From Bacteroidota bacterium (lineage in GTDB: Bacteria > Bacteroidota > Bacteroidia > Cytophagales > Cyclobacteriaceae): 64,000 nucleotides of DNA. The position numbers and the translations under genes were made by a program. The DNA is taken from contig JACOSO010000042.1 in NCBI GenBank assembly GCA_016178785.1, forward strand, positions 1 through 64,000, read 5' to 3'. This document shows, piece after piece, positions 1 through 64,000 of the stretch (the first letter of the stretch is position 1; each line of letters opens with the position of its first letter). The notes under the pieces were generated by a model. That model worked only from the letters and a program-made list of their open reading frames with translations, did not search any database and was not told where the DNA came from.

Positions 1-93
1 CCTTCAGATTCGCAGTCGCCCGCGACACCCTTGCTCTTAGCTAATGATACGTACTACAACGCTCATTCGGGACTTCCACCCTATAGCCAGTAA
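1..93 (+). CDS. 3' end of an unidentified plus-strand gene (partial)
   Basis: A reading frame is open from the first base to a TAA at 91-93 and gives 30 residues ending in SGLPPYSQ. The frame is cut by the window edge, so neither family nor function can be read. Two things favour a real gene: the residues look like ordinary protein rather than low complexity, and a hairpin followed by a T-run (116-147) lies 23 bp after the stop in the right orientation. It would be convergent with the SusCD operon on the other strand. A chance open frame of this length is quite possible. Confidence 0.4.
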   Translation, partial: PSDSQSPATPLLLANDTYYNAHSGLPPYSQ

Positions 94-115
94 ACATGCC
101 TGACGCACAAAGAAA

Positions 116-147
116 AGAGGCTGCCTTAAAAAGCAGCCTCTTTTTTT
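116..147. terminator. Bidirectional rho-independent terminator
   Basis: A 9-bp stem (AGAGGCTGC at 116-124, GCAGCCTCT at 133-141) has a short A-rich loop and is followed by seven T on the plus strand and preceded by an A-rich run, so it can act in both directions. It lies between the convergent partial gene ending at 93 and the lipoprotein gene ending at 167. The stem sequence recurs at 6399-6430 and 48154-48185. Confidence 0.8.
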
Positions 148-166
148 AATCCACTCGCTTCAGTTT

Positions 167-1129
167 TTACTTCAAGCTTAAACTGTAAACAAAATTGTAA
201 GTACCACCAAATGCAACATACTTGCATTTGAGTGTAATGGTCCCTAAACACTGGTCGTAAGTTCCTGTTCCAGTAAGATCACCAGGATCAGCCGTGGTCT
301 GAGCAGGAATAACAATGTTCTGATCAAAAGGATTGGTTGAAGGAATCATATCAAAATATGCATCCACACCATCACCCCAGAAGTTATCCAAGTGCATTCT
401 GTTAGGGAAATTAACCTGATCAGGATCGCGCGTGAGCACATTATCTTCTGTGCTACCAGGTGTTTCTACACTAACATATGTACCTGGCCAAGTGCTGGGA
501 TCGAACGCACAATAGCCGATCATGGGATAATTCAATCGCATCGCAGGGTAAAACTGGTTGCTTCCGAAAAGGCCCTGTGAAACGATATCAGAGGCCAACA
601 CTTTTGTTCCATCCACCAAGTTTAAGTCACACTGAATGTTGACCCCGAATTTGTAGTCTCCCTTAACCAATGCATCCACAGTAGCCTGTGGCAGCTTTCC
701 ATTAGTAAAAGTATTATCCAAACCAAGCTTGGCAACGATGTCTACAAATTTAAGGCTAATACTCACCCAAGGTCGCGGGTATGTACCGTCATTCTTGAAT
801 TGCGAAAACGGAACGTTTGTCAACAAAACTTTGGAAATATTGGCGCCAGATCCTTTTAGAACATATATATCGACACTCGCCAAAGAGTTGATATCTGAAG
901 CCAGGTATTCGGCATCAAAATCAAATGTCTCATTGCCAGTGGCAGCACCCGGGGCTGCAACCGTTATAGGCGCTCCATTGTTATAAACGGCATCCAAAGC
1001 CGCACCTCTGAGCGCCAATATGGTCCCCTTTTTTACTTTATCAAATTGAAGTGGATCCAGCGATTTATCCGTACATGAAATCACAACAGCAAATATTGCT
1101 ATCAGGAATAATAAATAATTCTTTTTCAT
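167..1129 (-). CDS. Lipoprotein of SusCD operon 1 (unknown family)
   Basis: 320 residues with a lipoprotein signal: basic MKKN start, hydrophobic core, and a lipobox ending at Cys19 (VVISC), so the mature protein is probably anchored in the outer membrane. No enzymatic motif is recognised. It starts 9 bp after the stop of the upstream susD and is the last gene of a susC-susD-lipoprotein operon. In such operons the third gene is often a surface lipoprotein that helps bind the substrate. That role is inferred from position only. A terminator follows directly. Confidence 0.75.
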   Translation of the reverse strand: MKKNYLLFLIAIFAVVISCTDKSLDPLQFDKVKKGTILALRGAALDAVYNNGAPITVAAPGAATGNETFDFDAEYLASDINSLASVDIYVLKGSGANISKVLLTNVPFSQFKNDGTYPRPWVSISLKFVDIVAKLGLDNTFTNGKLPQATVDALVKGDYKFGVNIQCDLNLVDGTKVLASDIVSQGLFGSNQFYPAMRLNYPMIGYCAFDPSTWPGTYVSVETPGSTEDNVLTRDPDQVNFPNRMHLDNFWGDGVDAYFDMIPSTNPFDQNIVIPAQTTADPGDLTGTGTYDQCLGTITLKCKYVAFGGTYNFVYSLSLK

Positions 1130-1138
1130 AATTCTCTG

Positions 1139-2863
1139 TTAATTAAGGTTATCTGGATTATTATCCCAAAATACTTTGTTAGTAGCACTCGCATCTTTCT
1201 GAACTGCCGAGCTGTTCAAGTTGGCATAAATGGCAGGGTAAACCATGGAGCGGAAGTACACATCTGAGCTCACCTGGAGAGTAGGTTGTAGCCCTCTTGG
1301 TGCGCTGGTTCTTCTATACAGATTGTAAGCCTCTACACCATTTCCAATAAGAGCAATCCAATATTCTTTACCAATTACGTCCATCGGTTTAGCAGCGGCA
1401 TCATAAAGAACACCAACAGCTGTTTGATACGTGGAAGTAGAAGGTAGCACAGCTGCGGGTACTGTCTGACCACCTGCTGTAACAAAAGCCTTAACCGCAG
1501 AAATAGAGTTAGCAATGGCAGTATTTAGAATCGTCTTAGCAATAGCGGGTTGTCCTGCCCTGGCCATCAATTCAGCCCTGGTATAGTCTGTAAAGAAGCC
1601 CATGAAAATAGGTTGTATACCGGCTCCATTTGCCCCATCTCCTCTCTTTGCCGATTTATTGTAGCTCTTTGTAGTAATAGGGTTGGTGTCAATTTTCCCT
1701 CCGGCAGGATAGGCGCCTGCACAAGTCATAGCCGCCCCGTCAGGAGGAGTACCGGAACCATCTCCATGATCGCGACCGAAGAAACCGGGTTGAAAAACGC
1801 AAAACACATTTCCACCCCAGGTTATGTAGTGCGGAGGCATTGCTCCACAAAATATTGCTTTTGGGTCAAAGTTGGCCTCAGTTGATACGACACTCCCTAT
1901 CTGACGATAGAAATAATATCTCCATCGAGGATCCTGTGTCACTTTTGATTGATTGGTGGGATCTGTAGGATCCCATTTGTCAAATACCTCGTGCAAATAG
2001 TAATTATTCCAATAACCGCCAGCAGTACCGGCAACATTACCGTAATACTGATCATACCAAGGGTGACGTGAGCCACTAGGCACTGTAACAGCTCCATACT
2101 TATAAGTGAAGTTTTCTCCCTGCGTATCTACCAGGTTCACTCCTGCTTGAAGGGCACCTGTAGTCAGGTCAATGAAGGTTGCAATCTTTGCATTTGCTTC
2201 TGCCGCTCTCGAAGGGATCATAGAAATATTAATCCAAGCCTTCAACTCGAGCGAATTAGCAAGGGCCGTCCATTTAGTCCGGTCTCCACCGTAGTAAATA
2301 TCCCTGGTAAGTCCTGCGCCTGCAGCTGTTCCTGTCAATGCTAATTGTGCCCTCGCATCTGTCAATAGTTGAATAGCATAAGCATAGATATCAGAACCAC
2401 TTGTCGTAGCAGGATTGAAATTTCCGGATGCACCTTTCAAAGCTTCTGCCTGTGGAACATCTCCAAAAATATCAACGAGGGTCAACCAGGTATAAGCCTC
2501 CAAAATTTTTCCCACAGCCACATGGGTTGTTAAGGTTTTGCTGGCAGCAAGAGGTTGCATTGTTTGGTTATTAATTAAAACACCTCTATATGCCGCATTC
2601 CACAAACCATCCAAGCTGGAAGGATTGTAGGCCGTCTGGTAACGATAGCCGCCTGTCATGGCTTGCATACGTACCAAAGGATCGACTGTACCGGAAGCAG
2701 AATGCATGAAATCGGCAAAACTCAATTGAACGCCATTCATGATCAAATCAACATCCGCACCGGACACACTGATCTGATTGGGGTTCTGCAAATCCCCATC
2801 CAGCTTACAAGCCGATGCGATAAGGAATACAAAAATTCCAAGTTTCTTATATATGTTCTTCAT
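1139..2863 (-). CDS. SusD/RagB-family nutrient-binding outer-membrane lipoprotein
   Basis: 574 residues. A lipoprotein signal ends at Cys19 (LIASAC). The N-terminal part has the SusD-like pattern: an NPNQ segment after the lipid anchor, then TPR-like helices containing LTLVDIFGDVP and EALKG near residues 130-145, a typical SusD signature. SusD proteins cap the SusC barrel and capture ligand at the cell surface. The shape best matches the SusD-like_2 group. It starts 12 bp after the susC stop, so the two are co-transcribed. No glycoside hydrolase, sulfatase or peptidase gene lies next to the pair, so the substrate cannot be named. Confidence 0.92.
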   Translation of the reverse strand: MKNIYKKLGIFVFLIASACKLDGDLQNPNQISVSGADVDLIMNGVQLSFADFMHSASGTVDPLVRMQAMTGGYRYQTAYNPSSLDGLWNAAYRGVLINNQTMQPLAASKTLTTHVAVGKILEAYTWLTLVDIFGDVPQAEALKGASGNFNPATTSGSDIYAYAIQLLTDARAQLALTGTAAGAGLTRDIYYGGDRTKWTALANSLELKAWINISMIPSRAAEANAKIATFIDLTTGALQAGVNLVDTQGENFTYKYGAVTVPSGSRHPWYDQYYGNVAGTAGGYWNNYYLHEVFDKWDPTDPTNQSKVTQDPRWRYYFYRQIGSVVSTEANFDPKAIFCGAMPPHYITWGGNVFCVFQPGFFGRDHGDGSGTPPDGAAMTCAGAYPAGGKIDTNPITTKSYNKSAKRGDGANGAGIQPIFMGFFTDYTRAELMARAGQPAIAKTILNTAIANSISAVKAFVTAGGQTVPAAVLPSTSTYQTAVGVLYDAAAKPMDVIGKEYWIALIGNGVEAYNLYRRTSAPRGLQPTLQVSSDVYFRSMVYPAIYANLNSSAVQKDASATNKVFWDNNPDNLN

Positions 2864-2875
2864 TGTAGTAGTCGT

Positions 2876-5800
2876 TTAGAAATTAACTTTGATGTTCACA
2901 CCAAATCTACGAGCTGAAGGGCCTCCCAGGAAATCGAAACCTGCACCATTGCCTGCTCCATAAGCTGTTCTGTCGAAGTCAGCCTTCGAATATTTTGGTG
3001 CATTGACCGCCTTCCACCATATGTTGCTACCTACCGCAGAGATGTTCACAGAGCGAAGCTTCAATTTAGACACCCATGCTTTTGGCAACGAATAGCTCAA
3101 TGACACTTCCCTGAACCTAATCCGGGTCGCATCATATACACCTCTATCGCTAGCGCTACCACCAACAATAGTATTATTAAAGAACACACCGGCAGTAGTT
3201 AATGGAACTGTGTTGGGTGTATACCCGATTACATTTCCACTTCCATCCGTTTGCTTGATAACACCCGGCAGAATTAAAGGAAGCGTTGGATCAAAATTTT
3301 CCAAATCTCTGGATACTCCGCGACCAATCATAGTGGCGGCAGTGTAAGAGAATATCTGACCACCGGCTACGTAATCCCACTGCATTCCGAACGTAATGGA
3401 TTTCCAGGTGAGGCTGGTGAGAGCCGAACCAAACCATTTAGGGTTGGGATTAGCGATAACACCAATATCATTGGAAATATCATAACTTCCTGTAGAGGTC
3501 ACAATCAACTGGCCATCAGGAGCCTTGGGTACAGAAGTACCTTGAATAACATTCAGCGGCTGACCTTCAATAGCGAAGTTTCCGAGGTTAGTAAATCCGC
3601 TAGTCAAAATTGATTTTGAACCGGCTGGTAACGATTTCACTAATGACGTGTTTTTGGTATAATTGGTCGTTATATCCCATGTCCAGTTACCACTGCGAAT
3701 CGGTGTTACCGTTAAAGCGATCTCAAAACCCTTGTTTGAAATTGTTCCGGCATTTATGTTGGTCGAACCAAAGCCGGTTGAATAATCCAACGTTCTTGAG
3801 ATAATCTGATCTTTCGCATTACGATCGTAATAAGAAGCATTCAGTTTGATTCTTCTCTCGAACATCTGGCTCTCGATACCAACCTCTGCCTCTGTTAAAA
3901 GTTCAGGCTTCAAGTTAGGGTTGGCAAGCGTATAAGGTAATGCAGATGTAACCACATTGCCTTGACCATCGGTACGAGTTTGAGCGTTCAAAGTCAGCGA
4001 GGATCTTGTGTTATAAGCGCCACCAAAATTGGCAGAAGTTCCATAAGCAACACGAACCTTTAAGAAATCAAGCACTGAAGAAGCAAAATTGGGAAATGCT
4101 GCCGTTGGAATAAACGCTACGCTAGCGCTGGGATAAAATTGAGATCTGTTATTTTTTTCCAAAACAGAAGCCCAGTCATTTCTAGCTGACAAGCCAACAT
4201 ACAGCATACTTTTGTATCCAAGGTTTGCATCGAAGTATACGCCCTGAATGGCACTGTTATACTGATAATTCAATTGGTTGCCTCTCCAATCTCTTGGATT
4301 GGTGCTGGTGAAGTTTCTGTGTTCGAGCAGGCCAAAAACAACCTGACCCAAACTCTCCAATCCTTCCTGGCGATACGTGTTTCTTCTGTAGTTATATCCA
4401 ACTACTCCATTCAAACTCAAATCCTGCGAAAGGTTTTTATTGAAATTAACCAAAACTGACTGGTCTATCACAGTGCTGAATCCTGTTGCAGTACGATAAG
4501 CTCCGGGAGTAAGCGATCCTGAAAATCCGGCATCACCACTCTTATTGTTCCAATATGTTTGAAACTCAGAATAGGTATCGTAACCCAGGCGGTAAGTAAC
4601 ATTCAACCAATTGGTCAATTTGTAATTAAAACTTGTATTGGAATTGAAACGATTCGTAAGGTTGGTTTGCCTAGCATTTTGCAGCAGCCAATATGGGTTG
4701 GTAATCCCCTTGGTATTGCGATAGTATACACTAGTATGGTCAACCGGGTTCTCCCAAGGCCAGTTTGTCAAATCAATGTTACGGGGAGTAAAAAACAAGT
4801 TCGCAAAAATAGATGGACCACCACCAAATGTGTTTGAGGCATCGCCCGCAGCAGTGGGGGGTGTTTGAAAATCCGTCCTTGCAAAATTGAATGTACCGGT
4901 AAAGGACAGTTTATCTGTCAACTTGGCGTTTCCTCCCATGGAGAAGTTGTCTCGTTGCACAGTATTGTTTTTCACAAATCCATTCTCATCAAGATGGCTA
5001 TAGCTGAAATTCAAATTTCCGAATTCAGTTTTAGCGCCTAATGTTAAAGAGGTCGTAGAAGAAGACCCGGTTTGAAAGAAATCCTTCACATTGTTAGGGG
5101 CCGCTACAGGAATGTATCCCGGAATAGTTTGACCTGGCAATACAGTTGTGGCAGAGGTCTGAAATTCAGGATGGTCGGGGAATAAATTTCTCCACTCGTA
5201 ATAAGGATGGTTAAATCGCTGTGGAGTGCCATCAAACAAAGGTCCCCAGTTACTATAAAATTCACCATAAGCGCCATCAAAACCATTGGCCCATTTGTTT
5301 TGAAATTCGGGTACAACTGCTTGCGTAGCAAAATAAGATTGCGTTATAGAACCTTCAAATTTGTTCTGCTGACCTTTAGAAGATCCAGTTTTTGTGGTTA
5401 CCAAAATCACACCATTTCTTCCTTGTGATCCGTACAAAGTGGTTGCACTTAATCCTCTCAAAACAGAAATAGACTCAATGTTATTTGGGTCAATATCTAA
5501 AAAGCGAGCAGGCGCAATAGCACCATCAACAAAGCTACCCTGAATATCATTCTGATCTGTATTGATAGGAACACCATTCACCACCCAAAGAGGTGAGTTA
5601 ACACCTGTGATGGAGCTGTTTCCGCGAATACTGATTTTCGAAGCGCTACCAGCCAAACCTGATGAATTCAGGATTTGAAGACCGGGAGTTCTTCCTTGCA
5701 AAGCACGACCCACATCTGTCTCTGGCTTATTGGCAAGAAGCTGTGAAGAGATTGTGGTTTGAGCATAGCCCAAAGCCTTTTGCTCTCTCTCAATCCCTTG

Positions 5801-6124
5801 GGCAGTAACAACAATCTCAGAAAGTTGCTTTATGTCAAGACCCAACTGGATATCGATTACTGACCGCTCGCCAATTTCTATTTCTTGAGTAGAAAGTCCG
5901 ATAAATGAGAAAACAAGACTTCCTCCAGAAGGCGGTACGGTAAGGGAGTATTTCCCCTCAGAATCAGTCACGGTACCATTGGTGGTTCCTTTGACCAACA
6001 CATTCACACCAGGTAAAGCACTTCCATCTTCGCTGGAAGCGACTTTGCCCGTCACCACCCGATCCTGCGCCCAGACACTGAGAGCAAAACCGAATGAGAA
6101 GCACATTAGTAAAAACTTCTTCAT
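2876..6124 (-). CDS. SusC/RagA-family TonB-linked outer-membrane transporter
   Basis: 1082 residues. The signal peptide is residues 1-20 (ending SVWAQ). A carboxypeptidase-D-like regulatory domain covers about 22-105 and includes GKYSLTVP. A TonB-dependent plug covers about 115-245 with the SusC signature SVLRGLSATTLYGSQGRNG near 220-238. The rest is a large beta barrel ending in aromatic-rich strands and a terminal F. It imports a ligand with its SusD partner using TonB energy. The first 20 residues are identical to those of the second SusC (8889-12131), and the first 60 coding nucleotides differ at only two sites, while the barrels are strongly diverged. Confidence 0.95.
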   Translation of the reverse strand: MKKFLLMCFSFGFALSVWAQDRVVTGKVASSEDGSALPGVNVLVKGTTNGTVTDSEGKYSLTVPPSGGSLVFSFIGLSTQEIEIGERSVIDIQLGLDIKQLSEIVVTAQGIEREQKALGYAQTTISSQLLANKPETDVGRALQGRTPGLQILNSSGLAGSASKISIRGNSSITGVNSPLWVVNGVPINTDQNDIQGSFVDGAIAPARFLDIDPNNIESISVLRGLSATTLYGSQGRNGVILVTTKTGSSKGQQNKFEGSITQSYFATQAVVPEFQNKWANGFDGAYGEFYSNWGPLFDGTPQRFNHPYYEWRNLFPDHPEFQTSATTVLPGQTIPGYIPVAAPNNVKDFFQTGSSSTTSLTLGAKTEFGNLNFSYSHLDENGFVKNNTVQRDNFSMGGNAKLTDKLSFTGTFNFARTDFQTPPTAAGDASNTFGGGPSIFANLFFTPRNIDLTNWPWENPVDHTSVYYRNTKGITNPYWLLQNARQTNLTNRFNSNTSFNYKLTNWLNVTYRLGYDTYSEFQTYWNNKSGDAGFSGSLTPGAYRTATGFSTVIDQSVLVNFNKNLSQDLSLNGVVGYNYRRNTYRQEGLESLGQVVFGLLEHRNFTSTNPRDWRGNQLNYQYNSAIQGVYFDANLGYKSMLYVGLSARNDWASVLEKNNRSQFYPSASVAFIPTAAFPNFASSVLDFLKVRVAYGTSANFGGAYNTRSSLTLNAQTRTDGQGNVVTSALPYTLANPNLKPELLTEAEVGIESQMFERRIKLNASYYDRNAKDQIISRTLDYSTGFGSTNINAGTISNKGFEIALTVTPIRSGNWTWDITTNYTKNTSLVKSLPAGSKSILTSGFTNLGNFAIEGQPLNVIQGTSVPKAPDGQLIVTSTGSYDISNDIGVIANPNPKWFGSALTSLTWKSITFGMQWDYVAGGQIFSYTAATMIGRGVSRDLENFDPTLPLILPGVIKQTDGSGNVIGYTPNTVPLTTAGVFFNNTIVGGSASDRGVYDATRIRFREVSLSYSLPKAWVSKLKLRSVNISAVGSNIWWKAVNAPKYSKADFDRTAYGAGNGAGFDFLGGPSARRFGVNIKVNF

Positions 6125-6155
6125 AGGTTTAGGTTTAGGTTAAAAATTAGGAACT

Positions 6156-6185
6156 GAAAATTAAGGCTAATTTGTCGAAAACAAA
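6156..6185 (-). promoter_or_regulatory. Bacteroidetes-type promoter of SusCD operon 1
   Basis: On the minus strand a TTTG (-33 box, 6182-6185) is followed after 18 nt by TAATTTTC (-7 box, 6156-6163), a one-mismatch fit to TAnnTTTG. The box lies 32 nt before the ATG at 6124. The same boxes, spacing and offset occur in front of the second susC (12163-12192), which supports the call. Confidence 0.65.
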
Positions 6186-6398
6186 ATTCTGCTAATATTT
6201 TTTAGACGGTCATCAAAGGTCATGGCAAGCCTAAAATTCGAAATTTTATTCCGTCAACCCACCTTGGGATTATGATTTTCAGCTCCTCTGAAAAGTCGGA
6301 TGGCTAACGATCACACTAAAAATACCCCGTAGTGTGGGGCAATAAAAAAAATAAGAATAGAGGTACCAGCTCTCCTATTTTTCGCTCCTAAATGCAAA

Positions 6399-6430
6399 AG
6401 AGGCTACCCTTTGGGCAGCCTCTTTTTTTA
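6399..6430. terminator. Terminator downstream of SusCD operon 2
   Basis: The stem is AGAGGCT (6399-6405) pairing with AGCCTCT (6417-6423), with GG/CC pairing extending inward and a T-run to 6430. It lies 20 bp downstream of the DUF1735-like lipoprotein gene on the minus strand. The stem is nearly the same as at 116-141 and 48154-48185. Confidence 0.75.
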
Positions 6431-6449
6431 AATTAAGAATCAGACAGAC

Positions 6450-7358
6450 CTACTTATGCACGAGCTTATCATGTATGATTCGGAAAGTTCCACTTGTGTT
6501 GGTGTACTCGTACCATAGATCAAGAGTTTTAGTAGCTGGATCATAAGTACTAGGATAATGTGTAGATAGTACTAATGCATTTAGTGTACAATCGGCATTA
6601 GGAACAAGGGTTACTGTATTATTAGATGGATTAACTGTAACATTAATCCGGCCAAAACCACCATCTGAATTACCTGCGTGGATTGCGACAGTCTTGCTGC
6701 TCAGCGTACTGGCAGTAGTCGGATCAAATGTCCAACTCTGAACACTAACGAGCGTGCCAGAAGGAGGATTTGTCGATTGATCGGCATCACTGGCGGCATT
6801 ATAATTATACCGCTTACCAGTTGATTTGTACTGGCCTTCGTACGCACTTGGTAACGCAACCTTAATAAACTTGTCACCGCCTGCTGTGTAGCCGGTAGCT
6901 GTAGTGACCAAGCCAATGGCGTAGTCTTTAGAAAGATCCAGTCCGGCAGCCTTCATATCCATTTTCAACTCCTTAATCCATTCGCCAGGACCAAATTCCA
7001 AAGCGGCCGGACTAAAAGAAAAATACTGTGCGTCCAACGGGGCATACTGAATATCATCAGGATTGGCCGCGTTACGATCCAATACAATTTGAGGATCTAC
7101 AGAAAAACTTGCTGAAACTGTTTGGTTCAGAGCAGCGGCTGAATTTGCATCCTTATATATTGTAGCTAAAGTTACGGTGCTTGTGGTCGTTGGAGCGACA
7201 ACCAGCTTATCAGGTCCTGCATCCGCTCTAAGGATATTAGGGCCTTTGCCATCCAATTCGTTTTTAGGTTCTGGTTCGCAGGAGATAAATACTCCCACTC
7301 CTCCAGCCAAAACCAGTCCCATGATGGCTTTTCTAAACTTGAAATCAATTTTTTTCAT
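6450..7358 (-). CDS. DUF1735-like surface lipoprotein of SusCD operon 2
   Basis: 302 residues. The lipoprotein signal ends at Cys27 (VFISC). The N-terminal half has the pattern of DUF1735 (BT_3987-like) domains found in SusCD operons: a Val-rich strand, a YFSFSPAALEFGPGEWIKEL segment near residues 112-131, then LDLSKDYAIGLV. The C-terminal half is a separate beta-rich region without a recognised family. It is third in the susC-susD-lipoprotein operon, 26 bp after susD, and probably contributes to ligand binding at the cell surface. The family call rests on pattern only. Confidence 0.75.
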   Translation of the reverse strand: MKKIDFKFRKAIMGLVLAGGVGVFISCEPEPKNELDGKGPNILRADAGPDKLVVAPTTTSTVTLATIYKDANSAAALNQTVSASFSVDPQIVLDRNAANPDDIQYAPLDAQYFSFSPAALEFGPGEWIKELKMDMKAAGLDLSKDYAIGLVTTATGYTAGGDKFIKVALPSAYEGQYKSTGKRYNYNAASDADQSTNPPSGTLVSVQSWTFDPTTASTLSSKTVAIHAGNSDGGFGRINVTVNPSNNTVTLVPNADCTLNALVLSTHYPSTYDPATKTLDLWYEYTNTSGTFRIIHDKLVHK

Positions 7359-7384
7359 AAAATATTATATTTTGAAAATAATTT

Positions 7385-8866
7385 TTATTTATCCCACCAT
7401 ACATGGCTTTCCTGTGTATCTCCGTTATCAAGCAAAGCTACAGCCGCTTTTATATTATCAGGGTTCAATCCATATTCGCCAGTAAAATAGATAAACCGCA
7501 CAGGTATTAGACCACTAAGATTTGCTGGTTGCGGAGCTGGCGCCAATACAGGGAAACCTGTTCTTCTCCACTCAGCCCATCCTTGGTCTCCATTTGGATA
7601 AAACGAGATCCAGCGTTGAGTTGCAATTTTTTCCGCAATAGTTGAGGTTGAGGAAGCTAAATCGACTACTGGTTTAGTCATGTAGGCATTATAATTAGTT
7701 CCTGTTCCATATTGATTCCAATGTTTCCATGACTCCATGATTCCATTTGCATACATAGCGGCATAGTCTTCTGAAGTCCATCCAAGTCCACCTTTGGCCA
7801 CTGGAACAGCTGCCTCGGCTCTAGCCAATAAAACATCAGCGGCTGTAAGAATAGTCAATGTACTTGCTTTGTCCCGGTATGCATTATTTAAAATAAGTGA
7901 ATGATCTTTATTTGCCGGTTGTGAAGTCCAATTCAAGGCATCATCTCTCTTATACCCATATGGCATCCCTACTAAATTTGTACTAGGGGCAACTACATTC
8001 CCAAAACCAAACCTTCTGTCGTCAGTGTTAGTATTAAGGAAATTAGCAACAGTTGCTGATACATTCTGATCAGCCCCAAATCCGAACCAAGGATTGTAGA
8101 ATTCAGTGGCGTTGCCTGGGTACGTCAGGGTAATATCGTCTGCTGAGGTAGTTAGCACACCCCCATTCGTACCCAAATTAGTAATTACATCATTAAATTC
8201 CTGGCTTCCTTTGGTCGGATCTGCTTTGGAAATACGCAAGGCAAGTATCAATCTCAGGGAGTTGGCATATTTCTTCCAGCGCGAAATGTCACCATTAAAC
8301 AAAATATCCCCATTTATTGCGGGAGGAAGATTATCAAATTGTGCAACTGCTTCTTTCAGTTCTTTAAAGAGATCGGTATAAATTGACTGCTGAGTATCGA
8401 ACTTAGGATTAGGCTTTCCCTTAAGCGCTTCAGAATAGGGCATGTCTCCATACCTGTCGGTTAAGACAGAAAATCGATGCGCCTTAAGAATTCTTGCAAC
8501 AGCTATTTGATTATTATTTGAACCATTTAGCGCGGCATACGCTGCAGTAGATGGATCTGAGTTAATGTTAATAATGTTCTGCAGATCATAAATAATTCCA
8601 CTCAAATCACCCCAGTTAACATCTTGAAGTGAGTATCTTGATGCATCCGTATAGAGCGTTTGTGAGAAATATTGGCAATAAAGCCCGCTCGTAACCCCCG
8701 TACCAGTGGCTCCGGCATAACCACCTGAAGCCAGAGAATTTGTCAACAAAGCCGAGGTCAAGGGAACAGCAGAACCATTAGGGCTAACATTGGTGTTGCC
8801 AAAATCGCTACAGCCTAAGGCTCCAAGGAGCATCAATGACCAAGCATATTTAAAATAGTTTTTCAT
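7385..8866 (-). CDS. SusD/RagB-family lipoprotein
   Basis: 493 residues with lipobox Cys19 (LLGALGC), then the mature SusD start with NVSPNGS. The family segment LTDRYGDMPYSEALKGKPNPKFD lies near residues 136-158, and the C-terminal helical half contains DVLLARAEAA (about 345-354), typical of SusD-like proteins. It is the surface ligand-binding partner of the SusC encoded 22 bp upstream. It is shorter than the other SusD in the window (574 aa) and clearly diverged from it, so the two systems probably bind different ligands. No substrate-degrading enzyme is adjacent. Confidence 0.92.
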   Translation of the reverse strand: MKNYFKYAWSLMLLGALGCSDFGNTNVSPNGSAVPLTSALLTNSLASGGYAGATGTGVTSGLYCQYFSQTLYTDASRYSLQDVNWGDLSGIIYDLQNIININSDPSTAAYAALNGSNNNQIAVARILKAHRFSVLTDRYGDMPYSEALKGKPNPKFDTQQSIYTDLFKELKEAVAQFDNLPPAINGDILFNGDISRWKKYANSLRLILALRISKADPTKGSQEFNDVITNLGTNGGVLTTSADDITLTYPGNATEFYNPWFGFGADQNVSATVANFLNTNTDDRRFGFGNVVAPSTNLVGMPYGYKRDDALNWTSQPANKDHSLILNNAYRDKASTLTILTAADVLLARAEAAVPVAKGGLGWTSEDYAAMYANGIMESWKHWNQYGTGTNYNAYMTKPVVDLASSTSTIAEKIATQRWISFYPNGDQGWAEWRRTGFPVLAPAPQPANLSGLIPVRFIYFTGEYGLNPDNIKAAVALLDNGDTQESHVWWDK

Positions 8867-8888
8867 AATTCTGAATTTAGTTTAGGGT

Positions 8889-11800
8889 CTACAAACCAAG
8901 TTTAATTTGGAAACCATATTGGCGTGTACCTGGCAATTGACCGTTTTCTCCAGTAACACCTGAAATATTTGAAGGGTCAAAATCACGGTTAGAGGCGTAT
9001 ATCAGCCATAAATTCCTTCCAGTTAAAGAGATAGACGCATTTTTAAATGTCTTTGAAAGGTTTCCTATTTTAGAGACAGGGATATTGTATGTTAAGCCAA
9101 GTTCACGAAGCTTAACAAATGACAAGTCATAGATGCTGTTTTCAGCAATGTTGTTATTTCCCCATTGGTCGTAATATGTTTTAGCATCAACATACTGATC
9201 AACCTTATTGCCACTTTCATCAACACCAACAACGTGAACTCCACCTCCGTCAATTACACCGGTACGTTCAGGAATGCCTTTATCATTCAACCGGGCCGTT
9301 CTGGCAGTCAAGCCAGAGAAGGTACCCCAATAATCTGACAACGAGAAGTACTTTCCTCCACTTTGAAAATCAATGTTCATATTCACGCGGAAATTTTTGT
9401 ACGAGAAATAATTCTGAAAGCCTCCTGTAAAGCTGGGAAGTACAGATCCAAAATTGTGATTTGTAACAGGATTATAAACACCTGTAGGTCCAACAATTGG
9501 GTTGCCTGCAGCATCGCGGGCAATTGCCCTTCCACGTAACTGACCCCATTGTGCTCCTTCTTCATGCCAAAGTCGAACAACGTTGAAGGTAACAGCAGCC
9601 CCTTGGTAGTAACCACTTAACCCGGGAGCAAGCTTGACAATTTTGGATTCATTATGAGCGCCATTTAGGGTCACATCCCATTTGAAATTTCCAGAGTTAA
9701 CCGGGGTTGCGTCAATGGCTAATTCAATGCCACTAGAAACTGCCTCTGCTACATTCACAAGCTTAGAGGTAAATCCGCTAGAGCTGGATGTCGGAACTTC
9801 CAAAATCTGCTTTTTCCTGGTATTATTATAATATGTCACGGATAATCCAATCCTATTTTCTAAAAACTTCATATCTGTTCCCAACTCATAATTGGTAGAC
9901 AGCGATGGTTGAATATTGGGATCGATTAACTTATCCGGTGTACCAGAAACCGAATTTCCGTTCCACTGGTTTTGTCCTAAACCATAAGCAAAGGCTGTTT
10001 GGTAAGGATTCAAATCTGATCCAACTTGACCAATGTTCGCACGCAATTTTCCATAGGATAGAATTGGGTTATGCAATACTTCGCTAAATACAAAAACAGC
10101 ACCTACGGATGGATAGAAATAAGAGTTGTTGTTTTTAGGCAATGCGGAACTCCAGTCATTACGAACTGACCAGTTTACGAAAACAAGCTGGTTATACCCA
10201 AATGTACCAGATGCGTACACACTCCTAACCTCTTTCTGAGAACGGAAATTGGAGTATTGCAGAGCAGCTTTTGAATTTGCAAGAATAAATAGATCAGGCA
10301 CTACCAAACCCAGGTTGGTATTAGCATTGATGTTAAAAAATTTATCAGTCCTAACGTTTCCCCCCACATTTGCAAAAACAGAGAATTTGCCATCCATGAA
10401 TTTATCATCGTAGGTAGCCAAGAACTGAATATTATCCTCTTTTTGGAAACTTGTACCTGTCTGATATGAATCGTATCCGGCATCGGATGTCGGGCGAAGT
10501 TCATTATAAAAACTACGGGAAAGAATGGTAGGTCGTTTGTTTTCAAAACCTCCATTGGTTTCGTTCTTTTGATAAAACAGTGCAACTTTAAATTTCTTTG
10601 AAAATGAATATGTAACATTCAAATCACCAAAAAGCCTGTTTCTTCGGTCGTTATAATCTGTATACTTATTGTATGCGTAATGATTGTACCAGTAAAAACC
10701 TCTGTAGTACAAATCGCCAGGGCCGGCTGTATTGCCTGGATCAAAGTGATTCCATGATAACAACCTTCCTTCAGGAGTCCGGTAATCTGCCAGCTCTTTT
10801 TCAATATTCATATCTAAGTCGCGGTGGAACCAAGAGTTGAATGAGCCGGTGGTTTGATTTCCATAAGTATCGTCAATGTTACCATGCAAGAATGTAGTTA
10901 CATAATTGATGTTCGCTCCAACAATTAGCTGCTTACTCAAATTAACAGATGTCTGCGTAGAGAATGTATTTTTATCTAAGCTCGTAAAAGGGGTTATACC
11001 GGTTTGATGCTGATTCGTATATGAAACTCGAACAGAATAGTTCTCATCGGCCTTTCCAAGGCTAATATTTGTAGTAGAGTTAACACCTGTGTTATAAAAA
11101 TTGCGAACATTATTCGGCTGAGGGGTAAGTTTTGCGGTTTGACCTGTATACTTAGTTCCTGGTGCCCACGCATACCAAGGAATATACTCTTGTCCTACCA
11201 TACGAGGTCCCCAGCTTGAGTCATCTTCATAGTCAGGATAATATTTCCCATCCAATGATTGCCACTCTGAAGGCATACCTGGTTGATACGTAAATTTTTG
11301 GAGGTCGCCAAAAACACCACCCGCATAAGTATTCTGATACTTAGGGAGAATGTAAACATTTTCAGCAAAAGTGCTGTTTGTAATATTGATTCCTAAATCG
11401 CCTTTTTTAGCACGCTTAGAAGTCATCACAACTACACCGTACTCGCCTCGTTGTCCATAAACAGCCGTAGCTGCAGGACCTTTTAGAATGTTCACGCTCT
11501 CAATATCATCAGGGTTAATATCGACTGATGGGTTTATTGGAGCTCCGGCAGGGTTCCCGTTTGAACTATTCAAAGGCACGCCATCCAACACATATAATGG
11601 CTGACCCTCGTTAAGGGAACCAGCTCCACGAATCCTAATATCTGCATTCCTTCCCAGAGCCGCACCTGACTGGCTTCTTACTTGAATCCCAGCAATTTTA
11701 CCTGCAAGAGCATCATTAAGATTGTTTGCTCTCGTCATGTTTAATTTTTCAGAATTAATTTGCTGAGCGCTATAAGAAAGCGTTTTAACTTCTTGCTTGA

Positions 11801-12131
11801 TGTTAAGCGCAGTTACAACTACTTCAGAAAGTTGAGTAACATCCTGTGCGAGTTGCATGTCAACAACTGTTCTTCCTCCGATCTCGACTTCCTCGGTTTT
11901 CAGACCGATGAAAGTAAAAACAAGGATGCCCCCTGAACCAGGAACGGAAAGGGAATACTTACCATCGGAATCAGTAACAGTTCCATTAGTGGTTCCTTTG
12001 AAAACCACATTCACACCAGGCAGAGCAGTTCCATCTTCTTTGGAAGATACTTTGCCTGTCACCACCAGATCTTGCGCCCAGACACTGAGCGCAAACCCGA
12101 ATGAGAAGCACATTAGTAAAAACTTCTTCAT
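8889..12131 (-). CDS. SusC/RagA-family TonB-linked outer-membrane transporter
   Basis: 1080 residues. The signal peptide (1-20) is identical to that of the SusC at 2876-6124. A carboxypeptidase-D-like domain covers about 22-100, LSEVVVTAL leads into the plug, and the SusC plug signature VNILKGPAATAVYGQRG lies at about 213-229. The remainder is the beta barrel. It is the first gene of susC-susD-DUF1735 operon 2. Identity with the other SusC is high over about 100 N-terminal residues and then falls, as expected for paralogues with different ligands or for gene conversion at the 5' end. Confidence 0.95.
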   Translation of the reverse strand: MKKFLLMCFSFGFALSVWAQDLVVTGKVSSKEDGTALPGVNVVFKGTTNGTVTDSDGKYSLSVPGSGGILVFTFIGLKTEEVEIGGRTVVDMQLAQDVTQLSEVVVTALNIKQEVKTLSYSAQQINSEKLNMTRANNLNDALAGKIAGIQVRSQSGAALGRNADIRIRGAGSLNEGQPLYVLDGVPLNSSNGNPAGAPINPSVDINPDDIESVNILKGPAATAVYGQRGEYGVVVMTSKRAKKGDLGINITNSTFAENVYILPKYQNTYAGGVFGDLQKFTYQPGMPSEWQSLDGKYYPDYEDDSSWGPRMVGQEYIPWYAWAPGTKYTGQTAKLTPQPNNVRNFYNTGVNSTTNISLGKADENYSVRVSYTNQHQTGITPFTSLDKNTFSTQTSVNLSKQLIVGANINYVTTFLHGNIDDTYGNQTTGSFNSWFHRDLDMNIEKELADYRTPEGRLLSWNHFDPGNTAGPGDLYYRGFYWYNHYAYNKYTDYNDRRNRLFGDLNVTYSFSKKFKVALFYQKNETNGGFENKRPTILSRSFYNELRPTSDAGYDSYQTGTSFQKEDNIQFLATYDDKFMDGKFSVFANVGGNVRTDKFFNINANTNLGLVVPDLFILANSKAALQYSNFRSQKEVRSVYASGTFGYNQLVFVNWSVRNDWSSALPKNNNSYFYPSVGAVFVFSEVLHNPILSYGKLRANIGQVGSDLNPYQTAFAYGLGQNQWNGNSVSGTPDKLIDPNIQPSLSTNYELGTDMKFLENRIGLSVTYYNNTRKKQILEVPTSSSSGFTSKLVNVAEAVSSGIELAIDATPVNSGNFKWDVTLNGAHNESKIVKLAPGLSGYYQGAAVTFNVVRLWHEEGAQWGQLRGRAIARDAAGNPIVGPTGVYNPVTNHNFGSVLPSFTGGFQNYFSYKNFRVNMNIDFQSGGKYFSLSDYWGTFSGLTARTARLNDKGIPERTGVIDGGGVHVVGVDESGNKVDQYVDAKTYYDQWGNNNIAENSIYDLSFVKLRELGLTYNIPVSKIGNLSKTFKNASISLTGRNLWLIYASNRDFDPSNISGVTGENGQLPGTRQYGFQIKLGL

Positions 12132-12162
12132 AGATTAAGGTTTAGGTTAAATTTTAAGAGGC

Positions 12163-12192
12163 GAAAATTAAGTTGAAATTATCAAAAACAAA
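12163..12192 (-). promoter_or_regulatory. Bacteroidetes-type promoter of SusCD operon 2
   Basis: TTTG (12189-12192), 18 nt, then TAATTTTC (12163-12170) on the minus strand, 32 nt before the ATG at 12131. Boxes, spacing and position relative to the start match the promoter of operon 1. The leader between box and ATG is also conserved (TTTAACCTAAACCT). Confidence 0.65.
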
Positions 12193-12342
12193 ATTTTGTA
12201 ATTTTTTTTAAGCCTTTTTATTGATGAGATGCATCTTATTTAATCCCCAATATTATTCTGTCATTTGGTTCAAAATGCGCCTTGCCAATTTCTGAAATTT
12301 TCATTCTGAAAATGAAATAAAAATACTGACAGCGTGTAGCAA

Positions 12343-12371
12343 TAAAAAAAGCACGGGATATACCCCATGCT
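12343..12371 (-). terminator. Terminator of the rplU-rpmA operon
   Basis: The hairpin arms are AGCACGGG (12350-12357) and CCCATGCT (12364-12371) with one mismatch. On the minus strand it is followed by a run of T (A-run 12344-12350 on the plus strand). It lies 28 bp after the rpmA stop. Confidence 0.75.
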
Positions 12372-12398
12372 TCGTTATTTTGTTTAGAGAGATTAAGT

Positions 12399-12656
12399 CT
12401 AAGCCTCTGCAACAACAGATACAAATGATCTGTCAGCTCTTCCCTTCTTGAATGCTACGATACCATTAGTAAGAGCAAAGAGTGTGTGATCTTTACCTAT
12501 GCCAACGTTCTTACCAGGATGGTGCTTTGTACCGCGTTGACGAACAATGATATTTCCGGCAATTACTTTCTGGCCTCCGAAAACTTTAATGCCCAATCGC
12601 TTACTTTCCGATTCGCGGCCGTTTTTTACTTTACCTTCACCTTTTTTGTGTGCCAT
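12399..12656 (-). CDS. rpmA: 50S ribosomal protein L27
   Basis: 85 residues starting [16 protein letters not shown], the usual L27 N-terminus that reaches the peptidyl-transferase centre. [11 protein letters not shown] and the basic [13 protein letters not shown] segment follow. There is no N-terminal extension of the kind that is cleaved in Firmicutes. It lies 41 bp downstream of rplU, the standard L21-L27 pair, with a terminator after it. Confidence 0.98.
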
Positions 12657-12697
12657 ATCTTAATTCAAAATTTAAGATTCAAAAATTTAAAATTTTA

Positions 12698-13006
12698 TTA
12701 ACCGATGCTTTCGATTTGCACCTTTGTGTACTGCTGGCGATGACCATTCTTTTTTGCATAGCCCTTGCGTCTTTTCTTCTTGAAGACAATCAACTTATCG
12801 CCCTTTACTTGTTCAAGGATTTTGCCCGAAACTTTAACTCCTTTTAAAATAGGAGCGCCAACTTCTACAGATTTACCATTGTCAAGCAAAAGAACTTTAT
12901 CAAAGCTCACTGCTGTTCCTGCTTCACCTTCCATTTTAGGGGTGTAAACATATTGATCTTTGGCTACTTTGAGCTGTTGACCTGCAATATCCACAATCGC
13001 GTACAT
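12698..13006 (-). CDS. rplU: 50S ribosomal protein L21
   Basis: 102 residues starting MYAIVDIAGQQLKV, with the L21 C-terminal signature KRRKGYAKKNGHRQQYT. The open frame extends upstream to 13081, but I chose the ATG at 13006 because L21 proteins begin there and because a TATCTTTG -7 box at 13031-13038 puts transcription start near 13025, inside the longer frame. It binds 23S rRNA. First gene of the rplU-rpmA operon. Confidence 0.97.
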   Translation of the reverse strand: MYAIVDIAGQQLKVAKDQYVYTPKMEGEAGTAVSFDKVLLLDNGKSVEVGAPILKGVKVSGKILEQVKGDKLIVFKKKRRKGYAKKNGHRQQYTKVQIESIG

Positions 13007-13503
13007 AGTTCCTGTTTTAAAAATGGAGTGCAAAGATAGGTCAAACGTCTTGAAAAACAAGCATGCGTCTAGCAAAACCATTAAAAGAGTAAGAATTGCT
13101 CATTTTTGACAGGATTTTCCACTTTTTGCAATTGCCTATTTGGGTATAAAATTTAGTTGGGGGTTAAATCCGCTTCCTCAATCAAGTAAGGAGCAAAAAT
13201 CCGCCTCCCTTCCAAAATTCCAAGCGTAAAAAAATCTTAAAAATATTTTCTTTTAAGCACACACTTTGAATCCGTTCACTAAGTCAATGACAGTTAAATG
13301 TTTTACAAAAAACACTTCGTGTTGATAACTCATCCAAGCTTCGAGCGTTCATCAGTCGCACTTTGAATTTCTTTTTCCATTTAGAATCTTTGCTCACTGT
13401 ATTTTAGGGAGAATATCCTCTCTAGAAATCCGGCAAAACCTAAATCAAAAAAATCTTTGGCTGAACTCAGTTTCGGCCTATCAATATTTTAAAAAAATTA
13501 CTT
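13007..13503. other. Divergent intergenic region rplU / nrdB
   Basis: About 500 bp without a gene. The first 60 bp hold the rplU promoter. A short perfect inverted repeat AACAC-TTC-GTGTT sits at 13311-13323, and a quasi-palindrome GGGAGAATATCCTCTC lies near 13408-13423. Either could be an nrd operator, but neither has the 16-bp form of a known NrdR box. No convincing nrdB promoter could be picked. Confidence 0.5.
13031..13061 (-). promoter_or_regulatory. Promoter of rplU-rpmA
   Basis: TATCTTTG (13031-13038, exact TAnnTTTG) on the minus strand, with CTTG (13058-13061) 19 nt upstream as a -33 box. It predicts a leader of about 20 nt before the ATG at 13006. Confidence 0.65.
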
Positions 13504-14490
13504 ATGAGCGAATTATCATTGGAACCCATCCTCAAAGAAAACAAAGACCGTTTTGTTCTTTTCCCAATCCGTCATCATGATGTATGGAAGTACTATAAAC
13601 AAGCTGAAGCAAGCTTTTGGACAGCCGAAGAGATAGACCTTAGCCAAGATATGAAAGACTGGCTAGCCTTGAACGATGGCGAACGGCATTTCATCACCCA
13701 CGTGCTCGCTTTCTTCGCAGCAAGCGATGGAATCGTAAACGAAAACCTGGCGGAGCACTTTGTTTCGGAAGTGCAGTACACGGAAGCCAAGTTTTTCTAT
13801 GGTTTTCAAATCGCTATTGAAAACATCCACTCAGAAACTTATTCTTTACTGATAGACACCTACGTAAAAGACCCGAAAGAAAAAGACAAGCTCTTTCACG
13901 CCATCGAAACCATGCCTTGCGTGAAGAAAAAAGCCGATTGGGCACTCCGGTGGATTGACCAGGGAAATTTTCAAGAGCGATTGGTTGCCTTTGCGGCCGT
14001 AGAAGGAATTTTCTTTTCAGGATCGTTCTGCTCCATCTTCTGGATGAAGAAGCGTGGGTTGATGCCAGGGCTAACTTTTTCAAACGAACTCATTTCGCGC
14101 GATGAAGGATTGCATTGCGATTTCGCTTGTCATCTTTATACCAAACACGTTGTCAATAAATTATTAGAGGAGCGCGTTATTGAAATCATTAAGGACGCAG
14201 TAGAAATTGAAAAAGAATTTGTGACTGACGCTCTGCCGGTGAATTTAATCGGGATGAATGCTGTTCATATGTGTCAGTACATTGAATTTGTTGCAGATCG
14301 GTTGATCAATGAACTCGTTGGCAAAAAAGTTTACAGTGCTACCAACCCGTTTGATTTCATGGAAATGATTTCGTTGCGCGGAAAGACCAATTTCTTTGAG
14401 AAGCGTGTGGCCGAGTACCAGAAGGCTGGCGTAATGAAAAGCACAGAAAAAGAAACTTCACCAAAATTTTCGTTGAACGAAGATTTTTAA
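13504..14490 (+). CDS. nrdB: Ribonucleoside-diphosphate reductase class Ia, beta subunit
   Basis: 328 residues. All ligands of the di-iron site are visible: Asp75, Glu106, His109, Glu167, Glu201 and His204. The radical tyrosine is Tyr113 in [11 protein letters not shown]. The C-terminal SLNEDF tail is the alpha-subunit docking peptide. The [15 protein letters not shown] segment resembles eukaryotic R2 more than E. coli NrdB. The protein generates the tyrosyl radical used by NrdA, encoded 50 bp downstream. Presence of the tyrosine rules against the Tyr-less Mn/Fe class Ic enzymes. Confidence 0.97.
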
Positions 14491-14540
14491 ATACATTCGA
14501 TCACATTTTTTAAACTTTCACTAAACAACCCCATTAAGCA

Positions 14541-16988
14541 ATGCTCGTACTCAAGCGTGACGGACACAGGGAGTCCGTTAAGTTCGACAAAATCACCGCC
14601 CGCATTGAAAAACTCTGCTACGGTTTAGATCCCAAGTTTGTCAACCCCGTAGAGGTGGCGATGAAAGTAATCAATGGTCTGTATGATGGCGTGTCCACAT
14701 CAGAACTTGATAACCTGGCAGCGGAAATTGCTGCAACGATGACCACGCGTCATCCTGACTTTGCAAAACTTGCTGCACGTATTGCAGTGAGCAACTTGCA
14801 TAAAGTCACCAGTAAGTCGTTTTCGAATACAATGAAACGACTTTACCAGTATGTAGATCCGAAGACAGGGCAAAATGCTCCCTTGATCTCTAAAGATACT
14901 TGGAAAGTCATTCATGAAAATGCCGCTGAGCTTGACGAAGCGATCCTCTACGACCGCGATTTCAGTTATGACTTCTTCGGCTTCAAAACTTTAGAGCGAT
15001 CTTATTTAATGAAGATTGATGGCAAAATAGTAGAGCGCCCTCAGCATTTGCTCATGCGCGTAGCTGTTGGTATTCATGGAGAAGATATTCCCTCTGCCAT
15101 TGAGACTTATCATCTGTTGTCGGAGAAATGGTTTACACACGCCACTCCTACGTTGTTCAATGCAGGAACTCCTAAGCCACAACTTTCATCTTGCTTCTTG
15201 CTTACAATGAAAGACGATAGCATTGATGGCATCTATGATACATTAAAGCAAACGGCAAAAATTTCGCAGTCAGCCGGTGGTATTGGACTAAGCATTCACA
15301 ATGTGCGTGCGAAAGGTTCCTACATCAAAGGAACGGGCGGAACTTCAAATGGTATTGTACCAATGTTGCGCAACTTCGATATGACTGCACGTTATGTTGA
15401 TCAAGGTGGTGGCAAGCGCAAAGGAAGTTTTGCAATTTATCTTGAACCATGGCATGCCGATGTTTTTGATTTCCTTGACCTGAAGAAAAATCATGGCAAA
15501 GAAGAAATGCGCGCACGCGATCTTTTCTATGCGATGTGGATTCCGGATTTGTTCATGAAGCGAATCGAGAACAATGAGATGTGGTCACTCTTCTGCCCTA
15601 ACGAAGCCCCTGGCTTGGCCGATTGCTATGGCGATGAGTTTGAACGCCTCTATGAAAAATATGAGAAGGAAGGAAAAGCACGTAAGCAGATAAAGGCGCA
15701 AGATCTTTGGTTCGAAATTCTCGAAGCACAGATCGAGACAGGTACGCCTTACATGCTTTACAAGGATGCTGCTAACAAAAAGTCAAATCAGAAACACCTA
15801 GGTACAATCAAGTCAAGCAACTTGTGTACTGAAATCATCGAGTATACATCACCTGATGAGGTTGCCGTTTGTAACCTCGCTTCAATTGCACTACCTAAGT
15901 TCGTAACTGAAGACGGTAAATTCGATCATCAGAAATTATACGAGATCACAAAGGTTGTTACACGCAACCTCAACAAAGTGATTGATGTCAACTATTATCC
16001 GGTAGAAGAGGCTCGCAATAGCAATATGCGCCACCGCCCTATCGGTATTGGCGTGCAAGGTTTGGCTGACGCATTCATTATGTTGCGCATGCCATTCGAC
16101 TCTGAAGAAGCCCGTGGCCTGAACAAAGACATTCATGAAACGATCTACTTCGCATCGATGGAGGCATCGATGGAGCAAGCTAAAATTCATGGAGCGTACG
16201 AAACGTTTAAAGGCTCGCCTACATCGAAAGGAATTTTCCAATTTGATATGTGGGGAGTAACTCCGGATAGCGGTCGCTGGGATTGGGAAAACCTGAAGCG
16301 TGAAGTGAAGCAACATGGCTTGCGCAATTCATTGCTCGTAGCACCAATGCCAACTGCTTCTACTTCACAAATTCTTGGCAACAACGAATGTTTTGAGCCA
16401 TACACTTCAAACATCTACACTCGCAGAACTTTGTCTGGTGAGTTCATCATTGCCAACAAGCATTTGATGAAAGACCTGATCGGTCTTGGCTTATGGAGTG
16501 AAACTATGCGTCAAAAATTGATTGCAGCTAATGGTTCTGTTCAGTCAATTGCTGAGATTCCTCAAAACATCAAAGACATTTATAAAACCGTTTGGGAGAT
16601 TTCGCAAAAGTCAATCATCGATATGAGTGCCGATCGCGGAGCATACATCTGTCAATCACAGAGCTTGAACATTCACCTGACCAATCCAAATTTTGGCAAA
16701 CTTACATCAATGCACTTCTATGCATGGAAGAAAGGATTGAAGACAGGCATGTACTATTTACGTTCTACGGCTGCTGCTGATGCTATCAAGTTTACGCTTG
16801 ACAAGGCGGTTCATCAACAGCCTGCTGTTGAAAATGCAACTGTGGTTGGTGAAGTAGTTTCAGTTCAACCTGAAATGCAACACGCCATTCCATACGAACA
16901 GCGCCCAGTAACCGACTACGAACAGAAAATGTCTGACATGGCCTGCTCGCTCGATAATCCGGATGCTTGTGAGGCGTGTGGGTCTTAG
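14541..16988 (+). CDS. nrdA: Ribonucleoside-diphosphate reductase class Ia, alpha subunit
   Basis: 815 residues. An N-terminal ATP-cone (about 1-90, starting LVLKRDG) provides dATP feedback control. The active site has Cys218 (SSCFLL), Asn427, Cys429 and Glu431 (NLCTEI) and Cys444, the same numbering as human RRM1. The radical-transfer YY pair is in GMYYLRS, and the C-terminal redox pair is in CEACGS. It reduces ribonucleoside diphosphates to deoxy forms with NrdB. It is co-directional with nrdB. A CCTCACCC palindromic repeat begins at the base after its stop codon. Confidence 0.98.
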
Positions 16989-17020
16989 CCTCACCCTAGC
17001 CCTCTCCAAAGGAGAGGGAA
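16989..17020 (+). repeat. Dispersed palindromic CCTCACCCTAGCCCTCTCC element
   Basis: It starts at the base after the nrdA stop. A head CCTCACCCTAG precedes a hairpin CCCTCTCC/GGAGAGGG with a 3-nt loop. A second copy in reverse orientation lies at 22830-22861, again directly after a stop codon, and a related element is at 37042-37075. Confidence 0.7.
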
Positions 17021-17031
17021 CTAAAAAAATG

Positions 17032-17058
17032 AACCTGGTGATGAGCCGGGTTTTTTTG
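17032..17058 (+). terminator. Terminator of nrdB-nrdA
   Basis: The stem is AACCTGG/CCGGGTT (one G-T pair) with loop TGATGA, followed by seven T. It is 43 bp after nrdA and just before the convergent gene ending at 17070. Confidence 0.8.
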
Positions 17059-17069
17059 TTGACTTCGTT

Positions 17070-18002
17070 TTAAGCAAACTTTCGTTGAACTACCGCAATG
17101 AACTCTTCAAACTCTTCGCTTTCTCTGTCCCAGTGCGGGTAGTTTTCGTTGATGTAGTTAGTTGCTTGTTTGAGCGAATCCAAGTTGTCTAATCGCTCAA
17201 TGGCCTCCGTAAAGATTTCGAAGTCACCAGAGAAGAGCATTTTGGTGAACATGAATTTCTGGTTGATCGTGAGACTGTCTTTGATTCGAAGATCATTCTT
17301 CTTCTCTTCGTTATTGTTGCTATTTGCAACTGATTTTGGTTGTTCTTTAGATCTGAGTGCTTTATTCTCTTTTGCTTCAAACAAATTCTCTATTTTCAAT
17401 GGTACCACTTTGGAGAACTCTGCCAAATATCTGTCCACATCCTCGGGGGTGAAGTTGACTTCTTCGAGAATATGATCGAGCATCCCAAAGGCCTCGTTGC
17501 CCATGATGATGTCGGCCTTGCGCGCCTCGAGTTTTTCAACCAATTTTTCCAGCGGCCTTTGGTTGATCTTCAAGTAACGGGTTTCATTTTTCAATTCATC
17601 CACACGCACCAATCCTTTTTTTTGATCCAAGACATTAACGTAGAAATCGTACGGGGACAATACCAAAAGCAGGGTTTGTGTTACCGCTGCTTTCAGTAAC
17701 GGAAAAAAATCCTTCTTCGAAACAAGAATATTATTTGATAAAACATTCTTGAGTTGCTCAGCGGCTTGTTGTACTTCAGTTGCATCGTAGTTAAAAAAAG
17801 GACTGCGCCACTTTTCATTTTCTACATTCCATAAGCGCAGCAATTCTTTAAGCGCAAATAAATTCACTTGCTTGATCTCGCAAAAAGAAAGGATTTCTTT
17901 GCCATTTATTTTTTCGTTCTTCTGAAAAAAAGAATCAGCAAGTTTAGAAGCAAAAATATTGCTGTATTCTTCGACTGCTTTGATGCTGATTTTTTCTTCC
18001 AT
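17070..18002 (-). CDS. Conserved-looking protein of unknown function
   Basis: 310 residues from the ATG at 18002 (MEEKISIKAVEEYSN). The frame is open to 18053, but a TATCTTTA -7 box at 18023-18030 puts transcription start inside the longer version. There is no signal peptide or membrane segment, so it is probably cytoplasmic. The first about 220 residues are mixed helix. A charged low-complexity linker (about 221-245, rich in N, E and K) precedes a compact C-terminal helical domain starting LTINQKFMFTKMLFSGD and containing YPHWDRESEEFEEF. I do not recognise a family with confidence. It is divergent from tdk. Confidence 0.8.
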   Translation of the reverse strand: MEEKISIKAVEEYSNIFASKLADSFFQKNEKINGKEILSFCEIKQVNLFALKELLRLWNVENEKWRSPFFNYDATEVQQAAEQLKNVLSNNILVSKKDFFPLLKAAVTQTLLLVLSPYDFYVNVLDQKKGLVRVDELKNETRYLKINQRPLEKLVEKLEARKADIIMGNEAFGMLDHILEEVNFTPEDVDRYLAEFSKVVPLKIENLFEAKENKALRSKEQPKSVANSNNNEEKKNDLRIKDSLTINQKFMFTKMLFSGDFEIFTEAIERLDNLDSLKQATNYINENYPHWDRESEEFEEFIAVVQRKFA

Positions 18003-18022
18003 AAGCTGAGAAAGCGAACGAG

Positions 18023-18030
18023 TAAAGATA
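18023..18030 (-). promoter_or_regulatory. -7 box of the gene at 17070-18002
   Basis: TATCTTTA on the minus strand, one mismatch from TAnnTTTG, 21 nt before the ATG at 18002. The -33 region falls inside the GTTCAA heptamer array (18041-18061), so the repeat may affect this promoter. Confidence 0.45.
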
Positions 18031-18040
18031 ACATTGCAAA

Positions 18041-18093
18041 GTTCAAAGTTCAAGGTTCAAACCTCAGTAATCGATCCGTTTGAACCTTGAACT
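18041..18093. repeat. Heptamer array with 16-bp inverted arms
   Basis: Three 7-nt units in tandem (GTTCAAA, GTTCAAG, GTTCAAA at 18041-18061). AGTTCAAGGTTCAAAC at 18047-18062 is perfectly inverted as GTTTGAACCTTGAACT at 18078-18093, with a 15-nt loop. It lies between the divergent starts of the unknown gene (18002) and tdk (18120). Confidence 0.85.
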
Positions 18094-18119
18094 CATACTA
18101 AGGCTTCTTATCTTGCGGC

Positions 18120-18719
18120 ATGTTCGTAGAACCTCGATTAGGTGGCAGAGAAAAATCAGGATGGATTGAAGTGATCTGTGGGTGCATGTTTTCAGGAAAA
18201 ACAGAGGAGCTTATTCGCAGACTCAATCGGGCGCTCATCGCCAAACAGAAGGTTGAAATTTTTAAGCCCGCCATCGATAAGCGTTACCATGAGGAAAAAA
18301 TTGTTTCGCACAGCGATCGTGAGATAAGATCTACCCCGGTAAATTTCGCCAACGATATTTTATTGTTGTCAGGTGATTGCGATGTTGTGGGCATTGACGA
18401 AGCTCAATTTTTTGACGAGGCCATTGTTGAGGTTTGCAATACATTGGCCAATCAAGGAAAACGCGTGATCGTAGCCGGTCTTGACATGGATTACAAAGGC
18501 AAGCCTTTCGGACCAATGCCCTTTCTTCTCTCAATAGCCGAATTTGTTACAAAAGTGCATGCTATCTGCGCACAGACGGGAGAACTTGCTTCCTTTTCTT
18601 TCCGACTCAAGGAAAACAAATCGCAAGTGATGTTGGGTGAAAAAGATGCGTATGAAGCGAGAAGCCGAAGAGCGTTTGTTGAGGGAATGAAACAGTCACA
18701 GATAGAGGATCAAAATTGA
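18120..18719 (+). CDS. tdk: Thymidine kinase (TK1 type)
   Basis: 199 residues. The P-loop GCMFSGKT is at 21-28 and the Walker B/catalytic DEAQFF at 93-98. The substrate lasso region runs from 147 to the end with GEKDAYEARSRRAF. The enzyme phosphorylates thymidine in salvage and usually forms a tetramer. Of the four positions that normally bind structural zinc in TK1-type enzymes, only Cys150 remains. The expected partners read Thr153, Ser182 and Ala185, so zinc binding is probably lost. The start MFVEPRLG fits Bacteroidetes TKs. The last 10 bp overlap the convergent methyltransferase gene. Confidence 0.93.
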   Translation: MFVEPRLGGREKSGWIEVICGCMFSGKTEELIRRLNRALIAKQKVEIFKPAIDKRYHEEKIVSHSDREIRSTPVNFANDILLLSGDCDVVGIDEAQFFDEAIVEVCNTLANQGKRVIVAGLDMDYKGKPFGPMPFLLSIAEFVTKVHAICAQTGELASFSFRLKENKSQVMLGEKDAYEARSRRAFVEGMKQSQIEDQN

Positions 18720-19324
18720 AATAGAGCCGTTTCTATAAAATTTCCATAAAAAAATCTTGATTCAGTTTTTCTTCCTCCAGAATCACCCATCGCTTCACTC
18801 CACGCAGGTATTTTTTTTGACTTAACGTTGCAAGTAACGCTAAAGAAAACGTACATCATTTTTAACATTAATATTTGCCACCATTTAGTGTCAACAAAAT
18901 CCGTAACGATCCATTGAACCTTTGGCGAAAGCGATTTTCTTATTTTAGTTAAAACTATCTTGATCGATTTATCAGTGAACAGGTCGAGATAAAAATTGGT
19001 GATGACAAAGTCGAATTGTTCGTCTTTAGGAATTTCGTTTTCAGTTCCACAAACAAATTGAATCCGCTCATCCTGCTTCGTTTTCTCTTTTGCAATCGCA
19101 ATCATTTTTTCGGACGCTTCGATGTAACAGATTTCTATATCGCTTTTGACTTTAAAGATTTCCGTTAAAATCCAACCCGTGCCGCCTCCCAGAATCAGAA
19201 GTTTCGAACGGTGAGGTATTTTTTCTAAAAAATATTTCTGGGAATCAATTATACTTTTGCCAAAAACCACACGAGCTAACCGATCATATGCAAAAGCAAT
19301 TTTATCGAAGTCGTTTACTCTCAT
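18710..19324 (-). CDS. Class I SAM-dependent methyltransferase
   Basis: 204 residues. The SAM-binding loop LLILGGGTGWIL lies at about 42-53, followed by the acidic ribose-binding strand ICYIEAS and FDFVITNFYLDLF (motif IV-like region, about 105-117). The substrate is unknown. Its start overlaps the stop of the UbiA-like membrane protein by 4 bp (19321-19324), so the two are translationally coupled. This suggests a joint role in modifying a lipid or prenyl compound, but that is inference. The tail (FFYGNFIETALFQF) is normal for the family, so I see no frameshift. Confidence 0.8.
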   Translation of the reverse strand: MRVNDFDKIAFAYDRLARVVFGKSIIDSQKYFLEKIPHRSKLLILGGGTGWILTEIFKVKSDIEICYIEASEKMIAIAKEKTKQDERIQFVCGTENEIPKDEQFDFVITNFYLDLFTDKSIKIVLTKIRKSLSPKVQWIVTDFVDTKWWQILMLKMMYVFFSVTCNVKSKKIPAWSEAMGDSGGRKTESRFFYGNFIETALFQF

Positions 19325-20136
19325 AACAAAACATAGATTAACGGCAATAGAAATACAGCGTCACCCAAAAACCTGTATCGGTCTTCTTCTTTGAAATAAT
19401 TTTTCCTAATAAAAACCAGGAACAACAAGGCATTCATCAAAACCAGTATGATTGCAAATTTCAAATCGAAGATTACAAATTGAACAAGAAAAAGAATTGC
19501 CTGGATCAAGAATAAAATTTTCAAAACCATTTGGGTAGAGCTATCCCCCATGGTTGTTGCGAAAGAAGAGTGCCGGTCTATTTCATCTTGAGTTTTATCA
19601 AACCATGAAAACAACAACAGGTTAATCAGAGCCGTAATTACGAATTGAGCAATCAGGAATAATTGGGCTGAGTTCAAATCTCCGTTTTTCAATGACAAAG
19701 GAATTAACAGCACTCCGCCAGAATAAAGCAACGCACCAATCACTTCTTTTAAAAATCTTAAATAACGTTGAAGTAAAAAGTAAATCGCGATGATAGATGC
19801 CAAACCGAGCCCTTGGACAAAAACTATCTTACGAATAAAAAATAGTTGAGTGCAATCAATCATCACCGATCCAATCAGCAAAGTCAAAAGTATTTTGAAA
19901 TGTTGCTGATGAAACCGATGACGCTCGGTAGCAGCGGGCTGTTGTATTTTTCGCGCGTCAATCAAATGATCGGTCGTGTAAATGATCCATACTGTGAGGC
20001 CAAGCGAAATCAGTCCATAAGGCAAAATGGATACACTAACTATTTTCGCAAAGAACAATGCACATATTACAGCACCTGCTGCCACATCAATGCTTAGGAT
20101 ATTCAGTAAGCGATATGCCCGAAATAATTTTTTCAC
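19321..20136 (-). CDS. UbiA-superfamily-like integral membrane protein
   Basis: 271 residues, almost entirely hydrophobic, with about seven to eight predicted membrane helices. The motif TTDHLIDARK (about 54-63) sits where UbiA prenyltransferases have their first Asp-rich motif, and WFDKTQDEIDRH (about 178-189) resembles the second Asp-rich motif. It could transfer a polyprenyl group or be a non-catalytic relative. The Asp spacing differs from classic NDxxD, so the call is tentative. It is coupled to the following methyltransferase gene by a 4-bp overlap and separated from atpG by a strong terminator. Confidence 0.6.
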   Translation of the reverse strand: MKKLFRAYRLLNILSIDVAAGAVICALFFAKIVSVSILPYGLISLGLTVWIIYTTDHLIDARKIQQPAATERHRFHQQHFKILLTLLIGSVMIDCTQLFFIRKIVFVQGLGLASIIAIYFLLQRYLRFLKEVIGALLYSGGVLLIPLSLKNGDLNSAQLFLIAQFVITALINLLLFSWFDKTQDEIDRHSSFATTMGDSSTQMVLKILFLIQAILFLVQFVIFDLKFAIILVLMNALLFLVFIRKNYFKEEDRYRFLGDAVFLLPLIYVLL

Positions 20137-20140
20137 GCAA

Positions 20141-20174
20141 TAAAAAATCCCGTCCGATGAGTTGGGACGGGATT
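20141..20174 (-). terminator. Terminator of the atpBEFHAG operon
   Basis: A perfect 10-bp stem (AATCCCGTCC at 20146-20155, GGACGGGATT at 20165-20174) with a 9-nt loop. On the minus strand it is followed by a T-run. It lies 24 bp after the atpG stop and before the UbiA-like gene. Confidence 0.9.
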
Positions 20175-20197
20175 CAAATTTATTTAAAATGTTTCGT

Positions 20198-21076
20198 TTA
20201 TGCCGACTTCAATGCCTCTGCACCTGCAACGATCTCAAGAATCTCTTTTGTGATAGCGGCCTGACGAGTGCGATTATAAGTCAATCGCAAGTCTTTCAGG
20301 AGCTCGCCCGCATTTTCGGTCGCTTTATCCATCGCTGTCATCCGTGCTCCGTTTTCTGAAGCATTGCTGTCTAGTACTGACTTAAATAACTGTACTTTCA
20401 GCGATTTAGGAACAAGTCCGGTGATAATTTCTTCCTGATTGGGTTGATAGATGTAATCCACTTCTTCGGCATTCTTTACTTTCGCTGGCGGAAGTATTGG
20501 CAGAAATTGCTCTGTGCGTAAAATTTGAGTGGCTACATTTTTGAATTCGTTGTAAACAACTTCGATCTTATCATACTCGCCTTTACGAAATCCATCCATC
20601 AAAAATTGAGCAACTTCAGAAACTTTATCGAAAGACAGGTCGTGAAAGATCAGGGAATAATCATTCACCATTGGAAAATTTCTCTTTGCAAAAAATTCTG
20701 ATGCTTTTTTCCCGATCGGTAAAATCGTAACGTTTTTCTGTTTGTGTTGTGAAGAATATTTTTCTTCGATCAGTTTTACAACGGCTTTGAAAATGGAACT
20801 ATTAAATCCCCCGCACAATCCGCGATCTGAGCTGACGGTAACTATCAATACTTTTTTTTCTTCGCGAATAGCGTTGTACCAAGTCGGTCCATCGGTGCCG
20901 GCCGCAGACAAGTTTTGCAGAAGTCCGTTCAGTTTCTTCGCAAATGGACGCATTTGAATAATCCGTTCCTGCGATTTGCGCAACTTTGCAGCCGCCACCA
21001 TTTTCATGGCCTTGGTGATCTGTTGCGTTGAGACAACCGATAAGATTCGACTTTTTACTTCTTTTAAACTTGCCAT
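20198..21076 (-). CDS. atpG: ATP synthase gamma subunit
   Basis: 292 residues. The N-terminus MASLKEVKSRILSVVSTQQITKAMKMVAAAKL is the conserved first helix of the central stalk. DRGLCGGFN (about 81-89) and the C-terminal helix with RMTAMDKATENA and YNRTRQAAITKEILEI are family hallmarks. Gamma rotates inside the alpha3beta3 head and couples proton flow to ATP synthesis. It is the last gene of the cluster. atpD and atpC are absent and must lie elsewhere, as is common in Bacteroidetes. Confidence 0.98.
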   Translation of the reverse strand: MASLKEVKSRILSVVSTQQITKAMKMVAAAKLRKSQERIIQMRPFAKKLNGLLQNLSAAGTDGPTWYNAIREEKKVLIVTVSSDRGLCGGFNSSIFKAVVKLIEEKYSSQHKQKNVTILPIGKKASEFFAKRNFPMVNDYSLIFHDLSFDKVSEVAQFLMDGFRKGEYDKIEVVYNEFKNVATQILRTEQFLPILPPAKVKNAEEVDYIYQPNQEEIITGLVPKSLKVQLFKSVLDSNASENGARMTAMDKATENAGELLKDLRLTYNRTRQAAITKEILEIVAGAEALKSA

Positions 21077-21082
21077 ACCTTA

Positions 21083-21189
21083 ATTTGAAAATTTGGTGAT
21101 TTGAAAATGAGGAAATTTAAACTGGTATTCTCCTTTTGTTCAATTATTTGAGCTAGTTTTCAAATTATCAAATTAGCTCATCTTCAAAT
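21083..21189. repeat. Exact 8-nt periodic spacer arrays (atpG-atpA spacer)
   Basis: Five contiguous 8-nt units run from 21083 to 21122: ATTTGAAA, ATTTGGTG, ATTTGAAA, ATGAGGAA, ATTTAAAC. Four or more inverted 8-nt units run from 21158 to 21189: TTTCAAAT, TATCAAAT, TAGCTCAT, CTTCAAAT, then drift. The two arms fill nearly the whole 115-bp spacer between atpA and atpG. Confidence 0.75.
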
Positions 21190-21191
21190 TA

Positions 21192-22766
21192 TTAATATTT
21201 AGATGCTAATTCTGTTGCTGCTTTCTTCACCACATCTGCATCTGCATCTTCAAATTTGCCAGCACGGAAATTGGCAAGCACTTGCTTGTTTTGGGCTCTA
21301 AGCAAATCGATAAATTCTTTCTCGAACTCTTTCATCTTATTTACCGGCACACGGTCCGTGTATCCGCGGGAAGAAGCAAGAATCATTGCCACTTGCTCTT
21401 CAACGGGAACCGGAGCGTACTGAGGCTGTTTCAAAACTTCCGTATTTCTACGGCCACGTTCGATTGTCAATTTAGTAGCAGCATCTAGGTCAGAACCAAA
21501 TTTAGAGAACGCCTCCAATTCGCGGAATTGGGCTTGATCCAACTTCAAAGTACCAGCTACTTTCTTCATTGATTTGATCTGTGCCGAACCACCTACGCGC
21601 GATACTGAAATACCTACGTTGATGGCAGGACGAATACCTGAGTTGAACAAGTTAGTTTCAAGGAATATCTGGCCATCGGTAATCGAGATCACATTCGTAG
21701 GAATGTAAGCCGATACGTCATTGGCTTGCGTTTCGATTATCGGAAGTGCCGTGAGCGAACCGCCACCCTTCACCAAATGCCTGATGCTAGGCGGAAGATC
21801 GTTCATCTTCTTGGCGATCTCATCGTTGTTGATCACTTTCGCAGCGCGCTCCAGCAAACGTGAGTGCAAATAGAACACATCACCAGGATAAGCTTCGCGG
21901 CCAGGAGGTCTTCTCAACAATAATGAAACTTCGCGGTAAGCAACTGCTTGCTTCGATAAATCGTCATAAATGACCAATGCGGGTCTTCCTGTATCGCGGA
22001 AAAACTCTCCAATCGTTGCACCAGTGAAAGGCGCAAAGAACTGCATCGGAGCAGGGTCTCCCGCAGAGGCCGAAACGATCACCGTGAAAGCCATCGCACC
22101 TGCTTTCTCCAACGTAGAAGCCACGCTAGCCACTGTTGATGCTTTCTGACCAATAGCTACATAAATACAGAATACCGGCTTACCCGCTTCGTAAAATTCT
22201 TTTTGATTGATGATCGTGTCTATCGCCACAGCAGTTTTCCCGGTCTGACGATCACCGATGATCAACTCACGCTGGCCACGGCCGATGGGGATCATCGCAT
22301 CAATAGCTTTGATACCTGTTTGTAGAGGTTCATTCACCGGCTGGCGGAAAATTACACCAGGAGCTTTGCGCTCAAGAGGCATTTCATACAGTTGACCAGA
22401 GATTGGTCCTTTACCATCGATAGGTTCTGCCAATGTGTTTACTACTCGGCCAAGCAAGCCTTCTCCGACTTGTACAGACCCAATCTGGCGAGTACGCTTT
22501 ACGGTATCTCCTTCTTTGATTTCTTTTGATTCCCCCAAAAGCACGGCCCCTACATTGTCTTCTTCCAAATTAAGAACGAGCGCTTTCACACCATTTTCAA
22601 ATTGGATCAACTCACCGGCTTGCGCTTGCGTGAGTCCGTAAATGCGGGCAACACCGTCACCAACGGTAAGCACAGTACCTACTTCTTCGAGTTCGGCATC
22701 AGTGCGCGACTTTGAAAGTTGTTCGCGGAGGATTGCTGATATTTCTTCGGGTCTGATTTCTGCCAT
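21192..22766 (-). CDS. atpA: ATP synthase alpha subunit
   Basis: 524 residues. The P-loop GDRQTGKT is at 171-178, the beta-barrel N-terminal domain with [11 protein letters not shown] at about 35-45, and the conserved [15 protein letters not shown] near 380. The C-terminal helical domain follows. It forms the non-catalytic nucleotide sites of the F1 head. The length is standard. It is fifth in the order atpB-E-F-H-A-G, separated from atpH by a palindromic repeat and from atpG by an 8-nt repeat spacer. Confidence 0.99.
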
Positions 22767-22829
22767 GGTATCGTTAATGGTTAATCGTTATTAGTTATTC
22801 GTTCAATATTTTAAATAGCTCTGCCTTTC

Positions 22830-22861
22830 TTCCCTCTCCCCTGGAGAGGGTTAGGGTGAGG
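22830..22861 (-). repeat. Dispersed palindromic CCTCACCCTAACCCTCTCC element
   Basis: Read on the minus strand, it starts at the base after the atpH stop codon: the head CCTCACCCTAA, then the hairpin CCCTCTCC/GGAGAGGG. It is the same element as at 16989-17020 after nrdA, with a slightly different loop. It lies inside the ATP synthase operon, 63 bp before atpA. Confidence 0.75.
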
Positions 22862-23422
22862 TCAAAATTCTTTGATATAGGGGTTCTCAGCGAATTTCAC
22901 TTTCAGTGATTTCAACTTATTCTTTATTGATGCATCGATCTGGCGGTCTCCAACATTTAAAATAAAACCACCAATCAAATCTTTGTCGATCTTCTCAACC
23001 AATTCAACTTGCTTCTTCGTGCTTAATTTTTTCACCATCGCTTCAATTTCGCCTTTCAATTTCGCATCAACCGCAATCGTTGTTGTAACTGTTGCTTTTT
23101 CAATGCCTTTGTATTCATTGTAAGCATTATGAAATTCATGAGCAATGGATGGTAACAAAGGCTCGCGGTTTTTGTCTGTCAGCATTTCAAGAATCGCGAG
23201 AGTCAAAGCATGAACTTTGCCTTTGAAAATTGCTTCGAGAATATCTTTCTTTTTATCGTGTTTGATAATCGGGCTTTTCAGCATATTAGCAAACGGGCGA
23301 TTTTCAAGACATACTTTGTCAAACAACTGCATATCGTTATGCACTACTTCAACCGCGCCCTGCTCTTCCGCCAGACTTAGCAATGATTTTACGTACCTCG
23401 AAGCTACACGTGAATCGGCCAT
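22862..23422 (-). CDS. atpH: ATP synthase delta subunit (OSCP)
   Basis: 186 residues. The N-terminus MADSRVASRYVKSLLSLAEEQG is typical of the delta/OSCP helical bundle, and the C-terminal segment VELVEKIDKDLIGGFILNVGDRQIDASIKNKLKSL (about 138-172) is the family signature. It connects the b-subunit stalk to the top of F1. Its start lies 2 bp from the atpF stop, so translation is probably coupled. Confidence 0.97.
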   Translation of the reverse strand: MADSRVASRYVKSLLSLAEEQGAVEVVHNDMQLFDKVCLENRPFANMLKSPIIKHDKKKDILEAIFKGKVHALTLAILEMLTDKNREPLLPSIAHEFHNAYNEYKGIEKATVTTTIAVDAKLKGEIEAMVKKLSTKKQVELVEKIDKDLIGGFILNVGDRQIDASIKNKLKSLKVKFAENPYIKEF

Positions 23423-23424
23423 CG

Positions 23425-23919
23425 TTAATTGAGCTTGAGGTCTTTAATTAAAGTTTCCGTCAGTTCTTTCTGTGACTTATCATCTGAAAGATTTTTCTTG
23501 ATGAGCTTCTCAGCAATTTCCAAAGAGAACACGGCAACTTGTGCTTTGATATCGTTCAATGCGGCTTGTTTTTCGGTATTGATTATTGATTTTGCATCAG
23601 CGATGATCTTATCGGCTGTTTTCTTGGCGTTATTCTGTGCTTCATCATGAAGTTGATTGCCGGCCGTGCGGGCATCGCGCAAAATCTTATCACGCTCTTC
23701 ACGCGCTTCTTTCAACAATTTCTCGTTGTCAGATTTCAATGAAGCCATCTCCATCTTTGCCTTCTCTGCAGAGTCAAGGGCTTTTTGAATTGACTCCTCA
23801 CGTTCCTTCAAAGAACCGAGAATCGGCTTCCACGCGAATTTGGCGAGGATAAAGAAGAGGCCTAAGAAGACAATGAGCTGCCAGAAGAGAAGGCCGGTAC
23901 CAGGTAGTAGTAAATCCAT
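23425..23919 (-). CDS. atpF: ATP synthase b subunit
   Basis: 164 residues. A single N-terminal membrane helix (about 5-26, LLPGTGLLFWQLIVFLGLFF) is followed by a long charged coiled coil with Ala/Glu/Lys periodicity through to the C-terminus. It forms the peripheral stalk. A terminator-like hairpin separates it from atpE upstream. Confidence 0.97.
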   Translation of the reverse strand: MDLLLPGTGLLFWQLIVFLGLFFILAKFAWKPILGSLKEREESIQKALDSAEKAKMEMASLKSDNEKLLKEAREERDKILRDARTAGNQLHDEAQNNAKKTADKIIADAKSIINTEKQAALNDIKAQVAVFSLEIAEKLIKKNLSDDKSQKELTETLIKDLKLN

Positions 23920-23956
23920 AATCTGTTATTTAATAACCAAATTCTATTGAGCCATT

Positions 23957-23998
23957 GAAAAAAGAACTCGCCAGACCCATCGTCAAAGCAAGTTCTTT
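23957..23998 (-). terminator. Intra-operon terminator-like hairpin after atpE
   Basis: On the minus strand, GCAAGTTCTTT complements its partner to give an 11-bp stem (plus-strand arms AAAGAACTCGC 23961-23971 and GCAAGTTCTTT 23988-23998, one G-T pair). It is followed by six T (A-run at 23958-23963). It begins 8 bp after the atpE stop. It could be a partial terminator or a 3' stabiliser that raises c-subunit output over b, delta, alpha and gamma. Confidence 0.65.
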
Positions 23999-24005
23999 TA
24001 ATCAT

Positions 24006-24263
<258 letters not shown>

Positions 24264-24283
24264 TTAAGTGAAACAAAAAAACA

Positions 24284-24319
24284 ACCTGGATTTTTATGAT
24301 TTACTTGATTAACATGATT
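24284..24319. repeat. 9-nt periodic repeat in the atpB-atpE spacer
   Basis: Four contiguous 9-nt units each ending in GATT: ACCTGGATT, TTTATGATT, TACTTGATT, AACATGATT. No gene or promoter overlaps them. The rest of the 182-bp spacer is AT-rich and holds nothing else I can name. Confidence 0.6.
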
Positions 24320-24433
24320 GCTCTCCCCATTCAATTTTTTTAACGCATCCAAGATCATGTTCATCCGCTTAATCATTTCTATTAGTACATCAATCAACTT
24401 AAAATCAATTTTCCTTTTTTAACTCATCAGCGA

Positions 24434-25525
24434 TCAATGATGTTCATCTTCAGCTGTAGACATTCCGATATAAAGCGAGGTGAATAAAGCAAACACATAC
24501 GCCTGGATACCAGCAACCAACAGCTCAATTAAATTAATAAATACAACTACCAAAGAAGCCCCAAAGCCCACAATGTAGCTATGGAAGATAAAGCCCAAGC
24601 AAATCAAGCTCAAGATCACAATATGACCTGCTGTGATAGCCACAAACAAACGAATCGTCAAAGCGAATGGCTTTGTAAAAATGCCGATGATTTCGACAGG
24701 CAAGATAATGATGCGCAATGGGAGCGGAACACCCGGAGTCCAGAAGATGTGCTTCCAGTAAGAAGCATTTCCACTGAAGTTGGTAATCATGAAGGTCAAA
24801 ATCGCAAGAGTGAATGTCACTGCAATATTTCCGGTGAGGTTAGCCGCGCCCGGAAGCAAACCCAATAGGTTTCCAAAAAGAATGAAAAAGAATAATGTTA
24901 GAATGTAAGGCAAGTATTTTTCGTAATGGTGGCCAATGTTGGGCTTTACGATTTCATCACGAACAAAAACAATAATTGGCTCCATGAATGACTGTAGTCC
25001 TTTAGGGGCTTTGCCTTGGTTCTTTTTGTATGAACCAGCAACTGAAAGAAGGACGGACAGAAGAACTGCAGCAGTAATAAAAAGCATCGCAACATTCTTG
25101 GTAATCGACAAATTCAATACTTCTTCTCCGGTAGAAGTCAAAATAATATTTCGTCCTTCGAGTTTGTAACCGTTGTATTCAACCTCTTTGTGATTCTCAT
25201 CATAAAAATGAGATGATGAAAAAACATCGAGCCCTTTTTGTGAAGAATAGACAATTACCGGGAGCGGTAGTACCACGTGATCTGCGAAGTGCCAAATAGG
25301 GGCATCTTTTACGTGCTCAATGATAGTTTCATTAGGATTGAACTTTCCATGTTCTTCACCGTGGCTCTCAGCAGAAGTAGAATCTGAGTGACTCTGAACG
25401 TGTGTAGTGTCTGTAGTGTCGCTATGATTTCCCTCCGATTCTTGTGCCCAACAGGGAAAGCCAAAGGCAGCAACAAAAAACAAAGTTAAAATCGCAGGAA
25501 TTGCTGTAAAAAAAGGCTTTCTCAT
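24434..25525 (-). CDS. atpB: ATP synthase a subunit
   Basis: 363 residues, longer than the about 270 of E. coli because of an N-terminal extension. A signal-peptide-like segment (1-27, ending CWAQ) is followed by a His/Ser/Asp/Glu-rich stretch (about 28-65) and an extra soluble region to about 145, all usual in Bacteroidetes. The membrane part has the essential arginine in ALTIRLFVAITAGH, which faces the c-ring. It forms the proton half-channels. First gene of the ATP synthase cluster; an exact -7 box lies 33 nt upstream. Confidence 0.97.
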   Translation of the reverse strand: MRKPFFTAIPAILTLFFVAAFGFPCWAQESEGNHSDTTDTTHVQSHSDSTSAESHGEEHGKFNPNETIIEHVKDAPIWHFADHVVLPLPVIVYSSQKGLDVFSSSHFYDENHKEVEYNGYKLEGRNIILTSTGEEVLNLSITKNVAMLFITAAVLLSVLLSVAGSYKKNQGKAPKGLQSFMEPIIVFVRDEIVKPNIGHHYEKYLPYILTLFFFILFGNLLGLLPGAANLTGNIAVTFTLAILTFMITNFSGNASYWKHIFWTPGVPLPLRIIILPVEIIGIFTKPFALTIRLFVAITAGHIVILSLICLGFIFHSYIVGFGASLVVVFINLIELLVAGIQAYVFALFTSLYIGMSTAEDEHH

Positions 25526-25557
25526 CAGTATTGGGGGAGTCGTTTTTTATGCGACTG

Positions 25558-25565
25558 CAAAAGTA
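25558..25565 (-). promoter_or_regulatory. -7 box of the atpB operon
   Basis: TACTTTTG on the minus strand is an exact TAnnTTTG, 33 nt before the atpB ATG. A TTTG at 25581-25584 is spaced 15 nt away, shorter than usual. The leader contains a small AGTCG/CGACT inverted repeat. Confidence 0.55.
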
Positions 25566-25652
25566 AAAATTATCTGTCCCCAAAAAAATCTTTGAGGAAA
25601 TTTTTGGGGAAGGTGAAGTTTTTGGTTCAAGGGGGGTGGGGAACGCTGAGCC

Positions 25653-26972
25653 TCACGGATTACTGGCGACTGGAGGATGGTTGGGTATAGTAAGGGTAAA
25701 CGTGGTGCCATTATTCTTACTTGACGATACTTCAATGGAGCCATTCAGTTTATCTATGATTTCTTTTACAATGTATAAGCCCAAACCTGAGCCGGTGGAA
25801 TTGGATGATCCCCTGTAAAACATGTTGAATATTTTCTCAATTTTCTCGGCATCAATACCTATCCCATTGTCATGAATCTTGATGCATGAATTCTCGAGAG
25901 TCGTGTTTATCTCTACTTTGATGAAGGGTTCCTTCTCGAGCGGGTTTTGGTAATTAATGGCATTGGATATGAGATTGTTAAAAATGATCATCAAACGCCT
26001 TTTGTCACAAAAGAAAGGTTCGTTTGAAATAGTCTCCACTATTTTTTTTATCCGCAGCGCCAAGGGAGAATATTTAAGGTGCTGAAAGCTTTCTTCTATC
26101 AATTCGTTAAAGTCAATAAGTTCTGCGCTGGTCTCCATTCTGGAATTACGTGAGTAATCAATGATGTCTTCAATAAAATGATCCAGCTTCAGGATACTGC
26201 TTCGCATAAGCTCAAGATGGACACTGTTGTCTTTATCTTTTTCCAATTCCATAAGACTGATTAACCCCAGCAACGATCTTAAAGGAGCTCGCAAATCATG
26301 CGAAGCGCTATATACAAATTTATCAAGCTCAGCATTAGTCTTCCTGAGCATCTCGTTGGCATTATTCAGGTTCTCTTCATTTTGCTTTTGCGCTGTGATG
26401 TCAATGATGGCTCCGTCAAAAAAGGAATTTCCTATTTTATCGTAGGAGACCATCGAGCTAAGCAAGCCCCAAAAAGTGGTGCCGTTTTTGCGTCTGAACA
26501 ATACCTCTTCGCTTTTCATAGACCCCTTCTGAGTCAGCTTCTTTAGGAGTTCTTTACGCTTTTCCGGGTAGGCATATAGTTTTTCAGGGGGTATACCCAG
26601 CACCTCTTCTTCCGAATCGTATCCAAATAACTCCACAAAAGCTTGGTTTACAAATTTGAGGCCTCCGGTAGGTGTGCTGCGATAAACTGCTTCGCGAAGG
26701 CTTTCCGTAATGGACTTAAGGATTTGATCTTTCTCCCGGATTTTTTCTTCAGCCAGGCTTTTGAATCTCAGCTCTTCTTGCAATTTCCGGTTTGTTTCCA
26801 TCAACTCCTGCGAGCTTAGCTCCATCGCACGCTCAAGAAGCACATGATCGCGATCGTAAAATTGGTAGGATTCGTTGATGGCCTTTAACAAGGTCGACAT
26901 CTCAGACGAAAGGTATTTTCCATACCAGTATTTCCGTAATTGCCGTTCCAATAATTTATGCCACTTGCGCAT
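25653..26972 (-). CDS. Soluble PAS-domain sensor histidine kinase
   Basis: 439 residues, no membrane segment. An N-terminal helical region (1-85) becomes coiled coil. A PAS domain covers about 86-195 (FVNQAFVELFGYDSEEE to the PAC-like FFDGAIIDIT). The dimerisation/phosphoacceptor helix carries His225 in SASHDLRAPL. The ATPase domain has the N box NNLISNA (332-338), G1 DNGIGI (368-373) and G2 GSGLGL (394-399). It starts 1 bp after the FIST gene, so the two are co-expressed and probably form one cytoplasmic sensor. No response regulator is encoded nearby, so its target is unknown. Confidence 0.95.
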   Translation of the reverse strand: MRKWHKLLERQLRKYWYGKYLSSEMSTLLKAINESYQFYDRDHVLLERAMELSSQELMETNRKLQEELRFKSLAEEKIREKDQILKSITESLREAVYRSTPTGGLKFVNQAFVELFGYDSEEEVLGIPPEKLYAYPEKRKELLKKLTQKGSMKSEEVLFRRKNGTTFWGLLSSMVSYDKIGNSFFDGAIIDITAQKQNEENLNNANEMLRKTNAELDKFVYSASHDLRAPLRSLLGLISLMELEKDKDNSVHLELMRSSILKLDHFIEDIIDYSRNSRMETSAELIDFNELIEESFQHLKYSPLALRIKKIVETISNEPFFCDKRRLMIIFNNLISNAINYQNPLEKEPFIKVEINTTLENSCIKIHDNGIGIDAEKIEKIFNMFYRGSSNSTGSGLGLYIVKEIIDKLNGSIEVSSSKNNGTTFTLTIPNHPPVASNP

Positions 26973-26973
26973 C

Positions 26974-28113
26974 TTAATCTTCCCGGTATGCTGTTATGGT
27001 CATGGTTTGATTGTGTAATTCGCATTTTGCCGCTTCTATGACTGGTGAAATTTCCCCGTAAGAATAAAAACCGGTCACAACTGTAGTGTCTCCTAATATT
27101 CTTTTGGCTTCTTCTATTTCCTCTTCGATGCGATGGCTCAATACAAGTTTGCGCCCAACGCAACTGATAAGAATGGCGACATCCGGAGTAAACGAACCGA
27201 GTGCACTTAGGCAACTATCGGCTGCGGATATAGCTCCATCTATCAGGCGGTCGAAATTGGCCTTCATGAGCTGCACTTGCGAACCCTGAGGAACATCCCC
27301 TGCAAAGATCATAGACTGATTTTGTTCATCTATGGATAAAACCGTTCGGACCAAAACCTCATTACTTCCGGGTAGCTTAATGGAAAGCGGAAAGAGGAGC
27401 GCTGATCCGGGCAATTCATCGGCCAATGAGCCCAGGTATTTTTTGTACAGTTCGAGGGCGGACTGGTTGTCAAGTTCGTACAAGATATTACTTTCTGATC
27501 GGGTAACTGTTCGCTCTGGGCCAAAGGAGTCCCATCCGCCTTTGGAGCCATGACCGATCTTCAGATTTTTTCCATAGAAGCCGATGGCTACAATTTTACC
27601 TTCGCTGGCGGGCTCGTTTACTCCCACCAATGTTTTTTGGAACAGACTGCCATCACCTGCGAGGCCTCCTGTGATGGGTATGGGTTTGTCGGAAGCATCA
27701 TTTAACCCCTTCACTAATTCACTGCCATTTACTACATGACCATCAGAAAGGACAAACACGTGTACCAGATCCTCCTGCTGAAGTTCTTTTGATAAGAATA
27801 CCCCTTTTTCATAACTGTCTTTCATGCTGCTTATTTCTGTGTGTGCAACTTTTAAAACAGTCTTCTCGAAATAGAGGGCAGTTGCTACAATAGTTTCGTC
27901 CAATACTTTCCCCCCCAAAATTTCGCCCGATGTTGAACTGCAAAGAATATGGGCGTGAGGATAGAAAGATTTTAGTTCAAAAAACCTATCGGAATGAGAC
28001 AACGCCTCGCGACTTCCAAATGCCAACACGAGTTGAGCTTTGTCTTTTAGACTGTGTTGATGCACCGATGTCCACCCTTTTTTCAAACTCCAAAGCTTCT
28101 GTTCGATTTTCAT
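26974..28113 (-). CDS. FIST-domain sensory protein
   Basis: 379 residues, soluble. The FIST N domain (about 25-215) includes AFGSREALSH, LCSSTSGEI and the Gly-rich GGLAGDGSLF. The FIST C domain (about 220-365) ends with the family pattern ILISCVGRKLVLSHRIEEE and VTGFYSYGEISP. FIST domains are thought to bind small ligands, possibly amino acids, and to feed signalling proteins. The gene precedes a PAS histidine kinase by 1 bp, which fits a ligand sensor that controls the kinase. The ligand cannot be read from sequence. Confidence 0.93.
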   Translation of the reverse strand: MKIEQKLWSLKKGWTSVHQHSLKDKAQLVLAFGSREALSHSDRFFELKSFYPHAHILCSSTSGEILGGKVLDETIVATALYFEKTVLKVAHTEISSMKDSYEKGVFLSKELQQEDLVHVFVLSDGHVVNGSELVKGLNDASDKPIPITGGLAGDGSLFQKTLVGVNEPASEGKIVAIGFYGKNLKIGHGSKGGWDSFGPERTVTRSESNILYELDNQSALELYKKYLGSLADELPGSALLFPLSIKLPGSNEVLVRTVLSIDEQNQSMIFAGDVPQGSQVQLMKANFDRLIDGAISAADSCLSALGSFTPDVAILISCVGRKLVLSHRIEEEIEEAKRILGDTTVVTGFYSYGEISPVIEAAKCELHNQTMTITAYRED

Positions 28114-28292
28114 TGAGGGCAGTTCGGTTAGTTGAAATATAATTTAAGCAATCTTTCCTAAGGGGCATGGGGTGCCTTAGAAAATTAGCCTGAAAAGATA
28201 CAATTGATTCTAGCTATTTACCTGAGAGGACGTTGCAATCTTCCCTTCTTTGGAGGAAAGTCAGGCTGCTATAACTTCAAATCTGATCTAAT

Positions 28293-28306
28293 TTTTATTG
28301 CGAGGA
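28293..28306 (+). repeat. 14-bp inverted repeat flanking recQ (right of stop)
   Basis: TTTTATTGCGAGGA lies 8 bp beyond the recQ stop. Its exact reverse complement is at 30497-30510, 2 bp before the recQ start codon. Nearby GTTGCAATCTTCCC (28226-28242) suggests remnants of an ATTGCGAGGA...GCAATCTT dispersed repeat. Confidence 0.55.
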
Positions 28307-28313
28307 CTAATTG

Positions 28314-30494
28314 TTAATTAGCGTATTCGCTCAAAAACTTTACTCTCATTAAGCGAACATCCTCCTCGCTATAGCCTCTAAGCTCGGCCATGGCATCTTG
28401 CATGCTGTCGGTTTCGCTATTGAGAAAGTAATCATAGATTTCTTCTTGTCTACCCTCGTCAAGCACATCATCTATGTAATAATCAACATTCAGTTTTGTG
28501 CCGCTGTAGCAGATGTTTTCCATCTCGGTAAGTAGCTCACTAAAACTCAATGCTTTACTTTCCGCGATTTCTTCGAGGTCAACTTTGCGATCGATCTGCT
28601 GAATGATGAAAATTTTTATTTTCGATTTATTGACCGAAGATTTTACGACCACTTCTGCGGCAGTCTCGATATCATTATCATCAACATATTTTTCGATCAA
28701 TTCCAAAAACTCTTTACCAAACTTATTCACCTTGCCCATGCCTACTCCGTTCACGCCAGCCATTTCTTCTTTGGTGGTGGGATAGGTAGTGGCCATTTCT
28801 TCAAGCGAAGGATCTTGGAATATCACATAAGGAGGAAGATCTTTTTCTTTCGCGACTTTCTTACGAAGTGCCTTGAGCATTTCGAACAGTTTCTCGTCAT
28901 ATGACTTCGAGACCGGTGTGCGTTCGCTGGATTCTTCTTCTTCGGCAATTGTTGTGAAGTCGTGATCGCGAGCCAATTCGATCTCATGCGGTTTCTTCAA
29001 GAAGGCTAGTCCTTTTTGAGTGATCTTGAGAACGCCAATATTGTCAATGTCTTTTTCCAGGTATTGATAAATCAGGGCCTGACGAATTACTGATTTCCAG
29101 AAATCAGGATCTTCCGTGTCGCCCTTACCATAAATTGGCAAATCGAAGTGGGCATAGCTTTTTACATATTCATCTTCTACTCCACGAATCACATTCACTA
29201 AGTGAGCGAGACCAAATCGTTCGTTGGTTTGCTTCACAGCTTCGATGGCAATTTTCACAAAGGCAGATCCTTCAAAGCGCTCACGTGGGTTGGTGCAGTT
29301 ATCGCACATGCCGCAATTATTGCCTTGATACTCTTCGCCAAAATAATGAAGCAATTGTTTCCTGCGGCACACCGGTGACTCGGCATAGAATTCCATCTCT
29401 TGCAAAAGAATGCGCGCGTTCTCGCGTTCTTGAACAGATTTATCTTTGTTGAATTTTTCGAGTTTGTTTAAATCGTTGTGGCTGTAAAACATCAGGCACA
29501 AACCTTCAAGTCCATCGCGGCCTCCCCGGCCCGTCTCCTGATAATAACCTTCTAATGATTTCGGCACATCATAATGTACCACAAAACGAACATCGGGTTT
29601 ATCGATACCCATGCCAAAAGCAATTGTGGCACAGATGATGTCGACTTCTTCATTGAGAAAATCATCCTGGTTTTTCATGCGCACATCGGGATCAAGCCCT
29701 GCATGATAAGGCGCTGCTTTAAATCCATTAACATTCAACAGTTGGGCTATCTCCTCTACCTTTTTGCGACTGAGGCAATAAATAATCCCCGATTTGCCTT
29801 TGTGATCTTTTAAGAAGCGAATGAGCTGCTTCTTCGTTTCTTTTTTTGGCCGGACCTCGTAGTACAAATTTTTCCGATTGAAAGAAGAGATAAACACATC
29901 GGCTTCTTCCATTTGCAAATTTTTCTGAATGTCAATTTGCACTTTGGGGGTAGCTGTCGCTGTTAGCGCAATTACATTCATGTCGCCCAGCTGTCCGATC
30001 ATCGATTTGATCTTGCGGTATTCGGGCCGAAAGTCATGACCCCATTCTGAAATGCAGTGCGCCTCATCAATCGCTACAAAAGAAATATCTACTTTTTGCA
30101 AGAACTCAATGTTCTCTTCTTTGGTAAGAGATTCAGGAGCTACATAAAGCAACTTTATTTTTCCTGAGATTGCGTCTTTGCGAAGGCGTGTAATTTCTCC
30201 TTTGCTCAAAGTAGAATTAAGAAAACGCGCATTGATGCCATAAGCATTGAGCTGATCAACTTGGTTTTTCATCAATGCGATGAGTGGAGAGATAACGATA
30301 GCAAGTCCATCGTTAACCATAGCCGGAAGTTGATAGCAAAGAGATTTGCCCGCACCGGTGGGCATGATCACAAAGGTGTTGCGCCCACCCAACAAATTTT
30401 TGATGACCGCTTCTTGGTTGCCTCGGAAATTGTCGTAACCAAATATTTCCTTGAGTTTTCCCTTCAATTCATCTTTCTCTTCTGCTACCAACAT
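28314..30494 (-). CDS. recQ: ATP-dependent DNA helicase RecQ
   Basis: 726 residues. Walker A is TGAGKS (46-51) and the DEAH box lies at 143-146 in AIDEAHCISEWGHDFRPEY. Helicase motifs V/VI include ATIAFGMGIDKPDVR and QETGRGGRDG. The zinc subdomain has four Cys (CRRKQLL... CGMCDNC, about 377-401). RQC winged helix, an HRDC domain (about 535-610) and an extra C-terminal domain (about 620-726) follow, the last normal for Bacteroidetes RecQ. It unwinds DNA 3' to 5' in recombination repair. It stands alone and is divergent from manC. Confidence 0.98.
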   Translation of the reverse strand: MLVAEEKDELKGKLKEIFGYDNFRGNQEAVIKNLLGGRNTFVIMPTGAGKSLCYQLPAMVNDGLAIVISPLIALMKNQVDQLNAYGINARFLNSTLSKGEITRLRKDAISGKIKLLYVAPESLTKEENIEFLQKVDISFVAIDEAHCISEWGHDFRPEYRKIKSMIGQLGDMNVIALTATATPKVQIDIQKNLQMEEADVFISSFNRKNLYYEVRPKKETKKQLIRFLKDHKGKSGIIYCLSRKKVEEIAQLLNVNGFKAAPYHAGLDPDVRMKNQDDFLNEEVDIICATIAFGMGIDKPDVRFVVHYDVPKSLEGYYQETGRGGRDGLEGLCLMFYSHNDLNKLEKFNKDKSVQERENARILLQEMEFYAESPVCRRKQLLHYFGEEYQGNNCGMCDNCTNPRERFEGSAFVKIAIEAVKQTNERFGLAHLVNVIRGVEDEYVKSYAHFDLPIYGKGDTEDPDFWKSVIRQALIYQYLEKDIDNIGVLKITQKGLAFLKKPHEIELARDHDFTTIAEEEESSERTPVSKSYDEKLFEMLKALRKKVAKEKDLPPYVIFQDPSLEEMATTYPTTKEEMAGVNGVGMGKVNKFGKEFLELIEKYVDDNDIETAAEVVVKSSVNKSKIKIFIIQQIDRKVDLEEIAESKALSFSELLTEMENICYSGTKLNVDYYIDDVLDEGRQEEIYDYFLNSETDSMQDAMAELRGYSEEDVRLMRVKFLSEYAN

Positions 30495-30496
30495 AA

Positions 30497-30510
30497 TCCT
30501 CGCAATAAAA
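30497..30510 (-). repeat. 14-bp inverted repeat flanking recQ (left of start)
   Basis: TCCTCGCAATAAAA on the plus strand, the exact reverse complement of 28293-28306. Here it occupies the ribosome-binding region of recQ, so GCGAGGA might double as a Shine-Dalgarno-like sequence. Confidence 0.5.
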
Positions 30511-30773
30511 TTTTACCCGACTTAACTTAAGATTTGCTCCCTTTTTTCAGGGCAATGAAGATAATAAAAAAAAAGTCGATAACCCTCGGGTGTGTAAGAA
30601 ATAAGTCTTTTTTGTTGCTCTGATGCAAACGGGCGTTCGCCTATGAAAATGGGTTAAAAATTGATTCGAATATTCTTTGTGTTGCAAATTTTGCGAGAAT
30701 CAAAAACTGTGGCGGCTAAGTTGTAACTTCAATTACTTTTTTAACTTCGCAATCCCCAAGCGGAAAAAAATCG

Positions 30774-31850
30774 ATGAACAAAAACCTTTACGTGGCGCTA
30801 ATGGCCGGTGGTGTCGGAACACGTTTTTGGCCCTATAGCCGCAATTCCCAGCCGAAACAATTTTTAGATGTCATGGGCACCGGCAAGTCTTTGCTGCGCT
30901 CTACATACGAGCGTTTCTTACCTCTCTGTCCTGCTGAAAATATTTTTGTGATCACACACGAAGAACATGCAGCGATCACGAAAGAACAACTTCCGGAACT
31001 TTCCCCATCTCAAATTCTAGCAGAGCCCATGCGCAAGAATACTGCGCCTTGCATTGCTTATGCTTGTCATAAAATCAATAAGATCAATTCAGATGCAATT
31101 ATTGTGGTTAGTCCCACTGATCATTTGATTTTGAATGAAGCCGATTTTCAGCAAACCATTTCTAAAGTTGCTGATCAGGCGAAATCGCAAGACAAACTCA
31201 TTACCCTCGGTATCCAGCCTACCCGACCTGAAACAGGCTATGGATACATTCAATTCATTGAAAATAAGAACTCGTTAAAAAAAGTAAAGACGTTCACGGA
31301 AAAACCTGAGCTCTCATTGGCAAAAAAATTTCTCGATAGCGGAGATTTCGTTTGGAATGCAGGTCTTTTTATTGGTGGCATACAGGCATTTTTAGATGCC
31401 TACAAAAAATACTTGCCGGAGATGAACGAAATCTTTGACGACATCGCAGATAAAATTTCAACGCCTGAAGAAAAATCAGCTGTTCGATCTGCTTATGCGC
31501 AGGTAAAAAATATCTCGGTGGACTACGGCATTATGGAAAAGGCAAGCAACGTGTTTGTGTGGCCGAGTAATTTCGCCTGGAGTGATCTTGGTTCATGGGC
31601 TTCATTGCATGATCTTTCTCCTAAAGACGGCAACAACAATTCGATATCTGCCGATGTCATGCTTTATGACACGCGCAACTCCATTATCAAAGGAGAGAAA
31701 GGAAAATTGATTGTAGTGCACGGCCTAAACGGCTACCTGGTGGGCGCATTTGGCAACGTGGTGATCGTGTGCGAAAAAGATAAAGAAGATTTATTTCGCA
31801 GGTTTGTAAACGACCTTAAAAGCAAAACTAACGGGGCGGAGTTCTTGTAA
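30774..31850 (+). CDS. manC: Mannose-1-phosphate guanylyltransferase
   Basis: 358 residues. The nucleotidyltransferase signature GGVGTRFWPYSR (12-23) is followed by PKQF, with EPMRKNTAP (about 84-92) and VSPTDHLI (about 112-119). It makes GDP-mannose from mannose-1-phosphate and GTP for polysaccharide or glycoprotein synthesis. It is about 100 residues shorter than bifunctional ManC enzymes and has no C-terminal phosphomannose isomerase cupin, so it is the single-function form. Monocistronic. A TAACTTCG sequence 32 nt upstream is a poor -7 box. Confidence 0.95.
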   Translation: MNKNLYVALMAGGVGTRFWPYSRNSQPKQFLDVMGTGKSLLRSTYERFLPLCPAENIFVITHEEHAAITKEQLPELSPSQILAEPMRKNTAPCIAYACHKINKINSDAIIVVSPTDHLILNEADFQQTISKVADQAKSQDKLITLGIQPTRPETGYGYIQFIENKNSLKKVKTFTEKPELSLAKKFLDSGDFVWNAGLFIGGIQAFLDAYKKYLPEMNEIFDDIADKISTPEEKSAVRSAYAQVKNISVDYGIMEKASNVFVWPSNFAWSDLGSWASLHDLSPKDGNNNSISADVMLYDTRNSIIKGEKGKLIVVHGLNGYLVGAFGNVVIVCEKDKEDLFRRFVNDLKSKTNGAEFL

Positions 31851-31919
31851 GGGAATTTGCCGCAAGAACAGAGAAAGCCTGTGTGTAAATTTTAAACCGC
31901 TAATCGCAAGGCGCAAAGT

Positions 31920-33038
31920 TTACTTCACTAAGAAGCGCTCAGTCTTTGTAAATGCGGCTGATGTGTATTTAGCAAGATAAATTCCGCTCTTCAGTGTATT
32001 TTCAAAATTTATTGAACCACTGCCCTGCACATTATAGGTGCCAATAGCCGAACCTAAGTTATCATAAATGGTTACCTGTCCATCGGCATCATTTTCAAAA
32101 TTGAAATCCAATTTTACAGTTGCACCATCTGAAGGGTTTGGGCTGATCTGAAATTTCTTCTCGCCATGATACTCAACCAAAACCACTGGAAAAGTTTCAG
32201 TGTACCTGTCAAAGTCTATTGAAGTTAACCGGTAATAAGATCTTCCAATAATCGGATCATTGTCTTCAAAAGAATATTGGTGCATTTCATTGGTGGTGCC
32301 ATGACCTTTGACTTGCGTTATTTCATTAAATAATTTTCCCTCGCTTGATCTCTCGAGTGAGAAATAATCAAAATTGAGTTCTGCTGCTGTTGCCCAGGTT
32401 AATACCACGTTATCTTGCGATAAATCTCCTTTGAAGAAAAGTAATGTTATAGGTAGCACCGAATATGTTGTGCAAAACGAATCCCCCGCAGTGCAGGTTG
32501 TAAATCCACCAGAAGCCGGGCAAGGAGAACCACAGGTAGTTCCATTTTTTACGTTTATCGCTCCTCCTGAAATAGTACCTGAGCCTGTCAATGCATCATT
32601 ATTTTTTCCGTATAGGGTGCCATCGACCTGCATGTGATCGTTAGAGCCTTGAACATTATAGATCACACCGTTATTGGTAGCATCTCCCAAGTCACCTGTT
32701 ACGTGGAGGGTTGTTGATCCTCCTCCTCCATTTACTGATAATTCTGACCCAGGACCACCGGTGATATCAAATGTTCCGTGGATCGTCACATTGTTGCTTA
32801 TAGTAAGGACTACGCTATTGTTTAAATCAACTCGGAAATTTGCTACTGTTGTTGTATTGGTACCATTCGCTATAGCGGTGCATTGTGCAGCCGTAACACC
32901 ACCGGTCCCCGCCCAGGTGATTGATGTAAAATTTGAGTTCGACCCAACCGTGAGTGGGCTTGACGTGCAGGTTTGACCAAACGATGCGAAGGAAATCACC
33001 AATCCCATCAAACCACCAGTCACTCTCAAGGTTTTCAT
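31920..33038 (-). CDS. T9SS-exported beta-helix-like protein, tandem copy 1
   Basis: 372 residues from the ATG at 33038, chosen because it begins a clear signal peptide (MKTLRVTGG...ASFGQT). The frame is open to 33299 but the extra 87 residues look non-coding. Mature N-terminal part is Gly/Thr/Asn-rich with short repeated strands (NNSVVLTISNNVTIHGTF), suggesting a beta-solenoid. A fibronectin-like region (ITLLFFKGDLSQDNVVLTW) and a type A T9SS sorting domain (NPSDGA... to TKTERFLVK) follow. It is probably surface-attached or secreted. The C-terminal 160 residues are very close to the neighbour at 33392-34600. Confidence 0.88.
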   Translation of the reverse strand: MKTLRVTGGLMGLVISFASFGQTCTSSPLTVGSNSNFTSITWAGTGGVTAAQCTAIANGTNTTTVANFRVDLNNSVVLTISNNVTIHGTFDITGGPGSELSVNGGGGSTTLHVTGDLGDATNNGVIYNVQGSNDHMQVDGTLYGKNNDALTGSGTISGGAINVKNGTTCGSPCPASGGFTTCTAGDSFCTTYSVLPITLLFFKGDLSQDNVVLTWATAAELNFDYFSLERSSEGKLFNEITQVKGHGTTNEMHQYSFEDNDPIIGRSYYRLTSIDFDRYTETFPVVLVEYHGEKKFQISPNPSDGATVKLDFNFENDADGQVTIYDNLGSAIGTYNVQGSGSINFENTLKSGIYLAKYTSAAFTKTERFLVK

Positions 33039-33391
33039 AAAGCCATGGTTCAATACAAGCCAATCAACAAAAATAAATTTCACAAGCATACCTTGACACC
33101 TTGCAAAAGGATAACCAATTCTGGAAAAGCCCAACGCAGTCCTGAAATAGCCTTGAATACATTGGAAGCCAATAAGAATTTTCAACTTTGGGATCAATAA
33201 CCTCTTTTTGGGAAAGTCGAAGATTAAGAGTTTGGTTTGACCGGAGATAGAAGGCTTGTAAACGAACTCAAGAGCAAACAAGCGGGTAGTTGCAGGCAAG
33301 AGTGGAGAGGATCACTACTGTAAATTTAAGCTAGCTTCTAAGGCCAGCGCGCAAGTCCCTTCAGCAGAGGAAGGCGCAATAGTGCAAAGTT
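33039..33391. other. Spacer between the tandem T9SS genes
   Basis: 353 bp. It contains the 65-bp element (33171-33235) that also occurs upstream of the second copy, and the region after the stop of copy 2 (33330-33391) resembles the region after copy 1 (GGCGCAA...CAAAGTTT). No other feature is visible. Confidence 0.55.
33171..33235 (-). promoter_or_regulatory. Duplicated upstream element, copy A
   Basis: 65 bp, about 90 percent identical by eye to 34763-34825. It lies 133 bp upstream of the start of T9SS gene 1 while the sequence around it is not conserved. It contains TTTGGGA twice (33187-33193 and 33207-33213), exactly 20 bp apart, the arrangement expected for a direct-repeat regulator site. 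Regulator unknown. Confidence 0.55.
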
Positions 33392-34600
33392 TTACTTCAC
33401 TAAAAAGCGCTCGGTCTTTGTAAATGCAGCTGATGTATATTTAGCAAGGTAAACCCCGCTCCTCAGCGCGTTATCGAAATTAATAGAGCCTGCACCTGAT
33501 ACATGGTAGGTGCCTATAAGAGAACCTAAGTTATCATAGATAGTTACCTGAGCATCGACATCGTTGTCAAAATTGAAATTCAATTTGACAGAAGAACCAT
33601 CCGAAGGGTTGGGGCTTAGGCGAAATTGCTTTTCGCCATGGTATACTATAGGAACTACCTTGAAGGTTTCTTTATAGCCATCAAAATCATTTGAAGTCAG
33701 CCTGTAATAAGATAGGCCTATGATCGGTTCATTATCTTCATAAAAATAACGGTGCATTTCATTAGTGGTACCATGACCTTTCACTTGAGCAATTTCATTA
33801 AACATTTTGCCATCACCAGATCGTTCAAGTAAGAAATAATCAAAATTGAGCTCAGCAGCTGTCGTCCAATTTAATTTTACACTATTTACTTCGACAAGTG
33901 CTTCGAAACTGACAAGGATAACCGGCATCACAGAACTGCATTGAGCAGAACAACCAGAACACGAACAACTGGCCGCAGTAATTGTTCCGCCCCCTGAGGT
34001 TTGAATTTGGCCCCCGTTAGACAGACTCAGGCTTCCACCTATGTTGAATGCGCTTCCCGATCCCGACACCTGGATTTGTGCATTATTTCCACCGGAAACG
34101 TTGCCTCCCACAGTAATCGTGCCTCCTCCCGAAACTTGAAGTTGAGCATTGTTATTCATGACTATGTTTCCGTGAACAATAAGGTTTCCAGTCACCTGCA
34201 TTTGCAAATTATTGTTGACGATCAAATCACCCCAAATTTCTAATAAGCCATCGGTGCCTCCGCCATTTATTTGAAGGGTACCGTTGTTGCTAAAGGTCAT
34301 GCTCTTTTTGGTTGAGGCATTAAAAAGAGCTGAAGATCCAAGGGTAAGCGTGCCGCCTGCGGCAATCGTTAGTGTAACGTTGTTATTGACCGTTACATTT
34401 CCAATCAAATCGCTATTGCCATTCTGAACCGTTGGATTTGCAGCTAAGGTAACATCAGTGCCAGTGCCGCTTGGAACTGAACTGGTGCTCCAATTGGAGC
34501 CTGTATTCCAACTGCCAGTTGTATTAAACGTCTGCCCAGCGGCTGCTAAACTCAATAAAACAGCAGCTGAGAGAGTATATAATATCTTTTGGTTCTTCAT
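33392..34600 (-). CDS. T9SS-exported beta-helix-like protein, tandem copy 2
   Basis: 402 residues. The signal peptide (1-22, LLSLAAAGQ) precedes WNTGSNWS, a start typical of these proteins. The middle is a run of short Asn/Gly-rich strands (NVTVNNNVTLTIAAGGTL, NNNAQLQVSGGG, NNAQIQVSGSG), a likely right-handed beta-helix. A Cys-rich turn (SCSCSGCSAQC, about 209-219) separates it from the fibronectin-like and T9SS sorting domains. It is paralogous to the gene downstream; the C-terminal halves are nearly identical while the N-terminal halves differ, so cargo domains diverged on a common export module. Confidence 0.88.
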   Translation of the reverse strand: MKNQKILYTLSAAVLLSLAAAGQTFNTTGSWNTGSNWSTSSVPSGTGTDVTLAANPTVQNGNSDLIGNVTVNNNVTLTIAAGGTLTLGSSALFNASTKKSMTFSNNGTLQINGGGTDGLLEIWGDLIVNNNLQMQVTGNLIVHGNIVMNNNAQLQVSGGGTITVGGNVSGGNNAQIQVSGSGSAFNIGGSLSLSNGGQIQTSGGGTITAASCSCSGCSAQCSSVMPVILVSFEALVEVNSVKLNWTTAAELNFDYFLLERSGDGKMFNEIAQVKGHGTTNEMHRYFYEDNEPIIGLSYYRLTSNDFDGYKETFKVVPIVYHGEKQFRLSPNPSDGSSVKLNFNFDNDVDAQVTIYDNLGSLIGTYHVSGAGSINFDNALRSGVYLAKYTSAAFTKTERFLVK

Positions 34601-34762
34601 AAACTACGGAGTAAAGCCAATTTTTAATACCATCCAATCTGCAAAGGTAATAACTCTTTAAGTTGCAGCATATTACCCTGATCACAGTAGCAGCAAAACT
34701 CTGTCCATGTAATCGGTAAGCTTTAATCATGGAAATAATGGCTTATTGGCCATAAGCAAACC

Positions 34763-34825
34763 AATAAAAATTTCAACTTTGGGATCAATAACCTCATTTT
34801 GGGAATGTCGAAGATTAAGCGTTTG
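34763..34825 (-). promoter_or_regulatory. Duplicated upstream element, copy B
   Basis: 63 bp matching 33171-33235. It lies 163 bp upstream of the start of T9SS gene 2, in the same orientation, with TTTGGGA at 34778-34784 and 34798-34804, again exactly 20 bp apart. Confidence 0.55.
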
Positions 34826-34953
34826 GGGATACCTACATCTACAGGCTTGGCAGTACGCTGCCGCGCTCCCCTGATTTTTTCTCTTCCTAAGTTGCTTGGC
34901 CAAGCGACCCATCATTAATTCTTTAGCGATTGCCAACTGTGTAATCAAAAAAC

Positions 34954-34961
34954 TAAATTTG
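34954..34961 (+). promoter_or_regulatory. -7 box of the DUF433-DUF5615 operon
   Basis: TAAATTTG is an exact TAnnTTTG, with ATTG 21 nt upstream (34929-34932). It ends only 4 nt before the ATG at 34966, so the transcript would start at or next to the start codon (leaderless or nearly so). Confidence 0.55.
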
Positions 34962-34965
34962 AAGT

Positions 34966-35202
34966 ATGGAACATCAAATAGATTATCGAAAATTGATAAC
35001 GCTTGAGCCTGGGAAGCGCGGTGGGAAACCCTGTATCAGAAACATGAGGATCACGGTTTACGATATCCTTAATTGGTTTGCATCAGGCATGACCCGTGAA
35101 GACATCTTGCAAGATTTCCCTGAACTTTCAAACGATGACATAACAGCCGCCCTGATGTTTGCTGCCGATCGTGAAGCTAAGGCAACGCTCATTGCTCAAT
35201 GA
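34966..35202 (+). CDS. DUF433 antitoxin-like protein
   Basis: 78 residues with the DUF433 pattern: ITLEPGKRGGKPCIRNMRITVYDIL (about 12-36) then the helix-turn-helix-like GMTREDILQDFPELSNDDITAAL (about 41-63). DUF433 proteins are small, predicted DNA-binding, and often paired with PIN-like toxins. Its stop overlaps the start of the DUF5615 gene by 4 bp (ATGA), so the pair is translationally coupled, as in type II toxin-antitoxin operons. Confidence 0.88.
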   Translation: MEHQIDYRKLITLEPGKRGGKPCIRNMRITVYDILNWFASGMTREDILQDFPELSNDDITAALMFAADREAKATLIAQ

Positions 35203-35528
35203 AGCTTTTATTTGATCAGAATCTATCACACAAATTAGTGGATCGGTTATCTGATATCTTTCCTAATTCAAGCCATGTCAAAACCTATAACTTATCAAAG
35301 GAAGATGATCATGCGGTTTGGAAATTTGCTTTGGAAAATGACTTCATTGTTGAAACCCAAGATTCGGATTTTTACGATTTGGCATTGCTTAATGGAACCC
35401 CACCCAAAATAGTGTGGATACGATCAGGAAATTCATCTACTAAATACATTGAGGAATTGATACGGTCAAACACGCTCTCTATTCAGCATTTGATCCCATC
35501 TCAAAAAATTTGCTTGGAACTATTCTGA
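35199..35528 (+). CDS. DUF5615 PIN-like putative toxin nuclease
   Basis: 109 residues. The start MKLLFDQNLSHKLVDRL carries the first acidic residue (Asp6), KEDDHAVW carries Asp36/37, and VETQDSDFYDL carries Asp55 and Asp57. These are the acidic positions of the Mut7-C/PIN-like fold that cleaves RNA in VapC-type toxins. It is preceded by the DUF433 gene with a 4-bp overlap. A toxin-antitoxin role is inferred from family and arrangement, and activity is unproven. Confidence 0.88.
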   Translation: MKLLFDQNLSHKLVDRLSDIFPNSSHVKTYNLSKEDDHAVWKFALENDFIVETQDSDFYDLALLNGTPPKIVWIRSGNSSTKYIEELIRSNTLSIQHLIPSQKICLELF

Positions 35529-35584
35529 TGCTTTGATCTTCTATTATCAAGCCAAACAATAAATAAATAATTGAAACTCCCGGA

Positions 35585-37072
35585 ATGTCAAAACTAAAAC
35601 GGCTTGCAGGAGATACACTACTTTACGGGCTGGGCAGCATGCTTCCTCGTGTGCTCAATTTCCTATTGGTCCCTCTCCATACAGTCAATACCTTCAGTAG
35701 GGCCGAATATGGAGTGATCACCAACTTATTCGCTATCGTAGCCTTTGTCAATGTGGTTTATCTGTTCGGAATGGAGACTGCATTTTTTCGGTTTGCCACG
35801 GGCGAGGGAGCTGATAAAAAAAGGGTTTTCAATTTGGCTCAGACGGTGGTGCTGTCGATCAGTATTTCGCTTTCCATTCTATTTATCATTTTCTCCAAAA
35901 ACATTGCTGCTACTCTGGGTACTGATGTAAAACCTGATTTTATCATTTGGCTTACTTTGATCATGCTCATTGACGCAGCAACGGCTATTCCATTTGCAAA
36001 GCTCAGACTTGAACGCAAAGCGCTATTGTTTGCCTCAGCTAAAGTCGTGAACGTTGTACTTTTGCTTGGCCTCAATTATTATTTTTTGAAAATCGATTTC
36101 AACCCATCGGTAGGAATCGGCTATGTTTTTCTGGCCAACCTGATCGCCAACTCGTTTTTCATTTTGTTTTTTATAAAAACATTGTTGAGCTGGCGGCCTG
36201 CATTCGAAAAGGAAATTTCAGCTCAGATGTTTCAATATGCTTATCCGATCATGCTGACAGGTGTTGCGGGAATGACCAACGAAATGTTCTCACGGCTCAC
36301 GCTGGAGTGGTGGCTTCCAAAGGGTTTTTATCCAGGGCAAACCACGAAAGAAGCCCTTGGCGTTTTTGGGGCCTGCTATAAGTTTGCTGTGTTTATGAAT
36401 CTTGGTGTTCAAGCATTTCGTTACGCGGCCGAGCCGTTCTTTTTTTCAAATGCGGCACAAAAAGAATCACCTCAACTGTTCTCTAAAATCAATCATTATT
36501 TTGTGATCACTTGTTGCCTCTTCTTACTCGCCATAAGCATCAATCTTGATTTGCTAAAACATTTCATCGGAAAAAAATTTTGGGAAGGACTGTATATCGT
36601 TCCTTCCCTTTTGCTTGCTTATCTTTTTCTTGGCGTTTACTACAACCTAAGTGTGTGGTTCAAACTCACCGATAAAACATACTTTGGCACTATCATAACC
36701 GTAGGTGGAGCAGTTTTAACAATCGTTCTTAATTATCTTTTAATTCCGGTGGCAGGATATTACGGAAGCAGTGTAGCAGCAGCTTTGGTATATGGAGCGA
36801 TGATGATGGCTTGCTATTTTTTCGGCCAAAAATTTTATCCAATTCCTTATCAAGTGATTGGTGGCATAAGCTATATCGCGATCACTTATCTGCTAGCTGC
36901 CGGAGTAAATTCTATTTCTTTTTCGAATCAGGTGGCAGCTACTGCATTTCATCTTCTTGTTATCGGCATGTATTGCGGGTGCATTTTCCTGCTGGAGAGA
37001 AAAGAGCTGGCTCCCTCGCCCCGTTCTCGTTCCTCGAACACCCCTCACCCAGGGGACAGGGGCAGGGGGTGA
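35585..37072 (+). CDS. Polysaccharide flippase (MATE/Wzx-like)
   Basis: 495 residues with about 12-14 predicted membrane helices. The start KLKRLAGDTLLYGLGSMLPRVLNFLLVPL is the conserved first helix of oligosaccharide flippases of the MOP superfamily. It probably moves lipid-linked glycan units across the inner membrane. The last about 20 residues (from APSPRSRSS to DRGRG) are odd: they are encoded by a palindromic CCCTCACCC/GGGTGAGGG element (37042-37075) that has replaced the natural C-terminus. A polar tail like this after the last helix should be tolerated. Confidence 0.9.
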   Translation: MSKLKRLAGDTLLYGLGSMLPRVLNFLLVPLHTVNTFSRAEYGVITNLFAIVAFVNVVYLFGMETAFFRFATGEGADKKRVFNLAQTVVLSISISLSILFIIFSKNIAATLGTDVKPDFIIWLTLIMLIDAATAIPFAKLRLERKALLFASAKVVNVVLLLGLNYYFLKIDFNPSVGIGYVFLANLIANSFFILFFIKTLLSWRPAFEKEISAQMFQYAYPIMLTGVAGMTNEMFSRLTLEWWLPKGFYPGQTTKEALGVFGACYKFAVFMNLGVQAFRYAAEPFFFSNAAQKESPQLFSKINHYFVITCCLFLLAISINLDLLKHFIGKKFWEGLYIVPSLLLAYLFLGVYYNLSVWFKLTDKTYFGTIITVGGAVLTIVLNYLLIPVAGYYGSSVAAALVYGAMMMACYFFGQKFYPIPYQVIGGISYIAITYLLAAGVNSISFSNQVAATAFHLLVIGMYCGCIFLLERKELAPSPRSRSSNTPHPGDRGRG

Positions 37073-37075
37073 GGG
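37042..37075. repeat. Palindromic CCCTCACCC element inside the flippase 3' end
   Basis: A perfect 9-bp inverted repeat, CCCTCACCC (37042-37050) and GGGTGAGGG (37067-37075), around AGGGGACAGGGGCAGG. It is related to the CCTCACCC elements at 16989 and 22830. The stop codon TGA (37070-37072) lies within the second arm. Confidence 0.7.
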
Positions 37076-37085
37076 AATTTATTCC

Positions 37086-37093
37086 TAACTTTA
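37086..37093 (+). promoter_or_regulatory. -7 box of the TPR-DUF4292-EnvC operon
   Basis: TAACTTTA, one mismatch from TAnnTTTG, 20 nt before the GTG at 37113. The same octamer precedes tatA (40929-40936). Confidence 0.4.
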
Positions 37094-37112
37094 CTAATTG
37101 AATTTTCTCTCT

Positions 37113-38870
37113 GTGAATAATAAAACGATCCTTACTTTTCTGCTAGTTGGTTTGTGCTGTGCGGGTACATCTACCTTCGCTCAAAAAAACAAGAAGAAAC
37201 CAAAAGAGGGAACCTTCACTGCGGTGTCTGCCACCGAGGCTGAACGCATTTTTACTGAAGGCGAAAAAAATTTCATCCTCGAAGATTATACCAAAGCCCT
37301 ATTCTATTTTGAACAAGCCCTGGAATACGCCCCCGATAACGCAACGATTCATTACAAGATTGCAGAAATCTATCTGAAAGGAAATACTGAAAATGATTTG
37401 CAGCGAGCAGGTCAAAGCATAGAAAGTGCACTAAAGCTCGAGAAGAAAAACAAATATTTTTATTTGCTCGCCTCGCAAATCTATGCCCATCGGCATGAAT
37501 ATAAAAAGGCTTGTGAAGCACTCAAAACAATGATGAAAGAGATCGGTGGCACGGAAGAGCACCTGTATGAACTTGCTGCCCTCTACCAAGAAGATGACCA
37601 ACCAGACGAAGCCATAAAATCTTACAATCAGGCTGAAGCCACTTTTGGTATAACTGAACTTTCCTCTCTTCAAAAGCAGCGCGTTTATTTAATGAAAGGA
37701 AAGCTGGATGAGGCAGTGGCCGAGGGAGACAAGTTAATTCATGCATTTCCGGAAGATGAGCGCTTTGTTTTGGCGCAGGCTGAAATGCTGGCTCAGCATG
37801 GGCAAGCCGCTCGTGGCATCACTTATCTTGAAAAATTCATAGTTGCCCATCCCGATGCCGGCAATGCCAAAATGTTGCGCGCAGGTCTTTATCATGACGC
37901 AGGGCAAGAGCAAAAATCGAGAGAATCAGTGATGAAACTCATGGATGACCCTGAGATGACCATTACCAGCAAAGTGCTCATGCTTGGTTCCTATAACGCA
38001 GCTCTTTCGCAGAACAAAAGCAAAAAAATAAAAGATGCAGGACTGGAAAGTTTCGCCCAGGATCTCTACAAAAAACTGGAGGCTAACTATCCGTCCGATC
38101 CCGATGTGCATTTGGTAGGCGGTGATCTTTATTTGATGCTTGAAAAAAATGAAGAAGCGTGCGCCCAATATCGTATGGCCATTCGGAGCGGAACAAGTAG
38201 TTTTGAAGCATGGCAAAACCTATTGTTTTTAGAAACTCACTTAGGTCAGGCAGACAGCGTGATTGTACATGCTGAGCAAGCGCTTGAATTTTTTCCTAAC
38301 CAGGCCATGATCTATTATTTCAGTGGCATTGCCTACAGCAGGAAAAAAAATTATCATGAGGCAGAGCGCACGTTAGAGCAGGCAAAAAGACTTTCGAGCG
38401 GCAATTCAAATTTTTTAGGGGAAATCAACAGTATGCTGGGCGATGCCTACTTCGCCAGTAAAGATTATGACAAATCTGACAAGGCGTATGATGATGCACT
38501 CATCGTTAACCCCAACAATGAATACGTTCTTAACAACTACAGTTACTATTTGGCGCTGCGAAAAACTAATCTTGAAAAGGCTGAAAAAATGTCGGCTTTA
38601 GTTGTCAAGAATCATCCCGACAATATTTCCTACATCGATACGTATGCCTGGGTGCTGTACCAGGAAGGGAAATATAAAGAAGCCAAGAAAATAATGGAGC
38701 GCGCCTTCATTGGCGAAAAAGCCAGCGCTACTAACTATGAACACTACGGTGATATTTTGTACCAACTGGGTGAGATAGAAGATGCCGTGATCCAATGGCA
38801 AAAAGCAAAATCACTTCATGGTGATAACGAAGTGCTCAACAAAAAGATCACTGACCGCAAAATCCATTGA
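37113..38870 (+). CDS. Exported TPR-repeat protein
   Basis: 585 residues from GTG at 37113. The open frame begins at a TTG at 37098, but that is only 5 bp from a putative -7 box. A signal peptide (TILTFLLVGLCCAGTSTFAQ) is followed by a Lys-rich linker and about 12 tetratricopeptide repeats, for example GEKNFILEDYTKALFYFEQALEYAPDNATIHY and AYFASKDYDKSDKAYDDALIVNPNNEYVLNN. TPR arrays mediate protein contacts. Location is periplasmic or outer-membrane. It is followed by a DUF4292 lipoprotein and an EnvC-like protein, so a role in envelope assembly is likely. Confidence 0.88.
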   Translation: MNNKTILTFLLVGLCCAGTSTFAQKNKKKPKEGTFTAVSATEAERIFTEGEKNFILEDYTKALFYFEQALEYAPDNATIHYKIAEIYLKGNTENDLQRAGQSIESALKLEKKNKYFYLLASQIYAHRHEYKKACEALKTMMKEIGGTEEHLYELAALYQEDDQPDEAIKSYNQAEATFGITELSSLQKQRVYLMKGKLDEAVAEGDKLIHAFPEDERFVLAQAEMLAQHGQAARGITYLEKFIVAHPDAGNAKMLRAGLYHDAGQEQKSRESVMKLMDDPEMTITSKVLMLGSYNAALSQNKSKKIKDAGLESFAQDLYKKLEANYPSDPDVHLVGGDLYLMLEKNEEACAQYRMAIRSGTSSFEAWQNLLFLETHLGQADSVIVHAEQALEFFPNQAMIYYFSGIAYSRKKNYHEAERTLEQAKRLSSGNSNFLGEINSMLGDAYFASKDYDKSDKAYDDALIVNPNNEYVLNNYSYYLALRKTNLEKAEKMSALVVKNHPDNISYIDTYAWVLYQEGKYKEAKKIMERAFIGEKASATNYEHYGDILYQLGEIEDAVIQWQKAKSLHGDNEVLNKKITDRKIH

Positions 38871-38952
38871 TCTGTTAACTCTTCAAATAAAAATTTTTGG
38901 AGACCTCTGAATTGCTAAATTCGCGAGGTTAATCGAACTATATCAACCCTTC

Positions 38953-39708
38953 ATGCGAAAGTTTGTTTATTTTTTTTCTTTCCTTTTGATCTCCGGTGGA
39001 TGCGCCCACCGCATTAGCAAAAAAGTTGGCCCCCTCCCTCCGCTGACCCCAACAACGATCGATGTGCAGGAAATCGATTTTGAATACATGCAGGGCAAAG
39101 CAAAACTTGTTTATCGTGATAACACGAAGGAGCGTGAAGTAAAAGCTAACATTCGAATTCGTAAAGACAGCGTGATCTGGATGAAACTCCATGTTCTGGG
39201 TATTCAGGGTGGAGCTGTGCTCATTAACAAAGATTCTATAACGATCGTGAGCGATCTTCAAAAAGAATATTACGTTTTTGATTACACCGAATTGTCAAAA
39301 CGATTCAATTTTAAAATCAATTACCACTCGATTCAGTCGGCTCTGTTAGGCAACCTCATCATTCCAAAAGGAACCAATGACAAAATCGGGGAGGATTCAT
39401 TCTTCAAAAAGGTCATTCAAAAAGAAGACTCTATTACGGTTCAGAACCTGATCAACAAAAGCACAAAAAAAATAGAACGAGTTGATCTTAATGAACCAGG
39501 CACAGGTAACTCGGTGCGAATTAATTATTCTGATTTTCAACCCTTGGGCGACAAACTGTTTCCCTATCATGGATTGATCGATGTGCTTTACAAAACATCA
39601 GCGGGCATAGTCAACAACACCATCGTCTTTGAATATTCAAAAGCGGATGTGGGCACCAAAGAACTTCGTTTCCATTTTAAGATTCCAAAGAGGTATGATC
39701 GCAGGTAA
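38953..39708 (+). CDS. DUF4292 lipoprotein
   Basis: 251 residues. The lipoprotein signal ends at Cys17 (LISGGC). The body shows the LolA/LolB-like pattern of DUF4292: repeated strands such as GKAKLVYRDNTKEREVKANIRIRKDSVIWMKL (about 50-81), then DLQKEYYVFDYTEL. Members are outer-membrane lipoproteins of unknown exact role, possibly lipid or lipoprotein carriers. The 3' end overlaps the start of the EnvC-like gene by 14 bp. Confidence 0.9.
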   Translation: MRKFVYFFSFLLISGGCAHRISKKVGPLPPLTPTTIDVQEIDFEYMQGKAKLVYRDNTKEREVKANIRIRKDSVIWMKLHVLGIQGGAVLINKDSITIVSDLQKEYYVFDYTELSKRFNFKINYHSIQSALLGNLIIPKGTNDKIGEDSFFKKVIQKEDSITVQNLINKSTKKIERVDLNEPGTGNSVRINYSDFQPLGDKLFPYHGLIDVLYKTSAGIVNNTIVFEYSKADVGTKELRFHFKIPKRYDRR

Positions 39709-40915
39709 GAACTTTTTTGTTCTTTCATTCCTGATTTTATTCTCGCCTGCTTTTGTTTTTGCTCAAAAAAAAAGCAAAATCCAGCTTCAACAAGAACGCC
39801 AGCAAAACCTGGAGAAGATCAAAGAGACTGAAAAAATTCTGGAAGAAACTGAGCGTGAAAAAAAAAGTTCACTGGGCGAATTGATGGCGCTTAACAAACG
39901 CATCAGCCAACAAGAAAATCTGGTGGGAACCATCAAAGATGAAATTGAACTGCTCGATGCCGACATTGATGAAGACAATCAGATCATCGAAGCCCTTCAG
40001 AACGATGTTTCACATTTAAAAGAAGAGTACGCCACAATGCTTTTTGCCGCACAAAAAGCAAGCGGTAAAACAGACAAGCTGATGCTCCTGTTTTCCTCCG
40101 AATCGTTTGATCAATTGCTCATGCGGTTAAAATACATGGAGCAATACAGCAAAGCTCGCAAGGAGCAGGCAAAAGCCATTGATAAGGTGCAACACTTGGT
40201 TGGGGAACAAGTAAAAAAAACGGAAGCCAAACGCAATGAAAAACAAACCCTGCTTCGTGATGAAGTACAAGAAAAGGAGAATCTTTCCGAGCTCAAACAA
40301 AAGCAGCGGAAGGTGGTGCGTAACCTGTCGAAAGAGGAAAAGCGACTGAAACGCGAATTGGATGAAACCAGAAAATCGTTAGTTGAACTTGACAACCTTA
40401 TTGCTAAAATTGTAAAAGAAGAACTGGAGCGTGCGGCACGCGAGGCTAAAGCCCGCGAAAAAAACAAACTAAAAGAAGTGGAGTCGGCATTTGAGACGGC
40501 AACCCTTTCATCCTCATTCGAAGAAAACAGAAAAAAATTTCCGTGGCCAGTATCAGGCTTTGTGTCGCAAAAATTTGGAAGACAAATGCATCCATTGCTT
40601 AAAGGGATAGAAATCCAAAACGATGGCATCAATATACAAACCAAACAAAACGAACCGGTGCGGTCGGTATTTAACGGTGAAGTGCGGAGAGTGGCATTTT
40701 TCAGCGGCATTGGCAACACAGTCATCGTTAGTCATGGTGATTACTACACTGTGTACTCGGGGCTAAAAGATGTGTTTGTTAAAACCGGTCAGAAAATCTC
40801 TACTAATGAAGAAATTGGTCGTGTGCGCTCCACCCCTGATGGTATTTCAGAGCTGCGATTTCAATTGAGAAAAAACATCGATGCCCTCGACCCGGAGGAG
40901 TGGTTGAAGAATTGA
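39695..40915 (+). CDS. EnvC-like murein hydrolase activator (degenerate M23)
   Basis: 406 residues from the ATG at 39695, which begins a signal peptide (MIAGKNFFVLSFL...FVFAQ). A longer in-frame start at 39629 would overlap the upstream gene by 80 bp. Coiled coil spans about 25-260. The C-terminal LytM domain (about 290-406) lacks metal ligands: the HxxxD motif reads NDGINIQ and the HxH region reads YYTVYSG. It is therefore probably an activator of a cell-wall amidase rather than an enzyme, like E. coli EnvC. It is coupled to the DUF4292 gene. Confidence 0.9.
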   Translation: MIAGKNFFVLSFLILFSPAFVFAQKKSKIQLQQERQQNLEKIKETEKILEETEREKKSSLGELMALNKRISQQENLVGTIKDEIELLDADIDEDNQIIEALQNDVSHLKEEYATMLFAAQKASGKTDKLMLLFSSESFDQLLMRLKYMEQYSKARKEQAKAIDKVQHLVGEQVKKTEAKRNEKQTLLRDEVQEKENLSELKQKQRKVVRNLSKEEKRLKRELDETRKSLVELDNLIAKIVKEELERAAREAKAREKNKLKEVESAFETATLSSSFEENRKKFPWPVSGFVSQKFGRQMHPLLKGIEIQNDGINIQTKQNEPVRSVFNGEVRRVAFFSGIGNTVIVSHGDYYTVYSGLKDVFVKTGQKISTNEEIGRVRSTPDGISELRFQLRKNIDALDPEEWLKN

Positions 40916-40928
40916 CAAATTTATTCCC

Positions 40929-40936
40929 TAACTTTA
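40929..40936 (+). promoter_or_regulatory. -7 box upstream of tatA
   Basis: TAACTTTA in CCTAACTTTAC, 22 nt before the tatA ATG. It matches the box ahead of the TPR gene (37086-37093), so tatA may have its own promoter despite its closeness to the EnvC gene. Confidence 0.4.
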
Positions 40937-40957
40937 CACGCTTAATTTTTAATACTT

Positions 40958-41167
40958 ATGAAAGCAATTTTTTTGATCGGAATGCCCGGTGTGTGGGAGT
41001 GGATGGTGATCGGGATATTTGTGCTCGTGTTTTTTGGCGCAAAAAAAATCCCTGAATTCGCTAAAGGGCTTGGCAAGGGCATCCGCGAGTTTAAAGATGC
41101 CGTAAAGGACGTGAAGAAAGAAGTAGACGATGCAGGGAATGAAATTCCTAAGATCGAAGAAAAGTAA
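40958..41167 (+). CDS. tatA: Sec-independent translocase TatA/TatE family protein
   Basis: 69 residues. A short N-terminal membrane helix (about 9-27) with WEWMVIGIFVLVFFGAKKIPE carries the FGxKKxPE hinge. The amphipathic helix FAKGLGKGIREFKDAVKDVKKE follows, then an acidic tail. TatA multimerises to form the path for folded proteins in twin-arginine export. tatC is not in the window. Confidence 0.95.
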   Translation: MKAIFLIGMPGVWEWMVIGIFVLVFFGAKKIPEFAKGLGKGIREFKDAVKDVKKEVDDAGNEIPKIEEK

Positions 41168-41282
41168 TTGCCATCGCTTACACTTTCAGGCGTTATCTAT
41201 ATTAATCCGCATAATGAATTTGCGTTTTGCGGATTCAGCCCACAATTTTCAGATTGAGTTTCGGTTTTAACCAGATCGTTAC

Positions 41283-42713
41283 ATGAGAAAATTTTTTGCG
41301 ATCATTATTTCCTTAGGCATAGCTTCGTCCGTTTTTGCACAAACAGGTGAAGCAAAGGATTCTGTTGTCGTCACGCCAGCGCCCAATGTTATTGACTCAT
41401 TGGTTGAAAAAGACACGGTCAAAACAGAACTTGTCGCTCTTCCCTCCAATCTTGAATTTGTTCCAGCCGATGATGCTCCTGAATTAATCGCGGATCGTTT
41501 GGGTTGCCTTCAACAAACCATTGCTTTGCCATACAATAAAAGGGTTCATGGGTTTATCGAATACTTCACTGTTCGCGATCGAGAGTACACAAGGTCAATG
41601 CTCCGCAGAAAGGATTTGTACTTTCCTTTATTTGAAAGAAAACTGAAGGAGTATGGTCTGCCGGAAGAACTGAAATATTTATCGATCATTGAATCTGCCC
41701 TGAACCCAAGAGCATATTCTGTCGCTCATGCTGTTGGTCTATGGCAGTTCATGTCTGGCACAAGTCGTTATCTGGGTTTACACAATGATTGGTCCATCGA
41801 TGAACGGATGGATCCGGAGAAGGCAACGGATGCAGCTTGCCGTTATCTCACTCAACTTTACTCCATATTTCACGATTGGCACTTGGCACTTGCCGCCTAC
41901 AACTCCGGGCCAGGTACCGTGCGCTGGGCAATTCGCAGGTCTGGCTATAAGAAATCTTTTTGGGAAGTGTATAATTACCTGCCTCGAGAAACGAGGTCTT
42001 ATGTACCCCAATTCATCGCGATTATTTACGCCATCAATTATTCCGCAGAACATAATCTCTATGAAGACAGCCGCGAGGAGATTCTACCTCATGACACGCT
42101 TGTGGTATCGAAATTTTTTCACTTCGAAACTTTTTCAAAACTGACAGGCACATGTGCTGAAGACTTGCAATCGTTAAACCCAACAGCTCGGAAAAATGCA
42201 ATCCCTGAAGATGGTCAACTTCGTGTAATTAGAATTCCAAAGGACGCCAAGCAAATCTTATTGCAAAACAGGGTTGCCATTTTGGATTCTGCGGCTTCGT
42301 CCAAAAAAGAATGGGAAATCATAGCCAAGAAAATGGGCGATTACACTTTCGGTCGCGACCGCAGTGTTTACTATGTTCGCTATGGTGACGCACTGGGAAC
42401 CATTGCCCAGCGCTTTGGCGTGAGCGTGAAAAATTTAAGACAGTGGAATAATCTTCGGGGCAATCTTATCAGAACAGGTCAACGTTTGACTATTTGGGTA
42501 GCTCCATCAGCCAATCAAAATCCCGCCAAGCAAACAACTTTGGCACCTTCTACCTCATCGCTCCTGAACGATAAAACTTACATTGTGCAGCCAGGCGATA
42601 CATTGTGGGATATTTCTAAAAAACTTCCCGGAATTACCATAGAGAAAATCAAAAGCCTTAACAACCTAAAGGGCAGCAAACTTCAGCCGGGTCAGAAGTT
42701 GATCGTTGGCTAA
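41283..42713 (+). CDS. MltD-like lytic transglycosylase with two LysM domains
   Basis: 476 residues. The signal peptide is 1-20. The SLT catalytic domain (about 120-250) has the catalytic Glu137 in SIIESALNPRAYS, then GLWQFMSGTSRYLGL and LALAAYNSGPG, the hallmark motifs. Two LysM domains (about 361-405 and 428-475, the second YIVQPGDTLWDISKKLPG) bind peptidoglycan. It cleaves glycan strands to 1,6-anhydro products during growth or remodelling. It ends the plus-strand envelope cluster and is convergent with the XdhC-like gene. Confidence 0.93.
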   Translation: MRKFFAIIISLGIASSVFAQTGEAKDSVVVTPAPNVIDSLVEKDTVKTELVALPSNLEFVPADDAPELIADRLGCLQQTIALPYNKRVHGFIEYFTVRDREYTRSMLRRKDLYFPLFERKLKEYGLPEELKYLSIIESALNPRAYSVAHAVGLWQFMSGTSRYLGLHNDWSIDERMDPEKATDAACRYLTQLYSIFHDWHLALAAYNSGPGTVRWAIRRSGYKKSFWEVYNYLPRETRSYVPQFIAIIYAINYSAEHNLYEDSREEILPHDTLVVSKFFHFETFSKLTGTCAEDLQSLNPTARKNAIPEDGQLRVIRIPKDAKQILLQNRVAILDSAASSKKEWEIIAKKMGDYTFGRDRSVYYVRYGDALGTIAQRFGVSVKNLRQWNNLRGNLIRTGQRLTIWVAPSANQNPAKQTTLAPSTSSLLNDKTYIVQPGDTLWDISKKLPGITIEKIKSLNNLKGSKLQPGQKLIVG

Positions 42714-42718
42714 ACTCT

Positions 42719-43849
42719 TTAAAAGCTTCTCTTCAACACTTGATTGCTTTGAGAATCCCTCTGATGAATCGGCCCATCTATGGATTTCAAAAACCATCCT
42801 TCGCGATGCGCAAACTTCGCCTGAATTTCGGCTATAATTGAAACAGCAATTTCGTCAGGGGCTTCAGCACCGATGTCGAGGCCTATGGGCGAGTGAATGC
42901 GGTTAAGATCTCCTTCTGAAAGCACTATTTCCTCCGTCACAAACTCTTCTAACATTTTATCAAACCGCTTGCGTGGTCCAAGAATCCCGATATATGGCGT
43001 TTCAGTTTTGATCAGCTTTTGCAACACATCTCTGTCATAGTCATAATTGTGTGACATCAATACACATGCCGTATACGGTGTGATCTCAAAATCGCGATCG
43101 ATAAACTCACGCTGGCATAGCGAAAGTTTTGCATCTGGAAAGAATGTGGGAGCAAGGTGCGCCACACATTCATCTGTAATTTGAACATTCCATCCGAGCG
43201 ACTGAGCTAATCGACTTACAGGACGTGCGTCAAAACCTCCTCCAAAAATGAGAAGGGAGATGGTGGGTTGAATCAGCTCAAAGAAAATCTCTGCCTCCTC
43301 CCCATCAAAAAGGAAATTTTTTACTTCTGATTTTTTTGAGGAGAAAATTTGGCTCAATTCATTGTTGAGTTTTTTATCCAAATCTTCCCCTACTCTTCTT
43401 TGATTTCGATCCATTAGGAATTTAGAACCAATTCGCGATGAAGAGAAAATCGTAGCCAACGCCAAAGGTTCTTTTGAATGAATGAAGCTTTCAAAAAGCA
43501 GTATTGGATTATTTGCGTCTGATGGAACAACGGGTTCAATCAGCACATCGATCACTCCATTGCACCCGAGGCTGATTCCTAAATTCTGATTGCTTTCCTC
43601 GCGGGTGTCATAAGTCACCGTAATTGCGCGTTTGTCGTTCATCACCTGCCGTGCTTTGCGCAACGCATCACCTTCGAGACAACCCCCACTGATAGATCCC
43701 GTCCAGCGGCCATCGTCTGTGATCAACATCCTGGCACCGGGGCCACGGTACGAAGATCCTCTCACCCGCACCACTGTCGCCAACGCAGCCTTGCGCTGCG
43801 AAAAATCGATTTGCCTGTAAGCGTTTACAACCGCGATGAAATCTTTCAT
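42719..43849 (-). CDS. XdhC/CoxI-family protein
   Basis: 376 residues. The N-terminal XdhC_CoxI domain (about 15-85) contains VVRVRGSSYRGPGARML and GSISGGCLEGD. The C-terminal Rossmann-like domain (about 198-335) has LLIFGGGFDARPVSR, with Phe where many XdhC proteins have His in GAGH. XdhC proteins insert sulfurated molybdenum cofactor into xanthine dehydrogenase or similar enzymes. No molybdoenzyme gene is adjacent, so the client is unknown. It is divergent from the PfkB kinase. Confidence 0.9.
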   Translation of the reverse strand: MKDFIAVVNAYRQIDFSQRKAALATVVRVRGSSYRGPGARMLITDDGRWTGSISGGCLEGDALRKARQVMNDKRAITVTYDTREESNQNLGISLGCNGVIDVLIEPVVPSDANNPILLFESFIHSKEPLALATIFSSSRIGSKFLMDRNQRRVGEDLDKKLNNELSQIFSSKKSEVKNFLFDGEEAEIFFELIQPTISLLIFGGGFDARPVSRLAQSLGWNVQITDECVAHLAPTFFPDAKLSLCQREFIDRDFEITPYTACVLMSHNYDYDRDVLQKLIKTETPYIGILGPRKRFDKMLEEFVTEEIVLSEGDLNRIHSPIGLDIGAEAPDEIAVSIIAEIQAKFAHREGWFLKSIDGPIHQRDSQSNQVLKRSF

Positions 43850-43907
43850 AAGCCTTCAAACAAAATTAATCAAATCGAACCACGATGTATCTGAATCTTG
43901 AATCTGT

Positions 43908-43915
43908 TATTTTTG
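43908..43915 (+). promoter_or_regulatory. -7 box of the PfkB kinase gene
   Basis: TATTTTTG, an exact TAnnTTTG, 15 nt before the ATG at 43931. It overlaps the upstream part of the longer open frame (43898) and so supports the later start. Confidence 0.55.
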
Positions 43916-43930
43916 CGACCAATTAAAATT

Positions 43931-44929
43931 ATGCTTATGCAATACGATGTATTCGGGGTGGGTAACGCTATTGTTGATATTGTAACCGAAGTCGGCTACG
44001 ATTTCTTTGAAAAAAATAGCGTTGAAAAGGGGTTAATGACTTTGGTTGATGACAAACGCCAGGAGGAGTTGATGAAGGTTATTGATATGAAGAACAGCAA
44101 AATGACTGGTGGTGGTTCTGCAGGAAATACTATCGTTGCATTGAATCAATTTGGCGGAAAAGGCTTTTATTCATGTTTAGTGGCCAATGATGAATTTGGA
44201 AAATTTTATCTCAATGATTTGAATCATCACGGTGTGGCAACCAATTTGAAATTTGAAAATTGTCCGAGCGGTCACACAGGCCGTTGCCTGGTGATGACAT
44301 CGCCTGATGCACAGCGAACGATGAATACTTTCTTGGGTGTGAGCTCATTTTTGGCGCCAGAACACCTTGACGAACAGGCCATCACTCATTCGAAATATGT
44401 TTATCTCGAAGGCTATTTAGTTGCCAGTCCGAAAGGATTGGATGCGATGAAGGAAACCAAGCGAATTGCAGAAAGAAAAAAAGTGAATGTGGCCCTTACT
44501 TTTTCTGACCCCAGCATGGTCAAATATTTTTCTCAGCAAATGAATGAGATTGTTGGCGCCAGTGTTGACTTACTTTTTTGCAATGACGAAGAAGCTCTGC
44601 TTTTCACGGGAACAAACTCATTGAACGAAGCCCGCGAAAAATTGAAGCAAGCCGCGAAGCGTTTTGTAATCACACTCGGTGCAAACGGTGCCTTGGTTTT
44701 TGATGGAGATACATTCATTACCATAGAGTCATATCCCGCTCGCGCAGTTGACACCAACGGTGCCGGTGATATGTTTGCCGGTGCTTTTCTTTACGGCATC
44801 ACACACGGGCACAGCTATGCAGGAGCAGGAAAACTTGCATCGTTATCGTCATCGCATGTGGTTCGCCAATGGGGGCCGCGATTACAGAAAAATGATTTGC
44901 AGAGGATTTTGGGCGAGTTTAATGTCTAG
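43931..44929 (+). CDS. PfkB-family sugar/adenosine kinase
   Basis: 332 residues from the ATG at 43931. A second ATG at 43937 (MQYDVFGVGN) is equally possible. The PfkB fold starts with the YDVFGVGNAIVDIVTEV strand. GGSAGNTIVAL (about 60-70) is the sugar-side motif and DTNGAGDMFAGAFLYG (about 274-289) holds the anion hole and catalytic Asp. Close relatives in Bacteroidetes are annotated as adenosine kinases. Ribokinase activity is an alternative that sequence alone does not exclude. Confidence 0.92.
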   Translation: MLMQYDVFGVGNAIVDIVTEVGYDFFEKNSVEKGLMTLVDDKRQEELMKVIDMKNSKMTGGGSAGNTIVALNQFGGKGFYSCLVANDEFGKFYLNDLNHHGVATNLKFENCPSGHTGRCLVMTSPDAQRTMNTFLGVSSFLAPEHLDEQAITHSKYVYLEGYLVASPKGLDAMKETKRIAERKKVNVALTFSDPSMVKYFSQQMNEIVGASVDLLFCNDEEALLFTGTNSLNEAREKLKQAAKRFVITLGANGALVFDGDTFITIESYPARAVDTNGAGDMFAGAFLYGITHGHSYAGAGKLASLSSSHVVRQWGPRLQKNDLQRILGEFNV

Positions 44930-44978
44930 GCTTCAAAAAGATCCGCTGACCTAGACTCTCTAGCCTCGATATTTTGTC

Positions 44979-45449
44979 TTATTTCTCAACCACCTCCACG
45001 CGTAATCCCACGGCCAAAATTCCAGGGATGGTGTCTAGGCGCATGAACTGCTGAAAGTTCATGCGATAGTTGCCCGTCTTTTTGAAAGTAAAATGTTTAA
45101 GGATTGAGAATTGATGATCGTAAATATCACCAATGCCACTGTTGCCGAAAGGCTTACCTGTTTTCTGATCGAAGAGGTAAACTGAAATCAGCTCTTTTGA
45201 AAGGGTGAGGCTATCTTTTTTCAACTCCCAATTGATAAACAATCTTGCATAGGGATACTCAAGAGAGTTTCGCAAGTCCATCATCAAATTGTATTTTTTT
45301 GAAGTATCCGAAATCTGAAAATCAAATTTTGCCGGCTCGGCTATTTTCCAGGAGCGATCTTTGAAGTCAACGTTGTTTTCATAAACCCTACTTGAATCAC
45401 AGCCAATCATTATTATCGCGATCAGCATTGAACAAAAAACTACCCTCAT
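44979..45449 (-). CDS. gldH: Gliding motility lipoprotein GldH
   Basis: 156 residues. Lipobox Cys17 (IIMIGC), then the GldH pattern: VYENNVDFKDRSWKIAEPAKFDFQI (about 22-46), YPYARLFINWEL, FGNSGIGDIYDHQF and the terminal GNYRMNFQQFMRLDTIPGI. GldH is a Bacteroidetes lipoprotein needed for gliding and linked to T9SS function, and the three T9SS-type cargo proteins in this window fit with it. Its start overlaps the end of ricT by 4 bp, a pairing that suggests co-translation. Confidence 0.93.
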   Translation of the reverse strand: MRVVFCSMLIAIIMIGCDSSRVYENNVDFKDRSWKIAEPAKFDFQISDTSKKYNLMMDLRNSLEYPYARLFINWELKKDSLTLSKELISVYLFDQKTGKPFGNSGIGDIYDHQFSILKHFTFKKTGNYRMNFQQFMRLDTIPGILAVGLRVEVVEK

Positions 45450-46681
45450 TTGCCGCGATTTGGATTTGGTCTGTTTTGATTATTCGGATTATTCGGGTTC
45501 GGATTCTTCCGATTCTGATTGGGGCCCTGATTGCCAGAGTTTTTCTGATTGGGATTTCGGCTGTCGCCTCTTCCTCCGCGGTTTTTGTTGCGGTTTTTAT
45601 TTCTGTTCTTGTTCTGGAATTTTCTATCGAGATTTTCCAAATCGCTGTTGAGGGTAGCTATAGGAATTTTTACTTCCTCGAGGTCTAACTCAAGGCTAGC
45701 CGGTTTTTTTCCCGCCCTGTTCATCGTAAGAATTTCATTTACCCGGTCTACATTCAATGCATACCAATTGTTTTCTTCTTTATATGCAAACCACATGATC
45801 TTCCGGAAGATGTCGGTCTTTTGCAATCGAGCTTCACCTTTCTCAGTGAGCAATGGAGCTTCTACATCAGGAATGAATTTAAGCGCTTCCATGTAAGTCT
45901 CAAGCTCGTAGTTAAGACAACACTTCAGACGACCACACTGACCTGAGAGTTTGCTCGGATTCAAAGACAAGTTCTGATAACGTGCAGCACTAGTGGCCAC
46001 ATTCTTAAAATCGCTGAGCCAGGTAGAGCAGCATAATTCTCTGCCGCACACACCGATGCCTCCGAGTCGGCCGGCCTCCTGTCTTAAACTAATCTGGCGC
46101 ATCTCTACGCGCACTTTAAATTCGCTGGCAAGCACTTTGATCAGCTCTCTAAAATCGACCCGTTCATCGGCCGAGTAATAAAACACTGCCTTGGTATTGT
46201 CGGCTTGAAATTCAACGTCAGAAAGTTTCATGCCTAGATTCATCTTGCGGATAACCTCACGCGCGTGGTAGAGCGAAGGGAGTTCGCGATTTTTTACTTC
46301 TTCAAACTTCTCTAAGTCTTTCGTGTGTGCCACTCGATAAATCTTTTTGATCTCATCATCATTGGCCACTTTTTTCTTTTGCATTTGCAAGCGCACGAGC
46401 TCGCCTTGCATGGAAACATAACCAATGTGATGACCCGTCATTGCTTCCACCACGACAGCATCGCCCGTATGAAGAGATATATGATCTGAGTTTCGGTAAA
46501 AATCTTTTCGGCCATTTTTGAAACGGATCTCAGCAATATTGAAGTGGTCTTCCGAAGGCATATCCATGTTGCTGAGCCAATCGAACACGTTCATTTTATT
46601 GCAGCCGCCCGTGCCACAGGCTCCGTTGTTGTCGCACCCTGATACTTTACCATCTTTTTTCGTTCCACACGCGCAGCCCAT
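45446..46681 (-). CDS. ricT: PSP1-domain RicT/YaaT-like protein
   Basis: 411 residues. The Cys-rich start has Cys3, 5, 16, 22 and 27, followed by MNVFDWLSNM. The PSP1 domain (about 75-265) carries the conserved Cys motifs GVCGRELCCSTW and SGQCGRLKCCLNYE, which in Bacillus RicT (YaaT) help bind iron-sulfur clusters in the RicAFT complex that affects RNA maturation. The last about 65 residues are a low-complexity Asn/Pro/Arg/Gly tail, possibly RNA-binding and disordered. ricA and ricF homologues are not seen here. Confidence 0.9.
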   Translation of the reverse strand: MGCACGTKKDGKVSGCDNNGACGTGGCNKMNVFDWLSNMDMPSEDHFNIAEIRFKNGRKDFYRNSDHISLHTGDAVVVEAMTGHHIGYVSMQGELVRLQMQKKKVANDDEIKKIYRVAHTKDLEKFEEVKNRELPSLYHAREVIRKMNLGMKLSDVEFQADNTKAVFYYSADERVDFRELIKVLASEFKVRVEMRQISLRQEAGRLGGIGVCGRELCCSTWLSDFKNVATSAARYQNLSLNPSKLSGQCGRLKCCLNYELETYMEALKFIPDVEAPLLTEKGEARLQKTDIFRKIMWFAYKEENNWYALNVDRVNEILTMNRAGKKPASLELDLEEVKIPIATLNSDLENLDRKFQNKNRNKNRNKNRGGRGDSRNPNQKNSGNQGPNQNRKNPNPNNPNNQNRPNPNRGK

Positions 46682-46770
46682 GAATTTTTATATTGAGATA
46701 AGTTGTAAAGTTAGTGTGTTAGTGAGTGTTGAACAAGGGCTTGATATTTGATTCGGAACGCTGGATACTC

Positions 46771-46812
46771 AAGACTAAGACTAAGAACTGAATCTAGAAA
46801 CAAGGATCAAGA
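46771..46812. repeat. Heptamer-like spacer starting at the purD stop
   Basis: Read leftward from 46812: ATCAAGA, AACAAGG, ATCTAGA, then GAACTGA, AGACTAA, AAGACTA, all in 7-nt register. The first unit overlaps the purD TGA. No coding or terminator function is visible. Confidence 0.5.
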
Positions 46813-48084
46813 AAGAAGGTCATCACCAATATCCTTGCGAAAGTATTTCCCTTCCCATTGAATCTCATTGATCGCTTTATACGCGTTTTGTTTTGCTTCC
46901 CTCAATGATAGTCCTTTGGCAGTCACCGCCAAGACCCTTCCGCCATCGGTGATAATTTCCTCCCCGCTGCGTTTTGTTCCTGCATAAAAAACCTGGGCAG
47001 TCGTTGCATTCGTCAAACCCGAAATAATCTTTCCTTTTTCGTAATAATCGGGATAGCCACCCGCAGCCATCACCACTGTCGTCACATAAGAAGGGTCTAT
47101 TTCTATCTTCTGATTTTTTAGTTCACCCATGGCACAGGCAATTAATAATTCAACGAAATCATTTTTAATTCGCATCATCACCGATTGTGTTTCGGGGTCG
47201 CCCATGCGTGCATTGTATTCGATCACATAAGGTTCTCCTTTTACGTTCATGAGTCCAATAAAAACAAATCCTTTGTATTCGACATTCTCCTTTTTCAGTC
47301 CGTTTACCGTAGGTTTAACTATTTTTTCCTCCACTTTTTTCATGAACGTTTGATCGGCAAATGGAACAGGAGAAACAGAACCCATCCCACCTGTATTTGG
47401 GCCAGTGTCTCCATCGCCAATGCGTTTGTAATCCTTTGCTTCAGGAAGAAGCACATAATCTTTCCCATCAGTGAGAACAAAAACCGAAAGCTCGATGCCA
47501 TCGAGAAATTCTTCGATCAATACTTTTGCGCTGGCCTTACCAAATTTTTTCTCTTCGAGCATTTCACGCACGGCCAACTTTGCCTCATTCAATGATGATG
47601 AAATAACAACACCTTTGCCTGCTGCAAGTCCATCAGCTTTCAATACAAACGGAGGCTGAAGATTTTCCAGGTATAGGGAGGCTTCCTTGGATTGATTGCT
47701 AAAAAACGTTTTTGCTTTTGCCGTTGGGATATTATGGCGAAGCATGAATTGCTTTGAAAAATCTTTACTACCCTCAAGCTGCGCTCCTGTTTTGTCGGGG
47801 CCCACCATCAAAATGTTTTTTAATTTTTCATCAGCCGAAAAGTAATCGCGGATTCCTTTTACCAATGGAACTTCCGGGCCAACCAAAATCAAATTGATTG
47901 TTTGCTCGAGGCAAAATGAACCGAGTTGCCTAAAATCATCGACCGCGATCGGTACATTGGTGGCGATGAGAGAGGTGCCCGCATTGCCCGGGGCCACAAA
48001 AAGCTTATTGCACTTCGGACTCTGACTGATCTTCCAAGCGAAAGCGTGCTCACGACCGCCATTGCCAATAATCAAAATATTCAT
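46807..48084 (-). CDS. purD: Phosphoribosylamine-glycine ligase
   Basis: 425 residues from the ATG at 48084 (MNILIIGNGGREHAFAW). The frame opens at 48102, but that ATG overlaps an exact -7 box and GARS proteins start at MNILI. ATP-grasp domains include VLKADGLAAGKGVVI (about 135-149) and the signature RMGDPETQSVMMR (about 281-293). It makes GAR from phosphoribosylamine, glycine and ATP in purine synthesis. No other pur gene is adjacent. Confidence 0.97.
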   Translation of the reverse strand: MNILIIGNGGREHAFAWKISQSPKCNKLFVAPGNAGTSLIATNVPIAVDDFRQLGSFCLEQTINLILVGPEVPLVKGIRDYFSADEKLKNILMVGPDKTGAQLEGSKDFSKQFMLRHNIPTAKAKTFFSNQSKEASLYLENLQPPFVLKADGLAAGKGVVISSSLNEAKLAVREMLEEKKFGKASAKVLIEEFLDGIELSVFVLTDGKDYVLLPEAKDYKRIGDGDTGPNTGGMGSVSPVPFADQTFMKKVEEKIVKPTVNGLKKENVEYKGFVFIGLMNVKGEPYVIEYNARMGDPETQSVMMRIKNDFVELLIACAMGELKNQKIEIDPSYVTTVVMAAGGYPDYYEKGKIISGLTNATTAQVFYAGTKRSGEEIITDGGRVLAVTAKGLSLREAKQNAYKAINEIQWEGKYFRKDIGDDLLS

Positions 48085-48099
48085 AGAAAGTATAGGGGG

Positions 48100-48107
48100 C
48101 AAATATA
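48100..48107 (-). promoter_or_regulatory. -7 box of purD
   Basis: TATATTTG on the minus strand, an exact TAnnTTTG, 16 nt before the ATG at 48084. Confidence 0.55.
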
Positions 48108-48153
48108 TTCTTTAAACAACATTTTTAAATAAAGAGAATCGAGTTAAAAAAAG

Positions 48154-48185
48154 AAAGAGGCTGCCCCATTTGAGACGCCTCTTTT
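48154..48185. terminator. Terminator after the giant T9SS gene
   Basis: The stem AAAGAGGC/GCCTCTTT (48154-48161 and 48177-48184) is flanked by an A-run on the left (T-run on the minus strand) and by five T on the right. It lies 20 bp downstream of the giant gene. The stem belongs to the same GAGGCTGCC family as 116-141 and 6399-6430. Confidence 0.75.
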
Positions 48186-48204
48186 TCAGGTCTACTGCTT
48201 TTAT

Positions 48205-51200
48205 TTATTCAATCACGAATTTGAAATATATGTTTTGAACTTTCAAAATATATAGTCCTGTTGACAGATTAGCGAGGCCAACGGATGTCTTCAGCGTTCC
48301 GTCAGAGTCGGTAATACTCTCTCGTGAGTTAATTTTGATGCCTTGCATATTTAAAATTTGAATTTCAGTCTCACTGTTTGCCTCGAGTCCATTAATCACA
48401 ATGTTTAATGGTTGATGTTGTGAAATTGGATTGGGATAAACTGATACTAATGGTTCCAGGTTTATTACATTAACAACGATGACTTCTGAATTGGTCGAGT
48501 GCCCGTCAAAATCCGTCTGCTTTAATTGATAATAATTCTTTCCGAGGAGCGGTTTAGAATCTGTAAGCAGATAGGTATGAGAAGAATTTGTTGTTCCATT
48601 CCCTTTTACCGAACCGATAGATTCGAAGGTGCCGCCCATTGCCGAGCGTGAAATTGTAAAGTAATCATTGTTTTTTTCGGAGGCTGTTTTCCATTGCAAA
48701 TCAACTCCATATTTTTTTGCCTCGCCTGTGAAACTTAAAAGTTCAATTGGCAGAGGGGAAGTCACAGAGTTTGTAGATCCGACATAAAACTTATCCCCAT
48801 CTGTGGTAGTGATGTCTGTTAACGTAAGCCCGATCCTCTTCAAACGAGGGTCAGAAGTAGTGTTGGTCGCTGCAGAATAAGTACCAACAACAGAAGTAGC
48901 TTTGCAAAGGTTAAGGTCTGCCAAATTACCAACTGTGCCGAACCCGGTTCCGCCAGCAATCAAGTCATAGGTTCCTCCAGATACACCGGATGATGATATC
49001 GACCAATATCCCTGGTGTTGAAGAACAATGGGTGTAACAGGACTGGTGGCATCTGGAATAGAGACTGATGTAGTGATATTGTTGGAATTGTTGCTCACGG
49101 TAAATGAACCACCCGTTGTCATATCACCAGAAGGAACACCAATAAAGAAGGGTCTAAAGTCGGCTGAGGTGCCCATCGGAAAGAATCCGGTTACCGAACC
49201 ATCAGCTATTGTTGTTGTATTGAAATAGCGAACCAAATTCCCTCCATACATCCAGCCTTCAGTAGAAGCAAGTGAGTGACTAAGAGTTCCAGGTGATGCC
49301 GCGGCTGTACCGATGGTTAAATTTTGCGAGTTTAAGTTGATGTTTCCTTTAGTCATTGTGAGCGTTGAGGAAACGATGTCGTTACCACCACTTAAAGTAA
49401 TCTGAGGAGAGGTACCGAAGGTATTATTAATGATCAGGTTATTAAATGTAGTAGCCCCCGTTATACTTTGAGCCGCGGTGCCATTAAAGGTGACCGTTCC
49501 GGTTCCAGCAGTGTAGGTTCCGCTGTTTGACCAATTTCCAGCGATGCTAATGTTTGCATTGTTAGAGCTATTGTCCAATGTATTGCCAGCCCCGATAGTA
49601 AGATTACCATTTACTGTGAGGTTGGTTGCGGTTGTAGCCACCGTTGATGAAATCAGAAGATTATTGTAAGTACTTCTATTATTCATGCTAATCGCGGCCG
49701 CATATTCAATCGTTCCGCCAGCTGAGGCTGTGAAGGTAGTATAGGTTCCAGCGGGTAAGGTACTAGTGGTCGTCCTCATTGTTCCGGTACTCGATATCGA
49801 ACCAATATTATGTCCGGTCGTAGTAACCACAAGCAATCCCGAGAGTTGTGTCGTGAATGCACTTTGGCCAAGTATATCCAAATTGATGCGTGCCGCGGGA
49901 AGGATCACCACAGGCCTGTTGGTTGGAACAGAACTTAAGGCTGCGCCAAACCCATTGGATGCAAGCGTCCAACTGGTAGCTATTGCCCAGCTTCCGCCAA
50001 TGCCCAAAGTTCCTACCGTAGTTGGATTACTAACCATATCCGCATCTGCAAAACGGCTGTAAACGGGAGCAATAGGGTTGGGTAGAGTCGTTGTCGTTCC
50101 ATAAGTATAATCGAATTCACCGTTCACAGCGGGCATCACTGTATTCAAAGCGTTGGTGAATGTAAGAAGTGTATTAGTCGCTACGGTAGAAATTACGCCA
50201 CCACTGGTCCAGCCAATTAAGTTGATGGCATCCAGGTACGCGCCAATTAATGTTCCTCCAGATCCTCCAATCAATCCCGTTGGAACTTGAAACACGAGGG
50301 TACCGGTTGCACCATGAACAAGCGTATTATCCTTAGTTATTTTCCAATAGTAATCAAGAATCTGCTCGCCCGTGGCGCTGGACGTGGGATGTGCAGCATC
50401 AACAGGAATGACATTATAAGTACCCGCAGTTGTTACGACTAGACTTGTGAGGGTAACCGGGGTATAGTTGGTTCTTGTGCCCACAGAATAAGTAAATGAA
50501 TTAGTACCTACCGGCCAATTTTTGGTAACCCCTAAATCACTGGAAACTCCATTCGTCTTTATATATTTTGTACTTCCGGCATTCGAAATTGTGGCTGTGT
50601 TTGAAAATGTCAAAAGATTGGACCCGATAAAAAGATAACGATTTACTGCCGCTGTTGCAGTAAAGTCAAGAGTTCCATTCATCGTCATATTTCCGCTCAC
50701 CGTCACCAGGTTGTTGGTTGCTGCAGCCCCTCCGATAATGAGGTTGGTAAAAGAACCACTTGAGCTGGTAATGGTATGAGATGTCGAAGTTGTAGTAGTA
50801 AACGTAATTGATCCACCGCCAGAAGCTGTCTGGCTGCTATTGTTGGTAATATTTCCGTTCACATTAAGAGCGAGCGACCCAACATCCAAAATTCCGCTAA
50901 GAATATTTAGGTTGCTTAAAGTTGGGGCGGTCCCGGATAAAGTAACTGTACCTCCGCCAGAGTTATTGACTGTTATATTGGTGAAAGTACTTGTGCTCGT
51001 CAAGTTTGCACTTTGAGCGCCCGTTCCATTAAATGTAGTGGTGTTAGTACCTCCCGTGTAAGTGGCTGTTCCTGTTCCGGTAACTGTCAAATCTCCTGCG
51101 ATACTTACATCGAAGGAATTTGTCACTAAAACGGATGGAGTAATAATCGTGAGCGTGCCCCCCAAAACCAGTGGATTGGAATATAGATTTACAGTTTGTG

Positions 51201-54200
51201 GATTGGCAGCCGCTCCAGGTCCCAATACCTTAAAGTTCCCAATAGAGGGGGCGATGTTTACCCTTAGATTCGCTTGGGTAGTAGCAGTAGTCAAGCCAAC
51301 TGAAATAGTACTTGTTGATGATACGCTACTTGTAACAGGGTTAATATAAACATCTGCATAGCTCGTTCCATTGGTTTGTCTTTGAACCGTAAGGGCTCCG
51401 GTTCCCGTTAGCGTAAAGCTGCTTCCAGTATTTACATCAATTTCAAAAACACCTCGGGTATTGCTGGAAGAATTCCCTCCAACTGTAGTAGTTCCTCCAG
51501 TTTGATTGTACACCAGAGCTCCTGAAAGTGCAGATGTTGATCTTCGAATGGAGCCGATTACATTAAGGGCTGCAGTTCCGGAAACAGTAATCGTAGGTGT
51601 TCCTGCAGACGCGTATTCAAGGTCATTATCTAACGTATTTCCTACGGCTCCAACATTAACAGTACCTGTTCCCGAAGCAGTGAGAGAACCATTTAATAAA
51701 AGGTCAGCGGCAGTAGTGTTGGAACTTAAAATAGTAACTGTTCCTGCATTTACTGAAAGTTTAGTTGTGGAAGGAATCGTGTATGAACCATTGAATGAGC
51801 TGATGGTGTAAGTGCCTGAGTTATTGAAAATGAAAGATCCATTGGTAAGTCTCAACCATCCGAGGGCAACGTTGTTATTCGCTGCGGTTACTGTTCCCCC
51901 GACACTGAATGTAACAGTTGGAGTTTGTGATGTTCCCTTGTTGACTGTGATGAAATCCAAGGTTGTGCCACCGGATCCCGTTCCGTCAAAATTCACATTG
52001 CTTGAACCTGTGAATGTAATATCTACAGTGCCGGTATTATTAAAATTGATGGTCCCGTTATTAGTAATACCGCCAGCTGTGCTCAACGTATTTGCGTTCG
52101 CGGTTCCACCGGCAACCACCCCGAAGGTTGCGCCATTTCCAACGGTAGTGTTCCCTGTCACGGTCATGGTTGTAGCGGAAGCCGCAGCATTGGAGAAACT
52201 GAATGTCCCCAATGTTATTGTTAAAGAACCAGAAATTGCAATTGTTCTCGCGCCATTGGTAATGGAAGTTCCTGTGAATCCGGCCACGTTGCCCTGGGTA
52301 AGGTTATTATATATTGTTAGGTTTGAAGCGGGGAGTGTAATTGTGTTAGCGGCATTTGGATTAAGAACCAAATTGTAATAGGTCGCAAGACTGAGATTTT
52401 GAGGAGCTGGACCTGTAGCCGGAATGGTCTTGGTGGCTCCGTACCATTCCACGGTTCCACCGCTTGATCCGATAAAGTTTGTGAAATCCCCTGCCGGAAA
52501 CATATTGGCTACGCCCGCACCGACTGCTGCTATACGCAATGTTCCAGTCCCAGTTACCGACCCACCTGTACTCGTTCCAAAATTATGGCCAGTAAAAGTG
52601 CTGCAATCCAAAGTCGATCCTGAACTCAAAGTTAGTGAACCACATGAGCTTGCAGCCACGGTCGTAATGGTATGATTATTCGAGGCACCATCACCAATAA
52701 TCACCGGGCAAGTGGCACAAGAAGTGGGGTTACTGGATGCCGCTGCACCACCAATAGCAACAGTACTCCAGGTTGCGTTTACATTCCAATTACCACTTTG
52801 ACGGCTGTAATAGGTAGTCACCGTACCGAAGGCAGCAATGTTACCGCAAGTATATTCACCATCCAATTGGTCGCTCGCAACGCCCGTCCACCCGGTGCCT
52901 GTATTAAAATTCGGGATTACCGTAGTTCCGGTGGCATCATAGGTTGTATTGTTAGTTGCCCAAGTGTTAGCAGAACGATCATATCTTGCAGAGCGATATG
53001 AGGTCAGTGTCCCAGCTTTAGTAGCAGTGCTGAAAGTGTAGGTTTTGTGCGTGACAGCGGTGATCCCGGAAAAACCGGAGGTAGTTACTCGCCAATAGTA
53101 AACAAGACTTTGGGTTATTGTGGTTACGTTCGGATGTTCACTGTTGACCGGGCGAACGGTAATGGTTCCCTGCGTAGTTGCCGTTGCATTGATCGTAATC
53201 GGAGAATAGCCCACCGCAGCATTTGCACCCACGGCCGATGATCCCACAGGAAATAGGAGGTCGCCAGAAATCCCTTGCCGGGTCAACCCTCCAGCGTTAT
53301 GAAATCCACTTAAGAGAATTCTTTTGGTAGCCGTAAAAGCAACTCCTGTGGCGGCATCACTGTAAATATTTCCCAAGGCAGTAAGTGCATTTGAAGCAAT
53401 ATTTAAGGTTGAGCTTGCTCCAATTAACCTTAGCGTTCCTGAAACTGTTTGAGTACCCGATGTAGCAACAGTATTGTTTGTTTGGATAGTCAGGTTTCCA
53501 AATGTGCCGTTTGTACCACCAATCGTTGTGGGGCCGTTAACGGTGATGTTGCCCGTTCCTGTAGAAGTGTGAGTCGCATTATTGGTCAACGCTGTTGTTA
53601 CAGTTACTGTATTTCCACCGTCAGCCATTGTACCAGAAGTAAGCGTAAGCGTTGCTATGTTTGGCAGTGTGCCTCCGGCCAATGTAAGAGTCCCCGCACT
53701 TTTATTTACAACTACGGTATTCAAACTGGTTATTGTTCCCGTTTTAGTCCAAGTTTGAGCACCGGATCCATTAAAAGTGACTGTGTTTGCCCCTGGGGTA
53801 AAAGTTGTTGACGCTTGAATATTGAAATTGCCACCCACTGTTAAGTCATTAGCATTGCAATTCAGTGTGGTACTACTTACCGTTACTAATGTGAGGTTAT
53901 TCAACACTGTCAGAGGTTGGGCCGTCTCGGTTATAGTCGACACCCCATCAAAAGCAGAAATACTATTTAAAATGGCTACAGCTGCACCGGCTCCATCCTG
54001 ATTTATATTTAGGTTATAAAATGAAGCCGTAGAAGTAATTGTGAAATTGACACCGGAGGCTGGAATGAAGGCGTTCACAGTTCCACCTGTAACTGAAGTG
54101 TTGCTCGTGGCAGTATTTATCATAATACCGCCCAGATTGCCAATGCCACCGTTCATTGGATTCCCCACGTTTAAAATACCTCCTGACATTTGGAATGTGC

Positions 54201-57200
54201 AAGTGGTGTACATCAGGCAAAACCGCGGAAAATCTGTAATATCAACGCCACTCAAGCCTGCAGTGCCTACGTTAATTGTTCCTCCAGATTGGACATAAGC
54301 AAAGTTATTTCCCGTACCTAAATTAGTAGTGCGTAGCTGCCAAGTGTTAATTGTACCCCCCTCCATAAGAAGATAACCTGATCCTCCACCCAAAAGCCCT
54401 CGAGAATATCCTAGATTCATCGTGCCGTTTGTTACACGGAGAAGACCGAAAACGTGAAAATGCTTGTTGTCGCCAACGGTATTATCGGCCGCCTGAACAG
54501 TGACGGTAGAACTGTTGATCCACAGTGCACCATTTTGAGGGATAGGCCAGCTGCTAGTTCCTCCATTATCAACAATCATATTTGGAATATTGATTGAACC
54601 CGTTAACTGCAGCGTTCCATTTACTATTGACAAATCATTGTTCGAAATATAGTTGGGTGCTGCACCGGAGCGTGCTATGTTGTTCGGGCCGAAAAGTCTA
54701 AAGTTGGCAGTGTTCAAAGAATTTACTGTAAGCATGGCTTGCTGCCCAGTTCCTTTGTCTAAGATTAGCCTGTAAAAATCTGTCTGATTGTTGCACGTAA
54801 GGGTTTTGCTTGTTGTTCCACTAAAAGTAACCTTTACTGCATTCCCTCTTAATGCCGATGTGTAAACCGCACCAGAAGTGTAATTGGCAGCAGAGTAGGT
54901 AGCGTCAGTGGGGTCAAAGAATTGAATGATCCCATTATTTGTCAGGTTTCCGGAGAGGGTTAAACTGTGTTGCGTTGCAGAGCCCGAGTTACCCGTGCCT
55001 GCAGTAATTTTTCCATTGCTTGAAACGGTCAGATCTCCAGCGATGGTAATGGTTCGGTTAGCATTTGTGGCGTCATTTATTTGCCACGTTACTGTCCCTG
55101 TGCTTGAAGCCGTAATATTAAAATTATTATTGATGGTCAGGTTATTGGTTTCAGTAAATGTGATAGCCGATGCTGTGCTGTTTGTCAACTTTAAATTGTT
55201 GTAGGTTGTTTGAGCGGTGGGCAGCGTTCCTGTTACATCATAATATTCAATAGTTCCTCCTGTTGATGCAGTAACAAAAGCGGTGTAAGTACCTGTAGGC
55301 AGAGCAATCCCTTTTATTCTTAAGAGTCCCGTACCACTTAGTGTACCCAGTGTATTACCCGTGGTGGTAGACATATCAAGCGTAGCTCCATTGTTGATCG
55401 TTGTAGTAGTTGCTACTTGCCCGTTAACGTCATTAGTGATAGTTATCCCGTTCAGAATTACAATCGCATCACCAGGCTGAGGAGGCAGGTTTAATCCGTT
55501 GACAAGAGTGGTACCCGATGGATCGCTTGTCCAGTTTTGCCAATTGCTCCATACACCGGTTTGGTAACTGTACCAGGTGTTGGGATAAGCATCCGCAGAC
55601 CCATTGGTATAATAGTAGGTTCCGGTACTTAGTGAGGCAGTTGCAGAACTTCCACCGGCAACCGTAAAGATGTTGTTGGGTGGGTGGGTTATGGTTGCAA
55701 TATTGGTCCAGGCCGCACTAGCAGAAGAAGCCGCCAAATACCATTCAACCGTATAGTTTGACTCAGCATCGCCTGCCGAAATATCGGTTGCATTGTTGTA
55801 GTTAAAAGCACCGTTCGAAAAAGTAGTAGCATTAGCATTCCCCGCAACAATAAGTCTGAATACTCTACGCAATTGTCCTTGGCTGCTAAGGTTATAGATA
55901 GCTTTTATTGATAGCGTACTATTGGCTACAGGTGCAGTAGTAACGGTTGGTAAAGTCACTGGAGTATAGCCTCCAGAACTAGTACCGATTGGATAGGTAA
56001 TTGCCCAAGGACCAGTGGCTGCTGTGGTTGTTTTTATTAAATTACTATTCGTTCCCGTCAAACCATCCAATTGAATATAGCGGTCAGAAGCAGCCCCGGC
56101 AATAGTACCTGCGCTACCAAGAGTAATGTTTGAAGAAGAATTCACCACCATTATCCTGGCCGTGGAAAAAGTTAACGTTCCGCTTACGCTGATGCTTCTA
56201 TTGACATTAACATTTGTTGTTGCCGTATTTAATGTTACGCTTGCAAATGAAATCGTTCCGGCACCACTGATCGTTTGAGCTGAGGCCGTTCCATTATTAA
56301 AAGTGACAAGCCCCGAAGGGCTAAATGATCCTGAACTCACCGTTAGGTCACCGGCTATGTTTGCTGTGGTTACAGTAGGGGCCGTTGTTCCTGAATATGT
56401 GAGGTGATAGTAACTAACTGCCGGAATAGTTGGAGTGGCGCCCGTGAAATTTACCGTATTACCTGACCCCGTAGGTGTAAAAGTGGTAATTGTAATAGTC
56501 GAGCCAGCATAAGAAAGGGTACTATTGGCTCCTTGAACAAAGGAACCTGTTCCAGCCAAAACACCCGCTCCGGTATTAGACAAGGTAACAGTGTTTGTAT
56601 TGTTGTTTGTTACGGCAATCCCCGTTGCAGTTACCGTATTAGCGAACGACATCGCGGCAGTCCCTCCTATACTTTGAGCATTCGTATTGAAAGTGGCGGT
56701 ACCTGCTGCGAACGTAGTACCCGTAGAAGAAACACCATTTCTGAAAACAAGGTTATTAGTTGTAGTAACTGCTGTTGATGTCCAGGATCCTGAATTGGAG
56801 ACTGCACCAATAAAGGTTTTTACTCCTGTATCGCTGGTAAGTGAAAAAGTACCAGCAACTGTGGTGGTTCCGGTTACAGTAAGCGTAAGGCTGGATATTC
56901 TCGTGTCTGTAGCTGTTGCCGGAACGCTAAAATTAGTGGAAACATTAAGAACACGGGTAGCCGCTGTACCGGTAATCTGGCTTGTATTGTCCATGGTAAG
57001 ATTACCGCTAACAGTAACTGTAAATGCTCCATTGATATTTAGAATTCCAGAATTGCTGGTTGTTAAATCTCCTGACACGGTTGTTGTAGCACCGATATTG
57101 CCAGTAACCGACCCGGAATATGTCAGGTGATAATAATTTACTGCCCGAATAGTAGTTGGGTTAACCGATCCGGTGTAATTAACTGTATTCCCAGCGTTGG

Positions 57201-58137
57201 TGGCATTGAAAGTTGTAACAGTTAGTGTTTGGCCGGCATAAACGAGAGTGCTGTTATTGCCTTGGGTAAAGGTACCAGTTCCTGATAAGGAGGCCGCTCC
57301 TGTATTTGAAATTGTGACTGCACTCGAATTATTATTTGTAACGACTACACCCGTCACAATTACAGAGTTGGCAAATGACATGGCAGCGGTTCCTCCGATA
57401 CTTTGGGCATTCGTGTTAAAAGTTGCTGACCCCGCTGCAAATGTTGATCCGGTGGACGATACACCATTTTGAAAAATCACGGTGTTTGATGGTGTAATTG
57501 CAGTCGAAGTCCAAGATCCGGAATTTGACACTGCGCCAGCAAAAGTTTTTGATCCGGTATTATTGTTAAGTGTAAACGTACCCGCTACAGTGGTCGCTCC
57601 GGTTACGGTCAGGGTCAAGGCACCCATTCTCGCATTGGTAGCAGATACCGGGACGCTTAAGGAAGCTGTACTAATGATACTCGTAGCATTTGCCCCATTA
57701 ACCTGGCTTGTGCCGTCTATCGTCAATGTTCCTGTGATTGTGAGTGTAAAGCCAGCATTAACAGTTAGAATGGAACTCCCAGCCGTGGTAAGGTTGCCAA
57801 TTGAGAAAGCTGGCGTTACATTGACATTCATTGTTTGCCCTGTAAGAATGGTCACTGTTCCAGGGGTAGCTACTTGGCCAGGATAATTAATGGCAGCACC
57901 CCAGGTGGCACCATTAAATAGTTGCCAGTTTGCAACAACATTCCAATTGGTACCGGCTCCGCTTGTCCGATAATCCCCGGCTATTTGGCCTGAAGCAAAG
58001 TTTGCGATTGAAAGAAAAGAAATGACTAAAACAAAGACCTTACTTATTGATAAAGTAGATTTTGTTCGATTGCACCCCAATAACGCTTGTAACATTGCAA
58101 ATGAACCCAATTTCATTAAAGCCATAACAAATTTCAT
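48205..58137 (-). CDS. Giant T9SS-exported beta-solenoid-like surface protein
   Basis: 3310 residues. The export signal is at about 31-50 (KVFVLVISFL...FASGQ) after an unusual 30-residue lead that has its own hydrophobic run ending in a lipobox-like ALLGC at Cys22. The body is Thr/Asn/Ser/Gly-rich short strands (for example NLTVNGNLTIGAGNTLDNSS), as in beta-helix adhesins. Two long repeats (about 120-345 and 363-582) have a period of 243 residues. Modules with W...W, GTGTLR and PAGTYT.F..S.GGTIEYYG recur further on. A fibronectin-like region and a T9SS sorting domain (VYPNPISQHQPLN...) close it. Probably a surface adhesin or filament. Confidence 0.92.
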   Translation of the reverse strand: MKFVMALMKLGSFAMLQALLGCNRTKSTLSISKVFVLVISFLSIANFASGQIAGDYRTSGAGTNWNVVANWQLFNGATWGAAINYPGQVATPGTVTILTGQTMNVNVTPAFSIGNLTTAGSSILTVNAGFTLTITGTLTIDGTSQVNGANATSIISTASLSVPVSATNARMGALTLTVTGATTVAGTFTLNNNTGSKTFAGAVSNSGSWTSTAITPSNTVIFQNGVSSTGSTFAAGSATFNTNAQSIGGTAAMSFANSVIVTGVVVTNNNSSAVTISNTGAASLSGTGTFTQGNNSTLVYAGQTLTVTTFNATNAGNTVNYTGSVNPTTIRAVNYYHLTYSGSVTGNIGATTTVSGDLTTSNSGILNINGAFTVTVSGNLTMDNTSQITGTAATRVLNVSTNFSVPATATDTRISSLTLTVTGTTTVAGTFSLTSDTGVKTFIGAVSNSGSWTSTAVTTTNNLVFRNGVSSTGTTFAAGTATFNTNAQSIGGTAAMSFANTVTATGIAVTNNNTNTVTLSNTGAGVLAGTGSFVQGANSTLSYAGSTITITTFTPTGSGNTVNFTGATPTIPAVSYYHLTYSGTTAPTVTTANIAGDLTVSSGSFSPSGLVTFNNGTASAQTISGAGTISFASVTLNTATTNVNVNRSISVSGTLTFSTARIMVVNSSSNITLGSAGTIAGAASDRYIQLDGLTGTNSNLIKTTTAATGPWAITYPIGTSSGGYTPVTLPTVTTAPVANSTLSIKAIYNLSSQGQLRRVFRLIVAGNANATTFSNGAFNYNNATDISAGDAESNYTVEWYLAASSASAAWTNIATITHPPNNIFTVAGGSSATASLSTGTYYYTNGSADAYPNTWYSYQTGVWSNWQNWTSDPSGTTLVNGLNLPPQPGDAIVILNGITITNDVNGQVATTTTINNGATLDMSTTTGNTLGTLSGTGLLRIKGIALPTGTYTAFVTASTGGTIEYYDVTGTLPTAQTTYNNLKLTNSTASAITFTETNNLTINNNFNITASSTGTVTWQINDATNANRTITIAGDLTVSSNGKITAGTGNSGSATQHSLTLSGNLTNNGIIQFFDPTDATYSAANYTSGAVYTSALRGNAVKVTFSGTTSKTLTCNNQTDFYRLILDKGTGQQAMLTVNSLNTANFRLFGPNNIARSGAAPNYISNNDLSIVNGTLQLTGSINIPNMIVDNGGTSSWPIPQNGALWINSSTVTVQAADNTVGDNKHFHVFGLLRVTNGTMNLGYSRGLLGGGSGYLLMEGGTINTWQLRTTNLGTGNNFAYVQSGGTINVGTAGLSGVDITDFPRFCLMYTTCTFQMSGGILNVGNPMNGGIGNLGGIMINTATSNTSVTGGTVNAFIPASGVNFTITSTASFYNLNINQDGAGAAVAILNSISAFDGVSTITETAQPLTVLNNLTLVTVSSTTLNCNANDLTVGGNFNIQASTTFTPGANTVTFNGSGAQTWTKTGTITSLNTVVVNKSAGTLTLAGGTLPNIATLTLTSGTMADGGNTVTVTTALTNNATHTSTGTGNITVNGPTTIGGTNGTFGNLTIQTNNTVATSGTQTVSGTLRLIGASSTLNIASNALTALGNIYSDAATGVAFTATKRILLSGFHNAGGLTRQGISGDLLFPVGSSAVGANAAVGYSPITINATATTQGTITVRPVNSEHPNVTTITQSLVYYWRVTTSGFSGITAVTHKTYTFSTATKAGTLTSYRSARYDRSANTWATNNTTYDATGTTVIPNFNTGTGWTGVASDQLDGEYTCGNIAAFGTVTTYYSRQSGNWNVNATWSTVAIGGAAASSNPTSCATCPVIIGDGASNNHTITTVAASSCGSLTLSSGSTLDCSTFTGHNFGTSTGGSVTGTGTLRIAAVGAGVANMFPAGDFTNFIGSSGGTVEWYGATKTIPATGPAPQNLSLATYYNLVLNPNAANTITLPASNLTIYNNLTQGNVAGFTGTSITNGARTIAISGSLTITLGTFSFSNAAASATTMTVTGNTTVGNGATFGVVAGGTANANTLSTAGGITNNGTINFNNTGTVDITFTGSSNVNFDGTGSGGTTLDFITVNKGTSQTPTVTFSVGGTVTAANNNVALGWLRLTNGSFIFNNSGTYTISSFNGSYTIPSTTKLSVNAGTVTILSSNTTAADLLLNGSLTASGTGTVNVGAVGNTLDNDLEYASAGTPTITVSGTAALNVIGSIRRSTSALSGALVYNQTGGTTTVGGNSSSNTRGVFEIDVNTGSSFTLTGTGALTVQRQTNGTSYADVYINPVTSSVSSTSTISVGLTTATTQANLRVNIAPSIGNFKVLGPGAAANPQTVNLYSNPLVLGGTLTIITPSVLVTNSFDVSIAGDLTVTGTGTATYTGGTNTTTFNGTGAQSANLTSTSTFTNITVNNSGGGTVTLSGTAPTLSNLNILSGILDVGSLALNVNGNITNNSSQTASGGGSITFTTTTSTSHTITSSSGSFTNLIIGGAAATNNLVTVSGNMTMNGTLDFTATAAVNRYLFIGSNLLTFSNTATISNAGSTKYIKTNGVSSDLGVTKNWPVGTNSFTYSVGTRTNYTPVTLTSLVVTTAGTYNVIPVDAAHPTSSATGEQILDYYWKITKDNTLVHGATGTLVFQVPTGLIGGSGGTLIGAYLDAINLIGWTSGGVISTVATNTLLTFTNALNTVMPAVNGEFDYTYGTTTTLPNPIAPVYSRFADADMVSNPTTVGTLGIGGSWAIATSWTLASNGFGAALSSVPTNRPVVILPAARINLDILGQSAFTTQLSGLLVVTTTGHNIGSISSTGTMRTTTSTLPAGTYTTFTASAGGTIEYAAAISMNNRSTYNNLLISSTVATTATNLTVNGNLTIGAGNTLDNSSNNANISIAGNWSNSGTYTAGTGTVTFNGTAAQSITGATTFNNLIINNTFGTSPQITLSGGNDIVSSTLTMTKGNINLNSQNLTIGTAAASPGTLSHSLASTEGWMYGGNLVRYFNTTTIADGSVTGFFPMGTSADFRPFFIGVPSGDMTTGGSFTVSNNSNNITTSVSIPDATSPVTPIVLQHQGYWSISSSGVSGGTYDLIAGGTGFGTVGNLADLNLCKATSVVGTYSAATNTTSDPRLKRIGLTLTDITTTDGDKFYVGSTNSVTSPLPIELLSFTGEAKKYGVDLQWKTASEKNNDYFTISRSAMGGTFESIGSVKGNGTTNSSHTYLLTDSKPLLGKNYYQLKQTDFDGHSTNSEVIVVNVINLEPLVSVYPNPISQHQPLNIVINGLEANSETEIQILNMQGIKINSRESITDSDGTLKTSVGLANLSTGLYILKVQNIYFKFVIE
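56392..57780 (-). repeat. Tandem 729-bp coding repeat inside the giant gene
   Basis: Copy 1 about 57103-57780 and copy 2 about 56392-57051. Shared protein blocks include AVSNSGSWTSTA, ATFNTNAQSIGGTAAMSFAN (residues 238-257 and 481-500) and YYHLTYSG. The exact offset between copies is 243 residues. The DNA is clearly diverged, so this is an old duplication. Confidence 0.85.
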
Positions 58138-58390
58138 TTAAGACAATCTCAAATATCGAAATTTATAGAGTAAGGATAAAACCCAATCAGAACGCCACCT
58201 TACCTATATACTAATCTGCAGAATACTGGCAATCAAAGAATACTGGAAACTGACAAAAGTAACCCCATTCTCGCCTTATTATCCCGTTAGGTCACCCAAT
58301 AACTGAGCCAACGCTTGTTCTGGATAAATTTGGAATTAAAACTTCAGGATAAATCCCAAAAGGGAGAGGTCGTTTTCTATTTGGGACAAT
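58138..58390. other. Intergenic region upstream of the giant gene
   Basis: 253 bp. A possible -7 box TAAATTTC lies at 58158-58165 (minus strand), 21 nt before the ATG. TCCCAAA (58354-58360) and TTTGGGA (58380-58386) form an inverted pair of the heptamer seen upstream of the other T9SS genes. Nothing else is recognised. Confidence 0.4.
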
Positions 58391-59911
<1,521 letters not shown>

Positions 59912-59938
59912 TTATCAATTAGCCAATTCTCGGACAAA

Positions 59939-60020
59939 AGTAGGCAGTAAGCAGTCTCTCGTTGGCAGTTGTTGATCAATTAAATCGCTGCTGCCTACTG
60001 CTTACTGCTTACTGCCTACT
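59939..60020. repeat. Heptamer array with perfect 16-bp inverted arms
   Basis: The left arm AGTAGGCAGTAAGCAG (59939-59954) is exactly inverted as CTGCTTACTGCCTACT (60005-60020). The right side is four tandem 7-nt units: CTGCCTA, CTGCTTA, CTGCTTA, CTGCCTA (59991-60018). It fills the guaB-truA divergent spacer and ends 12 bp before the truA start. Confidence 0.9.
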
Positions 60021-60032
60021 ATTTTTGAAGGA

Positions 60033-60776
60033 ATGAGATACTTCTTTGAGATCAGTTACAACGGCTCTCGATATCATGGCTGGCAAAATCAAACGAACGC
60101 AGTTGGCGTGCAGCAAGTAGTTGAAGACGCGCTTAGCAAATTGATGCGCGATAAAATTGAGATTGTCGGAAGCGGACGAACAGATTCGGGGGTTCATTGT
60201 GCTCAACAATTTTTTCATGCTGATTTCAAAACGGAATTGAAGGCAAGTGATTTAATTCACAGACTGAATTCATTTCTCCCCTCAGATATCGCCATTCGTT
60301 CAATCACAAAAGCGAAAGACAACGCACATGCGCGATACGATGCCCGCGAGCGTTCATATGAATACCGGATTACGACAAAAAAAGATCCGCTGCTGGTTGG
60401 ATACTCCTATTATTTTTTCAAATCGTTAGATGTAGAAGCAATGAACCGCGCTGCAACGTTGTTGATTGGCGAACATGACTTCACCAGTTTTAGCAAAGTA
60501 AAAACCGATGTAAATCATTTTGTATGCAACATTATAAAAGCAAAATGGCACAAAAAAAATGACTTGTTGATTTTCGAAATATCTGCAAATCGATTTTTGA
60601 GAGGAATGGTTCGCGCCATCGTTGGCACCTTGCTGGATGTGGGTACCGAAAAAATCTCGCATCGCGATTTTCAAGAAATCATAAAAAGCAAAGACAGAAA
60701 AAAAGCGGGCACGAATGTACCAGCCGAAGGCTTGTTTTTGACAAGGGTAAAATACCGAAATGGAATTTTCCAATAA
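60033..60776 (+). CDS. truA: tRNA pseudouridine synthase A
   Basis: 247 residues. The N-terminal YNGSRYHGWQNQ and the catalytic motif GSGRTDSGVHC with Asp51 are diagnostic. RFLRGMVRAIVGTLLDVG is near 190-207. It makes pseudouridine 38-40 in tRNA anticodon stems. It ends 2 bp from the end of the convergent haem-binding gene. Confidence 0.97.
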   Translation: MRYFFEISYNGSRYHGWQNQTNAVGVQQVVEDALSKLMRDKIEIVGSGRTDSGVHCAQQFFHADFKTELKASDLIHRLNSFLPSDIAIRSITKAKDNAHARYDARERSYEYRITTKKDPLLVGYSYYFFKSLDVEAMNRAATLLIGEHDFTSFSKVKTDVNHFVCNIIKAKWHKKNDLLIFEISANRFLRGMVRAIVGTLLDVGTEKISHRDFQEIIKSKDRKKAGTNVPAEGLFLTRVKYRNGIFQ

Positions 60777-60778
60777 TT

Positions 60779-61225
60779 TCATTTTAGGCTTTCAGCCCAA
60801 TCCACAAGTATTTTGGTTTGTTCTTCAGTAAGCACAGCATCGTGGTGCAGGAAAGTGTAAGTCCCAAGAGGCATTTCGCCATCTCGTACTTCATCTGCGA
60901 TCTCCTCGAACTTATGTTTTGCTTTCTTCTCGGAGTAAGAGGCGTATTCAGAAAAATTCAAATGACGCTTGCCATCGTCCACATGAGAATATTGAATCCA
61001 CCAGCCAACAGGCTGCACGTTAGCATACCATGGATACTTTGTGCTATTACTATGGCAATCGTAGCATGATTGTTTTAAAATGGATTGCACATTTTCGGGC
61101 ACTTGATATTTTTTCGAGATGACATTCGCACCTTCGGCATCACCGTTATTCCGTGAGGGGCGAATGAATTGGATTACGATCAAGACAACAACCACTGTGA
61201 GAAGAATTTTCTTTAAACGAATCAT
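60779..61225 (-). CDS. Membrane-anchored haem-binding domain protein
   Basis: 148 residues. An N-terminal membrane anchor (about 5-20) is followed by the haem-attachment motif CYDCH (Cys54, Cys57, His58) and SNSTKYPWYANVQPVGWWIQYSHVDDGKRHLNFSEY, the pattern of the haem_bd family (PF14376). It is a periplasmic mono-haem c-type protein of unknown redox partner. It lies next to CcmF and CcmE genes, whose products mature such proteins. Confidence 0.92.
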   Translation of the reverse strand: MIRLKKILLTVVVVLIVIQFIRPSRNNGDAEGANVISKKYQVPENVQSILKQSCYDCHSNSTKYPWYANVQPVGWWIQYSHVDDGKRHLNFSEYASYSEKKAKHKFEEIADEVRDGEMPLGTYTFLHHDAVLTEEQTKILVDWAESLK

Positions 61226-61232
61226 AAGTAAA

Positions 61233-61264
61233 ATTTGAGGATTTGAAAATTAGATAATTTGAAA
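61233..61264. repeat. Exact 8-nt periodic array (ccmF-haem_bd spacer)
   Basis: Four contiguous 8-nt units: ATTTGAGG, ATTTGAAA, ATTAGATA, ATTTGAAA. It has the same unit type as the array in the atpA-atpG spacer (21083-21122), 40 kb away. Confidence 0.7.
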
Positions 61265-61344
61265 ACGGAAATCAATTGAAATGTTCAATTTGTCGGATTG
61301 CCAAATCTGGATTGGGTGTTTGTATTTTTAAATTGATTCTCAAA

Positions 61345-63852
61345 TTAAGCCCTGATCCTCCGCCAGGCTGCGATCCCAAATCCAATCATCAATACACCAG
61401 TACCGAGCCAGAGCACATTGATATAGGGTTTCTCCAAGGCTTTGATCACCACCCAATCTTTCTGACGGGCATTTGTGCCAAGTAAAAATTCGTTAGTCTG
61501 CGGAAAAATGTTGAGCAGCGTAATGCGCACCCCCAAATCATTTACTTCCGATGGTATTCGGCCTACTTCACTTCTATTTCTGATCAGGAAAATGGGTTCG
61601 GCATAAAAGACTTCATGTTCGCCTTGCAATTTTATTTTCGCCTTCACGGCCACGTCTTCTCCGTCTAACTGAACCCCGTCAATATTATCAACACGTTCCA
61701 CTTTCTCGAGAACGGCCACATAATCGTTCACAAAAAACTGCTGGCCAATTTTTGCTTTCACTTCTTCTGTCTTCCCCCAATTAGGTTCTTCATCGCGCGT
61801 CATCATAGCTGAGACATGGGTATAAATGTCTCGGCCAAAATTTCTCTTTATGTCGGGTGAAGCGAGAAATCCGCCCATGGCAGGATTAATTTGAATCCGA
61901 GGATAAAGTGTGGCCGCTACTTTTCCATTTCTGCGCATTTCTATTTCGTAAAAAGTGTTTTCGGGATAAACCTCAAATGTATCTTTTGCGCTATATAACT
62001 TTTTGTTTTGATAAACGATGTTTTTGTTGGCTACGACTTTGTACGGATCAGAAGTTGGATCAATATCATTTTTCCTGACAAAACCTTTCTTTTTTCGCAG
62101 CTCTAAATTTTCGCTTCGGTATTCGATATCGTAACCCGCCATCGATTTGGTCTCGTTGATGAACAGCAAAAGGTTATCGCGATTGAACTCGGTGCCCATC
62201 TCTTTGTTAACAATGAGGCCGCTGTTGTTTAGTGACACTACTTTTGAATAACCAGCCGAGAACATAATTCCGATCAGCATCAAGCCCACACCGATGTGAG
62301 CTATTGCACCACCCGAAAGGTTCGGGTTTACTTTTAGTGAAACCGTGAGAAATTTAATATTAGAGATAATCAGATAAACCCCACAGAGTGTTAAGATTAG
62401 ATATGTCGGTTCATAAACTTTTGCTATCGCAATAATGAGTGCAAATACAACAAGTGTAACAAGCAAAGGCGTGAGTAGTTCTTTTTTCAATTTCTCTTTG
62501 TCCATTTTATTCCACCAGAAAAATTGCGCTGTGCCTGATACCAAAGCTATGGCTACTGCAAACCAGAGTTGAAACTTGGAATAGAATTGGATCTGATTGG
62601 CAGGAGGTGCCAGATTTGAATGACTTCCAAACAGCTCAACGATTTTATTATAAACAGGAATGGATGTGGGCATCAATACCTGAAAACCCATTAAACATAA
62701 AACGGTTGCTCCCAGAAAAATCCAGAACTCGTTTGAATAAACTGAACTTTCTTTTTCATCGGATGGTATATTTTTCCATCGAATGATTATCAAACCAATC
62801 GAAGAGATGGTAAAAAACAAGAGATAAAGCAGCAATTGGCCTGAAAGCCCAAGATCGGTAAATGAATGCACCGATGCATCTCCTAAAATTCCGCTTCGCG
62901 TAAGGAATGTAGAATATAGAATCAAAATGAAAACAGTGATTGCTAAAATGATAGATGTTTTGAGGGCAGTGCCTTTATTCTTTTGCAACATCATCACGTG
63001 AATCGCTGCGATAAGGATTATCCAAGGAACATAAACAGCATTCTCCACAGGGTCCCAATTCCAATAGCCACCGAAACTCAACGTTTCATATGCCCAATAG
63101 CCCCCCATTAAAATACCGAGCCCGAGAATCGCTCCACCCACCAGCGCCCAAGGCAATGCAGGTTTGATCCACTCTGAATATTTTTTTTGCCACAACCCTG
63201 CAAGGCAAAATGCAAAAGGAGGAAGCGTGAGTGCAAAACCAAGAAACAAAGTAGGCGGATGTATCACCATCCAATAATTTTGCAACAATGCATTTAACCC
63301 ATGGCCGTCCTTCGGAATGAAGTCAGGGTTGATTTTGAAGATGGGATCACTCATAGCATCGCGAAGCAAGATGAAAGGAGAGCTTCCGATTTTGAAATCA
63401 GCAAATGGAATAACTACACCCAAAATCATTGACGCAAGAAATGCCTGCACCAAGGCAAATACGATCATAACAGGTGCTTCCCAAGCTCGCTGTGTGTGAA
63501 TCAAAATAATTCCGATAACCGCTTGCCAAAACATCCATAGCAAAAAGCTTCCTTCCTGTCCTTCCCAAAAACAGGAGATCATGTACTGACCAGGTAAATG
63601 AAGCGATGAGTGACTGTAGGCATAGTGGTATTCAAAATAATGCTGCTGAATGATTGCATATAAAATCGCAGCGATGCCAAGCACAGCTATTCCGTGAATG
63701 TAAAACGCAACGCGTCCATTAGTTCTCCAACTGTCCTGTTTTAATGGATCTGCCACGTTAAGATTTTTCCAATACGCAAAAGCAGAGACCAGCGAGGCAA
63801 CCATGGAAGTGATCACAAATAGATGGCCGAGGTTGCCGATGAAGTAGTGCAT
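61345..63852 (-). CDS. ccmF: CcmF/CcsA-type cytochrome c biogenesis protein
   Basis: 835 residues with about 15 membrane helices. The haem-handling WWD-type motif GGYWNWDPVENAVYVPW lies at about 257-275 and conserved His residues flank it, as in haem lyases. Start MHYFIGNLGHLFVI. A large periplasmic domain (about 560-800) precedes the last helix. It attaches haem to CxxCH motifs of c-type cytochromes. The following gene on the same strand ends like CcmE, so the system I naming is preferred over CcsA. Confidence 0.92.
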   Translation of the reverse strand: MHYFIGNLGHLFVITSMVASLVSAFAYWKNLNVADPLKQDSWRTNGRVAFYIHGIAVLGIAAILYAIIQQHYFEYHYAYSHSSLHLPGQYMISCFWEGQEGSFLLWMFWQAVIGIILIHTQRAWEAPVMIVFALVQAFLASMILGVVIPFADFKIGSSPFILLRDAMSDPIFKINPDFIPKDGHGLNALLQNYWMVIHPPTLFLGFALTLPPFAFCLAGLWQKKYSEWIKPALPWALVGGAILGLGILMGGYWAYETLSFGGYWNWDPVENAVYVPWIILIAAIHVMMLQKNKGTALKTSIILAITVFILILYSTFLTRSGILGDASVHSFTDLGLSGQLLLYLLFFTISSIGLIIIRWKNIPSDEKESSVYSNEFWIFLGATVLCLMGFQVLMPTSIPVYNKIVELFGSHSNLAPPANQIQFYSKFQLWFAVAIALVSGTAQFFWWNKMDKEKLKKELLTPLLVTLVVFALIIAIAKVYEPTYLILTLCGVYLIISNIKFLTVSLKVNPNLSGGAIAHIGVGLMLIGIMFSAGYSKVVSLNNSGLIVNKEMGTEFNRDNLLLFINETKSMAGYDIEYRSENLELRKKKGFVRKNDIDPTSDPYKVVANKNIVYQNKKLYSAKDTFEVYPENTFYEIEMRRNGKVAATLYPRIQINPAMGGFLASPDIKRNFGRDIYTHVSAMMTRDEEPNWGKTEEVKAKIGQQFFVNDYVAVLEKVERVDNIDGVQLDGEDVAVKAKIKLQGEHEVFYAEPIFLIRNRSEVGRIPSEVNDLGVRITLLNIFPQTNEFLLGTNARQKDWVVIKALEKPYINVLWLGTGVLMIGFGIAAWRRIRA

Positions 63853-63907
63853 TCTTAGTTCAAAGATTTAAAATTTCAAATTCAAAAAGGAAGGGCAAAT
63901 TTACCCT

Positions 63908-63942
63908 GAATTTTGAATCTTAAGTTTGGAATTTTGAATTTG
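63908..63942. repeat. Exact 7-nt periodic array (ccmE-ccmF spacer)
   Basis: Five contiguous 7-nt units: GAATTTT, GAATCTT, AAGTTTG, GAATTTT, GAATTTG, ending 2 bp before the ccmE stop. A weaker inverted counterpart (TTTAAAATTTCAAATTC) lies at 63868-63885, and a similar stretch fills the rplU-rpmA spacer (12660-12697). Confidence 0.7.
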
Positions 63943-63944
63943 GG

Positions 63945-64000
63945 TTAAACGCCTTCGTCCAACTTTTGTTCCTGATACTTAGAAGGGCACTTAAGAAGAA
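63945..64000 (-). CDS. ccmE: Cytochrome c maturation protein CcmE, C-terminal end (partial)
   Basis: The last 17 codons before a TAA at 63945-63947 read LLKCPSKYQEQKLDEGV. The L.KCPSKY segment is the characteristic C-terminus of Bacteroidetes CcmE, the periplasmic haem chaperone that hands haem to CcmF. It is immediately upstream of ccmF on the same strand, the expected order. The rest is outside the window, so the catalytic His cannot be checked. Confidence 0.8.
   Translation of the reverse strand, partial: LLKCPSKYQEQKLDEGV

Follow-up and report, generated by a model that had tools for sequence, protein, structure and literature searches.

The spacer between atpA and atpG in the window (the whole 64 000-nt stretch of Bacteroidota DNA that was analysed) carries a hairpin whose two inverted arms are built of degenerate 8-nt units, and the same position in related species carries hairpins of other sequence families. 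On balance and with modest confidence, we favour a model in which hairpin slots, of which atpA–atpG is the best shown, are filled by exchangeable repeat hairpins, with selection keeping the hairpin and being largely indifferent to its sequence. The data suggest that at atpA–atpG the shape matters and the letters do not. With one slot in a core operon, 12 families in one genus and one shape, the locus is a natural experiment on shape versus letters in an mRNA hairpin. It also makes testable the origin of heptamer arrays and the replacement of a segment of ∼ 100 nt with little trace in the adjoining genes.

The atpA–atpG spacer of the window

The genes for the ATP synthase gamma subunit (atpG, 20198–21076, minus strand; PF00231, E = 4e-100) and alpha subunit (atpA, 21192–22766, minus strand; Pfam PF00006/PF00306/PF02874) are separated by a hairpin whose inverted arms repeat a degenerate 8-nt unit of AATTTGAA type (21077–21191, minus strand), whose plus strand folds with a z-score of −5.0. 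Read in the sense of transcription, the atpA stop codon lies directly 5′ of this spacer and the atpG start at its 3′ end. The arm adjoining atpG (21081–21113) is of AATTTGAAAATTTGGTGATTTGAAAATGAGGAA type and the arm adjoining atpA (21153–21191) holds the inverse units (neither arm is assigned a strand); both consist of 8-nt AATTTGAA-type units and pair with each other. The spacer matches itself at 15/21 positions at lag 8 (p = 0.005 for lag 8 alone, 0.025 for the best of lags 6–9). A reading of the letters alone (the sequence-only reading) had described exact 8-nt units here. The 8-nt unit and the inverse arms were borne out, but the units are not exact: TRF gave 68–76% matches for the left array and 100% over two right-hand units only. 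No intrinsic terminator (GC-rich stem plus T run) was found within 21077–21191, and Rfam gave 0 matches at the gathering score across the window. A heptamer array of CGTTAAT type, absent from the list of that reading, lies in the atpH–atpA spacer (22770–22805, unstranded; 17/21 at lag 7).

Periodic spacers across the genome

The sequence-only reading had proposed that spacers are built of units of fixed 7, 8 or 9 nt and had named autocorrelation as the check. This was run on 444 spacers of 20–1000 nt from the window and 40 further stretches of its own genome (857 kb together). Gene calls were crude (longest ORFs of at least 80 aa), so that some spacer edges are off. Dinucleotide-preserving shuffles served as the null, and an array was called at ≥ 16/21 self-matches at a lag. 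At lag 7, 40 of the 444 spacers reached this threshold compared with 0.2 in shuffles. At lag 8 seven did so (0.6 in shuffles), a count that, unlike that for lag 7, may be inflated because the stretches came from contigs with AATTTGAAAATKWG octamer matches and 7 of the 40 contain one. Harmonics appeared at lag 14 (24 versus 0.1) and lag 16 (6 versus 0.2), and zero of the 444 spacers reached the threshold at lags 10 and 11. Three spacers did at lag 9 (0.3 shuffled) and three at lag 6 (0.4 shuffled). The peaks at lags 7 and 8 thus stand far above the shuffles; periods of 7 and 8 nt are real and genome-wide, and 9 is marginal.

In a coding control (first 457 kb, ≥ 15/21), lag 7 scored 1.2 per 100 kb of coding chunks versus 66 per 100 kb of spacers. 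No arrays were found among 49 spacers from 100 kb of E. coli. Across 20 genomes of the same order, lag 7 was present very unevenly in 16 of 240 spacers versus 1.4 shuffled; one of the 16 is an N-run of genome G037, which was counted in both observed and shuffled sets and also appears in the unit comparison. The lag-7 z-score is 8.3 in the own genome, 1.8 in G031 (200 kb) and −0.1 in G001 (74 kb). When relatives were compared, arrays proved variable: a spacer that holds an array in one species may have none, or one built of different units, in its neighbour.

An inverted match of at least 16/20 was found in 18 of 32 array spacers versus 18 of 199 other spacers of the first 457 kb, a level reached by 0.6% and 1.9% of the respective shuffles. 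One explanation is purely mutational: arrays would be by-products of slippage and template switching in unselected spacers, and the DNA at atpA–atpG would keep making hairpins. We consider this unlikely, although several properties of the arrays agree with it. Array rates in the own genome are similar in co-directional (35/291), divergent (7/92) and convergent (4/61) spacers, and co-directional arrays outside atpA–atpG show no sense-strand folding bias (the sense strand is better in 16 of 31 in the own genome and in 8 of 19 in the Hymenobacter stretches). Moreover, bacterial genomes are enriched in heptamer repeats, for which a cause in slippage linked to the polymerase footprint has been suggested (PMC4692102, excerpt). 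Template switching can likewise create and mend hairpins; it resembles what is needed here in building and repairing inverted arms through mutation, but it has been described for RNA genes and alone gives neither a 7–8 nt period nor shared units (PMC8794818, excerpt). Slippage or templated copying, with these published precedents, fits the degenerate period and the inverted arms. In 21 Hymenobacter-set loci of 20 kb, other co-directional spacers of 50–170 nt fold at z < −2 in 27 of 54 non-periodic and 19 of 19 periodic cases; since all 19 arrays outside atpA–atpG fold well, good folding belongs to arrays and not to the slot. Most arrays outside atpA–atpG look like dispersed, near-neutral intergenic repeats.

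Units shared within genomes

Among the heptamer units of the own genome, 119 of 741 pairs lie within one mismatch (rotation and strand allowed), whereas 300 shuffles of the unit letters gave a mean of 37.9 and a highest value of 60. The own sample contains five unit clusters with two or more members; the main clusters are ATTCAAG/GGTTCAA, GTTAATC grading into ATAGTCG, the 8-nt AATTTGAA and GCAGTAG. In situ mutation leaves such units, common to many loci of one genome, unexplained. The unit of the H. rigui atpA–atpG spacer, GTTGTCAGTTGTYR (L091), has 46 matches in H. rigui, 46 in Daejeonella, 10 in H. citatus and 0–6 in 12 others; the Daejeonella atpA–atpG unit, ATCTCACATCTCAS, has 27 in Daejeonella and 0–2 in 14 others; and the ATAGTCS unit has 8 in the own genome and 0–2 in 39 genus-mates. 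Among 392 genomes sampled across the phylum, the AATTTGAA octamer pattern was found in 14, all of them in the class of the window.

For AATTAAG, abundance in the genome predicts the local family in the Hymenobacter set (p = 0.0016); this unit reads the same backwards, so that a reversed-pattern control for it is useless. For GTTGTCA in the same set, the proposal that genome abundance drives the local family was unsupported (p = 0.13). We also rejected stored cassettes as a source: 20 other GTTGTCA places (3 in G059, 17 in G552) have the same arms and no full-length close match to the slot allele, the closest being 84.5% identical over 71 nt, and their loops differ when compared by eye. In L279 (G552 C1 2516250–2516600), the loop of a GTTGTCA hairpin holds a terminator-like stem and T run, as if the arms had grown round an older spacer. 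In L271–L287, all from one Hymenobacter-set genome, the loop-proximal units GTTGTCAGTTGTTAG / CTAACAACTGACAAC look more constant by eye than the outer ones. Contigs C10, C12 and C15 of G553 carry long near-perfect AATTAAG arrays of about 10–20 units, besides shorter ones.

It is very unlikely, in our view, that the hairpins are REP- or MITE-like mobile elements moved by a transposase. Such elements would account for the dispersed copies and for presence or absence at orthologous spacers, as at L042 14435–14534 (100 nt in the own genome, 105 in G005, 31–33 in four others) and L053 4828–4906 (79 nt in the own genome, 3 in G031). However, unit length and sequence vary freely, loops vary between copies, and no conserved tag or end was seen by eye at the 20 GTTGTCA places. 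Nor do Y1_Tnp gene counts obviously track arrays: there are 5 in the own genome, 3 in H. rigui, 1 in Daejeonella and 3 in G001, which shows no lag-7 excess in 74 kb. In a small sample of eight Y1_Tnp loci from three array-bearing genomes, none has a ≥ 16/21 array in the spacers within ∼ 1.5 kb. REP/BIME sequences are likewise intergenic hairpins dispersed over the genome, but here no fixed palindrome or tag was seen, the loop is variable and the small sample showed no RAYT association.

The atpA–atpG slot across species

The nearest named records by atpG similarity are Cytophagales and Cyclobacteriaceae MAGs and Chryseotalea sanaruensis. In the GTDB genus of the window, the spacer could be read in 28 other species: some have a plain hairpin or a short gap, and others an array with units of 7 nt or, in various families, of 8 nt. 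In a wider set of named species, a heptamer or octamer array hairpin occupies the position in species of Hymenobacter, Pedobacter, Mucilaginibacter, Daejeonella and Arcicella, a plain non-periodic stem does so in species of Algoriphagus, Pontibacter and Echinicola, and others have a short gap. The counts cover 105 spacers, leaving out L016, L096 and L108 (without atpA), L085 (overlapping genes) and L131 (1210-nt gap). Of these, 77 measure at least 45 nt with the stop codon, and 70 of the 77 fold at z < −2. In the other 28 species the gap of 2–33 nt has no room for such a hairpin, which is therefore not indispensable.

With a TAA stop prefixed to every spacer of the named set whatever its real stop, the sense strand folds better in 56 of 75 spacers (Wilcoxon p = 3e-6, related species being counted as independent). 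The bias is alike in periodic (25/32) and non-periodic (29/39) hairpins, also after shuffle correction; this split omits three spacers > 160 nt and the duplicate L083 and retains L080, which equals L025 apart from the prefix. Since the sense strand folds better, RNA-level selection is likely at atpA–atpG. The suggestion of the sequence-only reading that the arrays act as mRNA hairpins is thus supported for this position across species, but not for arrays in general; RNA spacers, another of its suggestions, could not be told apart from hairpins here. The window's own copy goes the other way, its antisense strand folding better (−30.0 versus −21.8 kcal/mol for the sense strand). A purely mutational origin fits poorly with a slot that is also filled by non-periodic stems and other repeat families, the non-periodic ones having the sense bias as well. 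In a half-swap comparison of 27 spacers from the genus of the window and near relatives, pairing dropped from −19.8 to −13.7 kcal/mol; the own half ranked first in 5 of 27 cases and in 1 of 15 within the TTTGAA group. This result is supportive on average and weak by rank.

Hairpin families in Hymenobacter

Within the genus of Hymenobacter rigui, each of the 101 genomes searched matched the atpA–atpG locus, which was read in 41, namely H. rigui and 40 of the 100 other matched genomes, drawn from the better matches. All 41 spacers fold at z < −2, 38 are 7-nt periodic (≥ 14/21), and the sense strand is better in 28 (p = 6e-5, relatedness ignored). String rules written after the spacers had been seen, with three rows relabelled between family calls, divide them into 12 families: GTTGTCA (9 spacers), GTTGATT (8), AGCTGTT (7), AATTAAG (6), GTTGCCA (3), GTTTTTG (2), three singletons and three non-periodic ones. 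Two of the three non-periodic slot hairpins (L246, L256 and L264) resemble other dispersed repeats. Repeat-like hairpins of another kind (GTCATTGCGAGG..., ...TTCGACTTCGCTCAGCATGAC and CCTGCGCTTGCGAAGGA) fill spacers in L246, L264, L112 and L168, and two of them occupy the atpA–atpG slot in the Hymenobacter set.

The base of the stem lies a median of 7 nt from the first base of the stop codon and 9 nt before the ATG in the 41 spacers. The stem thus runs from ∼ 4 nt past the stop codon to ∼ 9 nt before the next ATG, leaving the stop and start regions free. At least 5 nt are free at the stem edges in 38 of 41 spacers of this set and 62 of 77 of the wider set. Covariation within families is thin, with a double change in 1 of 29 and 2 of 30 pairs and arms that are nearly invariant.

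Each of the atpA, atpG and joint trees requires 25 or more changes of family, and 100 label shuffles on the atpA tree gave a mean of 27.7 (range 25–31). In the window's own genus there are 14 changes over 29 rows (mean of 100 shuffles 18.3, range 14–20). Both counts equal the lowest of their 100 shuffles, which points to some vertical inheritance. Nevertheless, family is near-random on the tree while distant species with the same family have spacers that are homologous throughout their arms, loop and tail (9 and 7 rows aligned; mean column identity 85% and 83%), so that in the two aligned families these are alleles of the slot. Mutation in place leaves such homologous alleles in distant species, loops and tails included, unexplained. 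They favour another alternative, to which we give close to an even chance: homologous recombination within the flanking genes would pass old alternative slot alleles from species to species, as in horizontal regulatory transfer, with no special role for the repeats. It would account for swaps and not for the origin of the arrays, and it is compatible with the model of hairpin slots filled by exchangeable repeats.

Exchange of spacers between close species

In six sister pairs (L248/L252, L230/L231, L236/L240, L243/L249, L233/L234 and L235/L238), atpA identity over its first ∼ 960 nt is 95–97%, and the gene ends beside the spacer (75 nt at the 3′ end of atpA, 75 nt at the 5′ end of atpG) are 93–100% identical, yet the hairpins are unrelated. 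Among pairs at ≥ 0.94 atpA identity, 11 of 18 differ in family with a spacer identity of < 0.65. A second spacer, by position just upstream of atpA, swaps alike (for example 11785–11870 of L230). The sequence-only reading had also put forward recombination sites; these swaps between sister species indicate, at the level of sequence, exchange of some kind.

The flanks of the swapped spacers bear on how this would occur. In the 11 swapped pairs, the mismatch rate is 0.152 in the 15 nt by the stop codon and then 0.048, 0.033 and 0.07; in the first 15 nt of atpG it is 0.006 and not raised. The last 90 nt of atpA differ by 8–12 mismatches in 4 of the 10 swapped pairs listed, ends that may be imported tracts, and species that share a family show a small excess of similarity over the 3′-terminal 75 nt of atpA (residual 0.02; p = 0.002 by label permutation, relatedness ignored). 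Both observations speak for circulation of alleles by recombination in the flanking genes. Against it, the other six listed pairs show 1–6 mismatches there (1–3 in five of these), and across the 11 swapped pairs mismatches are raised only in the 15 nt by the stop codon.

Spacers without arrays are also mostly unswapped, which likewise counts against it. This was seen in 54 orthologous spacers of 13 close pairs, which were hand-picked and share species. The 27 spacers without an array have a median identity of 0.87, with 7% near random. The 23 with an array in either species have a median of 0.55 (random 0.49); 11 of these are the atpA–atpG spacer itself, and the other 12 have a median of 0.65 by hand count. 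Flanking genes are alike in the two classes (93.7% for array and 93.0% for non-array spacers). The 23 array spacers split into 5 at 0.94–0.99, 14 at 0.45–0.56 and 4 between. The earlier idea that register is kept while the unit drifts is therefore half the story, as array spacers of close species are often either near-unchanged (5/23) or unrelated (14/23). In one close pair of the window's genus (G002/G033), a single array among 14 spacers has an identity of 0.88, and the other 13 range from 0.79 to 1.0.

A stronger reading of the swaps is that a dedicated process replaces whole hairpins almost exactly from stop to start, drawing by precise short tracts on a shared pool (at other loci or in other cells), or that selection keeps several alleles across species. 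We regard this as quite improbable; if true, dedicated swapping or cross-species allele maintenance would add a new type to the intergenic variation of bacteria.

A model for the hairpin slot

In the model that we favour, of slots filled by exchangeable repeat hairpins, the hairpin would sit in the polycistronic mRNA between the atpA and atpG cistrons. The filler would be an array hairpin with two inverted arms of 7- or 8-nt units in Hymenobacter, Pedobacter, Mucilaginibacter, Daejeonella, Arcicella and the genus of the window, and a GC-rich stem or another repeat family in other species. ATP synthase contains three alpha subunits and one gamma subunit per enzyme, and intercistronic mRNA stem-loops set unequal expression in operons. 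The likely job of the hairpin would be to separate alpha output from gamma output, either by mRNA protection or processing or by translational uncoupling. Slippage in steps of 7–8 nt together with template switching could make and mend the arms, and exchange of short tracts would carry whole alleles from one lineage to another. Swaps that lack imported flanks could be explained by very short tracts, by prolonged re-homogenisation within the species or by a precise process.

Known intercistronic stem-loops resemble the atpA–atpG hairpin in position and geometry; unlike them, the latter has its whole sequence replaced from one close species to another. Repeat maskers and covariation searches would be misled by such spacers, because hairpins that are equivalent may fail to align.

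Relation to known repeats

Cyanobacterial STRRs are heptameric short tandem repeats. As described in the excerpts of two papers (PMC4679880, PMC4692102), heptameric repeats are, like the present arrays, intergenic, 7 nt in period, patchy over lineages and dispersed over several loci per genome. Known cases include the GGGAATC/GGGGATT heptamers of Xanthomonas and Nostoc (PMC4679880, PMC4692102, excerpts) and, as the closest account found, TAACTGA units repeated directly in Beggiatoaceae, in cyanobacteria and in five Bacteroidetes (PMC4679880, excerpt). Those repeats, however, are near-perfect copies of one or few fixed words, whereas here the units are degenerate, fall into many families, measure 7 or 8 nt and mostly form inverted arms. 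In the portions seen of the open-licence PMC literature on heptamer, STRR, intergenic or hairpin/tandem repeats (Bacteroidetes, cyanobacteria, Flavobacterium, Hymenobacter), we found no account of inverted degenerate arrays, and in such portions nothing was judged relevant to the atpA–atpG intercistronic region.

The swaps resemble switched intergenic regions and horizontal regulatory transfer, which are known in E. coli and S. aureus (Piggy; PMC5890482, excerpt) and in which the same gene pair has unrelated spacers that are incongruent with the gene tree (PMC5890482, excerpt; Oren et al. cited therein). They differ in that the alternatives here are nearly all hairpins, swap between species and lie inside an operon.

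Other arrays of the window

The sequence-only reading listed seven sites in the window. Five of them hold up, and two are weak and form no hairpin, 46771–46812 (7 nt; 14/21 at lag 7, p = 0.03) and 24284–24319 (the only 9-nt site; 16/21 at lag 9, p = 0.008, folding z = +0.5). All sites in this section are without assigned strand. Heptamers of AGTTCAA/GGTTCAA type and their inverse fill the divergent spacer by a thymidine kinase gene (18033–18093; 18/21 at lag 7), with direct units at 18033–18061 and inverse units up to 18093; the plus strand of 18030–18119 folds at z = −4.8. The divergent spacer between the IMP dehydrogenase and tRNA pseudouridine synthase genes holds GCAGTAG/GCAGTAA heptamers and their inverse (59939–60020; 19/21 at lag 7; z = −6.7 for the plus strand of 59939–60032). 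By a CcmF-like gene lies an ATTTCAA array with its inverse (63858–63942; 15/21 at lag 7; z = −2.1 for the plus strand of 63853–63960). The 8-nt array of AATTTGAA type at 61233–61264 (16/21 at lag 8) has a single clear arm, and the plus strand of 61226–61344 folds at only z = −0.9. These four arrays beat their shuffles, with best-of-lags p values of 0.001–0.016 that apply to each site singly, the seven listed sites and extra ones having been tested. A weak heptamer/octamer array lies at 12662–12695; the orthologous spacer of G031 is similar in sequence, and that of G005 has an 8-nt array there.

Motifs resembling TAnnTTTG, which we take to be the Bacteroidota −7 box, were noted by eye in the loop or at the edge of arrays upstream of genes, in the window at 59930–59945 and 63890–63905 and elsewhere in L046 16147–16273 and L049 3140–3689. 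Two further spacers of the window (16989–17020 and 22832–22861) both contain the hairpin CCTCACCCTA.CCCTCTCC...GGAGAGGG, apparently a separate family unrelated to the arrays. The minus strand of the window also holds one ORF of 3310 aa (48205–58137).
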